From a virus: a DNA stretch of 64,000 nucleotides. Both the position numbers and the translations under genes were made by a program. A model generated the notes under the pieces. The model searched no databases, was not told where the DNA came from, and saw nothing but the letters and a program-made list of their open reading frames with translations. Where the stretch lies: IMG/VR virus record IMGVR_UViG_3300006754_000014, positions 1 to 64,000 of that record. One strand, given 5' to 3'. Below, piece by piece: positions 1 through 64,000 of the stretch. Every line of letters begins with the position of its first letter. Position 1 is the first letter of the stretch.

Positions 1-42
1 TTCTGGAAGATTTGCAGCATGATACCGCGCTAGATTAGTCAT
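1..42 (-). CDS. Partial gene, 5' end only (unknown product)
   Basis: Only the first 14 codons (MTNLARYHAANLPE) are inside the window; the gene runs off the left edge on the minus strand. The start at 42 is supported by a good Shine-Dalgarno (AAGGAG about 8 nt upstream) and by a TATAAATA late-promoter box about 60 nt upstream. I do not recognise the product. The late-type promoter suggests a virion or lysis-stage protein rather than a replication gene. Confidence 0.55.
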   Translation of the reverse strand, partial: MTNLARYHAANLPE

Positions 43-101
43 CTTAGTAGCTCCTTATTAAAGCGAGTTTGTGTTTTGTGGACCCCGAAGGCATCCATAC
101 T

Positions 102-109
102 TATTTATA
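102..109 (-). promoter_or_regulatory. T4-type late promoter -10 box (TATAAATA)
   Basis: TATAAATA on the minus strand, a perfect match to the T4 gp55-dependent late -10 box. It lies just upstream of the gene starting at 42 and separates the early regA/unknown block from a late gene. Gp55 itself is encoded at 14098-14580. Confidence 0.6.
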
Positions 110-137
110 TCACATATCAACAAAAAGGTCAGTGTGG

Positions 138-809
138 TTAACCGAAATTAAATGGACACTTACCCGTACTTTCCCTATTCATAATTCCCCAAGCCTTACC
201 AGGCAAATAATCTTTTAATTTTAAATTTTGAAAAACTTCTAAAACAACTTTTCTTTCCGGTTTGCGTTTTATTAATTGATAATTTTCTCCCACTCCACTA
301 AATCGTATCATAAACATAGGATCACCTCTTTTAATTTTGAGGTGTGCTGTACGAAAAGCACATGATAGATTTCTTTTCCAAGTGCCTAATCTAAAATGGG
401 CACTAACAATTTCATGACTTGGATGTTGAATTTGTTCTAACCATACTTTCTTATTATCTGTCCACATAAGAACTGATGGATTAATTTGTATAATAGCTTC
501 CCGACCTTCTATAATTTCTATCTCAGTGTGGTGACAGAATTCATTAAATTGATCTTGATTTGAATTGACAACAGTACCATAGGTATCATTTCCATTATCT
601 TTTATTGTTACATCCCAATCTAATTGAGAATAAAAGACCCAAGTATTACTAGCCCAAGATTTCCAAGCAGGACATTTATAGAATCTATATTTGGTAAAAT
701 CTTCCGTATCAATATATTTGACAGGATCAATAAAAACACCATCCTTTAACAAAGGATGATCATTCTCTGGCCAAGGAGCCCAATAATGCCAATAAACTTT
801 TGTTGCCAT
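138..809 (-). CDS. Hypothetical protein, 223 aa
   Basis: An unrecognised soluble protein rich in aromatic residues (many W, Y and F; starts MATKVYWHYW) with no signal peptide or membrane segment. I prefer the ATG at 809 over a TTG four codons upstream, because the upstream part is a short duplication of the gene's own 5' end (repeats at 789-804 and 818-833). It ends with a G-I-M-N-R-x-S-T-G-K-C-P-F-N segment. It follows the regA block in the same direction. It may belong to a phage family of unknown function; no catalytic motif is visible. Confidence 0.75.
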   Translation of the reverse strand: MATKVYWHYWAPWPENDHPLLKDGVFIDPVKYIDTEDFTKYRFYKCPAWKSWASNTWVFYSQLDWDVTIKDNGNDTYGTVVNSNQDQFNEFCHHTEIEIIEGREAIIQINPSVLMWTDNKKVWLEQIQHPSHEIVSAHFRLGTWKRNLSCAFRTAHLKIKRGDPMFMIRFSGVGENYQLIKRKPERKVVLEVFQNLKLKDYLPGKAWGIMNRESTGKCPFNFG

Positions 810-833
810 AATCAATACCAATAAACTTTTGTT
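789..833. repeat. Short tandem duplication (16-bp unit, 29-bp period)
   Basis: CCAATAAACTTTTGTT occurs at 789-804 and again at 818-833. The first copy is within the opening codons of the downstream minus-strand gene and the second is immediately upstream of its start, so the 5' end appears locally duplicated, probably by replication slippage. Confidence 0.8.
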
Positions 834-840
834 AATATAA

Positions 841-1161
841 TCAAATAGTATAGTATCCGTCAGTTCTTGATCCTACAGTTTGTTCATAGAAAAGATCGCC
901 TTCATTTCCAAACATCAAAGTCTTCCATGAATCACCATCTTGTTTATAAACTTCTAAAGAAGTTTCCTGTCCATACTTAGTCTCAACTGTCCAAGTTCTT
1001 TCCCACCAATCCTTTTCTTCATTATACGTAAATCCTTTTTCTTCCAATTTGAAAGTAAAACAATCTACTGGATTCTCATCTATCGTGCATGTGGTAGAAA
1101 TACCAGCACCATCTTCGTTATCCAATGGATTATTAATCCAATTCAGGAATTTCATTATCAT
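841..1161 (-). CDS. Hypothetical protein, 106 aa
   Basis: Unrecognised small acidic protein. It begins MIMKFLNWINNPLDNEDG and has alternating charged and aromatic residues typical of a compact beta-rich fold (E-E-K-D-W-W-E-R-T-W-T-V). There are two in-frame Met codons, at 1161 and 1155; neither has a strong ribosome binding site. It lies 50 nt downstream of regA, in the same direction and probably the same transcript. No function can be assigned. Confidence 0.7.
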   Translation of the reverse strand: MIMKFLNWINNPLDNEDGAGISTTCTIDENPVDCFTFKLEEKGFTYNEEKDWWERTWTVETKYGQETSLEVYKQDGDSWKTLMFGNEGDLFYEQTVGSRTDGYYTI

Positions 1162-1211
1162 ATGTAATAATACGGTGTGCTCTTTACTGGTTTGAAAGTT
1201 CCTCTATTCTA

Positions 1212-1664
1212 TCACGAATTTCCTGTTTTGTCATTCTGCTCTGTCACCTTCTTCTTACCAATGTTATATTTGGTTTCTAAAGTCCATTCTCCCTTCTCCT
1301 TATAAGCGAGAACCTTTATTTGATTCAACGGAGCAACTTCTGTAATTATACCAGGATTAACGATTGTTATCAACCCCCAATCACCTAGAAGTTGAGCAAT
1401 ACGATTTCTACGTTGAACATCATTGGTTGTAAGATTAGCATGTTTTCCATCCAAGGCAAACAATTCCTTGAAATGAACAATATAATACTTCCCTTGCTTG
1501 TGCAAGATATGACACGATTGGTAGAGCTTCTTCTCTTTCCTTGAAGCAACTCCAATCCTTGTAAGAGTTTCTCTTACCTTAAGGAAATCGTCAGGTTCAT
1601 TAAGAATAATCTCAATCATCCTATCGGGTGCCCACTTCACTTCGGCTTCTTGAACCACACTCAT
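1212..1664 (-). CDS. regA: RegA translational repressor
   Basis: RegA binds the ribosome-binding region of early phage mRNAs and represses their translation. The 150-aa product matches T4 RegA through its core: M-I-E-I-x-L near the start, D-F-L-K-V-R-E-T-L-T-R-I-G, Y-Q-S-C-H-I-L, Y-Y-I-V-H-F-K-E-L and L-G-D-W-G-L-I. It is longer than T4 RegA (122 aa), with about 15 extra N-terminal residues and a tail after the conserved K-Y-N-I-G. The start overlaps the end of gp62 by 4 nt (ATGA), so the two are probably translationally coupled, keeping the T4 order 44-62-regA. Confidence 0.95.
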   Translation of the reverse strand: MSVVQEAEVKWAPDRMIEIILNEPDDFLKVRETLTRIGVASRKEKKLYQSCHILHKQGKYYIVHFKELFALDGKHANLTTNDVQRRNRIAQLLGDWGLITIVNPGIITEVAPLNQIKVLAYKEKGEWTLETKYNIGKKKVTEQNDKTGNS

Positions 1665-2035
1665 TTTGATCCTCCAATGTCAATTCGATTCTTAATAAAG
1701 TTAATTTGATCTGTCGTCAAGATTTTTAGAGCTTGTGCCGCCTTATCATTACTATAACCATAGTAAATTTTGACCGTCTCAAGGTCCGTTACCTTGTCCT
1801 TTTTAAGCCAAGGAGAAAATCTTTTACGTTTCCTCAATGTATTTAGATAAAAATTATATTGCATATCATGATCTAAATGATGGTTTATATTCATCTCATT
1901 TACAAACAAAATAGCATCAACAGAACCACTTAAACATTTATTAATAATAAATGCCGGATACTTTGCTGTGGGATCTTCCTCCAAAACATTCTTCTTTGTT
2001 TGATTAATAGAGTTCAACCAATCTTTCAATTCCAT
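1661..2035 (-). CDS. 62: gp62, sliding-clamp loader small subunit
   Basis: Gp62 joins four gp44 ATPase subunits to form the loader that opens and places the gp45 clamp on DNA. The 124-aa protein starts MELKDWL at 2035; an in-frame upstream Met is possible, but MELKDWLNSINQTKK is the usual cyanophage start. Recognisable segments include Y-P-A-F-I-I-N-K-C-L-S-G, L-R-K-R-K-R-F-S-P-W and Y-Y-G-Y-S-N-D-K-A. It is shorter than T4 gp62 (187 aa), as in cyanophages. It overlaps regA by 4 nt. Its start overlaps the stop of a 13-codon micro-ORF (TGATG). Unlike T4, it is not adjacent to gene 44. Confidence 0.92.
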   Translation of the reverse strand: MELKDWLNSINQTKKNVLEEDPTAKYPAFIINKCLSGSVDAILFVNEMNINHHLDHDMQYNFYLNTLRKRKRFSPWLKKDKVTDLETVKIYYGYSNDKAAQALKILTTDQINFIKNRIDIGGSK

Positions 2036-2076
2036 CACGATTTCTCCAACCACTCATTATACTCTTTCATACTCAT
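2035..2076 (-). CDS. Micro-ORF bridging the glycosyltransferase gene and gp62 (13 aa)
   Basis: Reads MSMKEYNEWLEKS then TGA. Its ATG overlaps the stop of the upstream glycosyltransferase gene (ATGA) and its stop overlaps the start of gp62 (TGATG). This geometry would let ribosomes pass from one gene to the next without release. It may be a coupling leader or a remnant of a larger gene; whether the peptide itself matters is unknown. Confidence 0.35.
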   Translation of the reverse strand: MSMKEYNEWLEKS

Positions 2077-3008
2077 AATTTTACAGCAGACATTCTATTA
2101 TAATAAGGATCTATATCTCCTGCCAGTTCATCAACATCCCTAATAAGATTATGATACTTTAATTCAGATGAAGCAAATTCTTGTTCTTTTTTTGTAGTAT
2201 AATGCAAGACAACTGGATTAAAACATTCTCGATGTTTCTGTTCAATATACCCTTGAGTTACATCTTGTATACCAAATAAACCAGTATTAACTTCCAATCT
2301 ACTTAAAAGAATCCATACAGCATATTCATCAACTATCCTTGTATTTGGAATAGGCAAGAGAACTTGACTACTCTTAAATTGTTCCATCAAATCAGATAAT
2401 TCATCCAAATGTTCAATAATAGACTTATGAATATTATCATTAAGTAAGACCACTCCTAAACAAAATTTGTATACAGGATGTTTTCCTCCCAAATCATAGA
2501 TGCAAGCATCAACTCTATCCAATTGATCTCTTATATTCCTTCCTCCGCCATTATTTGGATCATATCTAAATCCAAATTCTTCTCTACCATATACATCAAA
2601 TTGACAATATGTATCAAATAAGTATTGAACATCATGATAGAAGATAGTATCTGAATCAACATACAATATGTTATGAGATTCTTCTTTGAAATATTGTAAA
2701 TTATACCATCGATGAATTGACCAAGCATTCAACATAGTATCATCAAACCCATCAATAAAAGGTTCAACTCTTACTGCATATTCCAGTATAAGATGCTGAG
2801 GAATGAAATCAGGATCGTCGCAAAAAATGTAAACGGGGATTGTATCATTATATGTTCTCAATGAAGAAATGCTGTGTTCAAGGCGTTTAAGTTCATGCTG
2901 ATTAATATGAGCATGGGGACTCATTTTATATGAATAGAAAACAATGTTTTCATATCCATTATTTCGGCCCCTAAATTTCCTTAGTTTTTCTTTGATAGAT
3001 TCAGTCAT
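2073..3008 (-). CDS. GT-A-fold glycosyltransferase-like protein
   Basis: Probably transfers a sugar from a nucleotide-sugar donor. The 311-aa protein has an N-terminal segment of the Y-E-N-I-V-F-Y-S-Y-K type, then I-P-V-Y-I-F-C-D-D-P. The DxD metal-binding motif is in N-I-L-Y-V-D-S-D-T-I-F (Asp118 and Asp120). A late His-Tyr pair (V-V-L-H-Y-T-T-K-K) resembles the C-terminal donor-site His of GT8-like enzymes. It is cytosolic, with no signal or membrane helix. It belongs to a cassette inserted between gp44 and gp62, joined to the DruA-like gene by a 4-nt overlap. Target (DNA base, capsid or host glycan) is unknown. Confidence 0.72.
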   Translation of the reverse strand: MTESIKEKLRKFRGRNNGYENIVFYSYKMSPHAHINQHELKRLEHSISSLRTYNDTIPVYIFCDDPDFIPQHLILEYAVRVEPFIDGFDDTMLNAWSIHRWYNLQYFKEESHNILYVDSDTIFYHDVQYLFDTYCQFDVYGREEFGFRYDPNNGGGRNIRDQLDRVDACIYDLGGKHPVYKFCLGVVLLNDNIHKSIIEHLDELSDLMEQFKSSQVLLPIPNTRIVDEYAVWILLSRLEVNTGLFGIQDVTQGYIEQKHRECFNPVVLHYTTKKEQEFASSELKYHNLIRDVDELAGDIDPYYNRMSAVKL

Positions 3009-4126
3009 CGTATAATGTCAATGTGCATGTCTTTGGTCCAAATCTCAAGTTCTTTACGAACTTTATCATCCTCATTAAGAGTTTGATATCTCTTAGAAGC
3101 CTTTCTCTTCCACCATTCTACTATGTTATCCATATAGAATTTATCAAAGTTAATAGGATTCTTTTCAAGAGTATCTTGATCACCACTAAGAACTTCCCTA
3201 GAATTAGAGAATCCATAATCCGACATATAGAATCTCTTTCTCTCTGTAAGGTTCTTAAATTTATCAAGACTCTCACTAAGCATTCTAAGATCATCAGGAT
3301 ATTCCTGAAGATTGGATTTCATAATCGCAATCATCTTAGCCTGCGTCTTCAACTTCCTACTTGAAGCATTCTTTTTAACAAGAGTAGCACTACGATCATT
3401 ACTCATATAAGATTTAAATAATCTCTCCAACTTTTTGAATAATGGTCCAGGTAGAAGTGGCAAAAAATTACTATCAGTTAATCCTTTGAATCTTATGTAT
3501 GGTTTTAATCCATCATACTGGGAAGATGATTTTGTACTACCATAAAGAGAAGTAGTTTCAAAACAACATATATTACTATCATACTTCCTGTCAATGACTT
3601 CACGTATTTCATGAGAACAACAAATAAGTGATAGTAATTTTCCTCCTAAACAATTATAACCGAAAGGTTGTGTAGGGACAATAATAAATCCCATAATTGT
3701 ATGCCGATTTAACAAAGAAAGATTGGGAACATGTCCAAGCCAATCGTTTCTTGGTCTAGAATTAATTAATGGAGATCCCAAACGAATAAATCCAATGATT
3801 TTATTTGTAGTAGTTTCTCTTACAATAATACGAATAGTCTTGCCAGGAATGGATTCTTCAATGGCATGAGAAGTTGTAATGGCAAGGTAATTATTAAAAA
3901 CCTCATTATTCTCCTCAACATTAAAACTAATCTTCATATCCTCAGGAGACATATCCCAAGAACTAAAAAAATCATCCTCTAAAGGAAATAGAGGATTAAT
4001 ACCAAGATTAGCAATCTTTTCTTGTTTAACTTTTCTCAGATAATCATCAATACGATCAAATCCATTGAAGTATTCAACAAAGTCACTGATAATAAATCTA
4101 AGTTCTTCAATAGGAATTTTGATCAT
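3005..4126 (-). CDS. DUF4338 / DruA-like protein
   Basis: Core region at about residues 95-240 reads like the DUF4338 family, whose best-known member is DruA of the Druantia anti-phage system: N-K-I-I-G-F-I-R-L-G-S-P-L, R-P-R-N-D-W-L-G, L-N-R-H-T-I-M-G-F-I-I-V-P, a G-G-K-L-L-S-L-I motif followed by E-I-R-E-V-I-D-R-K-Y, and E-T-T-S-L-Y-G-S. It is 373 aa with a charged C-terminal extension (250-373) not typical of the core. No DruE helicase partner is in the window. It sits between gp44 and gp62 with 4-nt overlaps on both sides, so it is made with the replisome. The role is unknown; nuclease, DNA binding or counter-defence are possibilities. Confidence 0.68.
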   Translation of the reverse strand: MIKIPIEELRFIISDFVEYFNGFDRIDDYLRKVKQEKIANLGINPLFPLEDDFFSSWDMSPEDMKISFNVEENNEVFNNYLAITTSHAIEESIPGKTIRIIVRETTTNKIIGFIRLGSPLINSRPRNDWLGHVPNLSLLNRHTIMGFIIVPTQPFGYNCLGGKLLSLICCSHEIREVIDRKYDSNICCFETTSLYGSTKSSSQYDGLKPYIRFKGLTDSNFLPLLPGPLFKKLERLFKSYMSNDRSATLVKKNASSRKLKTQAKMIAIMKSNLQEYPDDLRMLSESLDKFKNLTERKRFYMSDYGFSNSREVLSGDQDTLEKNPINFDKFYMDNIVEWWKRKASKRYQTLNEDDKVRKELEIWTKDMHIDIIR

Positions 4127-4443
4127 GTGGATCCACTCAATCCTCCATTAAACTGTATATTCTCCGAACCACCCAACCATGATCCACCATTCTTTGTAGC
4201 AAATCTATACATCTTTTCATGTACAGTAAGTCCTTTCTCTTCTTCAATATTATCACTCTCATCAGGATTTTCCATACTATAATCCCTAGCAATAGGCATT
4301 GCATCTGAAGGATTTTCATATGGAGGTTCATATGAAGAAGGTGCATACTCATCAGTTATTGGAGTAAGCGGATCAATTTTATCCATATATTTCCAAGTGG
4401 ACTCAAACCAATCGTCAGGATCTACACCCAAATCGTTTTTCAT
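4123..4443 (-). CDS. Hypothetical acidic protein, 106 aa
   Basis: Strongly acidic and Pro/Ser/Asn-rich, with no recognisable domain (D-P-D-D-W-F-E-S-T-W-K-Y near the start and a glycine-rich tail, N-G-G-S-W-L-G-G-S). Probably poorly structured. It overlaps both neighbours by 4 nt (ATGA), making it part of the cassette between gp44 and gp62 and coupled in translation to the DruA-like protein downstream. Confidence 0.7.
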   Translation of the reverse strand: MKNDLGVDPDDWFESTWKYMDKIDPLTPITDEYAPSSYEPPYENPSDAMPIARDYSMENPDESDNIEEEKGLTVHEKMYRFATKNGGSWLGGSENIQFNGGLSGST

Positions 4444-4625
4444 TTTAGGCCCCTTTCTTTTTTAAATTTTTTCCAATCCCTACCAACAGTTTTCTCACCA
4501 TATTTCATACGAAGATTTCTCTCTTCATTTTCTTCATCATTCTTTTGCAATCGTCTTTCCCATTTACGATCACGATTTAACTGTCGTAAATTATATAGTT
4601 GAAATGAGTCTGGCAATAGGTTCAT
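4440..4625 (-). CDS. Hypothetical basic protein, 61 aa
   Basis: A short, highly charged, mostly helical basic protein (R-Q-L-N-R-D-R-K-W-E-R-R-L-Q-K, ending K-K-F-K-K-E-R-G-L-K). Its basic character contrasts with the acidic protein encoded next, so the two could form a pair, but that is a guess. It starts inside the gp44 stop (ATGA overlap), which supports it being translated. Confidence 0.65.
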   Translation of the reverse strand: MNLLPDSFQLYNLRQLNRDRKWERRLQKNDEENEERNLRMKYGEKTVGRDWKKFKKERGLK

Positions 4626-5575
4626 TTGAAGTTACACTCACACATAATTTCAGTAAAAGCGGCGAGAAGATTTATCTCTTGATCCGCGACGAAGGCAATT
4701 TGATACTGGTAACGAGCAAGAATAAGGACAGCAGAAGCCAAACCAGGCCCGTCCACGGCCATAGGAAGAGCATCGTATAAACGCCGCATAAGAACAGAAG
4801 GATCATTATCCATGTTATCAGATACCCACTTCCTGACGGCAGTAAAGTCCTTCTCCTTAAGTTTTTTAACAAGCTCATTAATGGATACGTCCGAAAACGT
4901 TGCTAAAATACCAGTGTCTATTGTACCACCAGCCGAATACCTTTGGCACTCATTTAAGACCCTTCTCCAGTCTGGGAAGTGTTTATTAATAAGTTCTGCC
5001 AGAACCTTCTTGTCAGCTTCGCACCTCTCCTGGTCCAAGATAGTGTTAAGTCTGGTGAAGAAAGCAGCCGCAATCTCTTGTTTCTCTTTTCCCCTAACCG
5101 AGAATTCAATAACAGAACACCGCGAGTGGAGGGGTTCGATGATTTTATTTTTATAATTACAGGTAAAGATGAATCTACAGTTTTTGTAGAACGATTCAAT
5201 ATTCGCCCGTAAGAGTAATTGTACGTCATGGGTTGTATTGTCAGCCTCATCTATAATGATGACTTTATGTTTATCCGATGTAGTAAGAGAAACTGTGGAA
5301 GCAAAATTCTTTGCAGTATTTCTTACCGTATCCAAAAATCTCCCTTCATCAGATCCATTGATAACATAAGAATCAACGCCAAGTTCATTGCAGAGTGCCT
5401 TGGCAACAGTAGTTTTACCAATACCAGGTGGACCAGAAAGAAGAAGGTTTGGAATTTCTCCTTTATTTAGGAAATCTCTAAAGGTTTTCTTTATATTCTC
5501 TGGAAGAATACAATCTTCAATCGTTTTGGGTCTATACTTTTCAACCCAAAGAAATTCATTACGAGTCGTGGTCAT
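4622..5575 (-). CDS. 44: gp44, clamp-loader ATPase subunit
   Basis: AAA+ ATPase that, with gp62, uses ATP to open and load the gp45 clamp. The 317-aa length matches the family. Walker A is G-P-P-G-I-G-K-T at 48-55, Walker B is I-I-I-D-E-A-D at about 106-112, and the arginine-finger S-R-C box is at 151-153. The N-terminal F-L-W-V-E-K-Y-R-P-K-T is the standard loader start. The gene ends in a 4-nt overlap with the inserted cassette. In T4, gene 62 would follow directly. Confidence 0.96.
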   Translation of the reverse strand: MTTTRNEFLWVEKYRPKTIEDCILPENIKKTFRDFLNKGEIPNLLLSGPPGIGKTTVAKALCNELGVDSYVINGSDEGRFLDTVRNTAKNFASTVSLTTSDKHKVIIIDEADNTTHDVQLLLRANIESFYKNCRFIFTCNYKNKIIEPLHSRCSVIEFSVRGKEKQEIAAAFFTRLNTILDQERCEADKKVLAELINKHFPDWRRVLNECQRYSAGGTIDTGILATFSDVSINELVKKLKEKDFTAVRKWVSDNMDNDPSVLMRRLYDALPMAVDGPGLASAVLILARYQYQIAFVADQEINLLAAFTEIMCECNFK

Positions 5576-5810
5576 GTTTTTTTATGCTAGCCTCCCATTC
5601 TTGTAGTGATGATTGACAATCTGGTGGTTCTGGATCCTTATAACCTTTGATCTTTTTCCAATCAACATGCATGGCACCAAGCATCCATGATTGAGATAAA
5701 GACTTGGGACCTTTCTCTAAGAGTTCACACTGCATAAGCGAGAGTCTATGCCCTGCGAGATCAAGATACTCAGACCTCCAATTAGAATCGTCATAAGGTT
5801 TATTCTTCAT
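5559..5810 (-). CDS. Hypothetical protein, 83 aa
   Basis: Small soluble protein with W-R-S-E-Y-L-D-L-A-G-H-R-L-S-L and W-M-L-G-A-M-H-V-D-W-K-K-I-K-G-Y segments; no domain recognised. It lies between gp45 and gp44 and overlaps the start of gp44 by 17 nt, so it belongs to the clamp/clamp-loader operon. Likely a conserved cyanophage accessory protein of unknown role. Confidence 0.75.
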   Translation of the reverse strand: MKNKPYDDSNWRSEYLDLAGHRLSLMQCELLEKGPKSLSQSWMLGAMHVDWKKIKGYKDPEPPDCQSSLQEWEASIKKHDHDS

Positions 5811-6072
5811 AATTCCTCAATCTAACATAATAAGGTGCAAGAGAGTGAGTACTGAAATTAGGATCCGGCATAATCCCCCTCTCTAAATTCAATTCCTGTA
5901 ACAAATACCATTGACCATCATCTTCAGCCCTTTCTAATATCTCCACATATTCTACGCCAGATTTCAACAGACGCACAGCCTCATCCTGAGCATCTGTCCA
6001 GTCTTCATACTCCTTTTCTCCCACACGTTCATGAGAATATTCATTACTTAATTGACATACCTTATACATCAT
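5800..6072 (-). CDS. Hypothetical protein, 90 aa
   Basis: Begins MMYKVCQLSNEYSHERVGEK. A central D-A-Q-D-E-A-V-R-L-L-K segment followed by Y-V-E-I-L-E-R-A-E-D-D-G-Q-W suggests a small alpha/beta domain. It overlaps the end of gp45 by 11 nt and the next gene by 11 nt, so it is embedded in the replisome operon. Function unknown. Confidence 0.75.
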   Translation of the reverse strand: MMYKVCQLSNEYSHERVGEKEYEDWTDAQDEAVRLLKSGVEYVEILERAEDDGQWYLLQELNLERGIMPDPNFSTHSLAPYYVRLRNYEE

Positions 6073-6733
6073 CCCATGAGATATCAGGTTCTAAAGCAAT
6101 ATAGTAAGTCAAATCATAATTCTTACTAACAAACCTAGAAAGCAATTTCTTAGAAATTACTACTTCATAAGTTCCAGGAAGAATCTTAATATTTTCTACC
6201 TTAAAATTAAGAACAAAAGTATTATCAGTCTCTCCTACAATTATTGAAAAATCATTCGATGTGTCACTCTTCTTATCCCTAACAACTAATTTAACAACGC
6301 CATTCTCACCAACAACAGAAAGATCTGGAAGTTGATACACATAAGATGCTTTCAACAACTTATCTAATTGTTCAGTCTCAAGAACAAAACTGATATCTTC
6401 ACTTGGGAGGTGTAAAGATTTATCTGGAGGCGTTACAATAACAGTAGCATCCGCAAAGAAATATTTTGATCTAGACTTACCTTCCTTTATTACCACATAG
6501 GAATCGTTAGCAAAGTCTAGTTCCGGTTTCTTATGCAAGGAAAGTCCATTAAGAAACTGATTAAGATCATAGATACCAAAGTCTTTTGGAATCTCTTCTT
6601 CTATATGTACCTCAGCAAGAATATTCTTCATGACTGAAATAGTACGAAGTTTTGAACCAGCCTTAAAAAGAATTGACTGATTAATAGTTGAAAAGTTTTT
6701 TAATAACGAAAGTGTTTTGTCAGAAAGTTTCAT
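6062..6733 (-). CDS. 45: gp45, sliding clamp
   Basis: Trimeric DNA-polymerase processivity clamp; in T4-type phages it also activates gp55-dependent late transcription. The start at 6733 gives MKLSDKTLSLLKNFSTIN, which matches the T4 gp45 opening; seven more in-frame codons lie upstream and are probably not used. The 223-aa length fits the family (T4: 228). Segments I-Y-D-L-N-Q-F-L-N-G-L-S-L and A-D-A-T-V-I-V-T-P-P-D-K are characteristic of the phage clamp. Confidence 0.95.
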   Translation of the reverse strand: MKLSDKTLSLLKNFSTINQSILFKAGSKLRTISVMKNILAEVHIEEEIPKDFGIYDLNQFLNGLSLHKKPELDFANDSYVVIKEGKSRSKYFFADATVIVTPPDKSLHLPSEDISFVLETEQLDKLLKASYVYQLPDLSVVGENGVVKLVVRDKKSDTSNDFSIIVGETDNTFVLNFKVENIKILPGTYEVVISKKLLSRFVSKNYDLTYYIALEPDISWDDV

Positions 6734-7217
6734 AACCACGGGTCGGAGTTTCATTTTGTGTGTTGCCGCTGAAATAGTATAACAGAAGGCAGTAGTGCAT
6801 TGCTTTTAGTATATCACGCTTTGCTTGTCCCTTCTTATCATACCTACTCAAATACTTAATGGCATTAGATCGACAGAAAGATTCCGCATCACCTACGGAA
6901 TGAATAAGGTCAAGAGTTTGTACATTAGAACCATCATTAGTATAATGTCCTTGATATGTTGAAGAAATATAATCAGAAAGATCACGCATACTTTTATCTT
7001 CTTGGTATTTCCTATAATCAGATTGTTCAAAATCGGCTACAGGTTTTTTTCCTATAACTTCTTTATAATTCTCTTCAGCCTTCATTAAGTGATCAACAAG
7101 TTTAGCATAATCATCAGGTTCTTCTGGTTTCTCAGTCATCTTCTTCTCCTTTATAGGGTAAGTTTCATCCATAGTACCATTAATTTCTTCCCATAATAAA
7201 CTCCAAGCATTAACCAT
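6720..7217 (-). CDS. DUF3310-like protein
   Basis: The C-terminal half has the DUF3310 pattern found in many phages: L-D-L-I-H-S-V near 100, then F-C-R-S-N-A-I-K-Y-L-S-R-Y-D-K-K-G, then R-D-I-L-K-A-M-H-Y-C-L-L-L. The biochemical role of DUF3310 is not established. The start is uncertain: 7217 has GAGG six nt upstream, and an internal Met at 7139 has an even better AGGAG. The N-terminal 60 residues are charged and probably disordered. Overlaps gp45 by 14 nt. Confidence 0.75.
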   Translation of the reverse strand: MVNAWSLLWEEINGTMDETYPIKEKKMTEKPEEPDDYAKLVDHLMKAEENYKEVIGKKPVADFEQSDYRKYQEDKSMRDLSDYISSTYQGHYTNDGSNVQTLDLIHSVGDAESFCRSNAIKYLSRYDKKGQAKRDILKAMHYCLLLYYFSGNTQNETPTRGYETF

Positions 7218-7237
7218 AAGTACCTCATAGAATTATA

Positions 7238-8122
7238 TCAGTCTGTAAGTTGGAAGTCAATATCAACTTTATCATACAATTCCAAAAACGACTTTTTTGT
7301 TTCATCATCAAAACGATTCAAACAGAATCGAAGTGACTTTTCCTTATCTTTAAAAATTTTATAAGCATTAACAATATGAACCAAACGACGAGTAGAGATA
7401 ATCTCATCTACTCCGCCATCATAGAATGTTTTTCTAATGATGTCACCCCAATCCACAAGACGCTTACAAAACTTAGCGTCATCGAAATGTTTTGAAAGAA
7501 TTCTTTGTTCTATGTTAGGGGTTGGATATTCTTGTTCAAAAGTTACAGGGAATCTTTCAAGGAATGCTTCATTAAGTACATTAGTACCAATGAACCTACC
7601 ATCATCAGATCCTTTACCCTTTGTATTAGCAGTTGCGATAACATTAAAACCTGGAGAAGGTTTAATAAACCTACCAATTTTCTTCAGAAAAACTCCCTTA
7701 CCTTCAAGGATAGATTGGAGACATAGAATCTTATTAGAAGCAAGATCAATCTCATCTAAAAGGAGTGTAGCTCCCCTTTCCAATGCCTCGACAACTGGAC
7801 CGTTATGCCATACAGTGTTACCATCAACAAGGCGAAACCCACCAATAAGGTCATCTTCGTCTGTTTCAATTGTTATGTTGACACGGATTAACTCTTTATT
7901 TAGTTGAGCACACGCTTGTTCGATACTAAACGTTTTACCATTACCCGAAAGACCCGTAAGAAATATAGGGTAGAATAAACGGGACTTAATAATGTTTTTA
8001 ATATCGTTAAACGGACCAAACTTGACGAAGGTATCATCTTTTTCAGGGATAAGATTTTGTAACGGCGTTTCAATTGCAGATTTTTCTGAATGAGTTCGTT
8101 TTATAAGTTTGTGTTCGATCAT
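7238..8122 (-). CDS. cobS: CobS-like MoxR-type AAA+ ATPase
   Basis: AAA+ ATPase of the CobS/MoxR type. CobS is the ATPase of the aerobic cobaltochelatase, and cyanophages carry a CobS-like gene. Walker A is G-L-S-G-N-G-K-T (57-64); Walker B is L-L-L-D-E-I-D (120-126). It has the D-D-L-I-G-G-F-R motif typical of CobS/MoxR proteins, sensor-1 A-T-A-N-T-K, and F-L-E-R-F. 294 aa. The VWA protein encoded just upstream (8452-10557) is its probable partner. A remodelling ATPase acting on a host metal chelatase or other target is the most likely role; cobalamin synthesis itself is not shown. Confidence 0.87.
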   Translation of the reverse strand: MIEHKLIKRTHSEKSAIETPLQNLIPEKDDTFVKFGPFNDIKNIIKSRLFYPIFLTGLSGNGKTFSIEQACAQLNKELIRVNITIETDEDDLIGGFRLVDGNTVWHNGPVVEALERGATLLLDEIDLASNKILCLQSILEGKGVFLKKIGRFIKPSPGFNVIATANTKGKGSDDGRFIGTNVLNEAFLERFPVTFEQEYPTPNIEQRILSKHFDDAKFCKRLVDWGDIIRKTFYDGGVDEIISTRRLVHIVNAYKIFKDKEKSLRFCLNRFDDETKKSFLELYDKVDIDFQLTD

Positions 8123-8176
8123 TCATGTAACGAATCAATATAATTATAATAACCCAATTAAATTTAATTTACTATC

Positions 8177-8425
8177 TTAAGTAGACACTTTCTTGGTTGT
8201 ACCAGTACTTGGTCCAGTAACTGGAATAGGTCCTTTTGGTCGATTCGGTGGAATTGCCACTGGAGAACTATTAGATCCAGATAGTAATTGTAAAGCCTGA
8301 ATACCACCATCCAACTTATAGAATTTCTCTTTCAATACCAATATAGTGGCTTCTCCTTCTTTAATTTGGGCAAGGACAGTTTGTTTTTGTTTCTGGAAAT
8401 CAGCGAGTAATTCTTCTACAGTCAT
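8177..8425 (-). CDS. Small coiled-coil protein, 82 aa
   Basis: Residues 1-50 form a predicted coiled coil (MTVEELLADFQKQKQTV onward, with heptad Leu/Ile/Val). Residues 51-82 are a Pro/Gly/Ser/Thr tail. It lies between the CobT-like and CobS-like genes with an ATAAATA box 21 nt upstream of its start, so it may be expressed late and separately. Function unknown. Confidence 0.75.
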   Translation of the reverse strand: MTVEELLADFQKQKQTVLAQIKEGEATILVLKEKFYKLDGGIQALQLLSGSNSSPVAIPPNRPKGPIPVTGPSTGTTKKVST

Positions 8426-8445
8426 ATCAAAAAATTGAATCGTTT

Positions 8446-8452
8446 TATTTAT
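8446..8452 (-). promoter_or_regulatory. Late promoter -10 candidate (ATAAATA)
   Basis: ATAAATA on the minus strand, 21 nt upstream of the coiled-coil gene at 8425, overlapping the stop codon of the CobT-like gene. Confidence 0.45.
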
Positions 8453-10557
8453 TATACCACCATTTCAATAAATTCGTCCAAAACCCTTTTATTCATTTTT
8501 TTAGATTTAAGAGATTTTTTGAAAGCACTTCCTATTTGAACCTTAGTTGCATCTTCTCTAACTTCAAAAGAAGTATCATTATTCAAGACCTTTGAAGAGA
8601 TAGCAATATAAGAATCGTAAAGATTATTTCTTACAGAAACAGATCTATTCTTTTTCCAATTCTCACGAATTTCCTCCTTATCTTTAACAAGAAGCATATC
8701 CATAAAACTTGTAAAATCACGTGTAGAATTAATCAATCTAATACCAACAAAATTAGTAAAAGGAAATCTATTCTTTAGTTGACGTAAAAAGGGTTTTGTT
8801 TGGTATGGAGAATTTACAAAAGAATAAACATATCCAGTCATACGATCTCTTAGATAACAACTACCCGTTCTAATAGAGGCAAAACCAAGATAAAGTTCAT
8901 CTTCCCAATTTCTTTGCACATTAACTCTACGTTTCACAGAAGTAGCTTCACCATCAGTTAAGATAATACAGTGAACTTTTTGTAGACTATATCTTTTCTT
9001 AAATTGTGGAATAATTTTATTAAGAGATATCAATGCCTCATTGAGAGGAGTTCCAGAAAGATTTACACGATCTGGTACACAATAAGTACAATTATACCTA
9101 TTATTATAAGCATAAGAAATTCTATACAAGTTTTTAATCTGATTATCCAATTCCTTACCCTTACACTTACTAGTAAGAATATTCATCAATGAAAAATTAT
9201 TCGGAATATGAACTACATGATTCTTAGGTTCATAATGATCTGGCCCCTGTACTTTACCATTCCATTCATTGGTAAAAGCATATACATCAAAGGGAAGTCC
9301 AACCTTCTTACAGAACCATACCAAATTAAAAAGTTGTTTACATGTATCATGAAGAACTTCATGCATAGATCCAGACCAATCCAACAGAAAGATCAATCCA
9401 TGACTCTTTCCATCTGGAACTACCGTAATCTTTTTAAAAATATCTTCATTCCATTTATAGGTATGAATGGAATTCATATCAAGAACTCCAGTCTTAGAAT
9501 TTAAAGATCTCTTATAACTATCGGCAGACTTACGACATTCAAATTCTTTTATAAGATAATTAACTTCACGCTGGGCAGATTTTTTAAACTGATTAAAATC
9601 TTCATCAACTTTTACAAAATTATTTGTTCCTACTCTATAAGTTTGTTCCTTAAAATTATTTTCAACATGATCACTAAATTCAATATTATCAATAATAATA
9701 GTATCTAGATTAACTGATGGAATTTCAAGATAAACATTTTCTCTATAATACCTATCACTAGAAAGGGTTTCTAATGCCTCATCAAAAGATTCTTGAGTCT
9801 CTACAACAGGTTTAGAAGGAGTATGAGAAACCACCCCACTATCAGCGCCGCCAGTATTGTTGCTCCTTTTAGGAGTAACAGGGCCATCACTATCAGTATT
9901 GGAGCAAACGTCGTTACTAGAAATATCGTCAGAGGAATCAGAACCAATGCTTGAAGAATCCAATTTTTCTTCCAAATCTTTCGGATCCTTTTGAGGGGTT
10001 TCTTCTTTTTTGATTTCTTCGGTACAATAGTTGTGGAGGATTGTGGAGGCATGAATTACATCTTCAAAAGTTTCTACATCTAATACAGTATTTACAATAT
10101 CCATTTCTCTCTTAGAAAAACGAATATCAATAAAAGGACCGATTTTAGTATTAAGATTAATTTTATCAGCAAGACTCATCTTATTAACATCAGTGTCTTC
10201 TATACAGAAAAAATCTTGATCGGCTAATTCTTTGTATCCATTATAAAATGTTTTTTTGAGTCCAGGATATTTGCGACGCATCAATTTCTCAATACGAACA
10301 TCTTCCACTACATTAATAACAGATGGAAAAGTACCCATACACTCCTTTAAATCCGCTTCAGGAGTAAAGAGTGCATGACCTACTTCATGACCCACTAGAA
10401 GGTCATATACGACGTTTGAGGCAAGGTTCCATGAAGGAAGGGTCAGTACACGATTCACAACATCAAAAGAAGCTGTAGAAACATCTCTGTGTTCTATAAC
10501 CAAATCTTCTGTTGCTAGAAGACGTGCTAGATTTTCCTTAACCTCATTACGATTCAT
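8452..10557 (-). CDS. CobT-like VWA-domain protein with HExxH motif
   Basis: 701-aa partner of the CobS-like ATPase. N-terminal domain (1-180) contains G-H-E-V-G-H (57-61), a zinc-peptidase HExxH pattern, followed by N-V-V-E-D-V-R-I-E-K-L-M-R-R (83-96), also seen in CobT-type chelatase subunits. Residues about 183-260 form an acidic Ser/Asp-rich linker. The C-terminal half is a von Willebrand A domain with a complete MIDAS: D-W-S-G-S (393-397), S-G-T-P-L-N-E-A-L and I-L-T-D-G-E-A-T. CobT or a MoxR-linked metallopeptidase are the alternatives. Overlaps the next upstream gene by 4 nt. Confidence 0.82.
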   Translation of the reverse strand: MNRNEVKENLARLLATEDLVIEHRDVSTASFDVVNRVLTLPSWNLASNVVYDLLVGHEVGHALFTPEADLKECMGTFPSVINVVEDVRIEKLMRRKYPGLKKTFYNGYKELADQDFFCIEDTDVNKMSLADKINLNTKIGPFIDIRFSKREMDIVNTVLDVETFEDVIHASTILHNYCTEEIKKEETPQKDPKDLEEKLDSSSIGSDSSDDISSNDVCSNTDSDGPVTPKRSNNTGGADSGVVSHTPSKPVVETQESFDEALETLSSDRYYRENVYLEIPSVNLDTIIIDNIEFSDHVENNFKEQTYRVGTNNFVKVDEDFNQFKKSAQREVNYLIKEFECRKSADSYKRSLNSKTGVLDMNSIHTYKWNEDIFKKITVVPDGKSHGLIFLLDWSGSMHEVLHDTCKQLFNLVWFCKKVGLPFDVYAFTNEWNGKVQGPDHYEPKNHVVHIPNNFSLMNILTSKCKGKELDNQIKNLYRISYAYNNRYNCTYCVPDRVNLSGTPLNEALISLNKIIPQFKKRYSLQKVHCIILTDGEATSVKRRVNVQRNWEDELYLGFASIRTGSCYLRDRMTGYVYSFVNSPYQTKPFLRQLKNRFPFTNFVGIRLINSTRDFTSFMDMLLVKDKEEIRENWKKNRSVSVRNNLYDSYIAISSKVLNNDTSFEVREDATKVQIGSAFKKSLKSKKMNKRVLDEFIEMVV

Positions 10558-10790
10558 TTGGATCTCAGTTCCTTAACGATACGAATAGCCTCATTAATAT
10601 CAAGATCCCATCCATAATCTGGATGAGGATCCACAAGCATTTTAACTATATCTTCATCAGTCTCACCTTTTGCATATAAAGCAGCAATTTTTGCTTCACA
10701 AATATAATCTTCATATGTCGCATTATCACCCAAATCAGCAGGCATGTGCATTGGTTCAGCTTTGTGAACCTTGCGAACAACGTTAGACAT
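10554..10790 (-). CDS. Hypothetical protein, 78 aa
   Basis: Small acidic helical protein (D-Y-I-C-E-A-K-I-A-A-L-Y-A-K-G-E-T-D-E-D-I) ending in I-N-E-A-I-R-I-V-K-E-L-R-S-K. It overlaps the CobT-like gene by 4 nt (ATGA) and is the first gene of that transcription unit after the hairpin at 10828-10848. Function unknown; it may belong to the CobS/CobT-like system. Confidence 0.72.
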   Translation of the reverse strand: MSNVVRKVHKAEPMHMPADLGDNATYEDYICEAKIAALYAKGETDEDIVKMLVDPHPDYGWDLDINEAIRIVKELRSK

Positions 10791-10962
10791 GTGTACGGAG
10801 GTTTAGTACTTTCTCAATATACGACGAAACCCGCCTCTTGGGCGGGTTCAATAGACGGTTTAACAAGTGTCTACGTCTTTCTCTAGCACTTCGTAGTGCC
10901 TGTGGTTTAAGAGTCCTCTTCTGACTCTTCTTGCTGTGATGTTGCCAATTTGGAACGTTCAT
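10783..10962 (-). CDS. Candidate very basic protein, 59 aa (overlapping)
   Basis: Opens MNVPNWQHHSKKSQKRT and contains A-L-R-S-A-R-E-R-R-R-H-L-L-N-R-L and P-P-K-R-R-V. It overlaps the 52-aa gene at 10907-11065 by 56 nt in another frame and the next gene by 8 nt. Its basic, helical composition is protein-like, but part of it coincides with the GC-rich hairpin at 10828-10848, which favours a terminator. A real small nucleic-acid-binding protein or a fortuitous frame are both possible. Confidence 0.38.
   Translation of the reverse strand: MNVPNWQHHSKKSQKRTLKPQALRSARERRRHLLNRLLNPPKRRVSSYIEKVLNLRTHV
10828..10848 (-). terminator. GC-rich hairpin (possible terminator)
   Basis: Perfect 8-bp stem AACCCGCC / GGCGGGTT around a 5-nt loop. 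On the minus strand it is followed only by TTTCGTCG, so it is a weak intrinsic terminator at best. It lies after the gp47-gp46 unit and before the CobT/CobS unit, so it probably separates the two or attenuates read-through. Confidence 0.5.
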
Positions 10963-11065
10963 GGATCTGACTTAAATAACGATCACTTCTGGGGTCTGTT
11001 ATTAAGACCATTCCTGATTCGTGGAATGATTCAGCGTAATCGACGGGTCTTCTTATATTGGTCAT
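10907..11065 (-). CDS. Hypothetical protein, 52 aa
   Basis: Starts MTNIRRPVDYAESFHESG and ends in the acidic tail Q-Q-E-E-S-E-E-D-S. The ATG overlaps the gp46 stop by 4 nt (ATGA), strong support for translation from the gp46 transcript. No domain recognised. Confidence 0.65.
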   Translation of the reverse strand: MTNIRRPVDYAESFHESGMVLITDPRSDRYLSQIHERSKLATSQQEESEEDS

Positions 11066-12774
11066 TCTACTATTCTACTAAATCCTTTGATTTTGTCAAA
11101 CTTTATTACGTTAAGAAATTTATCAAGTAAATCTGACTTATGAGATATAACAAATATATTTGCGTTCTTAATAACGAATCTTATAATCTTCAAAAACTCA
11201 TCTGTTCCAAACCCATCAAGAGAAGAATCAAAAACCTCATCCATAATTAACAGATTGGTATTTGCTGAATTTTTATACCTAGCAACCTCTCTCCAAGTGA
11301 ACAGAAGGGCCAAATCAATTCTCATTTTTTCTCCTTCCGAAAAAGAAGAATAGGAGAAGTCTTCGTGAATTGGGGATTGGATAGTCTCGTTGAACTCTTC
11401 GTCTAATTGGAAGTTGATGTAAAAATCCATCATTTGAAGGTACTTATTAACCTGTTGATTAATGAATGGTAAGTACTTCTTAATGATACTTGTTTTTACG
11501 CCTCCGTCCTTTAAAAGACTGTAAACGAAATCATATTCAGAGATCTTCTGTTTTAAATCGGTTAACTTTTCAAATACTCCAGATAATTGTTTCTTAAACG
11601 AATTTAACTTCTCATGCTCAGTATTTCGGTTCTGTAATGTATTGGTAATGACTTGAATTTCATGTTCCAGATCCTTCGATTGAGTTCTGAAATCTTCAAT
11701 CCGAGTATTGTTTTGAGAAATGCCATGCGTTAGGGAAATAACCTCCTTTGATACTTGATTAAATTGGCGCTCTAGTTGTTCGGTTTTACTAATTGCGTCC
11801 TTGAGTTCATTAAACCCAAGTTGCAACTCATTTATCTTATTTTGAGCGAGAACAATTCTATTTAAGCGAATGTTTTCTTCTATATCCTGATCACATGTAG
11901 GGCATGTTACATTCTCTTCAAAAAATTTATGTTCCTTATCAATTGTTTGTATTTTATTCTCCAATTGACCTCTAATAGTACTTAATTTCTTAAGTTTCTT
12001 TGGTGCTCCAATAAGAGTTTCTAATGTTTTTTGTTTAGATTCAATTGATTCTTGATTGTTTTTATTTTTAGATATTAGATCAGTAATTTCTCCATTAATA
12101 TCAGTACATTTCTTTGTATACTTCTCAATATTATCTTGACCGCGAGTCTCAGCATCAGAAATAAAGTGTTCTTGCATTGTCACTTTATCTTTAATGGATT
12201 CTTTACTTAATTGTAAAGTTCTTATATCTTCCTTTATTACACGAATTTTATTCTTTACAATATCATTCATAGAAGAAAAGATCTTAATATCTAAAAGATC
12301 TTCAATCACTTCTCTACGATGAGAAGCTGTCAATTGCATAAACGGAACAAAGTTACTACTACCCAGAATTACAATCTGTGTAAAAGATTTGTAATTCATC
12401 TTCAATACATTCTGTTCTAACCACTTCTGTTGATCATTAGCATTAGAAAATTGATCCATCACAGAACCATTTCTATGAATCTCAAAGATGTTTGGTTTTA
12501 TTCCTCGAACTACCTTCCATCCAGTATCTCCTATAGAAAACTCTATCTCTACCCTACAATCCTTCTCATTAGTAGTATTAACTAACTGACCTTTATTAAT
12601 TTTACGAAATGGTTTGCCAAATAAAGTAAACGTCAATGCATCCAGCACGGTACTCTTACCAGCACCATTAGTTCCAATAACTAACGTAGTATCTGTTTCA
12701 TTTAAAATAATCTCAGTCGGATGATTTCCAGTAGATAAAAAATTCTTCCAACGAATTTTCTCAAAAATGATCAT
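11062..12774 (-). CDS. 46: gp46, Rad50-like recombination nuclease subunit
   Basis: SMC-like ATPase that with gp47 resects DNA ends for recombination-dependent replication and host DNA breakdown. Walker A is G-T-N-G-A-G-K-S (34-41). Long coiled coils lie at about 170-285 and 300-400, joined by the zinc hook C-P-T-C (291-294). The ABC signature S-F-S-E-G-E-K-M-R near 487 and Walker B L-L-I-M-D-E-V-F-D near 517 complete the head. 570 aa, close to T4 (560). It follows the DUF3110 gene with a 4-nt overlap. Confidence 0.96.
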   Translation of the reverse strand: MIIFEKIRWKNFLSTGNHPTEIILNETDTTLVIGTNGAGKSTVLDALTFTLFGKPFRKINKGQLVNTTNEKDCRVEIEFSIGDTGWKVVRGIKPNIFEIHRNGSVMDQFSNANDQQKWLEQNVLKMNYKSFTQIVILGSSNFVPFMQLTASHRREVIEDLLDIKIFSSMNDIVKNKIRVIKEDIRTLQLSKESIKDKVTMQEHFISDAETRGQDNIEKYTKKCTDINGEITDLISKNKNNQESIESKQKTLETLIGAPKKLKKLSTIRGQLENKIQTIDKEHKFFEENVTCPTCDQDIEENIRLNRIVLAQNKINELQLGFNELKDAISKTEQLERQFNQVSKEVISLTHGISQNNTRIEDFRTQSKDLEHEIQVITNTLQNRNTEHEKLNSFKKQLSGVFEKLTDLKQKISEYDFVYSLLKDGGVKTSIIKKYLPFINQQVNKYLQMMDFYINFQLDEEFNETIQSPIHEDFSYSSFSEGEKMRIDLALLFTWREVARYKNSANTNLLIMDEVFDSSLDGFGTDEFLKIIRFVIKNANIFVISHKSDLLDKFLNVIKFDKIKGFSRIVE

Positions 12775-13046
12775 GTATAATTTGGTGGTATGACAATATC
12801 ATCAGGCGTGATCACAACATATTGATAATCATGAAATTCACAAACCTTTTTAACTAGATCACTTTCAACTTCAACAACCTTAAGTTTAGGATGTCTCCCA
12901 TCAAGTTCCAATTGATATGAATATCTCTCAGCATCCTCTGACTCTTCAAACATAAAGATAGTCTCATTTCCCCCATCATCAATGATGGAATAAGCACCGC
13001 CAGTACTTTCTTCCTCTTCAGGGTCATGAACACTGAGTATATACAC
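12771..13046 (-). CDS. DUF3110-like protein
   Basis: The start M-Y-I-L-S-V-H-D and the E-T-I-F-M-F-E-E-S-E-D-A-E-R-Y-S-Y-Q-L-E segment match DUF3110, a small domain common in cyanobacteria and plastids and seen in cyanophages. Family function is unknown. 91 aa. It is wedged between gp47 and gp46, overlapping gp46 by 4 nt and abutting gp47, so it is made in step with the recombination nuclease. Confidence 0.8.
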   Translation of the reverse strand: MYILSVHDPEEEESTGGAYSIIDDGGNETIFMFEESEDAERYSYQLELDGRHPKLKVVEVESDLVKKVCEFHDYQYVVITPDDIVIPPNYT

Positions 13047-14098
13047 TATTCTACCACCTCACACGCTTCTTTGTAAACCTCTTGAACCACATTCTTAATT
13101 GATTGACTATCAATATCAGTTTCCGATTCATCAATATATCTAGTCAGAATGGAAAGAGTATCTTCTGATTCTGTAGCTTCAAATTGATCCTTCGAATACC
13201 AACCAGAAAAATCAACACTCTCAATAATTTTCAAATCAGCTACATTTGAAGAGAATAATTTATCGATAAACTTTTCAAATTTCTTCTGATCGGATTTTTT
13301 ACGAACAATAAGTTTTACAATTTTATTTTCATACTCTCTAGTATCAAAAGTTTGATAATTGGTATCTTCATAATAAATTTTATAAAAAATATTATAAGGA
13401 TTATTGATAGCAGTATACTCTAAAGTTTCCGTATCAAAAACATGAAATCCTCTTGTATCTCCATAATCATTCCAATAAATTTCATATGGATTTCCTAAGT
13501 AATTAATATTACCTTCTATACTCCTAGTATGATAATGTCCAGATAATACCTTTTTAAAATTTTTATATACATTCTTATCAGCACCATGTTCCATTATACA
13601 ATGGAGATTGGCAGCAAAACCTTTAAGTTCAAGATGTCCCATAGCAACTGAACACTTTGATTTTGTTATTTTCTTATATGTACTTTCTTCGTTTTCAGAA
13701 TTAATCCATGGAATAAATGCTATATCCAAACCACCGATATTTAATTCCTCATATTCACTGACAACATGAATATTATCGTACTCTCGTAATAATAATTCGC
13801 AAGTATTAACTCTGTTAGTATTCTTATAATAGGCGGTGTGATTACCGACAAGACATGTAAGATTAATCCCCCTATCGCGTAGTAGTTGGAAATAGTTGTC
13901 TTTAGCCCACCTGAGTGCAGAATAATTAATGCCTGTCCTGTTATCAAAAGTATCACCCATATCAATGCAAACGGAGATATTATTATCATCCAGATACGGG
14001 AAAAAAACTTCATCATAGAACTTCTGAAAGAAGTCATGAAATAATTTAGAATTTTTACGGGCGCCAAAATGTTGATCGCTTATAATGGCGATTTTCAT
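13046..14098 (-). CDS. 47: gp47, Mre11-like recombination nuclease subunit
   Basis: Metallophosphoesterase nuclease partner of gp46. Metal-binding motifs are in order: S-D-Q-H-F-G near the start, D-M-G-D-T-F-D, V-G-N-H-T, G-H-L-E-L-K-G and S-G-H-Y-H-T-R. 350 aa (T4: 339). Its stop is the base at the start of the DUF3110 gene, and its start touches the stop of gp55, giving the order 55-47-DUF3110-46. Confidence 0.96.
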   Translation of the reverse strand: MKIAIISDQHFGARKNSKLFHDFFQKFYDEVFFPYLDDNNISVCIDMGDTFDNRTGINYSALRWAKDNYFQLLRDRGINLTCLVGNHTAYYKNTNRVNTCELLLREYDNIHVVSEYEELNIGGLDIAFIPWINSENEESTYKKITKSKCSVAMGHLELKGFAANLHCIMEHGADKNVYKNFKKVLSGHYHTRSIEGNINYLGNPYEIYWNDYGDTRGFHVFDTETLEYTAINNPYNIFYKIYYEDTNYQTFDTREYENKIVKLIVRKKSDQKKFEKFIDKLFSSNVADLKIIESVDFSGWYSKDQFEATESEDTLSILTRYIDESETDIDSQSIKNVVQEVYKEACEVVE

Positions 14099-14580
14099 CA
14101 GCGACTCATCTTCGATCGAACATTGTCCTTAATTGAATTGTACTCTGATCTCTCATTACTTGTCAACTCCCCATCAGATACAAATACTTGTTCGAATCCC
14201 GTCTTTTCAATAATCTTCTCTTTAATCTCCAATTGTTTCTTTTCTTTCTGAATTCGTCTCAAGAAAGCATAATGAACAATTTGAGTAAAATAAGCAAATG
14301 GATTCTGAGATTTCTCTGGATTAAAATTGTTTATATATTGAACACAATTCTCAATACCATCACAAATCATATCATCCTTGAACATATAGTTCACAAAATT
14401 TGGTTTATAGGATAAATGAGTTGCGATCTTTAAAAAACATTCCCCAATATAATTAGTAATCCTAGGTCTACCTATCCCCTTGGCATCAGCAATAGCGACC
14501 TGATCTTTATAATCTATAATAGCAATCAAGAACTGCTTATTATTAACATAATGTTCTGACTTTTTTCTACGAGCAGCCAT
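14098..14580 (-). CDS. 55: gp55, late-promoter sigma factor
   Basis: Phage sigma factor that directs host RNA polymerase to late promoters, normally with clamp gp45. The 160-aa protein has the sigma-region-2-like part N-P-F-A-Y-F-T-Q-I-V-H-Y-A-F-L-R-R-I-Q-K-E-K (about 95-117), characteristic of T4-type gp55. It is shorter than T4 gp55 (185 aa). A sigma70-like promoter (14603-14631) lies just upstream. TATAAATA-type boxes throughout the window are its expected targets. No gp33 co-activator was recognised here. Confidence 0.94.
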   Translation of the reverse strand: MAARRKKSEHYVNNKQFLIAIIDYKDQVAIADAKGIGRPRITNYIGECFLKIATHLSYKPNFVNYMFKDDMICDGIENCVQYINNFNPEKSQNPFAYFTQIVHYAFLRRIQKEKKQLEIKEKIIEKTGFEQVFVSDGELTSNERSEYNSIKDNVRSKMSR

Positions 14581-14602
14581 ATAATGCCTTCAAGATAAAG
14601 TA

Positions 14603-14631
14603 ATCCTATCAAATAAATCGATTCTTGACAA
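14603..14631 (-). promoter_or_regulatory. Sigma70-like promoter for gp55
   Basis: TTGTCA (14626-14631), 17-nt spacer, TAGGAT (14603-14608) on the minus strand, ending about 22 nt before the gp55 start. The -35 lies inside the first of two tandem 18-bp repeats. Matches are 5/6 and 4/6. Confidence 0.5.
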
Positions 14632-14659
14632 GTCTATGTAACTTGACAGGTCTATGTAA
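14624..14659. repeat. Tandem 18-bp repeat in the gp55 promoter region
   Basis: CTTGACAAGTCTATGTAA (14624-14641) is followed directly by CTTGACAGGTCTATGTAA (14642-14659), with one mismatch. The copies carry the -35 boxes of two opposing promoters. They may be binding sites for a regulator or the result of duplicating a promoter element. Confidence 0.75.
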
Positions 14660-14671
14660 ACTCTGTATAAT
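14643..14671 (+). promoter_or_regulatory. Consensus sigma70 promoter, antisense direction
   Basis: TTGACA (14643-14648), exactly 17 nt, TATAAT (14666-14671): a perfect host consensus promoter on the plus strand. No plus-strand gene follows, so any transcript would run antisense into the Sm-like gene and uvsW. A GGAGGT sits 9 nt after the -10 box, but it is followed by only a four-codon frame. Confidence 0.65.
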
Positions 14672-14701
14672 AACCTTTGTGGAGGTGCAAGGGAATTAAG
14701 C

Positions 14702-15145
14702 TTAAGCTTCTTCATTACTACTATTAGTCTTTTCATTTAACTTAAACATCTTTTCTAGATGACTTCTAGCTTCCTTTACAGAAGATATATATCCCATATC
14801 TCTAGACATTTTAGCATCTTTATGTCTCTTTCTATGAAGAGTTTTCATATGATGGGTTCTAACGAAGTTTTCATATAGTTCAATACATTCTTCATCTTTT
14901 GATTCGGATATAGTTATAACTTTATCCATAGTAACCATGAATAGATCTTCTCTACCAAATTTCATCCATGGTTCCAATCTGAATCCTATTGCTAAGTCAG
15001 TATTTGGTGCTTTAACAGTTGCTAGTATTACAGGGTTTGAAAGTAATAGAAGAGTACGTGTTTCCTCTTCACTTACGGATACTTTAGCGAATAGTTCTTC
15101 TCCGGTTATTAGTTTTATATGTGAATAAAAATCTTCTTCAATCAT
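14702..15145 (-). CDS. Sm-like-fold candidate protein, 147 aa
   Basis: Residues 8-85 read like a five-strand Sm/LSm barrel: I-K-L-I-T-G-E-E-L-F-A-K-V, T-L-L-L-L-S-N-P-V-I-L, then P-W-M-K-F-G and M-V-T-M-D-K-V-I-T-I-S-E. The rest is a charged helical tail with many Lys and His. Sm-like proteins bind RNA, but this is fold resemblance only. It lies between uvsW (4-nt overlap) and gp55 and faces the consensus promoter on the opposite strand. Confidence 0.6.
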   Translation of the reverse strand: MIEEDFYSHIKLITGEELFAKVSVSEEETRTLLLLSNPVILATVKAPNTDLAIGFRLEPWMKFGREDLFMVTMDKVITISESKDEECIELYENFVRTHHMKTLHRKRHKDAKMSRDMGYISSVKEARSHLEKMFKLNEKTNSSNEEA

Positions 15146-16605
15146 TTCCTTAAATTTACAGTGATTATGTCATAATTAAAATTCTCTTGATTATAAATTT
15201 TAATTCTTTCTATTAGATGGTTCAATGTATAATTCTTTTTCGACTTATACGTGATATCATCACCTATGTCATAAAGAGTGGCTTCTTTTTTGTTGTTTCC
15301 TTTTCTGAGAACACGCCCGATGGATTGTAGGTTTCGGATTCGGGATTTGGAGGGGGAAGCAAACACAACATTATGAAGATTGCGAATATTAATACCCGTT
15401 GAAAAAGTCCCGTAAGATGCGACAATAATTGCGTTGAATTCATTTTCAGTTATAGACCGAACTTCTTCCCGTTCTTGGGCACCAATGCCACCATGCACAA
15501 AAAATGATTTTCTATCGGTGGCTTTACGGCTATTTATTAAATTGTAAATTGGTTCCCCATGTGTAGAAACACGACTATAAAGAACCAATGTATTACCAAT
15601 TAAATCTAAAGTTAAGTTTGTAATAAAGTTATTTCTCTTCTCATGTGTGATAAGATATTGAACTTCATCTTCATATGTTTCAAGTTTTTGTGGATTGTGT
15701 TTTAAAACAATACATCTTATATCCAATTTTGAAAGGTATCCTTTCTCTTGAAGTTCTGTGGTTCTAATGATCTTATATGCTGGTCCAAACAGTCCCTCTA
15801 AGACCCACTTATGGGTCTGTGTGCCGTCTAAAGTTCCAGTGAATCCAAATCTATGTTTCGCATGATGCAACTTAGTCATGATCTGTATTAAAGATTTTGA
15901 CTTGAATAGATGTGCTTCATCTCCAACTACAACCTCATATTTCTCAAACCACTTCCGAGAAAGTTTATAGATAGATTGCCACGTGGTTATAGTAATTGGA
16001 CGATCATCATCCTTCTCGCGGCCTGCATAAATCCGGTGACAATACTTTTCCGCGTCCCAACCATACTCTTCAAAATCCTTGTGCATCTGTTCTACTAGAG
16101 ATGTCGTGGGAACAACTACAAGAATTTTTTTGTCTTGGGCTACATAATATCTGGCTAGAGAATAAATCATCAAAGATTTGCCAGAAGCAGTCGGTGATAT
16201 CAGTAGCCTTCTATTATGTCTTAGTGCATCGTATACTCCCTCAATTTGGTATTCACGTGGATTATGACGGGATATAGATTTCATATAATCTTTAACCCCT
16301 TCTTTTGAAATACTTTCATTTACTTCAAAAGGAGATCCGAAATATTTGTTATCTAAAAACTTATACTCATATCCATATTGTTTACAAAATTGAGCAACTT
16401 TGTCAAGCAATCCAACATAGATTTCTCCTGTAGCAGTAGAGAATAATCGTATCTTGCCATCCCAATACTTATTCCTATACTGAGGCATAAACTTAGCCCC
16501 AGGCACTTCAAAAGTGAAGTGATCAGATAATTCTTGATATATGTGAGGTTCTGCCTGTATTCTTAGAAAGACTTCATTCTTTTTTTCAATCTTAAGATCA
16601 ACCAT
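15142..16605 (-). CDS. uvsW: UvsW DNA/RNA helicase
   Basis: SF2 helicase that unwinds R-loops and branched DNA, switching the phage from origin-initiated to recombination-dependent replication. Start set at 16605 (MVDLKIEKKNEV), giving 487 aa; 27 upstream codons overlap uvsY and do not resemble the family. Motif I S-P-T-A-S-G-K-S (137-144), motif II D-E-A-H (229-232), G-F-T-G-T-L (motif III region), and motif VI Q-S-I-G-R-V-L-R-K-G near 440. T4 UvsW is 502 aa. Overlaps uvsY by 8 nt. Confidence 0.95.
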   Translation of the reverse strand: MVDLKIEKKNEVFLRIQAEPHIYQELSDHFTFEVPGAKFMPQYRNKYWDGKIRLFSTATGEIYVGLLDKVAQFCKQYGYEYKFLDNKYFGSPFEVNESISKEGVKDYMKSISRHNPREYQIEGVYDALRHNRRLLISPTASGKSLMIYSLARYYVAQDKKILVVVPTTSLVEQMHKDFEEYGWDAEKYCHRIYAGREKDDDRPITITTWQSIYKLSRKWFEKYEVVVGDEAHLFKSKSLIQIMTKLHHAKHRFGFTGTLDGTQTHKWVLEGLFGPAYKIIRTTELQEKGYLSKLDIRCIVLKHNPQKLETYEDEVQYLITHEKRNNFITNLTLDLIGNTLVLYSRVSTHGEPIYNLINSRKATDRKSFFVHGGIGAQEREEVRSITENEFNAIIVASYGTFSTGINIRNLHNVVFASPSKSRIRNLQSIGRVLRKGNNKKEATLYDIGDDITYKSKKNYTLNHLIERIKIYNQENFNYDIITVNLRK

Positions 16606-17029
16606 ATCCACTAATAAATTTCTGCCACTCGATAGCATTCTTAACCTGATATGTCCTGTTAGATATCTGTTTAAGAATACTCTCAATATAATTTATCATA
16701 GTTTCATAATACTCTATTTTCAGAGATATCTCTGACAATTTCTCATCAGCGTCAAGATATTTCTGCATAGTATCTTTATCCCTTATCTTTTTAGGAAAGG
16801 GATCTTTTACATACACTTCTGGATTTGCTTTACCAGAAAAGTATTCATATCTTTCATGTCTAATATTTTTTCTTTGTTGTTCTGCTTTCTTCTTCAACAA
16901 CAAGATATTATTAAACATTTCATGATATTTAGCATGTAACGAAGGAATTTTTAATGATTCATCGTGGAGATTGTCTTTATCTATTAAAGAATCTTTCTCC
17001 CACATAGATTGAATCGTTTCAAGATTCAT
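16598..17029 (-). CDS. uvsY: UvsY recombination mediator
   Basis: UvsY loads the UvsX recombinase onto gp32-coated single-stranded DNA. The 143-aa protein starts MNLETIQSMWEKDSLID at 17029; upstream Met codons are less likely. Cyanophage UvsY features include S-L-K-I-P-S-L-H-A-K-Y, D-P-F-P-K-K-I-R-D-K-D and the C-terminal R-T-Y-Q-V-K-N-A-I-E-W. It overlaps the tail-tube-like gene by 11 nt and uvsW by 8 nt. UvsX is not in the window. Confidence 0.92.
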   Translation of the reverse strand: MNLETIQSMWEKDSLIDKDNLHDESLKIPSLHAKYHEMFNNILLLKKKAEQQRKNIRHERYEYFSGKANPEVYVKDPFPKKIRDKDTMQKYLDADEKLSEISLKIEYYETMINYIESILKQISNRTYQVKNAIEWQKFISGYG

Positions 17030-17591
17030 ACAAAGGTTGGCCATACACATCAACTATTTCATAAAGAGTAAATTTAAATGTTACTTGAGCGGTGAAATAT
17101 GCGGTATCATCATCAGTAGCATCAAAATCCATACCAGTCATGGAAATTGGAAATAGATCATTAAATTTCACCATAAACTTAGCGTTTTGGGAACTATTCA
17201 AAATAGAAAGAGTTCCATCAGAAGTATTATAATCAGGATTGTCTGTCTCCTGATCTTCAAATTTCATTGCTCCAGAAGTAAGTTTTAATGCTTCTGCAAC
17301 AGACTCTGGATAACCAAGTCCTCTCATCCATTTTTGAATCTCCATGAGATTCTCTAGATTTTCATCGATTAAAAATCTCAATGTAAAATCTTCAAAATCT
17401 AAACGATCACCAGGTCTGGGAATATCATTTAGATATGTTGGTTGGACTGCAACAGGAAGACTTAATCCAGGAACATTACAACTATTAGAAAAGAAATCTA
17501 CCTTTGGGCATTTAGCTAGATTGAACTTAAAACTGGTGGCAGATAAAAAATTTCTATTTGCAATCTGTTTATTATATGGACTTCTGGCCAT
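17019..17591 (-). CDS. Tail-tube-like virion protein
   Basis: 190-aa protein with the same plan as gp19 of this phage: hydrophobic beta start (F-K-F-N-L-A-K), a C-x-V-P-G-L-S-L-P loop, P-R-P-G-D-R-L-D-F-E-D-F-T-L-R-F, a helix L-M-E-I-Q-K-W-M-R-G-L, and a C-terminal F-P-I-S-M-T-G-M-D-F-D strand pair. It could be a tube-initiator or tail-terminator paralogue. The perfect TATAAATA box 26 nt upstream supports a virion protein, although it sits at the head of the recombination genes uvsY and uvsW. Confidence 0.68.
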   Translation of the reverse strand: MARSPYNKQIANRNFLSATSFKFNLAKCPKVDFFSNSCNVPGLSLPVAVQPTYLNDIPRPGDRLDFEDFTLRFLIDENLENLMEIQKWMRGLGYPESVAEALKLTSGAMKFEDQETDNPDYNTSDGTLSILNSSQNAKFMVKFNDLFPISMTGMDFDATDDDTAYFTAQVTFKFTLYEIVDVYGQPLYES

Positions 17592-17616
17592 GTTATAAAT
17601 GTGGATCCATCAATTG

Positions 17617-17624
17617 TATTTATA
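17617..17624 (-). promoter_or_regulatory. Late promoter -10 box (TATAAATA)
   Basis: Perfect TATAAATA on the minus strand, 26 nt upstream of the tail-tube-like gene at 17591. Confidence 0.7.
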
Positions 17625-17640
17625 ACCACTTAATGATCTT

Positions 17641-17892
17641 CTACTCTCCTCCGCCCCCGTTACCATTTCCACCGTTGCCGTTACCACCATTACCGTTCCC
17701 ATTGCTACCATTACCGTTCCCATTACCATTAGAGCCATTCTTTGAATCATCATCATGTTCTAAATAACCTCCTCTACCAATATGATATCCTTGGGGAATT
17801 TTCTTACACTTTTTATCTTGATAACAATAATAAGATCCGGCAGGACAGGTCTTATGCATGTGACCTTCCATGAATTGTTTATATGTTTTCAT
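17641..17892 (-). CDS. Small protein with prohead-targeting-like start and Gly-Asn repeat tail
   Basis: The 83-aa product begins MKTYKQFMEG, close to the T4 internal-protein capsid-targeting start (MKTYQEFIAE). That start is removed by gp21 after Glu. Residues 18-45 form a Cys-rich motif (C-P-A-G-S-Y-Y-C-Y-Q-D-K-K-C-K-K-I-P). Residues 52-82 are a low-complexity Gly-Asn-Ser run. A CTAAATA late box is 24 nt upstream and gp23 is nearby, so an internal head or decoration protein is likely. The Met-Glu-Gly bond is the candidate cleavage site. Confidence 0.65.
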   Translation of the reverse strand: MKTYKQFMEGHMHKTCPAGSYYCYQDKKCKKIPQGYHIGRGGYLEHDDDSKNGSNGNGNGNGSNGNGNGGNGNGGNGNGGGGE

Positions 17893-17915
17893 TATTGAAC
17901 GCAGGTCTCCTGATG

Positions 17916-17922
17916 TATTTAG
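17916..17922 (-). promoter_or_regulatory. Late promoter -10 candidate (CTAAATA)
   Basis: CTAAATA on the minus strand, 24 nt upstream of the start at 17892. It overlaps the stop of the small gene 17919-18071. Confidence 0.6.
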
Positions 17923-18071
17923 ACCTCCCTAGACATTTGTTCTTCTAATTTTGCTTTAGCGGCTTTAATTCCAGCAAGTCTTTCTTCTAGAGATTCTTCA
18001 AAGAAATTATACATCTTTAGTTTCTTCTCACGGCGTTCCTCTAGAGTCATTTTAGAGAATTTGCAAAACAT
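17919..18071 (-). CDS. Small charged helical protein, 50 aa
   Basis: Reads MFCKFSKMTLEERREKKLKM and continues as a highly charged amphipathic helix (E-E-R-L-A-G-I-K-A-A-K-A-K-L-E-E-Q). There is an alternative start at Met8. No strong ribosome binding site is seen. It fills the gap between the gp23 terminator and the Gly-Asn protein. Codon use looks like that of its neighbours. No function assigned. Confidence 0.5.
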   Translation of the reverse strand: MFCKFSKMTLEERREKKLKMYNFFEESLEERLAGIKAAKAKLEEQMSREV

Positions 18072-18102
18072 TGTTCTTAGTAAATCTTTACATAATTATG
18101 TA

Positions 18103-18130
18103 TAAAAAAAGACCCCTCGAAGGGGTCTTT
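18103..18130 (-). terminator. Intrinsic terminator after gp23
   Basis: Minus strand: a 7-bp stem (GACCCCT / AGGGGTC) with a very short loop, followed by a run of seven T. Textbook rho-independent terminator 30 nt after the gp23 stop; it limits the very abundant capsid transcript. Confidence 0.9.
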
Positions 18131-18157
18131 GTGAAAAAGGAAATATATCCTTTCTTT

Positions 18158-19567
18158 CTACATGAGGTTAGAAACCTTAACGCGACGATAGTAACGGTTA
18201 GAGTTAACACGTAGGCGTCCCAGTCCTTGTTGAGTACCTTCAGCAAATGGGTTAGCGACAAGACCGTAACGAGTCTTAAAGCCAATTTTTGGCTGGAAGG
18301 TGTTCTCTCCGACTGCACGTACCATCTGGAGGGGCACATATGGGCAGTAGAATAGACCTGCGTCATATGGGGAACCACCTTTATAACCACAAACGTAGTA
18401 CTGATCAGCAGCAACGTTAGCAGCATATGGGTCGATGTATACGCGATACTTACCGTTAAGAGTACCAGCAAATGTGTTGCCAGTATCATCAACGTTGAGA
18501 TTAGCGTTGAGGGCAGGTGTATAATCGAGTACACCAGCCATTGTTAGGGCACTTGCAACGTCTGCAGAGCAGAGGATGATGTTACCCTTTCCGCGACGAG
18601 TCCTTTGTGCGATTGCGTTAGCGTCGCGCTCGATTTGGAAAATAAGACCTTTGAACTTCTCAACTGACCAACGACCGTTGCTATCGATGTCTAGGTCGAA
18701 AGTACCAGCAGTTGAAGTGTTGACTGTAGCACCTTGCTCAGCAACCTTGTATACAGTACGGATAACTTCGCGGTTAATTTCTGCGAGGATCTCAGTACTA
18801 AGGATGTTAGCAAGTTCTGCTTCTGCGTTTAGACCGTGGATGGCCTTAAGGTCTTGAGCAAGCTCTAGTGAGTACTCAGCCTTCAGGGCGCGAGACTTGG
18901 CAGTAACGGTTACCTTTTCAATCGAGAATGCCATCTCGTTGAAATGATCGCCAGTACCGGAACCAAGGTTCTCAGAGTCACCTGTGACCATGCCTTGACC
19001 AACGTCATAGGCAGTAGATGTAGCAGTACCAACTGGGTTCAGGACTGATGGGTTAGTACCAGACTGTGAAGTCGTACCCAAACCAGCAGCAACATCGCTG
19101 AATCCAGCGGTTTCATTGAGGCCGTCATCCTGTCCAGAGAATGCAGTATCGGCTTCGTTGAATAGTGCCTCGGTTCCACTCTGTGAAGTGTAACGAGAGC
19201 GCATTGCAAAGATGAGTCCCGTAGGACCATTCATTGGTTGTACACCAGCAAGGTCATAAGCGACCAAGTTGGGCATGGAGCGTCTGATCAATGAGATCAG
19301 AACCGGGTCGAAACCAGCGGTAGGACCAGCAGCTGTTGAGTCAGCACCGAAACCACCCGAACCACCAGCAGCATTACCTGCATTGGTTGGGACGGCTTCC
19401 ATTAAGTTGGTGCCTTGTGCAAAAGCTTGCTCCTCACGCAGGAATTTCTCCTGGTTTTCTAACAGGACAGCGGTTACAGCCCGACGATGGTTATCCTTGA
19501 TAGGATCCAAACCTTCATGGTCTAGAAGGGGCTTCCACTTTGCCTGCAGATGTTCTGATTGGAACAT
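18158..19567 (-). CDS. 23: gp23, major capsid protein
   Basis: Main shell protein of the elongated T4-type head; HK97 fold. 469 aa. Begins MFQSEHLQAKWKPLLDHEG, with the cyanophage I-K-D-N-H-R-R-A-V-T-A-V-L-L-E-N-Q segment. The N-terminal scaffold-contact segment (about 1-60) is expected to be removed by gp21. Gly/Ala/Thr-rich loops fill residues 60-200. Later markers are S-A-L-K-A-E-Y-type S-R-A-L-K-A-E-Y-S-L-E-L-A-Q-D-L and A-N-I-L-S-T-E-I. GC-richer and codon-optimised relative to neighbours, as expected for the most abundant protein. Confidence 0.97.
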   Translation of the reverse strand: MFQSEHLQAKWKPLLDHEGLDPIKDNHRRAVTAVLLENQEKFLREEQAFAQGTNLMEAVPTNAGNAAGGSGGFGADSTAAGPTAGFDPVLISLIRRSMPNLVAYDLAGVQPMNGPTGLIFAMRSRYTSQSGTEALFNEADTAFSGQDDGLNETAGFSDVAAGLGTTSQSGTNPSVLNPVGTATSTAYDVGQGMVTGDSENLGSGTGDHFNEMAFSIEKVTVTAKSRALKAEYSLELAQDLKAIHGLNAEAELANILSTEILAEINREVIRTVYKVAEQGATVNTSTAGTFDLDIDSNGRWSVEKFKGLIFQIERDANAIAQRTRRGKGNIILCSADVASALTMAGVLDYTPALNANLNVDDTGNTFAGTLNGKYRVYIDPYAANVAADQYYVCGYKGGSPYDAGLFYCPYVPLQMVRAVGENTFQPKIGFKTRYGLVANPFAEGTQQGLGRLRVNSNRYYRRVKVSNLM

Positions 19568-19601
19568 GTGCGTTTACCTAATAAGTGTTTACGTTTGAAA
19601 T

Positions 19602-20720
19602 TTACTTATTCACCTGTAGTGATAAGGCTTTAATGTAAGCGGACATAGAATCTGAAGAAGATTCAATGATTTCACTTTCATTAAGGGTCTTAGCCTCAGG
19701 AGAACTTTGTGTTACTGGCTTCTTGGAGAAATATGATTCCTTCAAGGTTTCCAGTTTTCCACGATAGTTTTCTTCACTTTCAAACTCAACACCTTCAGCA
19801 AGAGAAGCGAGCTTATCTTTCTGGGAGACTGCAAGTCCCTCAGCGACTTCACTTAAAATTCCATCAGCAGTTGACTCAGCCAATCTCTTGTTGAGAGAGA
19901 TGTTCTTGTCGATTTGCTCGTTGAGTTTAGACTCCATTTCATCTAGTTTTTCTACCATACTCTCAAGTACATCATATTTGTCGTCAGGGATTGATACATA
20001 ATGTTCTTCAAAAAGACTCTTCATTCCACCTAGGAATGATTCTGTTAGTTCAGTCTTAAGACCTTGTTCAACTGAAAGAGCATTTTCGTCTAACCATTCC
20101 TGAGAAACATACTCTAGATAAGAGTCGGTTCTTTCAGAAAGTTCCTGCTTGCAAACAGCAATTTGTTCGTTAAGTTCCTCATGGAATTGCTCTTCGAGTT
20201 TAACCTCGATTTCTTGAGACTTAGATGTAAGAGCTGCTTCAAAGATTGTTTTTGCTTTCTCTTTGAATTCTTCTGATAGCTCTTCACCTGCGAATAGTGC
20301 TTCAACGTCTTCCTCAACATTGAGGTTCTTTTCTACGGGAGCGTCGTCTGTGTGATTTTCAGTAGGGATTTTAACCTCTATCTGGTAATCTGCTTCTACT
20401 CCGTCTTCTGTAGTTGGAGTTTCTGAGATTACTTCCTCATCATTGGAAAGTTCTTTTTCCATAGCTTCTGCGGCTTTTGCGCCTTTGTTTACGACGTCTT
20501 TTACCTGTTTGATAGTTCGTCCAGGTGTTTTTAAAGCAGCTGAATTATCATCTGGCTTGTAGTTATCTGGAGTGGGACCTCCAAGATCTTCTACGTTTGC
20601 GAGTTGGGTTCCTGGGTCGGCCAACTTTTGCATTGGCTCGCCTGGTTTCGCATTAGCATTTACAGCCGTTTTAGACTGGGTGGTGCTGGCTTCCATTTCT
20701 TGTAAATCTCCACGCGACAT
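19602..20720 (-). CDS. 22: gp22, prohead core scaffold protein
   Basis: Scaffold around which gp23 assembles, degraded by gp21 during maturation. The 372-aa protein is acidic and almost entirely helical/coiled-coil from 130 to 330 (Glu/Lys/Leu-rich). It has the conserved V-A-E-G-L-A-V-S-Q-K-D-K-L-A-S-L-A-E-G segment at about 295-315. The first 100 residues are Pro/Ala/Asp-rich and probably disordered. It is flanked by gp21 and gp23 exactly as in T4. Longer than T4 gp22 (269 aa). Confidence 0.92.
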   Translation of the reverse strand: MSRGDLQEMEASTTQSKTAVNANAKPGEPMQKLADPGTQLANVEDLGGPTPDNYKPDDNSAALKTPGRTIKQVKDVVNKGAKAAEAMEKELSNDEEVISETPTTEDGVEADYQIEVKIPTENHTDDAPVEKNLNVEEDVEALFAGEELSEEFKEKAKTIFEAALTSKSQEIEVKLEEQFHEELNEQIAVCKQELSERTDSYLEYVSQEWLDENALSVEQGLKTELTESFLGGMKSLFEEHYVSIPDDKYDVLESMVEKLDEMESKLNEQIDKNISLNKRLAESTADGILSEVAEGLAVSQKDKLASLAEGVEFESEENYRGKLETLKESYFSKKPVTQSSPEAKTLNESEIIESSSDSMSAYIKALSLQVNK

Positions 20721-20757
20721 TGAAGTAACTCCGATTAACCTTGATTTAATCTATATT

Positions 20758-20765
20758 TATTTATA
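20758..20765 (-). promoter_or_regulatory. Late promoter -10 box (TATAAATA)
   Basis: TATAAATA on the minus strand with a second overlapping ATAAATA (20754-20760), 34-38 nt upstream of gp22. Likely the main promoter for gp22-gp23. Confidence 0.7.
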
Positions 20766-20767
20766 AT

Positions 20768-21418
20768 TTAAAGATTTGTGAGGAAATCATTAAACAAGTT
20801 TAACTTGTTTTCCTCTAACCTTTTTTGATCAACTAAAGTGTTGATCTGTTTGTAAGTTTTCTCTGCTAAACGTTCACGGATAACACCATTATCCCATACC
20901 CAATCCTTGCCTTCCATGATGCCTTCTACAAAAGCATCAGGTGCAGACGGATCTGCAACAATATCCGCAGCAGTAGCTAACATGAAGTCATCACTGACTA
21001 CATTGTATCCTTCTCTTGATGGTTTAAGAGTTCCTATTCCACGAGAAGATACGCCTAATTTTACTCCTTCGCTGATAAGATTAGTAGCAATCTTACCCAT
21101 TGGTGTATTCAAAATCTTTGCTTTACCAACAAAATTTTGACCGTTTTCTTTTAAAGAAGTAATTTTATGTGAAACCCTATCAAGGTTCACAGTTGGACCA
21201 TCAGGATGTCCAAGTTCACCTAAAGCACGGCCGGAATTGACAAAGCTTTCATTATAACGATTAACTTCTTTGCGAAGAGTCTCCATGGGATACATTCTCC
21301 CATTCCTATTCGCAATATTTCCTTGCAGGAAAACGCCCTCGATATAAAGGGATTTTTTACCGCCACGATCTTCGACGATAAATTCTACCTGTTCAATTTC
21401 TTCCGTAATAAGTTTCAT
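20768..21418 (-). CDS. 21: gp21, prohead protease
   Basis: Serine protease that matures the prohead by cutting after Glu in short consensus sites and then itself. 216 aa, matching the T4 family (212). Catalytic His in E-L-G-H-P-D-G (His71) and Ser in G-V-S-S-R-G-I-G (Ser124/125). N-terminal motif G-N-I-A-N-R-N-G-R-M-Y-P is typical. Stop/start overlap with the preceding structural gene. Confidence 0.95.
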   Translation of the reverse strand: MKLITEEIEQVEFIVEDRGGKKSLYIEGVFLQGNIANRNGRMYPMETLRKEVNRYNESFVNSGRALGELGHPDGPTVNLDRVSHKITSLKENGQNFVGKAKILNTPMGKIATNLISEGVKLGVSSRGIGTLKPSREGYNVVSDDFMLATAADIVADPSAPDAFVEGIMEGKDWVWDNGVIRERLAEKTYKQINTLVDQKRLEENKLNLFNDFLTNL

Positions 21419-21987
21419 TAGGCATCTCCGCTAACTTGAACTTGAACTAAATGAATTTCACTTCCAGTTCCAGAGCCTTTAGCACTAAGTTTAAGTGAAT
21501 TCCTCATTTCAGCACCATTGAATGTTGCTGTTGAAGCAGTAGCAATAGTAGATGTTCTACTATCTTTTGTTATTACTGCTCGTGTTGAATAATACCCAGA
21601 AACATCAGCAGATGTTTCAACACTTGCTACACTAACATGTGTACCATTTAAAGTTGTTGGTGTTAATCCAGTAATGGTAACCGTGTCACCAGCATTGAAT
21701 GGACATCCAGTACCTTCTGGAAAATGATACGTAGTTGTAGACCCTGTTGTAATACCAATAACTGGTATCGACTTAGGGGTAAGACCAAGAGTTGTACTGG
21801 TATCTGCAAGAAGAACGTAATCAGTTGAATCTGCAGTAGGAGCGGTTCCAAGTACAATATTAACATCAACAGATCCTTTTGAAGTAACTCGCAGTGTATC
21901 GGATTTCACCGAAAAAGCAGCACTAGCAGCAGTACCATTGGCACTGGTAAAATGTGTTCCGGTTCCAGCAATTGGATTGTGAGACAT
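21418..21987 (-). CDS. Ser/Thr-rich virion protein, probably head-associated
   Basis: 189 aa, very rich in Thr, Ser, Ala, Gly and Val, with alternating beta-strand patterns (V-D-V-N-I-V-L-G, T-D-Y-V-L-L-A-D-T, T-Y-H-F-P-E-G-T-G-C-P). This suggests an all-beta virion protein such as a decoration or vertex-associated component. T4 has gp68 at this position, between gp67 and gp21, but there is no resemblance to it. It overlaps both neighbours by one base. Confidence 0.65.
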   Translation of the reverse strand: MSHNPIAGTGTHFTSANGTAASAAFSVKSDTLRVTSKGSVDVNIVLGTAPTADSTDYVLLADTSTTLGLTPKSIPVIGITTGSTTTYHFPEGTGCPFNAGDTVTITGLTPTTLNGTHVSVASVETSADVSGYYSTRAVITKDSRTSTIATASTATFNGAEMRNSLKLSAKGSGTGSEIHLVQVQVSGDA

Positions 21988-22199
21988 TACTCCTCCTCAG
22001 TCGTTTCTTCTGGTTCACTGTCAATAACCTCAGTTTCAGCAGAGGTCTCTGTTTCTATGTCAGCAAATACACTATTAGCAACACTAGGTTTTAAATTTGC
22101 AACATGTTCTGCAGATTTCACGTATAACAAATCCTTAATCCTATCACTAATTTGTGCAGGAGATTCATCTTTCACAATTAAATTCATTAACTCATCCAT
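21987..22199 (-). CDS. gp67-like prohead core protein
   Basis: 70-aa very acidic protein (tail D-S-E-P-E-E-T-T-E-E-E) beginning MDELMNLIVKDESPAQIS with D-R-I-K-D-L-L-Y-V-K-S-A-E. Small acidic core proteins gp67/gp68 occupy this place between gp20 and gp21 in T4. The assignment rests on composition, size and position. A TATAAATA box lies 31 nt upstream. Confidence 0.65.
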   Translation of the reverse strand: MDELMNLIVKDESPAQISDRIKDLLYVKSAEHVANLKPSVANSVFADIETETSAETEVIDSEPEETTEEE

Positions 22200-22229
22200 C
22201 TTTTACAACATAAAACAGTAATCTTAGAT

Positions 22230-22237
22230 TATTTATA
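22230..22237 (-). promoter_or_regulatory. Late promoter -10 box (TATAAATA)
   Basis: TATAAATA on the minus strand, 31 nt upstream of the gp67-like start at 22199. It should drive the head-core, structural and gp21 genes. Confidence 0.7.
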
Positions 22238-22244
22238 ATATATA

Positions 22245-23849
22245 TTAGCTAACGATAACTTGATCTTGCGGAACTGTTCCTAATGCCCCAGTAGGTTCTT
22301 GTTCGGGAGCAGTAGGATCAACTTGAAGTAAAGCTGGATCTGGTATAATACCATTAGCAATTTCAACTTCAATTTGTTCATCAATTTCCATCATTTCTTC
22401 CTCAGTTTGATTGAGAATTTTTCTCCTTACATACTCAGCAGAGTAATATCTACCAACATAAGGATCAATAGTTGCAGCTAAACCAAGTCTTTCATTCATT
22501 AACTCAGCATTCTTCAATTCTGAGAAATGATTGTCATATAGGAAATCATACTGAATATGCTCACTCATAGTCTCCCAGTCTTCTGGGGTAACTACATTCT
22601 TCAATAATAGCTGAGTTTTCAGCATATCATTGAATAAATTAGAGAATCTCTTACGTAAACGACCTACAAACTTAGTGAATTTTAACTCATCTCTTAGTAT
22701 TTCTGAGGATCTTCCCATATTAAAACCACCGTCTCCAGCGATTCTTGATTGGGGAACATTCAAAGACTTATAAAGTTTTTCCTGGAAATACTTAATATCA
22801 GCAAGTTCACCAAGATTTTGTCCACCAGGTAATGTAGAAATCTCAGTACCTCTACCGCCTTCTCTTCTAGGTAACCAGAAGTCTTCCATCATGGACATGA
22901 ACTTCTTGTCATCCCGAATTTCACCTGTAGATGCATCATAGACTAACTTATTACGATATCTTTGCATCACATCACGCAAATATTGTTCTGCTTTAACTTT
23001 TGGTAGATTACCAACATCAATATAGAAAATTCTACGTTCAGGAGCACGTGACAATCTATAAATCACAAGACTATCTTCAATCATCCTAAGTTGATTGAGA
23101 GACTTAATAGCCTTATGCATGTAGGAAAGAACAGTCTGTTTATTCCTATCAACTAATCCAGAATAACAATAAGCAACTGCATCTTTTGCTAATTTAATTC
23201 CACCCTTATTGGCACCATAATTTCCTATACCATATCTGGTTTGTGGATTGAAAAGAAAATATTCTTCAATCTCTGTTGGGTCAAACTTTACTTCATCCTC
23301 AGATTTATCTTGGGGAAGTATCTTGTCGGTATCTTTCTTTTTCTCTTGTCTAATAAACCTTATTTTTCCTGCATCCATATAACGGAGTTCTTGGATGCCA
23401 TCCTGTGGTTTCTTTAAATCAATAATTTTGTGATAAAATATCCTTCCATCTACGTACCAATTTCTAAAAATTTCATGGCATTTTTTATCAAAATCCAATA
23501 AGTCTAAGATATATTTGAATTCATCTCTGACAATCTTTTTCATTGAATCACTTGCATTCAGATTATCAAGATCAATCTGAACTGGATGATCATTTGAATC
23601 CGAAACAATTGCTTCGTTTACAACATCTTCAATAGCATTATCGCATTCGGGATGTAAAGACATCTCCCGATATCTTTTGATTAGATCGAATTCTGTCTTA
23701 TAGACACCTTCGATATCAACATATTGTCCGAAAAATCCACTAGATAGAAAATAATCAACCCCGTCCTCCGAATTAGGAGGCACGGGGGACGTTGCAGACT
23801 TGGGAAGTCTTTGATTATCTTCTATCGAAAACCCAAATAGTTTTGCCAT
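22245..23849 (-). CDS. 20: gp20, portal protein
   Basis: Dodecameric head-vertex portal; nucleates the prohead and is the DNA channel used by gp17. 534 aa (T4: 524). Family segments include G-V-Y-K-T-E-F-D-L-I-K-R-Y-R-E-M, H-P-E-C-D-N-A-I-E-D-V-V-N-E-A-I, L-V-Y-R-L-S-R-A-P-E-R-R-type I-Y-R-L-S-R-A-P-E-R-R-I-F-Y-I-D and F-W-L-P-R-R-E-G-G-R-G-T. C-terminal tail is acidic and Pro-rich. Late box ATAAATA 29 nt upstream. Confidence 0.97.
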   Translation of the reverse strand: MAKLFGFSIEDNQRLPKSATSPVPPNSEDGVDYFLSSGFFGQYVDIEGVYKTEFDLIKRYREMSLHPECDNAIEDVVNEAIVSDSNDHPVQIDLDNLNASDSMKKIVRDEFKYILDLLDFDKKCHEIFRNWYVDGRIFYHKIIDLKKPQDGIQELRYMDAGKIRFIRQEKKKDTDKILPQDKSEDEVKFDPTEIEEYFLFNPQTRYGIGNYGANKGGIKLAKDAVAYCYSGLVDRNKQTVLSYMHKAIKSLNQLRMIEDSLVIYRLSRAPERRIFYIDVGNLPKVKAEQYLRDVMQRYRNKLVYDASTGEIRDDKKFMSMMEDFWLPRREGGRGTEISTLPGGQNLGELADIKYFQEKLYKSLNVPQSRIAGDGGFNMGRSSEILRDELKFTKFVGRLRKRFSNLFNDMLKTQLLLKNVVTPEDWETMSEHIQYDFLYDNHFSELKNAELMNERLGLAATIDPYVGRYYSAEYVRRKILNQTEEEMMEIDEQIEVEIANGIIPDPALLQVDPTAPEQEPTGALGTVPQDQVIVS

Positions 23850-23877
23850 TTTATAAAATAGACTGCTTATCCTAGTC

Positions 23878-23884
23878 TATTTAT
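23878..23884 (-). promoter_or_regulatory. Late promoter -10 candidate (ATAAATA)
   Basis: ATAAATA on the minus strand, 29 nt upstream of gp20. It overlaps the gp19 stop codon. Confidence 0.6.
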
Positions 23885-24501
23885 CAGACTACGGCTCCAC
23901 CATTTCCGATTGCGGTCCAGTACTGAACTTGAAGTTCTACTGTGAATTCCTCAATGGTATCGGTTGATTCATAAGAAACATCAATCTGAGAAACATTTGT
24001 TGGGAAAACACCTTCAAATGCATATGACCTTAAGATAGGAATATTAGATGCAGAAGCATTGTTCTTACCTTGAGTATCAGATCTGCCTAGTTGATGGACT
24101 TTTGCAACCTGTTGATATTCAACAGGATTAACATTACCAGCGTTATCACTAACTTTGTTAATGAGGTTCATCCATCGTTCGAATGCGCCACGTAGAACAA
24201 AGTCGGTATCGTTGATAATGGTAACAGTCCATGTATCGAAGGTACGATCGCCAGCAACCTTCAGAATACGACCTCTGAAGGGAACATCGACTGGTGCAAT
24301 GTTTGAAGCGGGTAAAGCGGCTGCCTTACATAGGAATCTTCCTTGATCAGCGAGCAACTTATCAGTTGCTCCGCTGGGAATAGCGTCTTCTGGCCACTCT
24401 AGTTCAACTTCGAATAGATTGGCCCTTACGCCACCACCATCGAGCCTAGAACGAAAATCAAAGATCGTTCTATTATTGGTGGGAATTGGTTGTACTGCCA
24501 T
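23884..24501 (-). CDS. 19: gp19, tail tube protein
   Basis: Stacked hexamers form the inner tube through which DNA passes. 205 aa (T4: 163). Pattern: I-F-D-F-R-S-R-L-D-G-G-G-V-R-A-N-L-F-E-V-E-L near the start, C-K-A-A-A-L-P-A-S-N-I, P-F-R-G-R-I-L-K-V-A-G-D-R-T-F, then D-F-V-L-R-G-A-F-E-R-W-M and G-V-F-P-T-N-V-S-Q-I-D-V. It follows gp18 in T4 order, with a CTAAATA box 22 nt upstream. Confidence 0.95.
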   Translation of the reverse strand: MAVQPIPTNNRTIFDFRSRLDGGGVRANLFEVELEWPEDAIPSGATDKLLADQGRFLCKAAALPASNIAPVDVPFRGRILKVAGDRTFDTWTVTIINDTDFVLRGAFERWMNLINKVSDNAGNVNPVEYQQVAKVHQLGRSDTQGKNNASASNIPILRSYAFEGVFPTNVSQIDVSYESTDTIEEFTVELQVQYWTAIGNGGAVV

Positions 24502-24522
24502 TGGTTTTGGTCTCCTTGATTT

Positions 24523-24529
24523 TATTTAG
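24523..24529 (-). promoter_or_regulatory. Late promoter -10 candidate (CTAAATA)
   Basis: CTAAATA on the minus strand, 22 nt upstream of gp19. Confidence 0.6.
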
Positions 24530-24535
24530 ATATGA

Positions 24536-26737
24536 TCAAACCCTACCAGCAACTTCCTCAAAACTAACTCCAGTGCGTGTAGCAACGAAGGTTAGTGAGA
24601 CGAAGTTAATGGACTTGGCAGGCTTCAAGAAGATGTCTGCCCTAAACTCATTATTATCGATGACGTCTGGTGTGTTATTTGTTTCGTCACAAATAACCAA
24701 GAAGTCGTAGAGACCTCTCTTAGATTGTACGTCACGTAGATAAGGTTCTACGATGTTAACGAAGTTAGCACGAGTAATCTCGTCGTTGAATTCAAATAGC
24801 TGTGACTTGGCAGCATTTTCCAAAGATTGTTCAATTGTAAGGAACAACCTTCTAACATTGATTCTATCGAATGCAGAAGAATAACCAAGTGCAGTCTTAT
24901 CACCGAATAGGAGAATTCCTTGACCTTTCTGGAATATAACTGGGTTAACTCTTGCCTTATACAGTTGATCCCTCTCAGCTTGAGTAGGATTGTATGCAAG
25001 TTTAACTGCATTATTAATAATACCGCGTTGCTGACCTGCAGGTGAGTACCAAGGATAGAAATTAACATTGGTCCTAACCATTAATCCAGCAATATCACCA
25101 TTGGTTGGGATATAACGGAATTCATTATTAAACCTATCATAGGTATACTTGTAACCACTATCAAATATTCCGTAGGAAGATGAGGATAGTGAATTAAAGA
25201 ATCCAAGAGTGTTATTTGTTTGTGTTGTACTATCAGTTACACCAACAATATTCACCCTATGGTTACCGATACAAGCAACACAGTCCTTTCTTTCTCCGGC
25301 AATTGCAAGAAGTCTAGCAGCCTTAGCCTTAGATTCTCCTTCGTCGGTTAATCCTGGACCCATGATTAGGTAATCTACTTCTTCTTCATCTTTGTTCTTG
25401 AAGTAGTTGTATCCAGTAATAAGATTACCTAGAGTTGCGGTCATACCGTTAGTGGCACTGTAATCAACACCTCCACCGATGGTATATGTCTTATTACCAA
25501 TATTGTTAAAGGTATTACCTTGTGCTTTCCTGCCCCAGGAACCATTTGAAATGGTTACCTTGGTCCATGAAGTAGAGAATCCAGAAACTTGTGGTTCTAC
25601 AGCCCAAATAGTATTACCTACACTGGATGGTTCTTTTCCAGCCCAAACATAATTAGAGAAATCTGCAACATAATTCTTATAGTAGATCTTCAAAGGAGCA
25701 TTTGCAGAAGATTGTGCATCAAGTGCCTTGGATAGTGAGATATGCTTCTCAAGGATATTACCCTTGATGCCAGTTACATCTCCATTATCATCAACAATTA
25801 CAACGTGAAGTGCATCGTTCTTACCTTGTCTATCGGTAACGAAAGAGTTATCTGTTGGTTTCGAAGCAATCGAATTCCAATATACAGTACCATTAGCCAA
25901 CCCAAGGGTTTGCTGATCGTACCAATCTAAAGCACTAGCAGCTGTCCTAGCAATTACGGAATCTGCACCCGTTTGATTTGCTCCAGAATTATTTACTAAG
26001 TAGATAGTTCCCGACTTAGCATACGAATAAGTTCCACCCTTTTCATAAGATACCGCCGTTTCCGTACCAGCATAAGATACCCTAGATGTAACTCGTACAT
26101 TAATTGAACTATTACTATTTGATGCATCCGTTGTAACACCAGTGATAATACCTTTTAGATATCCACTGAATGTTTCTACAGTACCATCTGTATTTGGCAG
26201 AGAAACTGCTGCAAGAGCAGTCGTAACACCATAACCAATCGTAGCACCACATCCAGCAAGACTGGTTGTAGCAATACCAATGATTTGGTCTGCCGCATTG
26301 TCAACCACACAGACTTTTAATCCATCTGACCAGGATCCTGGGTTCTTTCCAGCCCAGAACCAGGTACTATCTGTTTGATGGTTGTCAACGTAATCTTCAT
26401 AATTTAGAACTTGTAAACTTGTTGTATTGGTTACAGCGACACCAGCATTCGCATTACTGAGTTCGGTGTCTCCAGCCCTAACAACTTTAATAATACCGCC
26501 ATAGCTTAAAAATGCGCTTGCGGTCATCCAGTACTCATACTGGGCATCGGTGCTAACTGGTTTACCAAAAGTATCAATGAGATCTTGCTCATTTTGAACT
26601 AAGATTGGTTCATTAACTGGACCCTGTGTAAAAGGGCCTGCAATAGCGCCAATATTGTCAAGGACATTTTCGGCTCTTCCTACAGTTAAATCAACCTCCC
26701 TGGTAAGTACACCTGGAGAAAGTAACGCTACCGCCAT
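24536..26737 (-). CDS. 18: gp18, contractile tail sheath protein
   Basis: Sheath subunit that contracts to drive the tube into the host. 733 aa (T4: 659). N-terminus L-L-S-P-G-V-L-T-R-E-V-D and the segment G-A-I-A-G-P-F-T-Q-G-P are sheath hallmarks; the conserved C-terminal domain holds F-I-L-type S-R-A-N-F-V-N-I-V-E-P-Y-L-R-D-V-Q-S-K-R-G-L-Y-D-F-L-V. Thr/Ser-rich insertions (190-450) form the surface-exposed protease-resistant domains. Confidence 0.96.
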   Translation of the reverse strand: MAVALLSPGVLTREVDLTVGRAENVLDNIGAIAGPFTQGPVNEPILVQNEQDLIDTFGKPVSTDAQYEYWMTASAFLSYGGIIKVVRAGDTELSNANAGVAVTNTTSLQVLNYEDYVDNHQTDSTWFWAGKNPGSWSDGLKVCVVDNAADQIIGIATTSLAGCGATIGYGVTTALAAVSLPNTDGTVETFSGYLKGIITGVTTDASNSNSSINVRVTSRVSYAGTETAVSYEKGGTYSYAKSGTIYLVNNSGANQTGADSVIARTAASALDWYDQQTLGLANGTVYWNSIASKPTDNSFVTDRQGKNDALHVVIVDDNGDVTGIKGNILEKHISLSKALDAQSSANAPLKIYYKNYVADFSNYVWAGKEPSSVGNTIWAVEPQVSGFSTSWTKVTISNGSWGRKAQGNTFNNIGNKTYTIGGGVDYSATNGMTATLGNLITGYNYFKNKDEEEVDYLIMGPGLTDEGESKAKAARLLAIAGERKDCVACIGNHRVNIVGVTDSTTQTNNTLGFFNSLSSSSYGIFDSGYKYTYDRFNNEFRYIPTNGDIAGLMVRTNVNFYPWYSPAGQQRGIINNAVKLAYNPTQAERDQLYKARVNPVIFQKGQGILLFGDKTALGYSSAFDRINVRRLFLTIEQSLENAAKSQLFEFNDEITRANFVNIVEPYLRDVQSKRGLYDFLVICDETNNTPDVIDNNEFRADIFLKPAKSINFVSLTFVATRTGVSFEEVAGRV

Positions 26738-26769
26738 TGTAGTCTCCTCTGAGATTTATTTCCTAAAGA

Positions 26770-26776
26770 TATTTAG
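26770..26776 (-). promoter_or_regulatory. Late promoter -10 candidate (CTAAATA)
   Basis: CTAAATA on the minus strand, 33 nt upstream of gp18, in the 79-nt gap after the zinc-finger gene. Confidence 0.6.
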
Positions 26777-26816
26777 AATTTATGACTTTTTCGTTGGGGA
26801 AACAATACATGAACAA

Positions 26817-27044
26817 CTACCAGTCTGGATATATCCAATCACTAAATGTTCTACGTTCTTTTCTAGTTTTTACAATTCTTTTTATGGTACACATCTTACA
26901 TTCATACGAATAAGCAGAAGGATAATTCTTTCTATCTTTACGTGTTAAATAAAATCCATCAATCAGATCCTTTATTTCTCCACAAACTCTACATTTCCTT
27001 TCTGTAAGTAAATGTTCTAAATCAAATTGATCTTCTAAATTCAT
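26817..27044 (-). CDS. Small zinc-ribbon-like protein
   Basis: 75 aa with two CxxC pairs, R-K-C-R-V-C-G-E (about 17-23) and Y-E-C-K-M-C-T-I (about 48-54), forming a likely Cys4 zinc site, then a basic tail K-R-I-V-K-T-R-K-E-R-R. The layout resembles the zinc part of HNH or endonuclease VII-like phage proteins but lacks a visible HNH His-Asn core. It starts directly at the stop of gp17. Nucleic-acid binding is inferred. Confidence 0.72.
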   Translation of the reverse strand: MNLEDQFDLEHLLTERKCRVCGEIKDLIDGFYLTRKDRKNYPSAYSYECKMCTIKRIVKTRKERRTFSDWIYPDW

Positions 27045-28691
27045 CTAGTAATACTCCCACATATAAGATCTATCACCATATTCATCTACTGTCCATCTAT
27101 CTCCATCTGCATCTACAAATGATTTATCTTCATTCAACCCATCAGATACAAATCCAAATGGTGCCATATCTTGTTCTATAGCATTTTTCTGTTCATCATA
27201 TAATCTCTTTCTTACATCTTGATCTGTCAATTCCTTAAAATAGTCTTGACATACTAACCAAGCATATATGACCAGACACATTGCAAGGTCATCATTACAA
27301 CCTTCTTCTGCCTCAAAAGAATTACTCTTAGATATAAAAGTAGTTAATTCTGAAATACAGTCATAATCAGTAAATAACAACTTATCAGACTCAATCATAG
27401 TCTTGAGATTCAATGATCCAACCTTTTTAACAGTTTTGGACATCTTAACTCCTAGTTGAGTCTTCTTACCAGAAAACCCTTGTCCAATAACTTGTCCAGC
27501 ACGTCCTCTCATTGAAGACATCAAAAGATTAGAATATTCGAGATCATAATTTAAAATAGACGCAACTTGATCTCCAATATCATTTACTTCACATAAAATG
27601 AATGCATTATTATATGCTTTACATGTTTCCCATATAATGTTAGGGAATAACATTGGTTTAATATCATTTTTTCTATACTTACAAACCAGTCTATGAGGAA
27701 AAGTAGTAATATCAATAACTACAAAAGCAGAATAATCTTCTCCAACACCACGAGCAACGTCTACTGTACAAAGATAATCATGATCAGCTTCTGGTTCAAC
27801 ATAAACATCTATACCATTCCCACTCTTTAGGGGAGAATCATATACTAAAGATCTTAATTTTGATGGAGATATAAGAGTATCAACAGATCCTAAGAATTCA
27901 CATTCAAACTCAACTTTAAACTGCTGTTCTGAAGTGTTTGCAATGGTTTGTCTTCTCCATTCATCATCCCTACCAGGAACTTCAGACCAATGAACTTCAG
28001 TAGTCTGATACTCATTCCTATCTTCTTCTGCATCATGCCACATGCGATAAAAATGATTCATACCCTTAGGGGTAGAAACAATTATAATCTTGGTTGATTT
28101 ACCAGATGAAATTGTAGGATAAACTGAACTGAAGAAATCCTCCGCAATATGATTAGGAACGAATGCAAATTCGTCTAAGAATATGATGTTAAAAGTCATA
28201 CCCCGAACTGCAGCAGCAGATGTAGATGCTGCCATAATCTTAGAACCGTTCTCCAGTTCTAAACTACCTTTGTTCCATACAAGAATACCCTGTTGCATCC
28301 ACTTAGGTAAATTCTCATATGCAGTCTGCAATCTTGCTAACAAGTCTCTTGCAGTTGATGCCTTGTTTGCGAGAATACCAATATTAACATTGTCATTAAA
28401 CAAAGCATAATGAAGTAGATATGATACAGACGTAGTAGACTTACCAGTCTGACGAGGCATCATGCAAATATTAAATCTATTTGCGTGAAACTTTTTAATT
28501 AACTTTTCTTGGAATGGCCACATATCAAAAGGCACAAGACCTTCATCAACGTTTACAATCTTAATAAATTTTCTAGCGAAATATACGGGATCATCTTTGC
28601 ACTTGATGAATTCCTTAATCTGTTCTTCGTGAAATTCAATTGGCGTATTCGCTTTCTTTAAAAGCGGATTACCAAGATATACATCAGGCAT
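27045..28691 (-). CDS. 17: gp17, terminase large subunit
   Basis: DNA-packaging motor: N-terminal ATPase and C-terminal nuclease. 548 aa (T4: 610). Walker A P-R-Q-T-G-K-S (79-85), Walker B I-I-F-L-D-E-F-A-F (Asp173, Glu174), coupling motif I-V-S-T-P-K-G. RuvC-like nuclease acidic residues lie in T-V-D-V-A-R-G-V-G-E-D-Y-S-A, I-L-C-E-V-N-D-I-G-D-Q and G-C-N-D-D-L-A. It docks to gp20 and works with gp16. Weak GTAAATA box 24 nt upstream. Confidence 0.97.
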   Translation of the reverse strand: MPDVYLGNPLLKKANTPIEFHEEQIKEFIKCKDDPVYFARKFIKIVNVDEGLVPFDMWPFQEKLIKKFHANRFNICMMPRQTGKSTTSVSYLLHYALFNDNVNIGILANKASTARDLLARLQTAYENLPKWMQQGILVWNKGSLELENGSKIMAASTSAAAVRGMTFNIIFLDEFAFVPNHIAEDFFSSVYPTISSGKSTKIIIVSTPKGMNHFYRMWHDAEEDRNEYQTTEVHWSEVPGRDDEWRRQTIANTSEQQFKVEFECEFLGSVDTLISPSKLRSLVYDSPLKSGNGIDVYVEPEADHDYLCTVDVARGVGEDYSAFVVIDITTFPHRLVCKYRKNDIKPMLFPNIIWETCKAYNNAFILCEVNDIGDQVASILNYDLEYSNLLMSSMRGRAGQVIGQGFSGKKTQLGVKMSKTVKKVGSLNLKTMIESDKLLFTDYDCISELTTFISKSNSFEAEEGCNDDLAMCLVIYAWLVCQDYFKELTDQDVRKRLYDEQKNAIEQDMAPFGFVSDGLNEDKSFVDADGDRWTVDEYGDRSYMWEYY

Positions 28692-28701
28692 AATAAAACT
28701 C

Positions 28702-28872
28702 CTACGTCATTTCATATTTACCAAAATTTAGATGTCCCTTTGGCTCTTTTAGTAGTTTCTTATTGTGTTCTATGGTCATATCATATAGTTTTTTTAAATT
28801 ATCTGCGGTTTCTTTTAACTTCTGAATCTCTCTATCTACCTCCCCTTTGGTATGACTGGTTGAGATGGTCAT
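28702..28872 (-). CDS. Small coiled-coil protein, 56 aa
   Basis: Starts MTISTSHTKGEVDREIQKLK and continues with a Leu/Lys-rich helix (E-T-A-D-N-L-K-K-L-Y-D-M-T-I-E-H-N-K-K-L-L-K-E), ending G-H-L-N-F-G-K-Y-E-M-T. It overlaps the 3' end of the 120-aa gene by 41 nt and precedes gp17 by 10 nt. It fills a gap that would otherwise be non-coding. Function unknown. Confidence 0.6.
   Translation of the reverse strand: MTISTSHTKGEVDREIQKLKETADNLKKLYDMTIEHNKKLLKEPKGHLNFGKYEMT
28715..28721 (-). promoter_or_regulatory. Weak late promoter candidate (GTAAATA)
   Basis: GTAAATA, one base off the usual set, 24 nt upstream of gp17 and inside the end of the small coiled-coil gene. Confidence 0.35.
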
Positions 28873-29194
28873 TAGTCTGGCCCTTTGATTGTTTTTCTTC
28901 CGGCATCTGGATCAAAGGCATGTTCGGATTTAAATGCGAAACGGTTCTATTATAGAGAATAGCTCCTGGATATACTTTGCGTACGGCATCAAGTACATCT
29001 TTTTTTGTTGGCATTCTTGTTTGAGGGAAAAACATTTGGCTTACATATGTTTTTGATCTCCAACCAAATACAACTGTTAGGATTTGCCCAGTCTTTGATT
29101 GAAGCCTATGTAATTCGTTAAGATCTACCTTTTTGTTTTTCTCTTCTTTAAATTGTTTTAGGAGTTCCTGTACCCACTTGGTTTTATCGGACAT
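28832..29194 (-). CDS. Hypothetical protein, 120 aa
   Basis: Basic protein: N-terminal helix W-V-Q-E-L-L-K-Q-F-K-E-E-K-N-K-K, middle V-V-F-G-W-R-S-K-T-Y-V-S-Q-M-F-F-P-Q-T-R, then D-A-V-R-K-V-Y-P-G-A-I-L-Y. C-terminal 25 residues are Gln/Gly/Arg-rich. It sits between gp16 and gp17 and has its own TATAAATA box, so it is made late and might belong to packaging. Function unknown. Confidence 0.75.
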   Translation of the reverse strand: MSDKTKWVQELLKQFKEEKNKKVDLNELHRLQSKTGQILTVVFGWRSKTYVSQMFFPQTRMPTKKDVLDAVRKVYPGAILYNRTVSHLNPNMPLIQMPEEKQSKGQTNDHLNQSYQRGGR

Positions 29195-29223
29195 ATTGCA
29201 TGACAGAGACAGATACCTACTTA

Positions 29224-29231
29224 TATTTATA
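29224..29231 (-). promoter_or_regulatory. Late promoter -10 box (TATAAATA)
   Basis: TATAAATA on the minus strand, 30 nt upstream of the 120-aa gene at 29194. Confidence 0.7.
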
Positions 29232-29661
29232 TTTTCTTATTATTGTCGGTTTGTTGTTTCAATAATTTCGATAATTCACTAGTGGACCCAACAAAAAGTG
29301 CATTAGTAACATTCGTTGGACCAGATTTGTCTTCATCCAAATCTTTCATTTTCTTATGCAAATCAGCAAGTTTATCCGTTGTGTCTGAGACGCTTTTAAG
29401 GATTTGACCTACTACTTCATAAGCTCTTGGAGAATCAGTTTCTTGAGCTAACTCTAAAACACCGTTTAATGCTTCTTGTCCCTTTTCAATTAACGAATAT
29501 AAATTACCCCTAGTATAATCATAGTCCTTACCTATATCAATACCAGAAGATTTTATTTCATCAACTGTTTTTTTAAATTTAGTAACTTCGGCTTCAATAA
29601 TAGGTCCAGTAGTACTGGGAAGATTAAATTCACTATTTAAAGCATTATATTTTTCTTTCAT
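29227..29661 (-). CDS. 16: gp16, terminase small subunit
   Basis: Packaging-initiation subunit that stimulates gp17. The central helical hairpin matches T4 gp16: Y-D-Y-T-R-G-N-L-Y-S-L-I-E-K-G, then D-S-P-R-A-Y-E-V-V-G-Q-I-L-K-S-V and T-D-K-L-A-D-L-H-K-K-M-K-D-L. 144 aa (T4: 164). It begins 2 nt after the gp15 stop and occupies its T4 position. Confidence 0.9.
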   Translation of the reverse strand: MKEKYNALNSEFNLPSTTGPIIEAEVTKFKKTVDEIKSSGIDIGKDYDYTRGNLYSLIEKGQEALNGVLELAQETDSPRAYEVVGQILKSVSDTTDKLADLHKKMKDLDEDKSGPTNVTNALFVGSTSELSKLLKQQTDNNKKI

Positions 29662-29663
29662 AA

Positions 29664-30716
29664 TTAAACGTCTTCATTTTGAGATGGACTATACTGTTTG
29701 AAGTCTTGGAAGAATGAAGTGGTTTCATTGAATCCAAAATCATCACCCATTTCGATCAAATCATCATCAGCAGATGTGATAAGATTTACGGGTTGACCAG
29801 CAACATGTTCTGCAACAGCTGTCTGATCTTGACCTCTCTTGACTTTAAGTGTATTACCAGTCTTAGATCTGACATATAGTTCCTCATCATTTATATTAAT
29901 ATAAGTTTCTTTACTGATACCACTAGCACTAACAACCTTAATGGTAGTATCCTCAAGACCTACATTCTCGGAGAGAGTAGTAACAGCGTCATCGTTATAA
30001 TCTGTTGTTGCCCTTGGAGTAACAGCATATCTCATCTCCCTTCTTGGATTCTTCGTATCCATATTGGTCATATAATCAATAGTAGACCTCTTGATAATAC
30101 CACTGGAATCTGTAGGAATTGGTCCAAACAAATAAGTCTGAGCAGTAAAAGCTAAAGTATAAACAATAACTCTTCTACTAGAATAATCACCTTCATAATC
30201 ATCTTGCATTGAAATATTATCTAAGATAACTGGAATATCTCTTTTTTCTCCAATTTCTTTAATTAAATTAACTGTTAAAGTAAAATGTGGTTGGAAATAT
30301 GGTACAACCTGTTCTACAAGTTGAAGTGCATCTTCATTTGTTTTTGCCATAAGTGACAACTCAAATTTCACATCATATGGAACAGGCATATAAACTTTTC
30401 TAGTAGCAGTTTTTTCGCCTATAGGTACAGTTTTAAATGATTGAGTTGTTGAAGTCTTTCTTCTTGGAGCATACTCAATACCAGTCATCTCAAAAGATAA
30501 CCTAGGTAAAGTAATCTGAACAGGTTTATTTAAATCTGCATCTTGTTGTTCAATACGTGCTAAAAATTTCTGTGTCGGTCCATAGGCCAAAGGAACCTTC
30601 ATCCGGCTGATAGTCTTAGAATCGCCATCAACTTTCCGAATTTCTATTTTATTAAAGAGACTACCAAAACTAATAACAGTTTTTCTCAATATGGAGTGAT
30701 AGAAATATTCAAACAC
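29664..30716 (-). CDS. 15: gp15, tail sheath stabiliser / tail completion protein
   Basis: Caps the finished tail and joins it to the neck. 350 aa (T4: 272). The N-terminal part (F-E-Y-F-Y-H-S-I-L-R-K-T-V-I-S-F-G-S-L-F-N) and R-R-V-I-V-Y-T-L-A-F-T-A-Q-T-Y-L-F-G-P fit the family. The extra length is a C-terminal-half insertion (about 245-315) holding an I-N-D-E-E-L-Y-V motif followed by K-R-G-Q and H-V-A-G, a small beta module also found in gp7 and the DUF4815 protein. Confidence 0.9.
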   Translation of the reverse strand: MFEYFYHSILRKTVISFGSLFNKIEIRKVDGDSKTISRMKVPLAYGPTQKFLARIEQQDADLNKPVQITLPRLSFEMTGIEYAPRRKTSTTQSFKTVPIGEKTATRKVYMPVPYDVKFELSLMAKTNEDALQLVEQVVPYFQPHFTLTVNLIKEIGEKRDIPVILDNISMQDDYEGDYSSRRVIVYTLAFTAQTYLFGPIPTDSSGIIKRSTIDYMTNMDTKNPRREMRYAVTPRATTDYNDDAVTTLSENVGLEDTTIKVVSASGISKETYININDEELYVRSKTGNTLKVKRGQDQTAVAEHVAGQPVNLITSADDDLIEMGDDFGFNETTSFFQDFKQYSPSQNEDV

Positions 30717-30740
30717 TTTTTTAGATCTTTCTAATAGTAC

Positions 30741-30747
30741 TATTTAA
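30741..30747 (-). promoter_or_regulatory. Late promoter candidate (TTAAATA)
   Basis: TTAAATA on the minus strand, 25 nt upstream of gp15. Confidence 0.4.
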
Positions 30748-30751
30748 CAGT

Positions 30752-32122
30752 TTAAACTTCACCGAAAGGATTGCGTTCAGTAAAGTCCAAAATGCCATCT
30801 GCCGATGTTTGTATTGGAATGTTCTCAGCAAATGTATCATCTTGATCCTGCTGTTCTGATTGTTGAGACTTCAGTATATAAACAGCACCAGATTCAGCTC
30901 CTGTTATAGTTTCCCCTTTACTAAAGATACCAGTAGCTATTCCCACTCTAAGAACACCAGATCCATCCCACCACTTCTTAACCAAAGCAGTGGCACCAGT
31001 TGTTCCACCAGTTACTTTTTCATTGTAAACATAAGTTCCACCTGTAGCCGTAGTTGGTCCAGTGAGTGTAATTGTTGGTGCAAGAGTATATCCAGCACCT
31101 GCATTAGTAACATATATTGCAGTAACAATACCAGAAGTACTCATTGTTGCAATACCTGTTGCAGTTACCGTAACTCCTGTTCCAAGAGGAGCAGAGAATG
31201 TAACTGTTGGAGTACCAGAATAATTAGTTCCACCATTAGTAACAGTAACAACCCCAACAGCACCAGTCGTAGCAATTCCAACTGTGGCAGCAACTCCTAC
31301 CCCATAACCATCACCAGTATTGAATATGACCGCAGGAGCAGATGAATATCCAGTACCTGGATTTGTAATATAAATCGCATCTACAGAATTATCATCTAAA
31401 ATTGCATATCCAGTTGCAGTTGTTCCAGATCCAGGAGCTGCAAATGTTACAGTAGGGGCAGTAATGAATCCATATCCCCCATCCAATAACGTAACATACT
31501 GGACACCACCATTTCTAACTGTAGTAATACCAGTAGCAGTAGTACCTGTAGAAGCTAGATTTAATCTTTCGGTATATCCAATTTCTATTATTTCATCATC
31601 AATTGCAGCAACTCCAGTGTCAACAACTTCATCTTCATAACGGAAGAGTTCACACTTAAGTTTATAAACGTAATTCTTTTTTAGTTGATAGAATGGATCT
31701 TCGTGTTCAACGAATTTGATCTCAAACAATCTATCACCTAATGGAAAATATATTAAATCTCCTTCTTTTGGTCTAGTGGAAAGTTTTATATTTGCCTCGT
31801 CTTTCATTAAGGGAGCGATATAAGTTTCAAATCTCTCTCTAGAAATAGTAAGAGTTAAATCATCTTCAATAGATAATCCAAACTTAGAGAATACATCTCC
31901 AGCTCCTTCATATCCAGCAAAAGTTTCAACATAAGCCTCTATAGGATAAGCATCATCAAATTTAGACTGAATAACTTCCTGTATTACAGTGTTTGTTGTC
32001 ATATATTTACGAGGAATATAATAACATTCGACACCATAAATTTTAATCTGTTCATTTACTAGACTCTGAACAAGATTTTGCTCTGTTTTTGAGCCTTGTA
32101 GAAAATATGGGTTAAGTACCAT
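30752..32122 (-). CDS. 14: gp14, neck protein
   Basis: Head-completion neck protein acting with gp13. 456 aa against 256 in T4. Family signature at the start: N-P-Y-F-L-Q-G-S-K-T-E-Q-N-L-V-Q-S-L-V-N-E and I-K-I-Y-G-V-E-C-Y-Y-I-P-R. The extra length is a block (about 195-400) of G-x-G-Y-x-x-A-P-x-V-T-F-type beta repeats, at least four copies, rich in Gly, Thr and Val. Such repeats could form surface decoration of the neck. Confidence 0.92.
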   Translation of the reverse strand: MVLNPYFLQGSKTEQNLVQSLVNEQIKIYGVECYYIPRKYMTTNTVIQEVIQSKFDDAYPIEAYVETFAGYEGAGDVFSKFGLSIEDDLTLTISRERFETYIAPLMKDEANIKLSTRPKEGDLIYFPLGDRLFEIKFVEHEDPFYQLKKNYVYKLKCELFRYEDEVVDTGVAAIDDEIIEIGYTERLNLASTGTTATGITTVRNGGVQYVTLLDGGYGFITAPTVTFAAPGSGTTATGYAILDDNSVDAIYITNPGTGYSSAPAVIFNTGDGYGVGVAATVGIATTGAVGVVTVTNGGTNYSGTPTVTFSAPLGTGVTVTATGIATMSTSGIVTAIYVTNAGAGYTLAPTITLTGPTTATGGTYVYNEKVTGGTTGATALVKKWWDGSGVLRVGIATGIFSKGETITGAESGAVYILKSQQSEQQDQDDTFAENIPIQTSADGILDFTERNPFGEV

Positions 32123-32129
32123 AACTTTT

Positions 32130-32972
32130 TTAACCTATCAGATCGAATGGTGGAGTCTCATAAGTATTAGACATTTTCTCCATTATGGCGTCTAATTCCT
32201 TTTGTCCATCCTCATAAATCTCTCTACCATTAAGTTCTATTCCACCTGGAAGTTTAACGCCTTGAAATTTAATAAGATTTTGTCCCCATTGTTTCTTAAG
32301 AAGAGCAGTTACATATATTTTTAAGAATGAATCATTCCAAACCTTATAGAAATCATTAGGATCTAATGCCCTGTAACAATCAACAACCAAATAATCATCC
32401 ACACTAGCTTCTGTCCAGTCCATATCAATATACAATCTATCTTGACGTTGGTTAAACCTAACCATTTTCAATGGATTTAGAAGCCAATCAATATCTTCCA
32501 TTTTAGTTTTCACCATATCATAAGATAACAATTCAATGGAATCAAAATAATAGATATCATTCAAGAAAATTTGATATTTGATATTAAACAAACTAGATCC
32601 AATAGTAGAAGAACCACTAAGTCGGAAAAGTTTATTAATTCCTATAATTGAAGAAGGTATTTGAACATAATTAGCATTCTCATACCAAGAGAAATTAGTC
32701 GAAACTCCAACAATTGAAGAACTGGCTGTTTCTGTTGATATGCCCGTTCCACCCGAACCTTGTGCCCTACCTCTATCAATCATTTCTTGTGTGACTTGGA
32801 TTTTCAAATAAGTTTGAATAACCCCATCAAAATGCCGTTCCTGAAAATACTGAACAGCATCATCAATAATATCATCGACTTGTTCATCAGCAACATTAAT
32901 CTCCAAGACAGGAGCGCCAAGTTTTCTCTTAGCGTAATCTATTAGTTCTGATCTTGAAGTTGGTTGCGCCAT
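32130..32972 (-). CDS. 13: gp13, neck protein
   Basis: Head-completion/neck protein that closes the packaged head for tail joining. 280 aa (T4: 309). Typical start: S-R-S-E-L-I-D-Y-A-K-R-K-L-G-A-P-V-L-E-I-N-V, then D-D-A-V-Q-Y-F-Q-E-R-H-F-D-G. C-terminal K-K-Q-W-G-Q-N-L-I-K-F and P-G-G-I-E-L-N-G-R also fit. Late box ATAAATA 21 nt upstream. Confidence 0.93.
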   Translation of the reverse strand: MAQPTSRSELIDYAKRKLGAPVLEINVADEQVDDIIDDAVQYFQERHFDGVIQTYLKIQVTQEMIDRGRAQGSGGTGISTETASSSIVGVSTNFSWYENANYVQIPSSIIGINKLFRLSGSSTIGSSLFNIKYQIFLNDIYYFDSIELLSYDMVKTKMEDIDWLLNPLKMVRFNQRQDRLYIDMDWTEASVDDYLVVDCYRALDPNDFYKVWNDSFLKIYVTALLKKQWGQNLIKFQGVKLPGGIELNGREIYEDGQKELDAIMEKMSNTYETPPFDLIG

Positions 32973-32991
32973 TTTTAGTCTTTCCCTGTTA

Positions 32992-33216
32992 TTATTTATT
33001 TTTTAATAATTCAGTTAGTAATGATTTAATTTCATCAATATCTGATTTTACTTCAGATAGATCCCTCTCCATCTGATGATTCTTCTCTTTCTCTTCATTT
33101 ATCGTTTTAATACGACTAATGTAAGCATTGTAAGAAGTTGCATCAGTGTTAACAATTGCTTGGGTTTGATCATCTCGACACAATTCAGGACGACCCTCTA
33201 CTTTAATATAACTCAT
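32992..33216 (-). CDS. Small coiled-coil protein, 74 aa
   Basis: MSYIKVEGRPELCRDDQT start followed by A-I-V-N-T-D-A-T-S-Y-N-A-Y and a C-terminal coiled coil (R-D-L-S-E-V-K-S-D-I-D-E-I-K-S-L-L-T-E-L-L). The start is set at 33216; five upstream codons would overlap the large tail gene. It sits between the DUF4815 protein and gp13. Possibly a minor virion protein; unrecognised. Confidence 0.72.
   Translation of the reverse strand: MSYIKVEGRPELCRDDQTQAIVNTDATSYNAYISRIKTINEEKEKNHQMERDLSEVKSDIDEIKSLLTELLKNK
32993..32999 (-). promoter_or_regulatory. Late promoter -10 candidate (ATAAATA)
   Basis: ATAAATA on the minus strand, 21 nt upstream of gp13. Confidence 0.6.
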
Positions 33217-33217
33217 A

Positions 33218-36200
33218 TTATGCGAGAGCAATTGACCTAAAATCTTTAATCCTAGGTGGAGTAGCTTGATTAGTTGAAGTCATAATTATCTTAATATCAA
33301 AAGCAGTAAATGGTCTAAGATTACTTACATAGAATTCATGATCCCTAAATTCATCATTTTTAGTAGATGGAATAAGAGTATTTGAAGTTCCATTATTGTT
33401 GACAGGATTAACGGTAACACCATATGCGTCAACGTTGCCATATCCAGGGAATAACGTGTAAGTATTCTCAATATTAAAGTCATCCCCATCATAAGTTCTA
33501 TAAAGAACTCTCACGTCAGATTGATCTGGCTTATTAATAGCCATTAGTGTTTTAATTGCAGTTGATGGATTCTCAAGAATAATCTTCTTAGAAACATAAA
33601 TCGCAGAATGTGGATCACCAGATACTTTGTTAACAGAACCATCAGAAGCAAAGTTATTCACTGGATTGTTAACTCTATTTGATGTAAGAATCGCACTGAT
33701 TCTATCAGTATCAATCATTGGCGAGATGTTAGGATCAAGAGTCTCAAGTTGTAATTGTATTGTCATTGATCTCTTGTCTGGAAGATTTCCATTCCAAGCA
33801 TTCTCATTTACCCTAGATCCAACCAATCTAGGTGCTAATAGTGTATTTGGTTCTCCAAGAGTTATGCCAACATATCCTAGATCAGTGAAATCAACTTCCG
33901 TACCATCAATACTCTGACCAGAAATAGATCTCAATTTCGCCTTAAGAATAGTATCTTTTGGTACAACAGTTTGGATATTTGGAGTAATTGTTTCATATTG
34001 AATGTTTTGAGAAGCAGTAACATTCTTACCTCCAGTAACCCTACGCTCATTAAAGAACAACTCAGGCATCGTAGAAGCTGAAGTTCTATTAACTCCAGAA
34101 GTATTCATCCCAACATTAATTACATAATCATCAAGAGTTATTGGTCTAGTTGAAGTTGCAGCTGGACTATAGAGATAATGTGTTTTATTAATCCTCCGCA
34201 AAGATACTCCAGAAACTTCATACTTATAAATCTTCGATCCAGATGGATGAGAAGTTATCCTACTCGCATCAACACCTCTAGATGATATACCAGTTAATAC
34301 GTTTCCAGTGACTCCAGTATAAGAAATAATTTCACCATCTATAGATGCATATCCTGGATTACTAGTAGCAACAGAAACATTTTCAAATGTCTTAAATTCT
34401 GTGGCATTGGTAACCGTAAGATTAGTTGTTGATACTTGAGTCATATCAACTAAAATATTCGTTGGTGCCTTATCTGATTGAACATTCTCAACAACAACAT
34501 AATTTTTAGTAGAATGCATAGAATGATTTCTATGATTCACCTTAAATTGAGTTCCATTATGTAAGGTGTCTACAGTAAGACTAGCAACACTATTTCCAAC
34601 AATAGTACTTCCAATACCAGCAGTAACTTCATAACTCAATGTTGATCCTGCACCAGTGGTAAATGTTCCTTGTACTTGATCAAGAACAAGACTTTCAAAT
34701 GCACTTAGAATACCAACAGATATTCTAGATCCTTTACCAAGATTGTTATTTCCAATAGAGGCAATACCAACAACATCACCAACAGAATAATTAGTACCAC
34801 CATCAGTTATGGTAACAGTACTAATACTACCAGCAACAACACCAATTGTCGCTTTAGCTCCTGATCCATCACCTGTAACCGTTGTTAATGCGATGCCAGT
34901 GTATGCGTAACTACCAGAACTTGGAGTATACCCAACTCCACTGTTTACGATACTCACACCGGATGTCCCACTAAGGACAGAACCATTAATTTCAGCAACT
35001 ATTCCAGTAGCATCGGAATTTCCTTGAGAAATACTTGTTCCGGCTGAAATAATAGATGCATAAGAGGCAGAGAATGTAGAACCTAATCCTACAGTTGCCT
35101 TTTTAGAGAACGTCTCAATTGGATTATTTCTCAAATTAATAATTTGATCATTTCCAAGAGCAAGAACCGGACTTACAAAATCAACAAGTGCTGGTGTATT
35201 TGTAACAAATTCTGCCTTATATACAGTCATCTTAAGATCTTCTAATTGACTTGGAGTCCATGTAGAAGCATTCTGGGATTTAAATAATGATCCCAATAAA
35301 GGTTGTTGAGAAACAATTGTTTGATTTGTATTAGGTGATGATGCAGAATCAGTTAATGTTCCAGTTTGATCAGTTTCCCCCATTCTGGAAATCCAAACAC
35401 CATACTTAGTGGAATTGGAAAGAAGAACAAATGCATATTCTTTATCTGGTTCCAAATAAACAGGTGAAGGGAATGTGAATGATGTAGGTATTGTAGCATC
35501 CTGAGAAATTTCAACATTACCTGGATCAAGTGTTACAGAACTAAATGGTAAGATAAGTTTTCCTGGAATTCCTTGATCCAGATTCCTGATCTCACATCTT
35601 ACTGGAATGCCATTATCATCTTTATGTGCGAAGAATACATCAATATGAGTAAGAGTTACGCCATTTTCCTCTTCAACTATAAAGGATTGTGCTAAAGGAT
35701 CACTTCCAGTATAACCACACTTCGCTTTCAAATAGTTAGTATCATATGCCTGGTGTGGATTAGATCTATGATATGAAGTATAACTTCTATATCCTGCTGC
35801 AGATGCCACCTGTTCAGCCATGGCTCTTGCATTACTGGTCCTAGAACCACCTTGATTGCGGCTCCTACCACTATAACTATACCTACCACCACTTCGACCC
35901 CGGCCACGACTACCGCTGCTTCCACGACCTCCAGCATAATTACTTAAGAATCCTCTATCATATGCATTATGTGATACTGCATTATGGAATGCGGTATAAC
36001 TTCTATATCCATTTGCTGAAGCAACACTTACAGCAAGAGACCTGATATCACGGCGACCACTATTACTACGACCACGACCACCACCTCTACTTCTACGACC
36101 ACGATTATAACTAGCACCTTGACAATTCTCAGCACCAGGTTGTTGTAGAAGGAAATTTAAATCATATGCACTATGTTGTACATCCCGATGATATGCAGTG

Positions 36201-39200
36201 TAACTACTATAACCAAGATGTTGAGCAACCGCTACCGCAATATTTCTACTAGAACATCCACTAGTATTTGGTTTTGGTTTAACTACAGTTGGTTGATCTA
36301 TCTGTTCATATGTTGATTGAACATCGGTATCAAAAGTTCTAGCAAAATCATTAGTTTCTTCATAAGATTTTTGCGTTATTTCTGCATTTCTTATAAGATT
36401 CTGATACCTATCTTTATTATGAAGAGTTCCAGCAGCTTCAAAGTTTGTTGTTGCCTTAGATACCAAAGATGATGGTGGATTTAATCCATATGGATCACTA
36501 GTTACTACAAATGTTTTTATACCAGTAGTAAATGCTGGATTTCCTGTTCCAGTTGGAGTTGGTACAAACATTGTACCAGTAATTTGTCCATTTTCATCTG
36601 TGATTAATCTAATATCCTTGACTGTAGCCTCTGAACCACTACTAAGACCTTTTAAAGTCATACCAACTATCGCCTTACCATAAAAATCTGACATTCCAGC
36701 TTTGGAAAGTGATGCAGTATCAAGATTCAAGAAAGTACTTGTTGATGCATAAGTATCTGCAAGTTCTTGACTAGTATCATATGGATTCATCGCATAAGTT
36801 GTTGCTGGATCTAAGAAATTACCACTTTTATGATTTAACTTAGCTAATCTAAACCTAATTGCTTGATCTCCACCATTAGCACTTGGGTTAATAAGAGCTG
36901 TTGTTCCATCTCCGGCTACAAATCCTTCTACAGTTTCTCCTGGGAAGAAAGCTCCAGAAGTCATGGTTATTTCCAAAAGTTTTGGAGTACACCATCTGGT
37001 CATTTCCTTCTTATCGAAGAAAATATGCATAACTGTATTTGGTCTTAAACTCTTACCAATAAATTCAATATTTCTAGATCTCATATAAGAGATAATTTCA
37101 GTATTAATTAATATCTCATTTGTAATAACAGTATCAAGTTTAACACTTACCTTATCAGCTACACCTGTTCTTGACTTACTACCTTGTTCATCTACCTTAG
37201 TTGATGTAGTTGTTTGTGTATAACTACCACTATTTGCAACATAGTTATTACCATCAGCAAGTAGACTAGATCCAGGCGCAATACCAGACTTTGTTTCTGT
37301 AACGGTTTGGGGATCATGCTGTGTTCTACCAGTAACAATTTCCTCCCATATACCCCATTGAATTGGTCCTAAACCAGTTTGTTCATCAATACCAAGTCTA
37401 GCAATAGTTGCAGCATAATCTCCTTCTAAATTGGTATTATGTGTTTCCAGAATCTTCACATCAATCCAAACATCCGAAGAAGGATTAAGTTCTACTGTAC
37501 CGATAAATTGTGTGATAAGGAAAGGAGTTACACCTTCGACTCTAGTAGCATATGGATTCTTGAAATATTCAACAGTACTATAATTTAAAGTTATCAAATC
37601 CCCAGTTTTTTGGGTATTTGGATCATTCATATTATAGATATTTTCATCATCATATAAAGTTTCTCCAAGACTAGGAGACGAAAGTTGTAAATCAAGAGCA
37701 GTAGTATAATGAGGAGGCCTTAATTCATTATTAAATGTATCAATTGAACATCTTGAATCAAGAGCGTATGTATTCTGAGCTTTATGATCTCCAAAGTTAT
37801 CTACAAGGAATCCATTTTTATATCTCTCAAGTCCATTAGTATCCTTAATTTGCAGATTTGCAGTCTCATTCTCAAGAAGAGATAACGCTGTATAATACTC
37901 TAGATTAGAAAGCCTTGTTTCCAACCTACCAATATCTTTCATCGTATAACGTCTATGCTGCGTTCGTTTGAATTTAATATCAGCAACATCATAAACGTAA
38001 GGTGGAAGAATTGCCGTTGCAACGTCTAATGCATTATCAATTTTGGGAGGAACACGAGGATTTAAAGAAGGAGCTCCTTTAGATACTTGAACAACCCCGT
38101 TTTTGCCCATAAAGATTCTATCAATCCTTCCAAGGAAGTAACTATAATCAAGTAAAAGATTTTCATCAGAAACTATGATATTAGTTGGGGAAGTTGATGT
38201 AACAGCAAATGATCTTGAATCAAAATCAAAAGGAGAATCTGTAGAAGATGTATTATAATCCGCTACTCTTGGTCGTATGTCAATAAAATCACTGACCCTT
38301 CTTCCATCAAACTTAGCAACATCTTTCTTATATGACTGTCTACTATAACTATTACTTGTAAAGATATCCCCAGTATCTGAAGTCTCAACATACTCTGCCT
38401 GATAAACAAATGTTAACCTTCTACTTGGTTCAGCAACCCCATCCTTTCTAATTACCCTAGCATAATCATAATATTCACCCCTCTGTCCATTATCAAACAA
38501 GAAATAATTAGTAACATCATTTGCACCAGTATCAACTTGAGTTATTGATGCTTCTATTGCAGATTCATCACTGGTGATAATCTCTCCTGCGACGAATTTT
38601 TGGTCATTCGCATATACAAAATTAATTGTAGTACTAGATGCTTTCTTAATAATAGTAGCACAAGCTCTACTTGTAGAACCAGTAATTTTTTCACCAATAA
38701 TATAATCATTAGCACTACTTGATGGACTCAAAATAGAAGTTAATGTAAGTGTTGGAAGTGCTGCGTCAGCAGTATCAAAGGATTCAAATACTCCCAAAAC
38801 TCTTGTTACATCAGCAGTATTCAAACATATTTCTCTATCATGAATTCTAGTTCCATAAACAGTATTATATGTCAATCCATCCTGTTTAACACCAACACCT
38901 GTTGCAGAAGATCCAGATTCAGCATACTTGGACCTATTGATTGTAAGAATACCAGCCCTTTGATTTCTTTTCTCTTTTTGGGTGACATTCTGATTAATTT
39001 GAGTGGTAGTTAAAACAACAGGAGTAGCAGTTACTTTTGTTAATCCACTAAAAGTAATAAGACCAGTACTAGAATCTAATGCAAACTGATCTGATGTTAA
39101 CGTTTCTACAGATCCATCTTGATATGTAATTGCATATCTCTCTTCATCAAATCCAGTATAATTAAAATTAGCTTCTGGTGCAGGACTGGTTAGTTGACTT

Positions 39201-41293
39201 GCTGCTACTGATAACCCATCATACTGTTTCCTTATAGTAACAGAAGAATCTCTTAGATTAACACTATCAACATTTGGATAATTTAAAGGAGCTAACAATC
39301 TATTCTCATTGTGAGAAGTAACTCTAGCTACTCCAACTTGAAGATTAGATACTTCAGTAGCACTAGTTGGCAATCCACCTTCACAAACACCAGTAACTGT
39401 AGTTACACCAGTAAGAGTAACTGCGGATCCATCAGAATTTATAGTACTAACTTTAGCAAAACATTCAGTGTGAATACCAGTTCTATTATAAACTACAACA
39501 GCATTAGCAGTTGAAATTCCAATAAATGTTCCTTTAGTCGATGTAATCGTTGAAATACCTGCATGGTGAGCAGTTATTGTTACTGGTTTACCAAATTCCT
39601 TTCTATCAGAAAGTACAACGTCACAGTTAAATGTTTTTCCCGTACCAACAGCTTGGTGTACAGATTTTACATTATCCGAACCAAAACTAGTTGTAAATGC
39701 AACAATCCTACTATCATTAACACCATTAACAGTAATCCTTTCTCCAGGTAAAAACTTACCTTTAACTTGTCCAATGGTAAGTTCTTTATTATTACTTAAG
39801 GCAGAAATCAAATATCCACTAGCTGAACTAGATTGTCCTTCAATAAGAGACGATTTAGCAAGACTTGGGAAATTTTCATTTACCTGAACTTGAGTATAAT
39901 ATTGAGTATCAAAAAGTCTTAATGAGAATTGACTAGAACTATCTACATATTCTTCTTCTGAATTAAAGTCATAAACCCTTGCCACACCTACGGTTTGACC
40001 AGATGAAAGCGAATGAGATGCACCAACCCTAGTATCTTGTAATGTTACATAAGCAGTAGTAACAATACCAACTCCGGGCGAAGCAAAAACTCTATTAACT
40101 TTTACTTGATCACCAAAAGCAAGAGCAATATTTTCCCTTACACCATCAGTAGTTCTTGGTTTACTAATATCTACTAAAGTGTTTTCAAGTTTATCAACTT
40201 CAAATCCCCTAATATACGCCTTTCCTGGGGATATATCATAAACCATCAATCCTTCCGATGGAACATAACCATCACTGGTAGTCTCAGTACTTTGATATAA
40301 TCCAGTATTTCCTTGATTTGAATTTAAAGATTCTCTTACATTAATTCTAAATGGACTAATATAATAATCTCCAGACTCATCATAAGTCCTTCTAGCAAGT
40401 TCTTCTGCAAAAATGTTATAATCAGTTCTTTGTGTAAAGAGTTTTAATTGACCATCTTGAACTCTAGCAAGTTCCACAAAACCCACATCATCTGTATCAT
40501 TAACAGATTTCTTCGCAAAATAAGCTTTTATTTCTAATCTATCTGCACCTGGAGCAGAAAAATTAGGGAATCCAGCAGCATTATCTACTAAATCAGCATC
40601 AATATCAGAATTTACAATTGACTCAGAAACTTCTAAACCAACTCTATACGTTGGAAATGTTCCATACTGATCAAGAATAATGAGTTGTTCGTCAACTCTT
40701 ACAAAATACCCTCTTAAATAATATACCCCTTCTGTAATGCCCATTGCAGAACCAATCTGCGAAGCATTTTCTGTAATTGTTCTAACAACACCTTGATTTA
40801 CTCCAATCGAAGTATTGGAATATGAAATGGTTGTTTTTGCTAAAAGATTCTCAGAATCAAAGAATGTAATAGACTGATTATCAGTAGTACCCGATTTAAT
40901 ATAGGAAACATAAAGTGTAATATTACCCTTGTCAGACTCAGATTCTTTTATAACTTTTTTTACTTCAGCCTGAACACCAGAATCTTCTCCAATAAGTACC
41001 TGGCCAACTAATTGATCTTGATATAATGATATTGGAACTCCTAGAAAATTATCTTCTACTTGAATACAATAAAAATTACTAAAATAACTTAACTGTCCAG
41101 GAATTACATTAGCACCTTCTTTGAACATATGTTGTCCAAAAGAAGACACCTGATTCTGTAACATTGACTGGAGACCAGTCAACTCTCTAGCTTGAACAGG
41201 TTGTCCAGGCTTAAATAGAACTTTATAATAATCCTTTGCAGGATTAAAATCGTCGTAGTACGGAGCTACATTTAAATTTGTTTCCTGAGACAT
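33218..41293 (-). CDS. Large DUF4815 baseplate/fibre protein, 2691 aa
   Basis: Very large virion protein. N-terminal ~600 residues match DUF4815 phage tail proteins: A-P-Y-Y-D-D-F-N-P-A-K-D-Y-Y-K-V-L-F-K-P-G, then V-Q-A-R-E-L-T-G-L-Q-S-M-L-Q-N-Q, and E-G-V-Y-Y-L-R-G-Y-F-V. Around 1680-1860 are three copies of a G-Y-x-S-Y-T-x-Y/F-H-x5-H-x-A-Y-D motif separated by Arg-Gly-rich linkers. The C-terminal third has beta modules shared with gp7 and gp15. It occupies the gp9-gp12 position of T4, so it probably replaces fibre-attachment or short-fibre proteins and contacts the host. Confidence 0.88.
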   Translation of the reverse strand: MSQETNLNVAPYYDDFNPAKDYYKVLFKPGQPVQARELTGLQSMLQNQVSSFGQHMFKEGANVIPGQLSYFSNFYCIQVEDNFLGVPISLYQDQLVGQVLIGEDSGVQAEVKKVIKESESDKGNITLYVSYIKSGTTDNQSITFFDSENLLAKTTISYSNTSIGVNQGVVRTITENASQIGSAMGITEGVYYLRGYFVRVDEQLIILDQYGTFPTYRVGLEVSESIVNSDIDADLVDNAAGFPNFSAPGADRLEIKAYFAKKSVNDTDDVGFVELARVQDGQLKLFTQRTDYNIFAEELARRTYDESGDYYISPFRINVRESLNSNQGNTGLYQSTETTSDGYVPSEGLMVYDISPGKAYIRGFEVDKLENTLVDISKPRTTDGVRENIALAFGDQVKVNRVFASPGVGIVTTAYVTLQDTRVGASHSLSSGQTVGVARVYDFNSEEEYVDSSSQFSLRLFDTQYYTQVQVNENFPSLAKSSLIEGQSSSASGYLISALSNNKELTIGQVKGKFLPGERITVNGVNDSRIVAFTTSFGSDNVKSVHQAVGTGKTFNCDVVLSDRKEFGKPVTITAHHAGISTITSTKGTFIGISTANAVVVYNRTGIHTECFAKVSTINSDGSAVTLTGVTTVTGVCEGGLPTSATEVSNLQVGVARVTSHNENRLLAPLNYPNVDSVNLRDSSVTIRKQYDGLSVAASQLTSPAPEANFNYTGFDEERYAITYQDGSVETLTSDQFALDSSTGLITFSGLTKVTATPVVLTTTQINQNVTQKEKRNQRAGILTINRSKYAESGSSATGVGVKQDGLTYNTVYGTRIHDREICLNTADVTRVLGVFESFDTADAALPTLTLTSILSPSSSANDYIIGEKITGSTSRACATIIKKASSTTINFVYANDQKFVAGEIITSDESAIEASITQVDTGANDVTNYFLFDNGQRGEYYDYARVIRKDGVAEPSRRLTFVYQAEYVETSDTGDIFTSNSYSRQSYKKDVAKFDGRRVSDFIDIRPRVADYNTSSTDSPFDFDSRSFAVTSTSPTNIIVSDENLLLDYSYFLGRIDRIFMGKNGVVQVSKGAPSLNPRVPPKIDNALDVATAILPPYVYDVADIKFKRTQHRRYTMKDIGRLETRLSNLEYYTALSLLENETANLQIKDTNGLERYKNGFLVDNFGDHKAQNTYALDSRCSIDTFNNELRPPHYTTALDLQLSSPSLGETLYDDENIYNMNDPNTQKTGDLITLNYSTVEYFKNPYATRVEGVTPFLITQFIGTVELNPSSDVWIDVKILETHNTNLEGDYAATIARLGIDEQTGLGPIQWGIWEEIVTGRTQHDPQTVTETKSGIAPGSSLLADGNNYVANSGSYTQTTTSTKVDEQGSKSRTGVADKVSVKLDTVITNEILINTEIISYMRSRNIEFIGKSLRPNTVMHIFFDKKEMTRWCTPKLLEITMTSGAFFPGETVEGFVAGDGTTALINPSANGGDQAIRFRLAKLNHKSGNFLDPATTYAMNPYDTSQELADTYASTSTFLNLDTASLSKAGMSDFYGKAIVGMTLKGLSSGSEATVKDIRLITDENGQITGTMFVPTPTGTGNPAFTTGIKTFVVTSDPYGLNPPSSLVSKATTNFEAAGTLHNKDRYQNLIRNAEITQKSYEETNDFARTFDTDVQSTYEQIDQPTVVKPKPNTSGCSSRNIAVAVAQHLGYSSYTAYHRDVQHSAYDLNFLLQQPGAENCQGASYNRGRRSRGGGRGRSNSGRRDIRSLAVSVASANGYRSYTAFHNAVSHNAYDRGFLSNYAGGRGSSGSRGRGRSGGRYSYSGRSRNQGGSRTSNARAMAEQVASAAGYRSYTSYHRSNPHQAYDTNYLKAKCGYTGSDPLAQSFIVEEENGVTLTHIDVFFAHKDDNGIPVRCEIRNLDQGIPGKLILPFSSVTLDPGNVEISQDATIPTSFTFPSPVYLEPDKEYAFVLLSNSTKYGVWISRMGETDQTGTLTDSASSPNTNQTIVSQQPLLGSLFKSQNASTWTPSQLEDLKMTVYKAEFVTNTPALVDFVSPVLALGNDQIINLRNNPIETFSKKATVGLGSTFSASYASIISAGTSISQGNSDATGIVAEINGSVLSGTSGVSIVNSGVGYTPSSGSYAYTGIALTTVTGDGSGAKATIGVVAGSISTVTITDGGTNYSVGDVVGIASIGNNNLGKGSRISVGILSAFESLVLDQVQGTFTTGAGSTLSYEVTAGIGSTIVGNSVASLTVDTLHNGTQFKVNHRNHSMHSTKNYVVVENVQSDKAPTNILVDMTQVSTTNLTVTNATEFKTFENVSVATSNPGYASIDGEIISYTGVTGNVLTGISSRGVDASRITSHPSGSKIYKYEVSGVSLRRINKTHYLYSPAATSTRPITLDDYVINVGMNTSGVNRTSASTMPELFFNERRVTGGKNVTASQNIQYETITPNIQTVVPKDTILKAKLRSISGQSIDGTEVDFTDLGYVGITLGEPNTLLAPRLVGSRVNENAWNGNLPDKRSMTIQLQLETLDPNISPMIDTDRISAILTSNRVNNPVNNFASDGSVNKVSGDPHSAIYVSKKIILENPSTAIKTLMAINKPDQSDVRVLYRTYDGDDFNIENTYTLFPGYGNVDAYGVTVNPVNNNGTSNTLIPSTKNDEFRDHEFYVSNLRPFTAFDIKIIMTSTNQATPPRIKDFRSIALA
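35725..36250 (-). repeat. Three-copy protein repeat with Arg-Gly linkers
   Basis: Encodes three ~34-residue units (near residues 1681-1714, 1751-1786 and 1823-1856 of the DUF4815 protein), each with a small helix, G-Y-x-S-Y-T-x-Y/F-H and H-x-A-Y-D. The linkers contain runs such as R-S-R-G-G-G-R-G-R and S-R-G-R-G-R-S-G-G-R, very basic and unlike the rest of the protein. Confidence 0.85.
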
Positions 41294-41297
41294 AATT

Positions 41298-42830
41298 TTA
41301 GAACTCTAAAATAACCTTGATTTCTTCTTTTTGGCTGGATGATCTGGTGATGGATGGTCGATTATCGACGTAGATAATGTCTCCAGAATATTTTTTCACT
41401 TCGGGATTGGATACACCATCAGTAAATTCCTGCCCAAGGTAATATGTTTTATTATTTATTACGGTTGAGACACCGCTGTAAGTTGTATGGATACCTAAAT
41501 TGGTAGATCCACCAACGATAGTTACAGATCCACCTGTTGGAGGACTAGATGTAAACTCTAATAGTTCATAACCAAATTTAGGATCAACTCCAGTTGTTGC
41601 AGAAGTAGCAACTCTCTTATCTTGCCAATATTTTAGAACTCCGGTTGTTGCATCCCAAGATACAACTCTACCAACAGCTGTAGAACCAACTCCTACAGTT
41701 TGTGTAATTGTGGTATTTGCAGTAAAAGTAACTCCAGATACAGAAGATATATCAAGTTTCAACGCAGAAAGAGTAGAAGCTTGAGAAGAAGTTAATTTAT
41801 CAGTAGATCCATATACTTGAGGACCTTTTACTATACCAATTCTAGAGAAAACGTTGCCAGTAATAAAATCTGGATTAGTATCACTATTCTCTAATTTACT
41901 ATAAACCATAATTCTATTGGCGCCCAATTCATCATAAACATTTGCGCCATGTCCACCAGTTGGTGGAATGATTACATTAAACACTGCGGGTGTAGTACCA
42001 TTTAAACCAGCAGCTGCCATATCAACTGTACCATAAGTGTATCCAGTCCCACCATCAGAAACAGCTATGGACTGAACTTTACCATCTGGATTTACAGTAA
42101 CTGAAGCTTTTGCGCCATTTCCATCACCTTTAATAGAAATTCCTGTATAAGTTCCAGCAGTACCATAACCAACTCCTCTGTTAGTTATAGTAACAACTTT
42201 AAGTTGCCCACTAGTTGCTGCATTATCTCTTACTGTAGCAACATCAGTATTTGTTGACCAATCAACAGGAAGAGGGGTGAAATGATCCGTTTGGAATTTA
42301 ATAATATCATTTGGTTTGATAGTAAAAAGATACTTCCAAATATATCCATCAGATCCAGCAGCTCTAGGCTCTAAATCAACAAATGTTGGTTCATTTAAAG
42401 ACTGCCTGCCACTAATATTATCTGGATCTGTTCCATTATGTAAACAAATGTAAACACGATAATCTGAGTTTACAACAAAATACCTGGCCTCATATAAATG
42501 AGTAGAACCTGAGACATTAGATGGATTTGATCGACTGTAATCATGTCGATACATATCATACACAGTACCCGAAGTCCATGTATATCGTCTCACAACTTGC
42601 GCAACATTGGCAGATTGCAATCTAGACATAGACAACATCGTATCCCAATAATCATTATCCTCCAAAAGATTATCTTTAGGAGCTGGGGGTGTGGTATTCC
42701 ATGTTGATACCGTTTCTGTTGGTGTCGTCAAACCAACCCACACATAATATGAGTTCACATCAGAAGAAATTCCCGATATAAAGTTATTCGCGTTCAAAAT
42801 ACGAAGCTTATCAGTTATAATCGAAGCCAT
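41298..42830 (-). CDS. 8: gp8-like baseplate wedge protein
   Basis: 510-aa baseplate wedge component. Start A-S-I-I-T-D-K-L-R-I-L-N-A-N-N-F and the segment Y-Y-V-W-V-G-L-T-x-P-T-E with W-D-T-M-L-S-M-S-R-L, then V-V-R-R-Y-T-W-T-S-G-T-V-Y match the cyanophage gp8 N-terminal domain. Residues about 200-290 contain two G-G-T-G-Y / G-V-G-Y beta repeats similar to those in gp14. It follows gp7 in T4 order and has an ATAAATA box 30 nt upstream. Confidence 0.85.
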   Translation of the reverse strand: MASIITDKLRILNANNFISGISSDVNSYYVWVGLTTPTETVSTWNTTPPAPKDNLLEDNDYWDTMLSMSRLQSANVAQVVRRYTWTSGTVYDMYRHDYSRSNPSNVSGSTHLYEARYFVVNSDYRVYICLHNGTDPDNISGRQSLNEPTFVDLEPRAAGSDGYIWKYLFTIKPNDIIKFQTDHFTPLPVDWSTNTDVATVRDNAATSGQLKVVTITNRGVGYGTAGTYTGISIKGDGNGAKASVTVNPDGKVQSIAVSDGGTGYTYGTVDMAAAGLNGTTPAVFNVIIPPTGGHGANVYDELGANRIMVYSKLENSDTNPDFITGNVFSRIGIVKGPQVYGSTDKLTSSQASTLSALKLDISSVSGVTFTANTTITQTVGVGSTAVGRVVSWDATTGVLKYWQDKRVATSATTGVDPKFGYELLEFTSSPPTGGSVTIVGGSTNLGIHTTYSGVSTVINNKTYYLGQEFTDGVSNPEVKKYSGDIIYVDNRPSITRSSSQKEEIKVILEF

Positions 42831-42859
42831 CGATACTTAGCTTAAGGTACTATTCTCTT

Positions 42860-42866
42860 TATTTAT
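42860..42866 (-). promoter_or_regulatory. Late promoter -10 candidate (ATAAATA)
   Basis: ATAAATA on the minus strand, 30 nt upstream of gp8 in the 52-nt gap after gp7. Confidence 0.6.
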
Positions 42867-42882
42867 CAGAGATTTATGTGTG

Positions 42883-45800
42883 TTATGAATCATACCCAGT
42901 GAACTTAAGAATTTCCTTCCTTATAATCACTGGTGAAGATTGGAGTCCGGTTACTCCATCTGTCAATATTGGTGAGTATGTATTGGATCCTTGTCTCACG
43001 TAACTATGAATCATACCCCAAGAATAGTTACCCATATATTCACTATATCCCATTCCAGTTAGTCCATTAAAGGTATCAACTGCAACAGTAACTTGAGTTA
43101 CTGCTGTGGATCCCATGCCAAAGGCCTCAGTAGTAGCAGTAGCGACTGAGATAACTTCATAAACATTATCTACAAATGTTGTTCCAACACCAACCGTAGT
43201 GCCCGTAGAATCAACAGATGTTACTCCATAACCAATATTAGTATTAGAAACTGCGAGATATTGAGCAGATCCAATACCAGCTACTGTTATTGCAGTTCCA
43301 ACAATAGAAGCATTACGGAAAACAGAATCCATAGGAAGAACTAAATCAAGAACCAAAGCTTCCGTTGTTCCAATAGATGTTGTCTTAATTCCACTAATGA
43401 TTCCAAAATCACCATCATAAGAGCAATTTTCAATTGTTTCATATGTTGGAGTAGGTGTAGTGAAGATTACTCCTGGTATAGCAGTATTTGTATAACCAGT
43501 TCCTGCATTGGTAATAGTAACAGACGTTACAACACCTGCGGTTATAGATGCTGTAGCAGTAGCTCTATTCTCTTCTGCTCTTGAAACCGGAGCACCATAA
43601 ATCTGCCAAGATGTTCCACTAGTTGGTTCAAATGTATATGGATAATCATTAGTATTTCCATTAGTGGCACCAGAAGTTGTAGCAGTAGATATCGTAACAG
43701 TATTCAATTTAATAATGTTACTACCTCTATTCATCTCAAATTCATAAACTAATGGAGTTGCTCCTGCAGTAGAGCCATAATTATAACCAGTAACCCTAGC
43801 TCTAAATCTAGCAGATAGTGACTCATAGAAGAGTCCGGTCATTCTTCTGTCACCAGCATTAATATGAACTCCTGGAAGTCCTGGATTATCTGCAGTAATA
43901 TTTTCATTTTCAGAAGATCCTCCACCAAATGTTATATAACCATTTGTACCAACATAAACCATATTGTAAGTATTACCAAAGAAATCAATATTAAACTGCA
44001 TCTGAATCGCATATGATGTATCATTTGCATCACCAGAGAATTCTGTTGTAAATCCTGTTGATCCGAATGATGTAGATGCAATTCCAATAGCAGAACCAGT
44101 TGGAATCCATGGATCTGTTGTTGATGGTATACCAATCACAACTGTTGGTGCAGATGTGTAACCAGAACCACCTTCATCAATAGTAATTGAAGTTACAGAA
44201 GATCCGGCAGAAACAGTAACTGTTCCAGCTGCAGAAACCAAATTAGTTCTATCAAGAATTAATAGATCCTGTTTATTTGAAACTAAGTCCTCTCTAGAGT
44301 TATTGAAGAATGGTCTACAATTTTCAACAAAAATTTGAGTAGATGCTGCTCCGATTGATTTAATAATAGGAGTTAGTGGATTAATATTTGCTTCATAAAG
44401 AATTCTTGTTTTTGCAACTTCCTGTCCATTAATAATCAAATCATGCATCTGTTTGCATCTATCTACAGGTCTGATAAAGGAATTATCAGAACTAATTCCA
44501 GCACCCCTGTAAGCCTGCGTGTATACAGTATCATCTGTCTTAATTCCAGTAACAACTCTCTTAGATTGATCCCATTCAATACCTTTTGTTGGAATATCAG
44601 CTCTTAATTGTAATTTGTCACCAGGTTCAACCTCTTCAAGAATATTGACTTCAACAACATCAGCATCTCCACTACCCTTATAGAAGATAAGTTTAGAAGT
44701 ATCATCAACTTTAGGTGTTTCTGTAAATTCAAGGACATTACCACCATTAAACTTATAAGCAACTCCAGGTTGTTGTAAGATATCATTAACAAAGATAAGA
44801 AGAGTGGACTCAAGATCAATATTAGATCCTTTCGCCTTTCTAATTGTCATATTAACACTATCTTGTTTGATACTATATGATTTGTCAATTCCATTAAAGA
44901 CGAAACTATCTAATGGTAACAAGTATCCAGGAGACCAAGCAGCAAATTTATCGTTGAATATTTCATCAACAGTCATTGTAAATTCAGCGAAGGTTGTAGT
45001 TCCAATACCAACTTTAGTTGTTGGAATACCAGCTATACTATCACTTGGAATTGTTAAAATTTCACCTTTCTTATATCCATATCCAAAATTAGTAATTGTA
45101 AAGTCTGTAACACTAGATCCAGATCCAACAACAATATTCACTTTAGCTTCTGTACCAAGAGCACTTGGGCTAGAAGATGAATGCGTTAGAGGAATATTTT
45201 CATATGATAGTGGATCATCAAATTCGACTGAATATTTCTTAGAAACTGTTCCAGATCTTGCATAGAAATGATCACATGTGGAAATACCAGTATTAACGAC
45301 AAATGAGTTATCATCATTAACTTCTAAAACAAGTGAACCATTAGAACCTGGATCAATTCCACTTGAAGAATTATTATTTGCTCTAGGAGCAAGAATAGAT
45401 CCTTGTACTGTTCCACCACCATGGAATATTGTATTTACAGTAGATGTACCAACATTAACAGTGAATTGAGTTGTATTAGCAACACCAATCACTTGTACAC
45501 CAGAATACTTAGGATCTGGTTTTCTTGGATACTTATGTTGAGTTGCCTTACTGTCCTTACTGCATGTAAATGTTAAAGATTCTGTCGCTATCTTAATACT
45601 TTGTCCTGCATGAATATTGTGAGAACCAATACTCATTGTCATGATTCCACTAGAAGCAGTATATGTTGCAGTTGTAATACTATAATTTACAATAGTTGAT
45701 ACGCCAACATTAAGTGTAATAGTATTGGATCCGGTTCCAGCAATAGAAACTGAAGTCTGAGATATCGGATCTGTGGGTCTTGGATAAGTATGTAAACTTA

Positions 45801-48800
45801 TTCCAGAATCCATTGCACAATGGAATGTTAAAGCATTATCTGGTATTCTAACAGATTCGCCTGCCTTAACTAATCCATTACTTGCATGAGAAATAAAGGA
45901 GTGAATACCTGTGTTTGTAGATGGTATTGTATCTAATACTTGAACTTCAAATGTATTTGTAGTAACACCTGCAATTGCCATCCAAGTATTACTCTTAGGA
46001 TCAGTTGATCTTGGATAAGTCTTACTAGCAGAAAAACTATCCTGAGCACACTTAAAGGTTAATGAATCATTAACAAATTTAACCCTATCTCCATTTTCAA
46101 ATCCATGACCAACAACAGTACATGTCATTATACCTGTTGTTGGAGTATAATGAGCAGTAGAAATTGTATGCGCTGTGGTTCCACGAAGTGTATGAACTCC
46201 AACCGTTAATACCAAATTTCCTGTTGAAGGCGCATATGTGGCGTTAGAAACATCATATTTGGTAAGAGGTGTTTTACCAACATTAACAGTAATTGTATTT
46301 GCACTTACTGCAGTAATTGATGTTGTTACACCAAGAATTGGATCAGTTGCTCTTGGATAAGCATGATTCGTTAAATCTTGATCCATTAAGCAACTAAATG
46401 TTATCGCACCACTTGAGAATCCAACAGTATTACTTGTAGTATAACTGTGGTCACTAATAGTTAAGATTAAATCACCGCTTTCTGCGTTGTATGTTGCATT
46501 TGTAGGTGTTGTTGTACCAACTCCTGTTACAGTTACTCCACCATCTGTTGCACTTACAAAGGTATGCAGGTAGTTACCACCAGTAACTACGGAACCCTTA
46601 ATTGCGGTTTCAAAGGTATGGACGTAATTACCACCGGAAATTATTGCATTAGAACTTGCACTTTCAAAATAATGTATTGATTGATCATTTGGAGAAGAAA
46701 CACCAGCATCAATTACAATCTCTCCATTCTGATAAGTAAGTCCACCAGCAACTGCTGCCTTAAACGTATGAGCAGTTACATTAGTAGAAGGTGTCCCCAA
46801 TCCACTTGTACCAACCTTAGCTAAACAATCTATAGTAAATGTATTTGCAGTTGTGTTTGCAATTGATACCCATTTACCAGAAATCGGATCTGTAGGTCTT
46901 GGATAACTATGCGATTCAGAATCACCATCCTTAGTACATGTAAAGAATAGAGAATTATCTGTTAATCTTATCTTATCTCCATTGGAGAATCCATGACTAG
47001 AAACAGTTAATGTAGTAATACCTGTATATGGATTGTATAATGCGTTAGAAATAGTGTGGGATGTTCCAGCACGTACAATACTAACTGCAGTATCATATGT
47101 GGGATCCTCACCCCTAGGATAATAATGTTTTGCTGCACCGGAATCTAGACTGCAAGTAAATCCTAATCCACTGAAGATTACATCTTTATTTGCACTGAAA
47201 TTATGAACATCGGATGTCGTAACCGTCATAATACCAGATGCATTATCATACGCTATTGTTGATATGCTAACTGGAGCAGAATATTGACATGTTAATGCAA
47301 TACCAGATAATAAAACATGTTCACCAACTGATAATCCATGAGCTTTATTAGTTGTTATAGTAGTAATACCAGATGCTGATGTATAACCAACATTTCTAAC
47401 ACCTCTAGGTGCATAGAATCTGAATGGATTTGTAACAGCTACTCCAGTAATATATCCATCAGTAATAGAAGCAGTACCTATAGCAACTCTAAAATTATCA
47501 TCTGGATTAACAACATGAACTTCTGGAATATATGGAATGTAGAATGATCCAGTTGTATTGATTCCTGGAATCTGAGATCTATATCCAGATCCAGTATATC
47601 CAAGACCAATTGATGTAACAGTACCTGCAGCAGATACTATTGCAGTACCACCTGCAGCAACTAAAGGTTGATATCCATATCCCTGACTTGATCCAACTGA
47701 AACTATAACGCCACCAACAGGAATTGTTGCATTGTTTACATCAAATCCGGTTGCAATATCTCCTCTGAAGATAATTTTCGATGTTCCACTACTTTCACTA
47801 ATTGTGTATGTCTTAGTAGCACCTGGGGCTTGGAAGATTTCATTTACAAGAACTACAGCACCATTAGTAGAGAATCCTGTTGTATTCGCGTCCTCTTGAG
47901 TTAATGTAAAGGTCTTACCAATTCCATTAAATCCGGTATTAACGTTATCAAAGACATAGTTTTCATAGTATGCTGGATTAACACCTGACGCTGCTCCAGA
48001 TCTTAGGAATATTCTTCCTTGGAATGTATAACTTGTACTAATTCCATCATATCCACTACCAGCTGGAGGTGAAAGTCCAATAGGAGCACTAACGAAGTTA
48101 AGAGTATCGTCAATAATATTATAATCACCATCCCATCTCTCAATTATAGAACCTGATGCATGTGTTGTTAATCCACTTCCCATCCATGGTCGATTAACAA
48201 TGAGTGAATTGGTACTACCAACACCAACACTATCAATCTTCATATATTCTGTGCCAATCTTAACAACGTCCCCACCAGCAAACTGACCAGGATCATCTAC
48301 ATACAAGATCGATTTAGCATTATCAAGATAATAAGATGTTAATGTTGTTACACCTGTTCCTACAATAGGCGCCTGAATATTATTATCAATCGCAATTAAA
48401 GCCTTCGAATTTTGTTGTGAAGAGGTCAATGAGTGAGAAGTACCAATACCAACAGCAGTAATATCCAAAACAGTTGGAACCGTAGCCAAAGCATTAGTTG
48501 CACTATGAGCTAATTTAATCTTACTCTCATTAATTTTAACAGCATAAACTGTTTCTGGAAGTAAACTAGTTGTTCCGACACCCGCAATAGTTGTTGTATC
48601 AATACCAATATTCATGGTATTACCAATGCCAAGGTTGCCGTAGGTTAATTTTTCACCAGTAACAAAGAAATGATTTGGAATTTCAAGAATATTATTGGTT
48701 ACATCAACAATAGTACTATCATTTCCACCAAAATCCTTCTTAAATACAGGATCTCCGCCATGTTTAATATCAAAGTTTCTCTTAATAAAGGTCTTAGTAC

Positions 48801-51800
48801 CTAGATATGCACCATCATAAGATCTAATCTGAGCATTATTGAAATTAATAACATCAGTTGTTGCCCCACCAACTGGGTGAGTCATTGCATATTGAATAGA
48901 AGTAACAGTACATGCAACACCAGAAGAAGGAGTAAAGTTTAATACAACATCTGTTCCAGAGAAGGCAGCACCAACTGTTCCAATACCAAGATTACTATTA
49001 GTATCAATAGTTGGATATTGAGAACAGAATGTCTCAACAGGAGTACTACCAGACCGTATATGAACAACAGCTGCCTCTAACAACTGTGTATGTCCGCCTA
49101 GGAATGAAGTTGTTGTATCTTGAACACCAACAATATAATAGGCAGCATTATATGTTCCTGTACTATACCTTGCAATTTCAACTGGAACAGGAGAAGTAGT
49201 CGATCCAATACCAGTACATGTGGTATCAATCCTACAAGTAGAAACACTAGTATTTCCAGTTCCAACATAACTTTCATGGAATGCAGTAACAAATGTATTA
49301 ACAGTTGTTCCTAAATCTGCAGCAGCTGTAAATACTATGTTTACATCCGAACCACTATATACCGCACCAAATGTACCAATTCCAGAAGCGTCATAAGGAA
49401 TTGATTGATTAGTTACAATACTTGCCATTTCATTGGTATAAATTTCACTTCCGTCATGAACATAATTAATCTCAGTAAAGAGATATTCGCCATCAGATGA
49501 CTTGGCCATTGCAAGAACTTTACCTGCATAATAAGTTGAACCTATACCAACACACTTAGTTGCAGATGGACTTGAGGCTGCTGTAATTGTAGTACTTCCA
49601 GTAGACGTTTGAACTGAAGTACCAAGATCCAAATTAGATCCAGTTGTTGTAGTATCAGATAAAGATATTGAGAATTGATCAAGAGAATAGTTATTATATT
49701 CTGCTCTCTTTGGATAGAAATGTAATTCACCAGTAGTTCCATATATGGAGAAATCATAATGGTCTGCAAGTTCATAAGCTGTATAAACAGAACCATATTG
49801 ATTCAAATATGCACTTAAATTATCATGTAAGGAATTTACAATAGTTAATTCTTTCTCACCTTCAAATCTAGTATCTCTAGCAAACACAAAGAACTTATTC
49901 GCTCTGAACGCATTAAGTGTGTGATCATCAATAACATCCCAATTTATTGCACTTGGTAAATGATTAAATTGAGGAGCAACATCATCAATAGTAAGTACCC
50001 TATTTCCTCTAGATTCAAAATAATCAGTGAATATAGTATTCTTCAGCCGGATCTCTGATGATAGTGGTGGAACAAGATCAATAAAATTCTCATAACCGAG
50101 ATCATAGTCACTATAACAGTTCACATCAATTGTAGTTTCTACAATTGCAGCAATATCCGCACTACTTGTACGTCCATAACCAAGAATAGGTGTTTCATTT
50201 GTAGAAATAATATCAAGATTAGAAAACTTCTTATAACCAGCAGTATGGTTTAATGCAGACACTGGATTATCCCAAGTATCTAAATCAATTTGTGATTTTA
50301 AAGCATATGAGAAATATTGATAATAATCACTGTCATGGACTCTGTTTAAATCATCATTAAGAACTCCAACTGAATTATCCCAACCTACTATTCTCTGAGA
50401 TAGAGGTGCTATATCAAATCTAGATTCTGTAAGTATAGAAGTATCAACTTTAGCAAAAGTCTTCGATCCTTTACCTTTAATAGTATCACCAGATTTATAA
50501 ACAAAAGGAGATTCTATTCTTAATGTAGATGTTCTTTCATCCCAACCAACAACTATTCCTTTTTGTTTCTGTGTTTCTGAAGTAACCTTATTAATATTTT
50601 CTCCAATATCAAATGATTTCTTCATTAAATTAGGAGAGAATTTTGCTATGTAACGTTCTGGAACAATCTTACCAAACGACTTAGCTGGTACATACGTACC
50701 TGGATCTGTAGTAAGTTTATAAGATACTGATCCAATTCCACCAATATTAGCATCAATTTCACTCAGTTCAAAGGAAACGTATCCAAAATCTTCTGAGTTA
50801 AATCCTTTATCTCCGGTATTAACACCAACATTCTCAATCCAAATCTTATCACCTACATCAAATGGGAACGTTCCAGCAGTACTGAATCCAACATCTAATT
50901 GTACAGTAACTAAACTACGAGTCGAGTTCCAAGAAATTGTAGTAATTCCCAGTGCATTAGAATTATTAATTGGTATAACTCTAGGAGCAACCTCATAAAG
51001 TTGATCGGGATTTTTAATAACTTCAACTTCCCCTACAGCACTACCTGTTAAAGTTGCCTCAATATCAACATCATTAACAACTAAATCGGTATCTGAAGTA
51101 ATAACAACTATATCAGGAGCAATATTATAATATTTTCCTCCAGTTAATATTCCAATGGAATCAAATATAGAAAGTCTACTTAATTCAAGAATTTGAGGTA
51201 ATCTAGCAGAAGGTCTTAATGTCGTGTCTATTGGGAAATCAAAACCAACATTTGCAACATCTACTTTTACAGTTTGTCCAATTGTTGAACTATACAGATT
51301 GAGATTAAATTCAGATCCTATACCTGTTGTAATTGTGGTTATTCCTGGCAATGAAATATAATTTCTTCCACTATTTCTAACTCTTACAGAAGAAATTGAA
51401 CCTTCTGCTGTTTCTGAAGTTGTTGTATATTCAAATTCAGATTCTGCGCTTGTATAACTGGGTTGTTCTGGAATATCACGAAGAGATAATTTGAAGAAAG
51501 TAGATCCAATGCCAGTAACATTTCTTGGACCATTAAACTTACTTGGTCCAAAGAATAATGTATTATAATCAATAACTTCATCATCACTGATTATTTGTAA
51601 TTTAACATCAGTCAAATCTCCCTTATTTACAGGAGTCAGAGAATAATAAAGAATCTTAGGAACTCCACCACGAGTATCAAGAGTCACACTAGCATTACCA
51701 TCAATACCAGGAACTCCAACACTAGTTACATTAAAGACTTCCGACTTTTTATTTGTATAGAATTTATCATAGAACCATTCATCTTCGAATTTAGGTTCTT

Positions 51801-54800
51801 CAAAGAAACTAAAGTCAAATGCTTGAATGGTTTGTCCAGCAGATACAATAGAAAGTGAAGGATCCGAAACATCAAACTTAACTCTACTTCCATTAACAAA
51901 AGTTAAAGGAGGATTAATTAAACTAACATGCTGATCACTAGAGGAAGTATTAGAACCAGTAGAAGTTACATCTACAATTATTGGAGGTTCCAATAAAGCA
52001 TTTTTCTTACTAGATGCTAACTTAAAGTTATTAATATCAGATTTAATAACATAATAAAGAGTATTATCAACTAAACCACCTGGAATTCCAGAAACTTTTG
52101 CAACAGAAGTAGCTGCAAACAGTACCTTATCACCAGTTATAAATCCATGACTAGGAATATTAAAGGAGTTTGTTGTTGTAGTAACACCACTAGAAGCAAT
52201 ACCTTTAGGATTAATTAAAACCCTTCTATGATAATCATTATACTTAATTGTTACTGTTGTAGTAATACCAGGAGTAACATTAAGATTTACTCTATCTCCG
52301 ATTCTAAGTTGTGGATTTGTTTCTGTACTAACAACTACATCAATTTTCTTTGCGTTTCCAGTAACAACATCATATTGTGTCTTAAGACTATGTTCTATTC
52401 CAGCACCAACTGTATGGAAATATAATCTATATGCAGCAGAAGATCCAACACCAATATATCCAGTAGATCCAACACCAACCTTAGATGTTGATAATCCTAT
52501 TATGTTGTTATCATTAACAATTGCATAAACCGGAGTTGAATCAGTTAAAAGATAATTGGCTATACCATTTGTAGATACTCCTAATGAAGTCCCTCCACCA
52601 TTTGAATATATTAATTTTTGACCTGTTTTAAATCCATGACCCTTTAGATACATGGATTGGGTTGGAATAAACTTGTTTACGTTTGTTGTACCAATTCCAG
52701 CAACACTAACAGTGGATCCAATACCAACTCCCGCTGTCGTACCCAATCCTACAGTATTAAACGGGGCAAAATATAATTTTCTATTATAAGTATATGATTT
52801 ATCAGTAAAGATCCCAACAGAGAAACTGAACTTTCTAGATTTTTCAACAACCAAATCACCAGCAGTAGCAGCTATTCCTGTTGTAGAATTAAATTCCCTA
52901 AGAACCCGTACTTTCTTATTATCTTTATCTACATTTAAAACCCTAAGACACTCAAAATAATTTGCATTACTATCATGACCTATTTGCAATATATCATCTT
53001 CTCTAATAGCTTCTTTTTCTAAAGGACCATCCAAATACAAATAAGTGGATATTCCAGTAACACCAGTTGTTCCAATTCCAGCTTGAAGTTTCCATTCGTT
53101 AGTTACAACTCTAATAGGTTGTTGTCTTTCATCAACACCCCCAAAGAAATCAGTAGAAAGTCCTGATAGAGTGATGAGATCATAATTTACATAATTATGT
53201 GGTGTTGAAGTATATACATTAACAAAACCAAACTTAGAAGAAAGTTCAATATCAACATCAGAGAAACTTCTCTCCGAAGATGAGATGGATACTATCTTTT
53301 TACCAAGTATTTCAGAAACAACAACAGCAGCACCAGTACCGCCAGTACCTTCATTATCGAACTCTAGACTATCCCAAATTTTATACCCTGTACCACCAGT
53401 CAGAATACCTACAGAGTCTATAGAACCCCTGCCAGACGCCTTTAAGATACCTTTCTTCCTCTTAAGAACATCTGCAATTGGATTAATTAGTCCCTCATAC
53501 AGATTTTCATCGGAATTGATCTTACTAAACTTAGTATTTCTAATTAACTTATTATCCGATACAGAGAATTTGTCTGTATTAGAATCATTCCTAAAGTTAA
53601 AGGTTTCTGGTTTTGATCTATAAGTATCTCCAATAACATATGGGAATTGTGGTTCTCTATATCCAGCAAAAGGACCATCAGAGTTGACCTTCAAATTATT
53701 GATGGTCATAAAGTAAGCATATGTTCCATTCGGGAATTCTGGAGTTCTACAGAATCTACCATTATGTTCATCTAAATTACCATCAGCAGTGTAAGTATAA
53801 TCTTCTACAAAGAATCCAGATGGCCAATCATTAACTGATGGTCTACCAGCCTTAAGATCTACACTATATCCAGACGTCATTGGAATGATGTCGCCAGATT
53901 CCCTGTTAGTGGTGCCGTAAGGACCATATATGGGGTTTCCGTCATATGCCCACCCCAGAATTGGAGAATGGTACTGTGATAGTTGTTCCTCCCCACTGGC
54001 ATAGACTAAATCAGTATTACCATAATATGGTTTCCCTTGAGGACTTAATTGATATACATTTCTTCTTAAAGATCTTGGTGCAGAGAAACAAGTGAATTGA
54101 ATATGATCACCAGTAGGTATTGCAATACCATCATCATCTTTAATCGTTCCTTTGAACTTCTCAAATGAATTAACTTCCCATGTTTTAATAGAAGCTCTAA
54201 ACGTAGCATTCTGTCCAGAATTAACAGCATCAATAGTTGTAGTTGCTGTTGAATATCCAACACCACCACTAATAACCGTAACACTTGTTATTGAACCATT
54301 AGTGATAACAGGAACTAATTCTGCATAGGATCCTGTTTGCGATGATATTGATAAATCTGGAATTGAAGTATAACCAGCACCACCAAATTGAACTACAACT
54401 TCTTTTATTACTCCTTGATCAATAATTGGTTTAAACTGTGAGTTTTCTCCATTCCTAACCAATATTAACGGTTGCCTATCATAATTAACAATAGATGATA
54501 CACCATATCCAACACCACCACTAGTAACATGAACACTCTTTATAGGACCTCTTACAATAGGTTGTATTGTAGCACCAAAAATGGATGATGCATTAGTTGT
54601 TGCAATTCCAATATTTCCTTCAACATTTACTGTAATTGGTGGATACTTAAATGTATGCGTACCTGCACCGATATCAGCAAATCTTACATAATCTTTACTG
54701 AGGTAATTAGAGTTTGATAATGTTGTTCCTATTCCTGCAGCTGCAAGTCTAAAGTCATCAACACCAGTTTTAATAACATAATAATCTTGTGATACCGAAA

Positions 54801-57723
54801 GTCCAGATATTGCAGTATCACTTACAGAGTATCGAATAAGATCTCCACTAGAAAAACCATGATCTACAATCTTGATTTTATTAGTAGCAGTATTAATGCC
54901 TATTGTTCCTACACTTCTTTCTTTATTCTCATAACCACTTCCAGGATTTTGAACTACAATACCAGAAAGTCGTCTTTTCTTCTTAGTAGATTGTATTCTT
55001 TGAATATTCAATACTACAGCAGTAGATCCAACACCAACATTTTTAAGTGTAAATGGATTAATTCCAGAAAGAGCTTCTTCCTGAGTCTTATGTAACTTAA
55101 CAGTAGTGAGATCAACAGTTGAAGTATAATATACCCCATTCTCAACCATTGAAGTACTAATGGAAACAAAGTTTGATGAAGATGCCCAATCAGAAAAAGT
55201 CTTATATGTTACTTCTTCACCATCTCTGAATTTATGATATGTACTAAATCCAATACTATTAGATGAAACTTCAGTAAATGGTTTAAAATCACTATAATGT
55301 TTTACTAACTGTGTTTCTGCTACAGCTTTAGCACCTTGACCATTACCACCACTAATAGTGACATTAATATCTCCAATATAATCAAATCCTGGATCTACAA
55401 TATCAATTCTTTCAAATTTACCTTGAATATTCGGTCTAGCAGTAGCACCACTACCAACTGAATCAGTAATTAATATTTCTGGTAGGTTAATTACATCATA
55501 ACCCGTTCCTCCAGATAATACATTAATCTTAGATAAATTACCATAATAGACAAAATCATTAGATTTGTAATTTAAAAGTTCAACACCATTAATAAAGACG
55601 CCTGTTGGTCCAGGATCTGTCTTAGTTTTATTAGATCTATCATCAACAACTGTTGGGATCTTTCTAATAATCTTTGTAGCATCAATTATTTTATCTTTAT
55701 AATCAACAGGTATAATTTTATGATCTTTAGCAGTACCAGATACATCAATAAACTCATTACTGAAAAGTTGATCTAATGTTGTTGAGAACTTAACAGAATT
55801 GTTATCAACTCTTGTAATGAAGTAATATCCTTGATCCAAACCAGAAAGAGTTGTAGTTTCTGTAGTTACTCCGACAACTTCTGATGTATTTGTAGGATTA
55901 TCATTACTATACTCATAAGTTGTTGTTGAAATACCAGCATAATAGACAGCATCACCAGTATAGAATCCATGATCAGCATTAGTTCCTACAATTTCAATAT
56001 CTTCTCCATCAAAAGTTCCTGAAAATGTAATAGTTTTATCATTAAGACTAAGTTTTCGTTGATAATAAACTGGTAAGGAGTTTGAAACGATATAAACATT
56101 ATCCTGACTATCATCATAATAAGAATTTAAGACATTACCAGTATATTTTTGAAGATCAGTATAAGAATCAGATCTTACCTTAAGAATATTTCTTCTAAGA
56201 TGGAATACAGTATCATTATTGAATGTTGGAAGAGAACCATAAATGGTCATCTTTGTGGCATCAAGAATATCAGTAACTGTTAAACTAGTGTAAGTAGTAC
56301 CATTATAAACAGAAACTTCATCACCCAAATTTACTAAATGATCTTCCCAAGTAGCCAATTCATATGAATTATTGCCTAATGATGTTACAGACTTTACTCT
56401 ACATTTGCTAAGATTATTATTGAGTAAACTATCAGAAATCTTAAGTTGAGAATCTGCTCCCAACTTTGATGCGTAAATGGGATCATTCTGTCTAAATGAT
56501 TGTCCCAAACCATCTGTACTTATCCCCGAAATAACATTAGATACACGGAAATTAATTTGTTCACCGGCATCATCATATCCATAGGCATAAGAACTATCGT
56601 AAATAGACGTTCCAACATCAATAACCTTGGTAAGATCAGAAACACCAGTAAATTGAGTGGTGGTCTTATCTAGATAATCACAAAATATCTCATTATCGCC
56701 TGTACCAATTCTTAATGTACCTGTAGTACCAAATCCAACAGTTGAGTCAACGTCTACAAAAGTTGATCCAATAGAAATGCCATTTGTAGCTTTACTCTTT
56801 GGATGAGATACAAATTCACCAAAAATACTTCCTACAGTATCAATATCAGAATTCTTTACACCAGCATCAAGTGATAATTGATAATATGTAGTATTACCAA
56901 ATACAATTGGTTCAACTTTTGTTACTGTGCCATAAGAAGACCCTTGATAAATGGTCTTCCCTTCAAGATCCATTGGATCTCCATCAATGGCTTCAACAAC
57001 CATCTGTTTTTCACTAACCCAATTAGCAAAAGACGGTCGTATTAAGTAATCTTGTGGTTTTATAACATCAACATTCTTTCCAAATAACGATCTAAACAGA
57101 ATTTCAAAAGATTCGGTAGTTCCTTTACCTCTATAGAAATCTGTTGACCTGTTTATAAAATTAGATACATTAAGTTTCTCAGCAAATGCCCTATCTTCAA
57201 ATCCAGGAACATAAGAATATTTTAATTTAGAGAAAAGTTCGTTTAAAAATCTTGAGGTAATATTATGTACTTCAGATCCGTTCTCATGTGTATCTACAGC
57301 ATTAGATTCAAAAATTAACGAATCTGGTTCATCTGCATTATAATAACTAGTAATTCCACTAAATCCCCTCTTACATCCATGGAATTTCGTGGAATCTTTT
57401 GAAGTATATGTTATAATTTCATCGTCAATTTTAACAATACCATACTTAATGGGGAATCCATCAGTAGATTTGACTGAAATTATATTTGTAGTATAACCAA
57501 CAGCACCACTTGTAGTAGTAAATTCAATTAATGATTCTGTTGTAAATGTACCAACTCTAGAATATTGGTCAATATTCTCAAGAATATTAATAGGCCCACC
57601 AATATGTTCCTGACTCAGGTAATATTGCTTTAAAAATTCCCCTAAAAGGGGTGATTCGGTTTGAACAAATTCTGGTAATTGTTCAGCAACTAGTGCATTA
57701 ATCTGTGCGCGAGTTTCAATCAT
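42883..57723 (-). CDS. 7: Giant gp7-like baseplate wedge protein, 4946 aa
   Basis: One uninterrupted 14.8-kb gene. Its first ~280 residues resemble the C-terminal part of T4 gp7: Q-T-E-S-P-L-L-G-E-F-L-K-Q-Y-Y, F-I-N-R-S-T-D-F-Y-R-G-K-G-T-T-E-S-F and K-T-I-Y-Q-G-S-S-Y-G-T-V. Position between gp6 and gp8 agrees. A YHYH-like domain lies near 1250-1330 (A-Y-D-G-N-P-I-Y-G-P-Y-G). Six Y-P-R-x-x-D-P repeats occur at about 3530-4070. Many G-G-x-G-Y and E-I-I-x-Y beta modules fill the rest. Far larger than T4 gp7 (1032 aa), it probably forms extended baseplate arms or host-contact domains. Confidence 0.88.
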   Translation of the reverse strand: MIETRAQINALVAEQLPEFVQTESPLLGEFLKQYYLSQEHIGGPINILENIDQYSRVGTFTTESLIEFTTTSGAVGYTTNIISVKSTDGFPIKYGIVKIDDEIITYTSKDSTKFHGCKRGFSGITSYYNADEPDSLIFESNAVDTHENGSEVHNITSRFLNELFSKLKYSYVPGFEDRAFAEKLNVSNFINRSTDFYRGKGTTESFEILFRSLFGKNVDVIKPQDYLIRPSFANWVSEKQMVVEAIDGDPMDLEGKTIYQGSSYGTVTKVEPIVFGNTTYYQLSLDAGVKNSDIDTVGSIFGEFVSHPKSKATNGISIGSTFVDVDSTVGFGTTGTLRIGTGDNEIFCDYLDKTTTQFTGVSDLTKVIDVGTSIYDSSYAYGYDDAGEQINFRVSNVISGISTDGLGQSFRQNDPIYASKLGADSQLKISDSLLNNNLSKCRVKSVTSLGNNSYELATWEDHLVNLGDEVSVYNGTTYTSLTVTDILDATKMTIYGSLPTFNNDTVFHLRRNILKVRSDSYTDLQKYTGNVLNSYYDDSQDNVYIVSNSLPVYYQRKLSLNDKTITFSGTFDGEDIEIVGTNADHGFYTGDAVYYAGISTTTYEYSNDNPTNTSEVVGVTTETTTLSGLDQGYYFITRVDNNSVKFSTTLDQLFSNEFIDVSGTAKDHKIIPVDYKDKIIDATKIIRKIPTVVDDRSNKTKTDPGPTGVFINGVELLNYKSNDFVYYGNLSKINVLSGGTGYDVINLPEILITDSVGSGATARPNIQGKFERIDIVDPGFDYIGDINVTISGGNGQGAKAVAETQLVKHYSDFKPFTEVSSNSIGFSTYHKFRDGEEVTYKTFSDWASSSNFVSISTSMVENGVYYTSTVDLTTVKLHKTQEEALSGINPFTLKNVGVGSTAVVLNIQRIQSTKKKRRLSGIVVQNPGSGYENKERSVGTIGINTATNKIKIVDHGFSSGDLIRYSVSDTAISGLSVSQDYYVIKTGVDDFRLAAAGIGTTLSNSNYLSKDYVRFADIGAGTHTFKYPPITVNVEGNIGIATTNASSIFGATIQPIVRGPIKSVHVTSGGVGYGVSSIVNYDRQPLILVRNGENSQFKPIIDQGVIKEVVVQFGGAGYTSIPDLSISSQTGSYAELVPVITNGSITSVTVISGGVGYSTATTTIDAVNSGQNATFRASIKTWEVNSFEKFKGTIKDDDGIAIPTGDHIQFTCFSAPRSLRRNVYQLSPQGKPYYGNTDLVYASGEEQLSQYHSPILGWAYDGNPIYGPYGTTNRESGDIIPMTSGYSVDLKAGRPSVNDWPSGFFVEDYTYTADGNLDEHNGRFCRTPEFPNGTYAYFMTINNLKVNSDGPFAGYREPQFPYVIGDTYRSKPETFNFRNDSNTDKFSVSDNKLIRNTKFSKINSDENLYEGLINPIADVLKRKKGILKASGRGSIDSVGILTGGTGYKIWDSLEFDNEGTGGTGAAVVVSEILGKKIVSISSSERSFSDVDIELSSKFGFVNVYTSTPHNYVNYDLITLSGLSTDFFGGVDERQQPIRVVTNEWKLQAGIGTTGVTGISTYLYLDGPLEKEAIREDDILQIGHDSNANYFECLRVLNVDKDNKKVRVLREFNSTTGIAATAGDLVVEKSRKFSFSVGIFTDKSYTYNRKLYFAPFNTVGLGTTAGVGIGSTVSVAGIGTTNVNKFIPTQSMYLKGHGFKTGQKLIYSNGGGTSLGVSTNGIANYLLTDSTPVYAIVNDNNIIGLSTSKVGVGSTGYIGVGSSAAYRLYFHTVGAGIEHSLKTQYDVVTGNAKKIDVVVSTETNPQLRIGDRVNLNVTPGITTTVTIKYNDYHRRVLINPKGIASSGVTTTTNSFNIPSHGFITGDKVLFAATSVAKVSGIPGGLVDNTLYYVIKSDINNFKLASSKKNALLEPPIIVDVTSTGSNTSSSDQHVSLINPPLTFVNGSRVKFDVSDPSLSIVSAGQTIQAFDFSFFEEPKFEDEWFYDKFYTNKKSEVFNVTSVGVPGIDGNASVTLDTRGGVPKILYYSLTPVNKGDLTDVKLQIISDDEVIDYNTLFFGPSKFNGPRNVTGIGSTFFKLSLRDIPEQPSYTSAESEFEYTTTSETAEGSISSVRVRNSGRNYISLPGITTITTGIGSEFNLNLYSSTIGQTVKVDVANVGFDFPIDTTLRPSARLPQILELSRLSIFDSIGILTGGKYYNIAPDIVVITSDTDLVVNDVDIEATLTGSAVGEVEVIKNPDQLYEVAPRVIPINNSNALGITTISWNSTRSLVTVQLDVGFSTAGTFPFDVGDKIWIENVGVNTGDKGFNSEDFGYVSFELSEIDANIGGIGSVSYKLTTDPGTYVPAKSFGKIVPERYIAKFSPNLMKKSFDIGENINKVTSETQKQKGIVVGWDERTSTLRIESPFVYKSGDTIKGKGSKTFAKVDTSILTESRFDIAPLSQRIVGWDNSVGVLNDDLNRVHDSDYYQYFSYALKSQIDLDTWDNPVSALNHTAGYKKFSNLDIISTNETPILGYGRTSSADIAAIVETTIDVNCYSDYDLGYENFIDLVPPLSSEIRLKNTIFTDYFESRGNRVLTIDDVAPQFNHLPSAINWDVIDDHTLNAFRANKFFVFARDTRFEGEKELTIVNSLHDNLSAYLNQYGSVYTAYELADHYDFSIYGTTGELHFYPKRAEYNNYSLDQFSISLSDTTTTGSNLDLGTSVQTSTGSTTITAASSPSATKCVGIGSTYYAGKVLAMAKSSDGEYLFTEINYVHDGSEIYTNEMASIVTNQSIPYDASGIGTFGAVYSGSDVNIVFTAAADLGTTVNTFVTAFHESYVGTGNTSVSTCRIDTTCTGIGSTTSPVPVEIARYSTGTYNAAYYIVGVQDTTTSFLGGHTQLLEAAVVHIRSGSTPVETFCSQYPTIDTNSNLGIGTVGAAFSGTDVVLNFTPSSGVACTVTSIQYAMTHPVGGATTDVINFNNAQIRSYDGAYLGTKTFIKRNFDIKHGGDPVFKKDFGGNDSTIVDVTNNILEIPNHFFVTGEKLTYGNLGIGNTMNIGIDTTTIAGVGTTSLLPETVYAVKINESKIKLAHSATNALATVPTVLDITAVGIGTSHSLTSSQQNSKALIAIDNNIQAPIVGTGVTTLTSYYLDNAKSILYVDDPGQFAGGDVVKIGTEYMKIDSVGVGSTNSLIVNRPWMGSGLTTHASGSIIERWDGDYNIIDDTLNFVSAPIGLSPPAGSGYDGISTSYTFQGRIFLRSGAASGVNPAYYENYVFDNVNTGFNGIGKTFTLTQEDANTTGFSTNGAVVLVNEIFQAPGATKTYTISESSGTSKIIFRGDIATGFDVNNATIPVGGVIVSVGSSQGYGYQPLVAAGGTAIVSAAGTVTSIGLGYTGSGYRSQIPGINTTGSFYIPYIPEVHVVNPDDNFRVAIGTASITDGYITGVAVTNPFRFYAPRGVRNVGYTSASGITTITTNKAHGLSVGEHVLLSGIALTCQYSAPVSISTIAYDNASGIMTVTTSDVHNFSANKDVIFSGLGFTCSLDSGAAKHYYPRGEDPTYDTAVSIVRAGTSHTISNALYNPYTGITTLTVSSHGFSNGDKIRLTDNSLFFTCTKDGDSESHSYPRPTDPISGKWVSIANTTANTFTIDCLAKVGTSGLGTPSTNVTAHTFKAAVAGGLTYQNGEIVIDAGVSSPNDQSIHYFESASSNAIISGGNYVHTFETAIKGSVVTGGNYLHTFVSATDGGVTVTGVGTTTPTNATYNAESGDLILTISDHSYTTSNTVGFSSGAITFSCLMDQDLTNHAYPRATDPILGVTTSITAVSANTITVNVGKTPLTKYDVSNATYAPSTGNLVLTVGVHTLRGTTAHTISTAHYTPTTGIMTCTVVGHGFENGDRVKFVNDSLTFKCAQDSFSASKTYPRSTDPKSNTWMAIAGVTTNTFEVQVLDTIPSTNTGIHSFISHASNGLVKAGESVRIPDNALTFHCAMDSGISLHTYPRPTDPISQTSVSIAGTGSNTITLNVGVSTIVNYSITTATYTASSGIMTMSIGSHNIHAGQSIKIATESLTFTCSKDSKATQHKYPRKPDPKYSGVQVIGVANTTQFTVNVGTSTVNTIFHGGGTVQGSILAPRANNNSSSGIDPGSNGSLVLEVNDDNSFVVNTGISTCDHFYARSGTVSKKYSVEFDDPLSYENIPLTHSSSSPSALGTEAKVNIVVGSGSSVTDFTITNFGYGYKKGEILTIPSDSIAGIPTTKVGIGTTTFAEFTMTVDEIFNDKFAAWSPGYLLPLDSFVFNGIDKSYSIKQDSVNMTIRKAKGSNIDLESTLLIFVNDILQQPGVAYKFNGGNVLEFTETPKVDDTSKLIFYKGSGDADVVEVNILEEVEPGDKLQLRADIPTKGIEWDQSKRVVTGIKTDDTVYTQAYRGAGISSDNSFIRPVDRCKQMHDLIINGQEVAKTRILYEANINPLTPIIKSIGAASTQIFVENCRPFFNNSREDLVSNKQDLLILDRTNLVSAAGTVTVSAGSSVTSITIDEGGSGYTSAPTVVIGIPSTTDPWIPTGSAIGIASTSFGSTGFTTEFSGDANDTSYAIQMQFNIDFFGNTYNMVYVGTNGYITFGGGSSENENITADNPGLPGVHINAGDRRMTGLFYESLSARFRARVTGYNYGSTAGATPLVYEFEMNRGSNIIKLNTVTISTATTSGATNGNTNDYPYTFEPTSGTSWQIYGAPVSRAEENRATATASITAGVVTSVTITNAGTGYTNTAIPGVIFTTPTPTYETIENCSYDGDFGIISGIKTTSIGTTEALVLDLVLPMDSVFRNASIVGTAITVAGIGSAQYLAVSNTNIGYGVTSVDSTGTTVGVGTTFVDNVYEVISVATATTEAFGMGSTAVTQVTVAVDTFNGLTGMGYSEYMGNYSWGMIHSYVRQGSNTYSPILTDGVTGLQSSPVIIRKEILKFTGYDS
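45400..47250 (-). repeat. Y-P-R-x-x-D-P repeat array in gp7-like protein
   Basis: Six units, each with S-L-T-F-x-C-x-x-D about 12 residues before Y-P-R-x-x-D-P, then I-x-x-V-x-x-N-T-x-x-V-x-V. Motif positions are near 47115, 46895, 46355, 46010, 45780 and 45525. Spacing is irregular (75-180 residues), with H-T-I-S-x-A-x-Y and H-x-F-x-x-G-D linkers repeated too. Confidence 0.8.
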
Positions 57724-57724
57724 A

Positions 57725-59629
57725 TTACCTAGTTAACTTGCCGTTAGAGAAACTTGATGTTGTTGTATACCTTGTTCCAGAAATATCGGATCCAGAACTT
57801 ATAAGGTCACTAACCATAGAAACAGAGCTATTACTAATATCTAATTGCAAATACAAATCTTGTTTGCCAATAACATCAAAAGATTCTGGAACAAGTTGTA
57901 TTTCAATAATAGGACTATCGCTCTTAGTTATTGCCGTATTTGAAATATTTATGGGTTTTAAAAGGATCTCTCCTTTAACATAATCAATTGTACCTACACT
58001 ACTCTTAATAATTTTCTTCTCAGTCTCAGATAATTTCTTAAAGAGGAATACTGTACCAGTTTTCATGCATGCATTTGGTTCATCACCCAAATATACTGTT
58101 CCTGGGTAGCCAGAAATGGTAAATCCAGATGATTTGATGTTCATTTGGTCTTTATCAACATGAACTTGGTTTCCATAACAAATTTCATAGTCAGCAAACG
58201 CATTTATTGTACATCTGAGGTCTCTTCTCATCGTAATAGTTGTAATATTCGATGTAATTGACCGATCAACACCATCAATTATGGAAAGAACCTTACTGTA
58301 TTTGAATCTAGACCCAAATTTATTCATTTCATTGGAATTTGCATAATTTGTAAGCGCTGAAACGATACTTGTCTTCAAATTTGTCGAAGCATTCGTTTTA
58401 TTTGCATTAAAATATGCACTCGTGTTCAATTCAATATAAAGATACTTAAGATCAACCAATTCTGTTACAATTCCAGCAACAGAATACTTTTTCAACTTAT
58501 CAATAATGTTATTTTTGATTGCTCTAGAGAGAAATCGACCATTTTCAGGTTTAACACTAATATAAACACGTCCATATTGAGGTGGAGTGAGATCTTCACC
58601 ACCAAATGCACTAACTGATTCAGCATTTGGATAAACAGTAGGTATCAAAGACTCAAAATCACTAGCTGTAACCGCTCTATACTGTGTAGAAAACACTTTT
58701 GGTGCATATTTCCTTACAGAAGAGACAGATTCTATTGCCTGATGTCCACTAACAGTGTCATTTACAGAAATTCCTGATATTGTACCGTTGGTTGGACCAT
58801 TAGTATCAGGATTAATCACTCTACCAGAAAAAGTAAAGTTACTAATGTTAGTAGAATCGTCGCCAGACGCTGCAAGATAGTTAACAACGATCTGTTCACC
58901 CTCTACAACCTTCCTGCCGAAGATGCCATCACCAAAAACCAACTCATATCGTTCATCTTCTATCTCATTAACCATATAAATCTTTCGAGTGGCGTCCAAA
59001 CTCAAGAGAGTCTCAACTTTCTCATACGCATCTCCTACTTGAGACTCAGAATATGGTTTAACTGTGACGCTTATTGACCTTGTATCGATGTATGGGTTCT
59101 CAAGAATGAATCTTTGAGTCTTTTCACTCCCATAAACAGTAAAATTCTTAGTTAAAAGGTTGCCTTCATAGATTGTTACATCTTCAAATGTAGCAATTTC
59201 GTCAATTACAGAGACTGTATAGTCTTCAATCGTCGAAAAAGCGAAATTTACGTTATTAAAACTCTCAGATGTAGCAAATAATCCCTTTTTTAACGTTAAA
59301 GTTCTTGGTACACTCGATACAGACGTTAAATCTACTGTAAAATTGACTGTTGTTGACCCAGATCGATGAGATCTTGGTACATATCCTATATTTCTTGCTA
59401 ATCCAATGACATTTTCACGAAGAGTGGCGCTATCAAGGAACACTTCGTTCGCCACCATATTGGAATTATATGATGTGATGTAACTATTGTATGCTAAAAT
59501 GTCAAGTAACATTGACATGTTAGATCCTTCAAAATCAAAATCAGTAAAATTACTGTTTGATCTTACATAATCCTTAATTTCGGTCTTAATCTGGTCAAAA
59601 TCCAGATTTGTAAATTTAGTTAATGCCAT
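57725..59629 (-). CDS. 6: gp6, baseplate wedge protein
   Basis: Core wedge protein that forms the inner baseplate ring (Mu gp47/J-like fold). 634 aa (T4: 660). Start F-T-N-L-D-F-D-Q-I-K-T-E-I-K-D-Y-V-R-S-N, then F-D-F-E-G-S-N-M-S-M-L-L-D-I-L-A-Y-N and A-R-N-I-G-Y-V-P-R-S are diagnostic. The later F-G-D-G-I-F-G-R and P-P-Q-Y-G-R-V-Y-I-S-V-K-P segments also fit. It starts 2 nt after the gp25 stop and ends 1 nt before gp7. Confidence 0.95.
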   Translation of the reverse strand: MALTKFTNLDFDQIKTEIKDYVRSNSNFTDFDFEGSNMSMLLDILAYNSYITSYNSNMVANEVFLDSATLRENVIGLARNIGYVPRSHRSGSTTVNFTVDLTSVSSVPRTLTLKKGLFATSESFNNVNFAFSTIEDYTVSVIDEIATFEDVTIYEGNLLTKNFTVYGSEKTQRFILENPYIDTRSISVTVKPYSESQVGDAYEKVETLLSLDATRKIYMVNEIEDERYELVFGDGIFGRKVVEGEQIVVNYLAASGDDSTNISNFTFSGRVINPDTNGPTNGTISGISVNDTVSGHQAIESVSSVRKYAPKVFSTQYRAVTASDFESLIPTVYPNAESVSAFGGEDLTPPQYGRVYISVKPENGRFLSRAIKNNIIDKLKKYSVAGIVTELVDLKYLYIELNTSAYFNANKTNASTNLKTSIVSALTNYANSNEMNKFGSRFKYSKVLSIIDGVDRSITSNITTITMRRDLRCTINAFADYEICYGNQVHVDKDQMNIKSSGFTISGYPGTVYLGDEPNACMKTGTVFLFKKLSETEKKIIKSSVGTIDYVKGEILLKPINISNTAITKSDSPIIEIQLVPESFDVIGKQDLYLQLDISNSSVSMVSDLISSGSDISGTRYTTTSSFSNGKLTR

Positions 59630-59631
59630 TC

Positions 59632-60030
59632 CTAGTTAGCAGATTCCAGTACGAATGTTACATGTTGTCTGCCAACAGCAAGACCAACAATATCATAGAC
59701 AATAGTTACATCAAAAGCATTACTATCTACGTTGGCAGCAACGTCAACATTGGTTACATTAACTCTAGGTTCATATTGTTCTACTGTGTCACGAATTCTT
59801 TGTGACATCATACTTGCTGCAGCAGGACCAACGTTTTCAAAAAGCATTCCGGCAACATCTGATCCAAATGTTGGTTCAAATGGCCGTTCACCAAATTGAG
59901 TTGATACTATATTTCGTACAGATCTACTAACTGCAGTCTCATTTTTAATTACACTAAGGTCTCCTGTTATAGGATGGCGTGTAAAACTGGTAGAAATATC
60001 TTTAAAGGACCGAGAAATAGTGAGAGGCAC
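59632..60030 (-). CDS. 25: gp25, baseplate wedge (lysozyme-like fold)
   Basis: Small wedge protein at the sheath-baseplate junction. 132 aa, exactly the T4 length. Diagnostic segments: I-V-S-T-Q-F-G-E-R-P-F-E-P-T-F-G-S-D-V and I-R-D-T-V-E-Q-Y-E-P-R-V. First gene of the large virion operon, with a perfect TATAAATA late box 24 nt upstream. Confidence 0.95.
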   Translation of the reverse strand: MPLTISRSFKDISTSFTRHPITGDLSVIKNETAVSRSVRNIVSTQFGERPFEPTFGSDVAGMLFENVGPAAASMMSQRIRDTVEQYEPRVNVTNVDVAANVDSNAFDVTIVYDIVGLAVGRQHVTFVLESAN

Positions 60031-60053
60031 GTAATTTCAACATATTTTTTTTC

Positions 60054-60061
60054 TATTTATA
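60054..60061 (-). promoter_or_regulatory. Late promoter -10 box (TATAAATA)
   Basis: TATAAATA on the minus strand, 24 nt upstream of gp25, at the head of the gp25-gp6-gp7 block. Confidence 0.7.
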
Positions 60062-60088
60062 CACTATCCCTACCAGTTCTCTTTATTT

Positions 60089-60235
60089 TTACCCTTTTCC
60101 TTGTCCCCGATACCTTTTTCGAGCCGAGTTACGCGATGTTGAAACATATTTTGTATGCTTCCCGTTTCCTTGACAAGTTTTTTTCGGTGTCGTTTCCACA
60201 TAAGAAAGACCCGTCAGACTTTGCTTTAATTTCAT
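60089..60235 (-). CDS. Small basic protein, 48 aa
   Basis: Starts MKLKQSLTGLSYVETTPKKT, then Q-G-N-G-K-H-T-K-Y and S-R-N-S-A-R-K-R-Y-R-G-Q-G-K-G. Strongly basic, Gly/Lys/Arg-rich. Similar small basic proteins (K-K-T-x-Q-G-x-G-K-H-T) are familiar from T4-like cyanophages, from memory and unchecked. Its ATG overlaps the upstream gene's stop (ATGA). It could bind nucleic acid. Confidence 0.72.
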   Translation of the reverse strand: MKLKQSLTGLSYVETTPKKTCQGNGKHTKYVSTSRNSARKRYRGQGKG

Positions 60236-60405
60236 AGTTCTTCCATTGATACTTCATCAGGACTTGGTGTCCCATTCTCATAGTAATCTTGAGCTAGGTC
60301 CGCAAGTTTAGTTGCGGCCTCTCCCATGTCATTCGTAAGAAATACTATTTCACCACGAACTTTAATTTGATACTGTGGTTCGTCAAATGATTCTTGTTTT
60401 TTCAT
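60232..60405 (-). CDS. Hypothetical acidic protein, 57 aa
   Basis: MKKQESFDEPQYQIKVRGEI start, then F-L-T-N-D-M-G-E-A-A-T-K-L-A-D-L-A-Q-D-Y-Y and an acidic tail. It overlaps the glycosyltransferase gene by 23 nt and the basic 48-aa gene by 4 nt, which supports translation. No function assigned. Confidence 0.68.
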   Translation of the reverse strand: MKKQESFDEPQYQIKVRGEIVFLTNDMGEAATKLADLAQDYYENGTPSPDEVSMEEL

Positions 60406-61153
60406 GTCCTACACGTATACGAGGGTCGCACCAGATTTCAAATCCTTCCTCCTTCGCATCTAGACAGAATGAAACGTCCTCGCCACACATGTCTTGTACT
60501 TTACCAGATTCAAAGACTTGCATCTTAGGAGCAAACCATGGATATTCAAGACTTTCGAAAACACCTTTCTTAATTAATACCCATCCAAACCCTGTGTAAT
60601 CGACAGTAAATGGTTTGCGACGTTTGTCCATTGACTCTACAGTCTCGTGATTCATTACTCCACCGTTCTTGCGGAAGTCGTCTTCCTCTAACCAGTGAGC
60701 AACTGAGGTAGTATGCCCATCTTCTGTTGCATACCATCCGGCAGTGATCTCTCTTTCCTCACCTTCTGCTGGGACAGCAAGATCGCATAATTCCCAAAAC
60801 TTATTTGGATTGAAAATAATATCACTATCAATCCATAGTTGATAATCATATTCTAGTTTTCCATCCCATGGAATCTGTTTTGGCCCTCTTAGTACATTTG
60901 CACCAAGTACTTTACACCTGGCAAAGTTTACCATTGATGAATAATCTTGACTGATTTGAATACTCATTCCGTTCTGAACCATATCAAAACAGAGTTGTAC
61001 AAAATTCTTCAAGAAAATATAAGAACATCCCCTTCCTGGTAAACAGAAGATGATACTCTTACCTCTCATCCTTTCTTTAATAGCTGGGATATCCCACTGT
61101 TCTTCTTTTTTCTTAACAGGAGATTTCGCTTTAACTGTAAATCCTTTAGCCAT
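60383..61153 (-). CDS. Glycosyltransferase (GT-A, family 2-like)
   Basis: 256-aa sugar transferase. After a Lys-rich start it has S-I-I-F-C-L-P-G-R-G-C-S-Y (donor-binding loop) and Q-L-W-I-D-S-D-I-I-F (DxD, Asp109 and Asp111). An acceptor-side segment G-W-V-L-I-K-K-G-V-F and catalytic-acid candidates in C-G-E-D-V-S-F-C-L follow. Soluble. T4-like cyanophages often carry such a gene near the baseplate genes. The acceptor is unknown. A sigma70-like promoter at 61177-61205 probably drives it early. Unrelated at sequence level to the glycosyltransferase at 2073-3008 beyond the shared fold. Confidence 0.82.
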   Translation of the reverse strand: MAKGFTVKAKSPVKKKEEQWDIPAIKERMRGKSIIFCLPGRGCSYIFLKNFVQLCFDMVQNGMSIQISQDYSSMVNFARCKVLGANVLRGPKQIPWDGKLEYDYQLWIDSDIIFNPNKFWELCDLAVPAEGEEREITAGWYATEDGHTTSVAHWLEEDDFRKNGGVMNHETVESMDKRRKPFTVDYTGFGWVLIKKGVFESLEYPWFAPKMQVFESGKVQDMCGEDVSFCLDAKEEGFEIWCDPRIRVGHEKTRII

Positions 61154-61176
61154 AAAATAAATGCTCTAATCAATAC

Positions 61177-61205
61177 ATTTTAACCCATTATATATTAACC
61201 GTCAA
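61177..61205 (-). promoter_or_regulatory. Sigma70-like early promoter
   Basis: TTGACG (61200-61205), 17 nt, TAAAAT (61177-61182) on the minus strand, 24 nt before the glycosyltransferase start. Each box matches 5/6. Confidence 0.5.
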
Positions 61206-61375
61206 CAACTATGATCTTCATCTGTTGGTAGGGATGTTACTACTAATATTTCATGGAGGTCTGGGCGTATTTTTTTCTTCGCGATTTTTTTCTCTAGTTC
61301 TTCGTAATTAAGATTACAATATAATACATTATTGTTATGATATACATGGAAGTTTATTTCAGGACTCTTAATCAT
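61202..61375 (-). CDS. Hypothetical protein, 57 aa
   Basis: MIKSPEINFHVYHNNNVLYC start with N-L-N-Y-E-E-L-E-K-K-I-A-K-K-K-I-R and L-H-E-I-L-V-V-T-S-L. The V-Y-H-N-x-x-V-L-Y-x-N-L pattern is common in tiny phage early proteins, from memory. Its stop lies within the -35 of the next promoter. Function unknown. Confidence 0.6.
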   Translation of the reverse strand: MIKSPEINFHVYHNNNVLYCNLNYEELEKKIAKKKIRPDLHEILVVTSLPTDEDHSC

Positions 61376-61395
61376 TTTTTCCTACGAAAATTTTT

Positions 61396-61548
61396 TTACA
61401 GTTTATGAATAACTAATCCATCATTCTTTATCTGCCATTCTAACATATCTCCTTCTTCCCAAAAAAGATCTTCCAACATTTCTTCGCTTAATCTTATATA
61501 ATACTCGTCGGTCTTTTCATTATATTCAATCTCCAACTCATCAAACAT
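61396..61548 (-). CDS. AbrB-like small protein, 50 aa
   Basis: MFDELEIEYNEKTDEYYIRL start, then S-E-E-M-L-E-D-L-F-W-E-E-G-D-M-L-E-W and N-D-G-L-V-I-H-K-L. The beta-hairpin, helix, G-D-x-L-x-W, then I-x-x-L order is like the SpoVT/AbrB swapped-hairpin DNA-binding fold, but very acidic for a DNA binder. The start is set at 61548 because a promoter (61565-61593) covers the longer reading frame upstream. Confidence 0.65.
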   Translation of the reverse strand: MFDELEIEYNEKTDEYYIRLSEEMLEDLFWEEGDMLEWQIKNDGLVIHKL

Positions 61549-61564
61549 AGTAAGATTCCAACTG

Positions 61565-61593
61565 ATCTTATATATGATTCTCGGCCCTGGCAA
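61565..61593 (-). promoter_or_regulatory. Sigma70-like promoter candidate
   Basis: TTGCCA (61588-61593), 17 nt, TAAGAT (61565-61570) on the minus strand, about 17 nt upstream of the AbrB-like start. Matches 5/6 and 4/6. Confidence 0.4.
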
Positions 61594-61750
61594 TTTTTTT
61601 TATTTCAATATATTTCTCTCGCGCTTTTGGTTCGTTGTAGGTTAGGGTAGTGAGCGGTTTTACTTATCGTATCGCGAATCGTCATATACCGTAACACCCC
61701 CGGCGCACTGCTCATATGTTATAACTCTTAATAATTAATACAAAATACAT
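61594..61750. other. Gap without recognised gene
   Basis: 157 nt between the AbrB-like gene's promoter and the terminator at 61751. AT-rich except for a short GC-rich patch near 61697-61710. I see no reading frame, hairpin or promoter of note. Confidence 0.5.
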
Positions 61751-61772
61751 AAAAACCCTCTACCATGGAGGG
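61751..61772 (-). terminator. Intrinsic terminator for the minus-strand small unit
   Basis: On the minus strand: CCCTC, 7-nt loop, GAGGG, followed by TTTTT. It ends the transcript that begins near 61996 and carries the 61-aa gene. Confidence 0.7.
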
Positions 61773-61790
61773 GCAGAGGGAGAGGGGTGC

Positions 61791-61976
61791 TCAGGTCAGG
61801 CGGGTCGCATGGGGATGCTCTCTGCCTTGTCTGTTCGTGTTGGTCCTGAGTCCTTTGGTCATGCTCATAATGAGGTCTGACCGGCGGGGTTTCGAGGCGG
61901 GAAGCACGGTGTACTTGATCTCGCCACGTGCGTCTGCTCGCTGGAGGTCGGAGCGGGAGACGTTTGAAAAATCCAT
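61791..61976 (-). CDS. Hypothetical basic protein, 61 aa, in its own transcription unit
   Basis: Starts MDFSNVSRSDLQRADARGEI and continues K-Y-T-V-L-P-A-S-K-P-R-R-S-D-L-I-M-S-M-T-K-G-L, ending in an Arg/His/Thr-rich tail. GC-richer than the surrounding phage genes. It is flanked by a TATAAT promoter (62003-62031) and an intrinsic terminator (61751-61772), the layout of a phage moron. A competing plus-strand frame on the same DNA lacks such signals. Function unknown. Confidence 0.55.
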   Translation of the reverse strand: MDFSNVSRSDLQRADARGEIKYTVLPASKPRRSDLIMSMTKGLRTNTNRQGREHPHATRLT

Positions 61977-62002
61977 GAGGAATTTCTCTTGACTACCCTC
62001 CT

Positions 62003-62031
62003 ATTATACCCCCCGGGCAGACCCATGGCAT
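62003..62031 (-). promoter_or_regulatory. Sigma70-like promoter of the minus-strand small unit
   Basis: ATGCCA (62026-62031), 17 nt, perfect TATAAT (62003-62008) on the minus strand, about 27 nt before the start at 61976. It points away from the plus-strand promoter at 62091. Confidence 0.55.
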
Positions 62032-62065
62032 GAAAGAGTGTGCACTTTGCGAACTGTCCCCTAGC

Positions 62066-62085
62066 ACCCCACAAGGGGGTTTTTT
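62066..62085 (+). terminator. Small intrinsic terminator or insulator hairpin
   Basis: ACCCC, 5-nt loop, GGGGT, then TTTTTT on the plus strand, just upstream of the plus-strand promoter. It would block plus-strand read-through into the HicA-like unit. Confidence 0.55.
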
Positions 62086-62090
62086 GCGTG

Positions 62091-62096
62091 TATAAT
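62091..62096 (+). promoter_or_regulatory. Promoter -10 box of the plus-strand cassette
   Basis: TATAAT on the plus strand, 26 nt upstream of the ATG at 62122. No good -35 is visible at 16-18 nt (that position falls in the terminator hairpin), so it may need an activator or be weak. Confidence 0.5.
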
Positions 62097-62121
62097 ACAG
62101 GGGTACACACGACAAGACTCC

Positions 62122-62358
62122 ATGAACGGTTGGGAAAACTACGAAACTTGGAACGCTTCTCTTTGGATTGGCAACGACGAGTTTTTGTACAACACCGCTA
62201 AGGCATGCGTCAAGTTTTGTCCCGAAGACGAGACCCCATACGTCAAGTTCATCAGATGCATGACGAACGGTGGAATGCCCATCACTGGCGACGGGGTTAA
62301 GTGGGATGATCCTACTATCAACCATGATGAAATGGTTGAGATGATGGTTGAGTTATGA
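62122..62358 (+). CDS. NYETWN-type small protein (DUF7249-like)
   Basis: 78 aa, starting MNGWENYETWNASLWIGNDE, then F-L-Y-N-T-A-K-A-C. The N-Y-E-T-W-N-x-x-L-W-I-G-N-D motif is found in many phage and cyanobacterial small proteins (DUF7249-like, from memory) of unknown function. The C-terminus is acidic (D-D-P-T-I-N-H-D-E-M-V-E-M-M-V-E-L). One of two confident plus-strand genes in the window. Its stop overlaps the start of the HicA-like gene (ATGA), so the two are coupled. It is in the position expected of an antitoxin. Confidence 0.8.
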   Translation: MNGWENYETWNASLWIGNDEFLYNTAKACVKFCPEDETPYVKFIRCMTNGGMPITGDGVKWDDPTINHDEMVEMMVEL

Positions 62359-62528
62359 CCAGTAAGCAACTTACCAAATTTGCTAGGTCGTTGGGTTGGG
62401 TGCTTGCCCGTCATGGTAGCAAGCACCACATTTTCAAACATGAAAATGCCATCAAACTGGTCACCATACCATATCACACCCGCGATCGCGTAGGCAAGCA
62501 AATCAAGAGACAGTTACAGAGCGTCTAG
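62355..62528 (+). CDS. HicA-like mRNA interferase (toxin-type protein)
   Basis: 57-aa protein: MTSKQLTKFARSLGWVLARH, then G-S-K-H-H-I-F-K-H and V-T-I-P-Y-H-T-R-D-R-V-G-K-Q-I-K-R-Q-L. This is the compact HicA double-stranded-RNA-binding-like fold. It has the G-S-x-H-H segment carrying the catalytic His (His24/25) and the V-T-x-P-x-H strand. HicA toxins cleave mRNA and normally pair with HicB; no HicB-like gene is present. It overlaps the upstream gene by 4 nt and is followed by a strong terminator. It could act on host mRNA, or be a toxin held by its unusual partner. Confidence 0.78.
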   Translation: MTSKQLTKFARSLGWVLARHGSKHHIFKHENAIKLVTIPYHTRDRVGKQIKRQLQSV

Positions 62529-62547
62529 ACGATCTTCGAACTGTCAC

Positions 62548-62572
62548 AAGCACCCTCGAGGGTGCTTTTTTT
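62548..62572 (+). terminator. Strong intrinsic terminator after the HicA-like gene
   Basis: A perfect palindrome AAGCACCCTCGAGGGTGCTT (62548-62567) followed by a T run on the plus strand. It closes the two-gene plus-strand unit. Confidence 0.9.
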
Positions 62573-62576
62573 ATGT

Positions 62577-62613
62577 GAGGGTGTATTTGTTGGTTGCAAT
62601 TCTTTACACCCTC
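62577..62613. repeat. Inverted repeat, 9-bp arms
   Basis: GAGGGTGTA (62577-62585) and TACACCCTC (62605-62613) are separated by 19 nt. Forms a hairpin at the left edge of the DnaA-box region. No T run follows, so it is not an obvious terminator. Confidence 0.7.
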
Positions 62614-62647
62614 TAGGAGCATAATTTTTATGCCACAGTTCTCACCA

Positions 62648-62764
62648 TAAGAGAAGTGCTGCAAGTTTTCCACAGCACTGCCCTATAGCGTATATACTGA
62701 TACCCTGTGGAAAACTTTTTTTCCACAGCATGGACTGCGCTAGTACATAAAAACTCTTCTCTTA
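62648..62764. repeat. Nested inverted repeats around DnaA boxes
   Basis: TAAGAGAAG (62648-62656) and CTTCTCTTA (62756-62764) flank an inner inverted pair of TTTTCCACA boxes (62706-62714 and 62719-62727, 10-bp arms, 4-nt loop). Nested symmetry of this kind suits a protein-binding or replication site. Confidence 0.7.
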
Positions 62765-62818
62765 CCCCTCGCAATCTTATGAGTTAATTATATACTTTTT
62801 CCACAGGATTGTCAAGCG

Positions 62819-62983
62819 TTAAATGTAATAAATCTCATCAGTATTAAAGTCTTCTACTGCTACATTTACCTTGTCAAATTCTTCTAGAGATAATACTTTG
62901 TACCAGTCAATTTCTCGTGGGTTTATATCACCAATTACATCAAGATCTAGCGTAATTCTATACTTTTGTTGTGTGACGTACAT
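62819..62983 (-). CDS. Hypothetical protein, 54 aa
   Basis: MYVTQQKYRITLDLDVIGDI start, then N-P-R-E-I-D-W-Y-K-V-L-S-L-E-E-F-D-K-V-N-V and a short Asp/Glu-rich end. An excellent Shine-Dalgarno (GGAGG, 7 nt spacing) and a near-consensus promoter (63010-63038) make translation very likely. Cytosolic, acidic; family not recognised. Early expression is expected. Confidence 0.75.
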   Translation of the reverse strand: MYVTQQKYRITLDLDVIGDINPREIDWYKVLSLEEFDKVNVAVEDFNTDEIYYI

Positions 62984-63009
62984 GAAAAGAACCTCCAGAA
63001 GACTTTTGT

Positions 63010-63038
63010 ATCATAGTTGTTAACAACTGTTTTGTCAA
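63010..63038 (-). promoter_or_regulatory. Strong sigma70 promoter with palindromic operator
   Basis: TTGACA (63033-63038), 17 nt, TATGAT (63010-63015) on the minus strand. A perfect 14-bp palindrome AGTTGTTAACAACT (63015-63028) lies in the spacer and touches the -10, the classic place for a repressor to block polymerase. Confidence 0.75.
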
Positions 63039-63052
63039 GTACTTATATGTTA

Positions 63053-63306
63053 CAAAATATAATCGCGGATTTGACTTATAAGGAAAGTCATGATAGAATG
63101 CGCGCCAAGATCACAACAACTCCAAGGATTAACACCCTATTTGAGCACTTTATCTCTGGAGGATTAACAGATCTTTTTAGTACATTTGTTTGCCATATAT
63201 TTATGCTCAAATTCCACATAATTACCCCACTTATTAACACCCCTGTGGAAAACTATACAACACGCTGTTATATTAATTAAAGCATTAATAAATGATTTAG
63301 GTATAA
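63053..63306. other. Mostly non-coding region with plus-strand promoter
   Basis: About 250 nt between the small-gene promoter and the next minus-strand gene. It holds a plus-strand sigma70-like promoter and the fifth DnaA box (63244-63252). A plus-strand frame from ATG 63047 or TTG 63017 to 63280 exists, but it lies ahead of or across the promoter and I do not regard it as a gene. Confidence 0.5.
63071..63099 (+). promoter_or_regulatory. Sigma70-like promoter on the plus strand
   Basis: TTGACT (63071-63076), 17 nt, TAGAAT (63094-63099). Both boxes are 5/6. Transcription would start near 63106 and converge with the minus-strand gene at 63307-63528; no convincing reading frame follows. Confidence 0.5.
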
Positions 63307-63528
63307 CTACGTTTCTTTAATTTTCTTGTAAATATGTTCTACTTTGGGGCATTTTGTCTCAGCGAGTATATCTAAATTATCCATAAATTCAAGCAATTCA
63401 GTATATAATTTGAACCCTACTTCTTGTTCATTACATTCTCTATCAGAGAGGAAATTCTTATTTCTACCGAGCGAACAATAGTAATCATATTTCGTATGTA
63501 CGTATTCACGTAGTCTCTTATCTTTCAT
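63307..63528 (-). CDS. Hypothetical protein, 73 aa
   Basis: Charged helical protein (K-D-K-R-L-R-E-Y-V-H-T-K-Y-D-Y-Y-C start, F-K-L-Y-T-E-L-L-E-F-M-D-N-L-D-I-L middle, ending Y-K-K-I-K-E-T). Lies 2 nt downstream of the 95-aa gene, in the same direction. No domain recognised. Confidence 0.7.
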   Translation of the reverse strand: MKDKRLREYVHTKYDYYCSLGRNKNFLSDRECNEQEVGFKLYTELLEFMDNLDILAETKCPKVEHIYKKIKET

Positions 63529-63530
63529 GA

Positions 63531-63818
63531 CTAATGTCCTCCGTAGGGGTCGTTCATTTCATCGAATGTTGAATTATCGTAAGATTCCTGTTCAATTGGT
63601 TTATGATCTGCCATGCCTCCATGATTACCATCTTGAGGCATTTTTCCATAACAGAGATATTCTACTGTTTGAATTGATCCTTTTAACCTATCAAGATCTC
63701 TATCCAATTTCATATACTCTTGATAATCATCTTCTAATTCTTCTAGTCTATCTTCTAATTGAGTTGTTCTTTTATAAAATCTTTCAAGAAGTTGTTCATA
63801 TGATTCAGTTTGTTTCAT
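63531..63818 (-). CDS. Hypothetical coiled-coil protein, 95 aa
   Basis: Residues 5-50 form a Glu/Leu/Arg-rich coiled coil (L-L-E-R-F-Y-K-R-T-T-Q-L-E-D-R-L-E-E-L-E); the C-terminal 40 residues are Asp/Gly/His-rich and probably disordered, ending D-P-Y-G-G-H. It overlaps the upstream partial gene by 14 nt. Function unknown. Confidence 0.72.
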   Translation of the reverse strand: MKQTESYEQLLERFYKRTTQLEDRLEELEDDYQEYMKLDRDLDRLKGSIQTVEYLCYGKMPQDGNHGGMADHKPIEQESYDNSTFDEMNDPYGGH

Positions 63819-64000
63819 TTTCCTCTGTAATAGCGTTATCTAAATTAATTGCAATATGATCTGTTGATATACCTAATCCATAAGAACTATCATCAACAAT
63901 GTCAAAATTTGGGTTATGTAAATCTACATCATATCCATCAATCATTTCTAGCATTGTTGATGCTTTCTTTTTATTCTTTTCATGATATGCTACCCAATTA
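63805..64000 (-). CDS. Partial gene, 3' end only (unknown product)
   Basis: An open frame enters from the right edge and ends with TGA at 63805. It covers the last ~64 residues, ending N-L-D-N-A-I-T-E-E-N-E-T-N; an internal stretch reads E-M-I-D-G-Y-D-V-D-L-H-N-P-N-F-D. No in-window start is needed, and it overlaps the 95-aa gene by 14 nt. Acidic C-terminus; family not recognised. Confidence 0.6.
   Translation of the reverse strand, partial: NWVAYHEKNKKKASTMLEMIDGYDVDLHNPNFDIVDDSSYGLGISTDHIAINLDNAITEENETN

What the first reader, a model, noticed from the sequence alone, without database searches (positions are those of the whole stretch)
62666..63252. Five cyanobacterial-type DnaA boxes clustered in a T4-like phage
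Exact TTTTCCACA occurs five times in 590 bp. By chance a given 9-mer is expected less than about once on both strands of a 64-kb window (more if AT-rich). Two boxes form a tight inverted pair and outer 9-bp repeats (62648-62656, 62756-62764) are symmetric around it. T4 does not use DnaA. The locus could be a phage origin fired by host DnaA, or a decoy that titrates DnaA and stalls host replication.
Basis: partly seen in the sequence, partly recalled or inferred. Interest (0 to 1): 0.82.

Follow-up and report, generated by a model that had tools for sequence, protein, structure and literature searches.

The report
Host DnaA-box cluster in T4-like cyanophages
A lytic virus of marine cyanobacteria, like many of its relatives, carries a tight cluster of the docking sites that the host's own replication-start protein (DnaA) uses; the cluster always sits at the same genome position beside a conserved promoter-like core, which suggests the virus borrows or taps the host's replication switch.

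Summary
Five exact TTTTCCACA boxes lie in 587 bp, with none elsewhere in the window and a sixth at 65,634 of the record. It is not a one-off. In 10 of 20 isolated T4-like cyanophages tested, the only tight clusters of TTWTCCACA in the whole genome lie 1.6-9 kb upstream of gp25, the place seen here. Metagenomic relatives carry up to 12 boxes in 330 bp at that place. Beside the boxes is a nucleotide-conserved core, 'element E': a reverse-facing sigma70-like promoter directed at the boxes, often across an A+T-rich stretch. Loci picked by the core alone had at least two exact boxes within 300 bp in 19 of 19 cases. A few phages keep the core but lack the boxes; some of these carry another inverted repeat instead. 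Dinucleotide skew shows no origin signature, and the DnaA-trio motif seen at host oriC regions is absent. Best reading: a DnaA-assisted, T4-oriF-like early replication origin (about 50%). The main rival is a DnaA-regulated early promoter region; a DnaA-titrating decoy is less likely. No prior description was found in the open-access library searched. DnaA binding and origin activity are inferred, not shown.

The parts
62666..62674 (+). DnaA box 1, TTTTCCACA (cluster B)
   Evidence: exact match
62706..62714 (-). DnaA box 2, TTTTCCACA (cluster B; 13-nt inverted repeat with box 1, inverted pair with box 3 at 4 bp)
62719..62727 (+). DnaA box 3, TTTTCCACA (cluster B)
   Evidence: the 4-bp inverted spacing is the commonest among viral contigs
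62797..62805 (+). DnaA box 4, inside the 17-bp spacer of promoter P1
63244..63252 (-). DnaA box 5 (cluster A, about 110 bp from element E)
63210..63218 (+). AATTCCACA, degenerate box-like site beside box 5 (2 mismatches; weak evidence)
62787..62815 (-). Promoter P1: TTGACA-17-TATAAT, 12 of 12, directed towards cluster B and gp25
   Evidence: consensus match only
63010..63038 (-). Promoter P2: TTGACA-17-TATGAT, 11 of 12, with palindrome GTTGTTAACAAC in the spacer; just upstream of ORF 62819-62983
63071..63099 (+). Promoter PE: TTGACT-17-TAGAAT, facing away from gp25, towards the interval before box 5
   Evidence: TTGAC[AT] at this position in 54 of 57 relatives
63063..63130 (-). Conserved core 'element E' (GTTGTTGTGATCTTGGCGCGCATTCTATC...AAGTCAA)
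   Evidence: nhmmer hit, E=2e-8, model of 11 phages that includes this one
63131..63243 (.). interval between E and box 5, best 30-bp window 80% A+T; candidate unwinding stretch (weak: about 4% of genome windows are as A+T-rich)
62819..62983 (-). 54-aa ORF, phrog_12516 (unknown function), between clusters A and B
62548..62567 (+). terminator-like hairpin after the HicA-like ORF
62355..62528 (+). HicA-like toxin ORF (PF07927)
62122..62358 (+). DUF7249 ORF, syntenic marker
60383..61153 (-). phrog_1574 ORF, syntenic marker between the cluster and gp25
59632..60030 (-). gp25 baseplate wedge gene, syntenic marker

Best explanation
The locus is a conserved composite control element of T4-like cyanophages (Kyanoviridae and kin) that most likely serves as an early replication origin. 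Host DnaA, present at infection, binds the clustered boxes. A sigma70-type promoter in the conserved core (PE/element E) is transcribed by host RNA polymerase towards the boxes, through a stretch that is A+T-rich in many relatives. DnaA binding and this transcription together open the DNA, and the transcript primes leading-strand synthesis, as at T4 oriF; later replication then runs by recombination as in T4. Shown: the boxes, their clustering, the conserved place upstream of gp25, the conserved core and its tie to the boxes. Inferred: DnaA binding, promoter activity, unwinding, priming and origin function.
For: Clusters of at least 2 exact TTWTCCACA within 60 bp occur in 10 of 20 cyanophage isolates, always 1.6-9 kb upstream of gp25 and nowhere else in those genomes. 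Loci chosen by the core sequence alone have at least 2 exact boxes within 300 bp in 19 of 19 cases. Shuffled DNA of these regions gives 0.13 sites per 300 bp even at one mismatch. Relatives carry up to 12 boxes with a 21-22 bp period at the same place. Host oriC upstream of dnaN uses the same box, with 2-bp tandem spacing in one genome. 54 of 57 cores have TTGAC[AT] at a fixed place on the reverse strand, and 33 of 57 have a strong forward promoter against 7% expected. The promoter-plus-A+T-rich plan matches the minimal T4 oriF/oriG (PMC3016281). In the annotated isolates the genes just upstream of the cluster are mostly co-oriented with gp25, so PE would transcribe mainly antisense there; this fits a primer better than an mRNA. 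The proximal box lies 38-170 bp from the core, on the same side, in all 50 box-bearing loci.
Against: No GC- or TA-skew switch at the cluster in four complete genomes. No DnaA-trio motif in 56 of 57 phage cores, although visible in several host oriC regions. A+T enrichment is modest on average and not exceptional in this phage. Several relatives keep the core without exact boxes (S-RSM4, S-CAM4, P-RSM4), so DnaA cannot be universally required. No read-depth, transcription-start or binding data were available.
Confidence: 0.5

Rival explanations
1. A DnaA-controlled early promoter region: DnaA bound at the boxes represses or times the divergent promoters (P1, P2, PE) of the early-gene block, so that phage gene expression follows the host's replication state. 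No replication starts here.
For: Box 4 lies in the spacer of a perfect sigma70 promoter. A box also sits in the spacer of a TTGACA promoter-like site in L125, and just past a start site in L182. The region is a divergent promoter block among small early-type genes. Some phages carry another inverted repeat in place of the boxes, as regulators may be swapped.
Against: In most relatives the boxes are 38-170 bp from the core on the downstream side of PE, an odd place for an operator. Arrays of 8-12 boxes with a 21-22 bp period exceed what promoter control usually needs.
Confidence: 0.27
2. A DnaA-titrating decoy (datA-like): phage copies soak up DnaA and stall host initiation. This could be a side effect of either function above.
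For: Many boxes per genome copy, rising with phage replication; large arrays in some relatives.
Against: A decoy needs no fixed gene neighbourhood and no conserved promoter-like core, yet both are conserved. Three to five boxes per genome is little early in infection, when titration would matter.
Confidence: 0.12
3. The 9-mers are sites of a phage-encoded protein that merely resemble DnaA boxes.
For: Binding was not tested. Related phages use a different repeat at the same place.
Against: Exact cyanobacterial DnaA box; TTATCCACA variants substitute, e.g. S-SKS1 and L083; the same box and spacing occur at a host oriC; no DnaA-domain protein is encoded in this record.
Confidence: 0.08
4. Chance clustering in an A+T-rich genome.
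For: The raw count over 64 kb is only mildly high.
Against: Permuted 9-mers do not cluster, and relatives have the cluster at the same place.
Confidence: 0.01

Closest known systems
T4 origins oriF/oriG (promoter plus A+T-rich unwinding element, R-loop primed)
   Same: T4-type phage; promoter directed into an A+T-rich stretch in a region of about 100 bp (PMC3016281). T4 oriF lies at uvsY, and the clusters here lie upstream of gp25 (that T4 uvsY and gene 25 are neighbours is own knowledge; locates T4 gp25 only).
   Different: T4 oriF uses a MotA-dependent middle promoter, whereas here the matches are to plain sigma70. The T4 review nowhere mentions DnaA. The strand switch of transcription noted for T4 origins is not seen here.
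Cyanobacterial chromosomal oriC (upstream of dnaN)
   Same: Clustered TTTTCCACA/TTATCCACA boxes, 2-bp tandem spacing in L487, adjacent A+T-rich DNA
   Different: The phage lacks the DnaA-trio run (CTACTACTA), dnaN/dnaA neighbours and a skew switch
DnaA-dependent plasmid and phage replicons (pSC101, F, RK2, P1 oriR; own knowledge)
   Same: A foreign replicon that places host DnaA boxes at its origin
   Different: Those have iterons for a replicon-encoded Rep protein; no Rep gene was identified here, and the phage family is expected to have its own T4-type replisome
datA and other DnaA-titration sites (own knowledge)
   Same: DnaA-box clusters without a known gene function
   Different: The conserved promoter core and the fixed genomic place are not part of a titration site

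Membership tests
bacterial oriC | cluster of DnaA boxes | tested here: met
bacterial oriC | A+T-rich unwinding element beside the boxes | tested here: inconclusive
   strong in S-PM2 and Sf-CH11, marginal here, absent in S-RIM32
bacterial oriC | DnaA-trio motif | tested here: not met
   1 of 57 phage cores; seen by eye in several host oriC regions
bacterial oriC | skew switch at the site | tested here: not met
   four complete relatives
bacterial oriC | DnaA binding and replication start | not testable with these tools
   needs ChIP/EMSA and read depth
T4 oriF-like origin | promoter directed into an A+T-rich element | tested here: inconclusive
   the promoter-like sequence is conserved (-35 element in 54 of 57 cores), but A+T-richness varies and no transcript data exist
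T4 oriF-like origin | near a switch of the transcribed strand | tested here: not met
   genes on both sides mostly on one strand, apart from DUF7249/HicA
T4 oriF-like origin | R-loop and origin activity | not testable with these tools
   needs experiments
DnaA-regulated promoter | DnaA box overlapping a promoter | tested here: met
   box 4 in the P1 spacer
DnaA-regulated promoter | transcription responds to DnaA | not testable with these tools
   needs reporter assays
DnaA-titration site | several high-affinity boxes that lower free DnaA | not testable with these tools
   boxes present; titration needs an in vivo test

The most novel reading that the evidence does not exclude
T4-like cyanophages possess a modular early origin in which an invariant promoter-like core is joined to an exchangeable initiator module: host DnaA boxes in most, another inverted repeat in some. 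This would make early replication of these lytic phages depend on, and respond to, the host's light-controlled DnaA.
Probability: 0.35. Interest if true: 0.88.

Novelty: new variant of a known kind. Interest (0 to 1): 0.74.

Why it matters
No early replication origin of the T4-like cyanophages was found described in the open-access papers searched, and T4 itself is regarded as DnaA-independent (own knowledge). A conserved element that ties these abundant marine viruses to the host initiator gives a concrete, testable origin candidate in well-studied phages (S-PM2, Syn9, Syn1, S-SM2). In Synechococcus elongatus, DnaA binding to oriC falls in the dark and on blocking photosynthesis (PMC6478999), so the site could help to explain a light dependence of phage DNA replication.

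Tried and rejected
Chance: rejected. Skew evidence for an origin: looked for, none. DnaA-trio: looked for, essentially absent. A known RNA element at the locus: no Rfam match. Phage-encoded DnaA: no PF00308 match in the record. tRNA genes as the reason for conservation: S-PM2 is annotated with tRNAs overlapping its boxes, but ARAGORN finds none there. Literature: the searches returned no description of DnaA boxes in cyanophages; only open-access papers are held.

Full report
Observation. The window is most of a 68,684-base IMG/VR record of a T4-like cyanophage: gp25, gp6 and the Pfam family Kyano_Gp96 are present. Exact TTTTCCACA occurs at 62666(+), 62706(-), 62719(+), 62797(+) and 63244(-) and nowhere else in the window. 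One more lies at 65634 of the record. The total is only mildly high for 64 kb (1.34 expected). The clustering is not chance: no permuted 9-mer of the same composition, of 400, has more than 2 copies in 300 bp of this record, against 4 here.

Anatomy. Box 4 lies inside the 17-bp spacer of a 12/12 sigma70 promoter on the minus strand (P1, 62815-62787), which points across boxes 3, 2 and 1 towards gp25. Between clusters A (box 5) and B (boxes 1-4) lie a 54-aa ORF (phrog_12516), a second minus-strand promoter (P2) and a plus-strand promoter (PE, 63071-63099). PE belongs to a conserved stretch, element E (63063-63130).

Relatives: place. In S-PM2, S-RIM32, Syn9 and Sf-CH11 the densest DnaA-box cluster of the genome lies about 5.3-7.6 kb upstream of gp25. 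A survey of further isolates adds Syn1, Syn19, Syn33, S-ShM2, S-SM2 and S-SKS1, giving 10 of 20 cyanophage isolates. No cluster of two boxes within 60 bp was found elsewhere in any of them. S-CAM4, P-SSM2, P-SSM4, P-HM2, P-RSM4, S-RSM4, S-SSM7, S-CRM01, S-PRM1 and S-TIM5 lack such a cluster of exact boxes, though S-PRM1 has one exact and one near-exact box beside element E. P-SSM2, P-SSM4, P-HM2 and P-RSM4, whose recorded hosts are Prochlorococcus, are all among those lacking it, a small number. In the isolates the cluster follows a block of small genes that usually includes a 2OG-Fe(II) oxygenase and precedes small genes and gp25, as in the window.

Relatives: arrays. Spacing is peaked: 4 and 10 bp for inverted pairs, 2-3 and 12-13 bp for tandem pairs. 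Some relatives carry 8-12 exact boxes, with a 21-22 bp period in L192, still upstream of phrog_1574-gp25-gp6. The nearest relative with its cluster region held (G158, 95% identical DUF7249) has a box pair, an A+T-rich stretch and an E-like promoter in the same arrangement.

Core. Aligning the isolates shows: boxes, then a stretch that is often A+T-rich, then GTTGTTGTCTTAGCRYGC...TGTCAA (element E). On the reverse strand, 54 of 57 cores hold TTGAC[AT] at 15-16 or 27 bases from TTAGC, i.e. a sigma70-like -35 of a promoter facing the boxes. In the 27-base form, the form of this phage, a -10 hexamer follows at 17 bp; in the shorter form the -10 is weaker (TAAGAC). A strong forward promoter lies downstream in 33 of 57, against 7% in shuffles. 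To test the tie without circularity, IMG/VR was scanned with core sequences only: all 19 distinct loci that passed had at least 2 exact TTWTCCACA within 300 bp. Some of these loci may be close relatives of one another.

Exchangeable module. S-RSM4, L051 and L193 have the core without boxes and instead GGTTCTCAATAAG...ATTGA[GT]AATCAAT beside the A+T-rich stretch (L068 has the second half, at a contig end). S-CAM4 and L073 have yet another sequence. P-RSM4 has a decayed TGCGGAAAA. The core is thus the constant part and the boxes the commonest partner.

Host comparison. In unnamed cyanobacterial genomes whose size and dnaN position suggest picocyanobacteria (an inference), DnaA is present in all ten checked. 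One has three exact TTTTCCACA upstream of dnaN; another cyanobacterium (L487) has three in tandem at 2-bp spacing among TTATCCACA boxes. The smallest genomes show weaker boxes. Several host regions show a CTACTACTA run followed by A+T-rich DNA (DnaA-trio-like); the phage cores do not.

Mechanism. Three functions fit clustered DnaA boxes: an origin, promoter control or titration. A fixed place, a conserved promoter-like core facing the boxes, and upstream genes mostly on the other strand from PE favour an origin in which host DnaA and a host-polymerase transcript open the DNA, close to T4 oriF in plan (promoter plus A+T-rich element, PMC3016281). Box 4 in a promoter spacer supports promoter control. 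Against an origin: no skew signal in four complete genomes, no trio, and a variable A+T-rich stretch. Multi-origin, recombination-driven T4 replication would be expected to blur skew, so that negative is weak. I put the origin at about 50%, promoter control at 27% and a decoy at 12%.

Limits. DnaA binding, promoter activity and origin function rest on sequence alone. The record is incomplete, the isolate sample is 20, and absence from the literature rests on open-access papers only.

Noticed in passing
L283 around 7659-7800, L051, L068, L193 (S-RSM4 and relatives): Same conserved core, but the DnaA boxes are absent and an inverted repeat GGTTCTCAATAAG...ATTGA[GT]AATCAAT lies in their place: a possible site of a different initiator or regulator.
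   Followed up: partly
L192:9575-9890: Twelve exact TTTTCCACA in about 330 bp, mostly a tandem array of 21-22 bp period, upstream of phrog_1574-gp25-gp6 of a cyanophage contig.
   Followed up: partly
L102:6064-6179 and L180:6969-7101: Dense DnaA-box arrays in viral contigs that show no protein similarity to the five cyanophage genomes compared.
   Followed up: no
window 62355-62528: HicA-like toxin ORF directly after DUF7249, with no HicB antitoxin noticed beside it.
   Followed up: no
window 63010-63038: Perfect palindrome GTTGTTAACAAC exactly in the spacer of promoter P2: a candidate operator.
   Followed up: no
L222:17300-19600 (S-PM2): The record annotates several tRNA genes here, two of them at the DnaA boxes; ARAGORN finds none in this stretch, so they may be mis-annotated.
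   Followed up: partly
G054:C1:930408-930460, G091:C2:926003-926055, G103:C1:1354585-1354637, G039:C1:1439850-1439902: Four small cyanobacterial genomes share an inverted pair of TTTTCCACA with an identical 35-bp gap away from dnaN: a possible conserved DnaA-regulated or titrating site of the host.
   Followed up: partly
T4 NC_000866:115853-115861: A single TTTTCCACA lies just upstream of T4 gp25 (115461-115739); probably coincidence.
   Followed up: no
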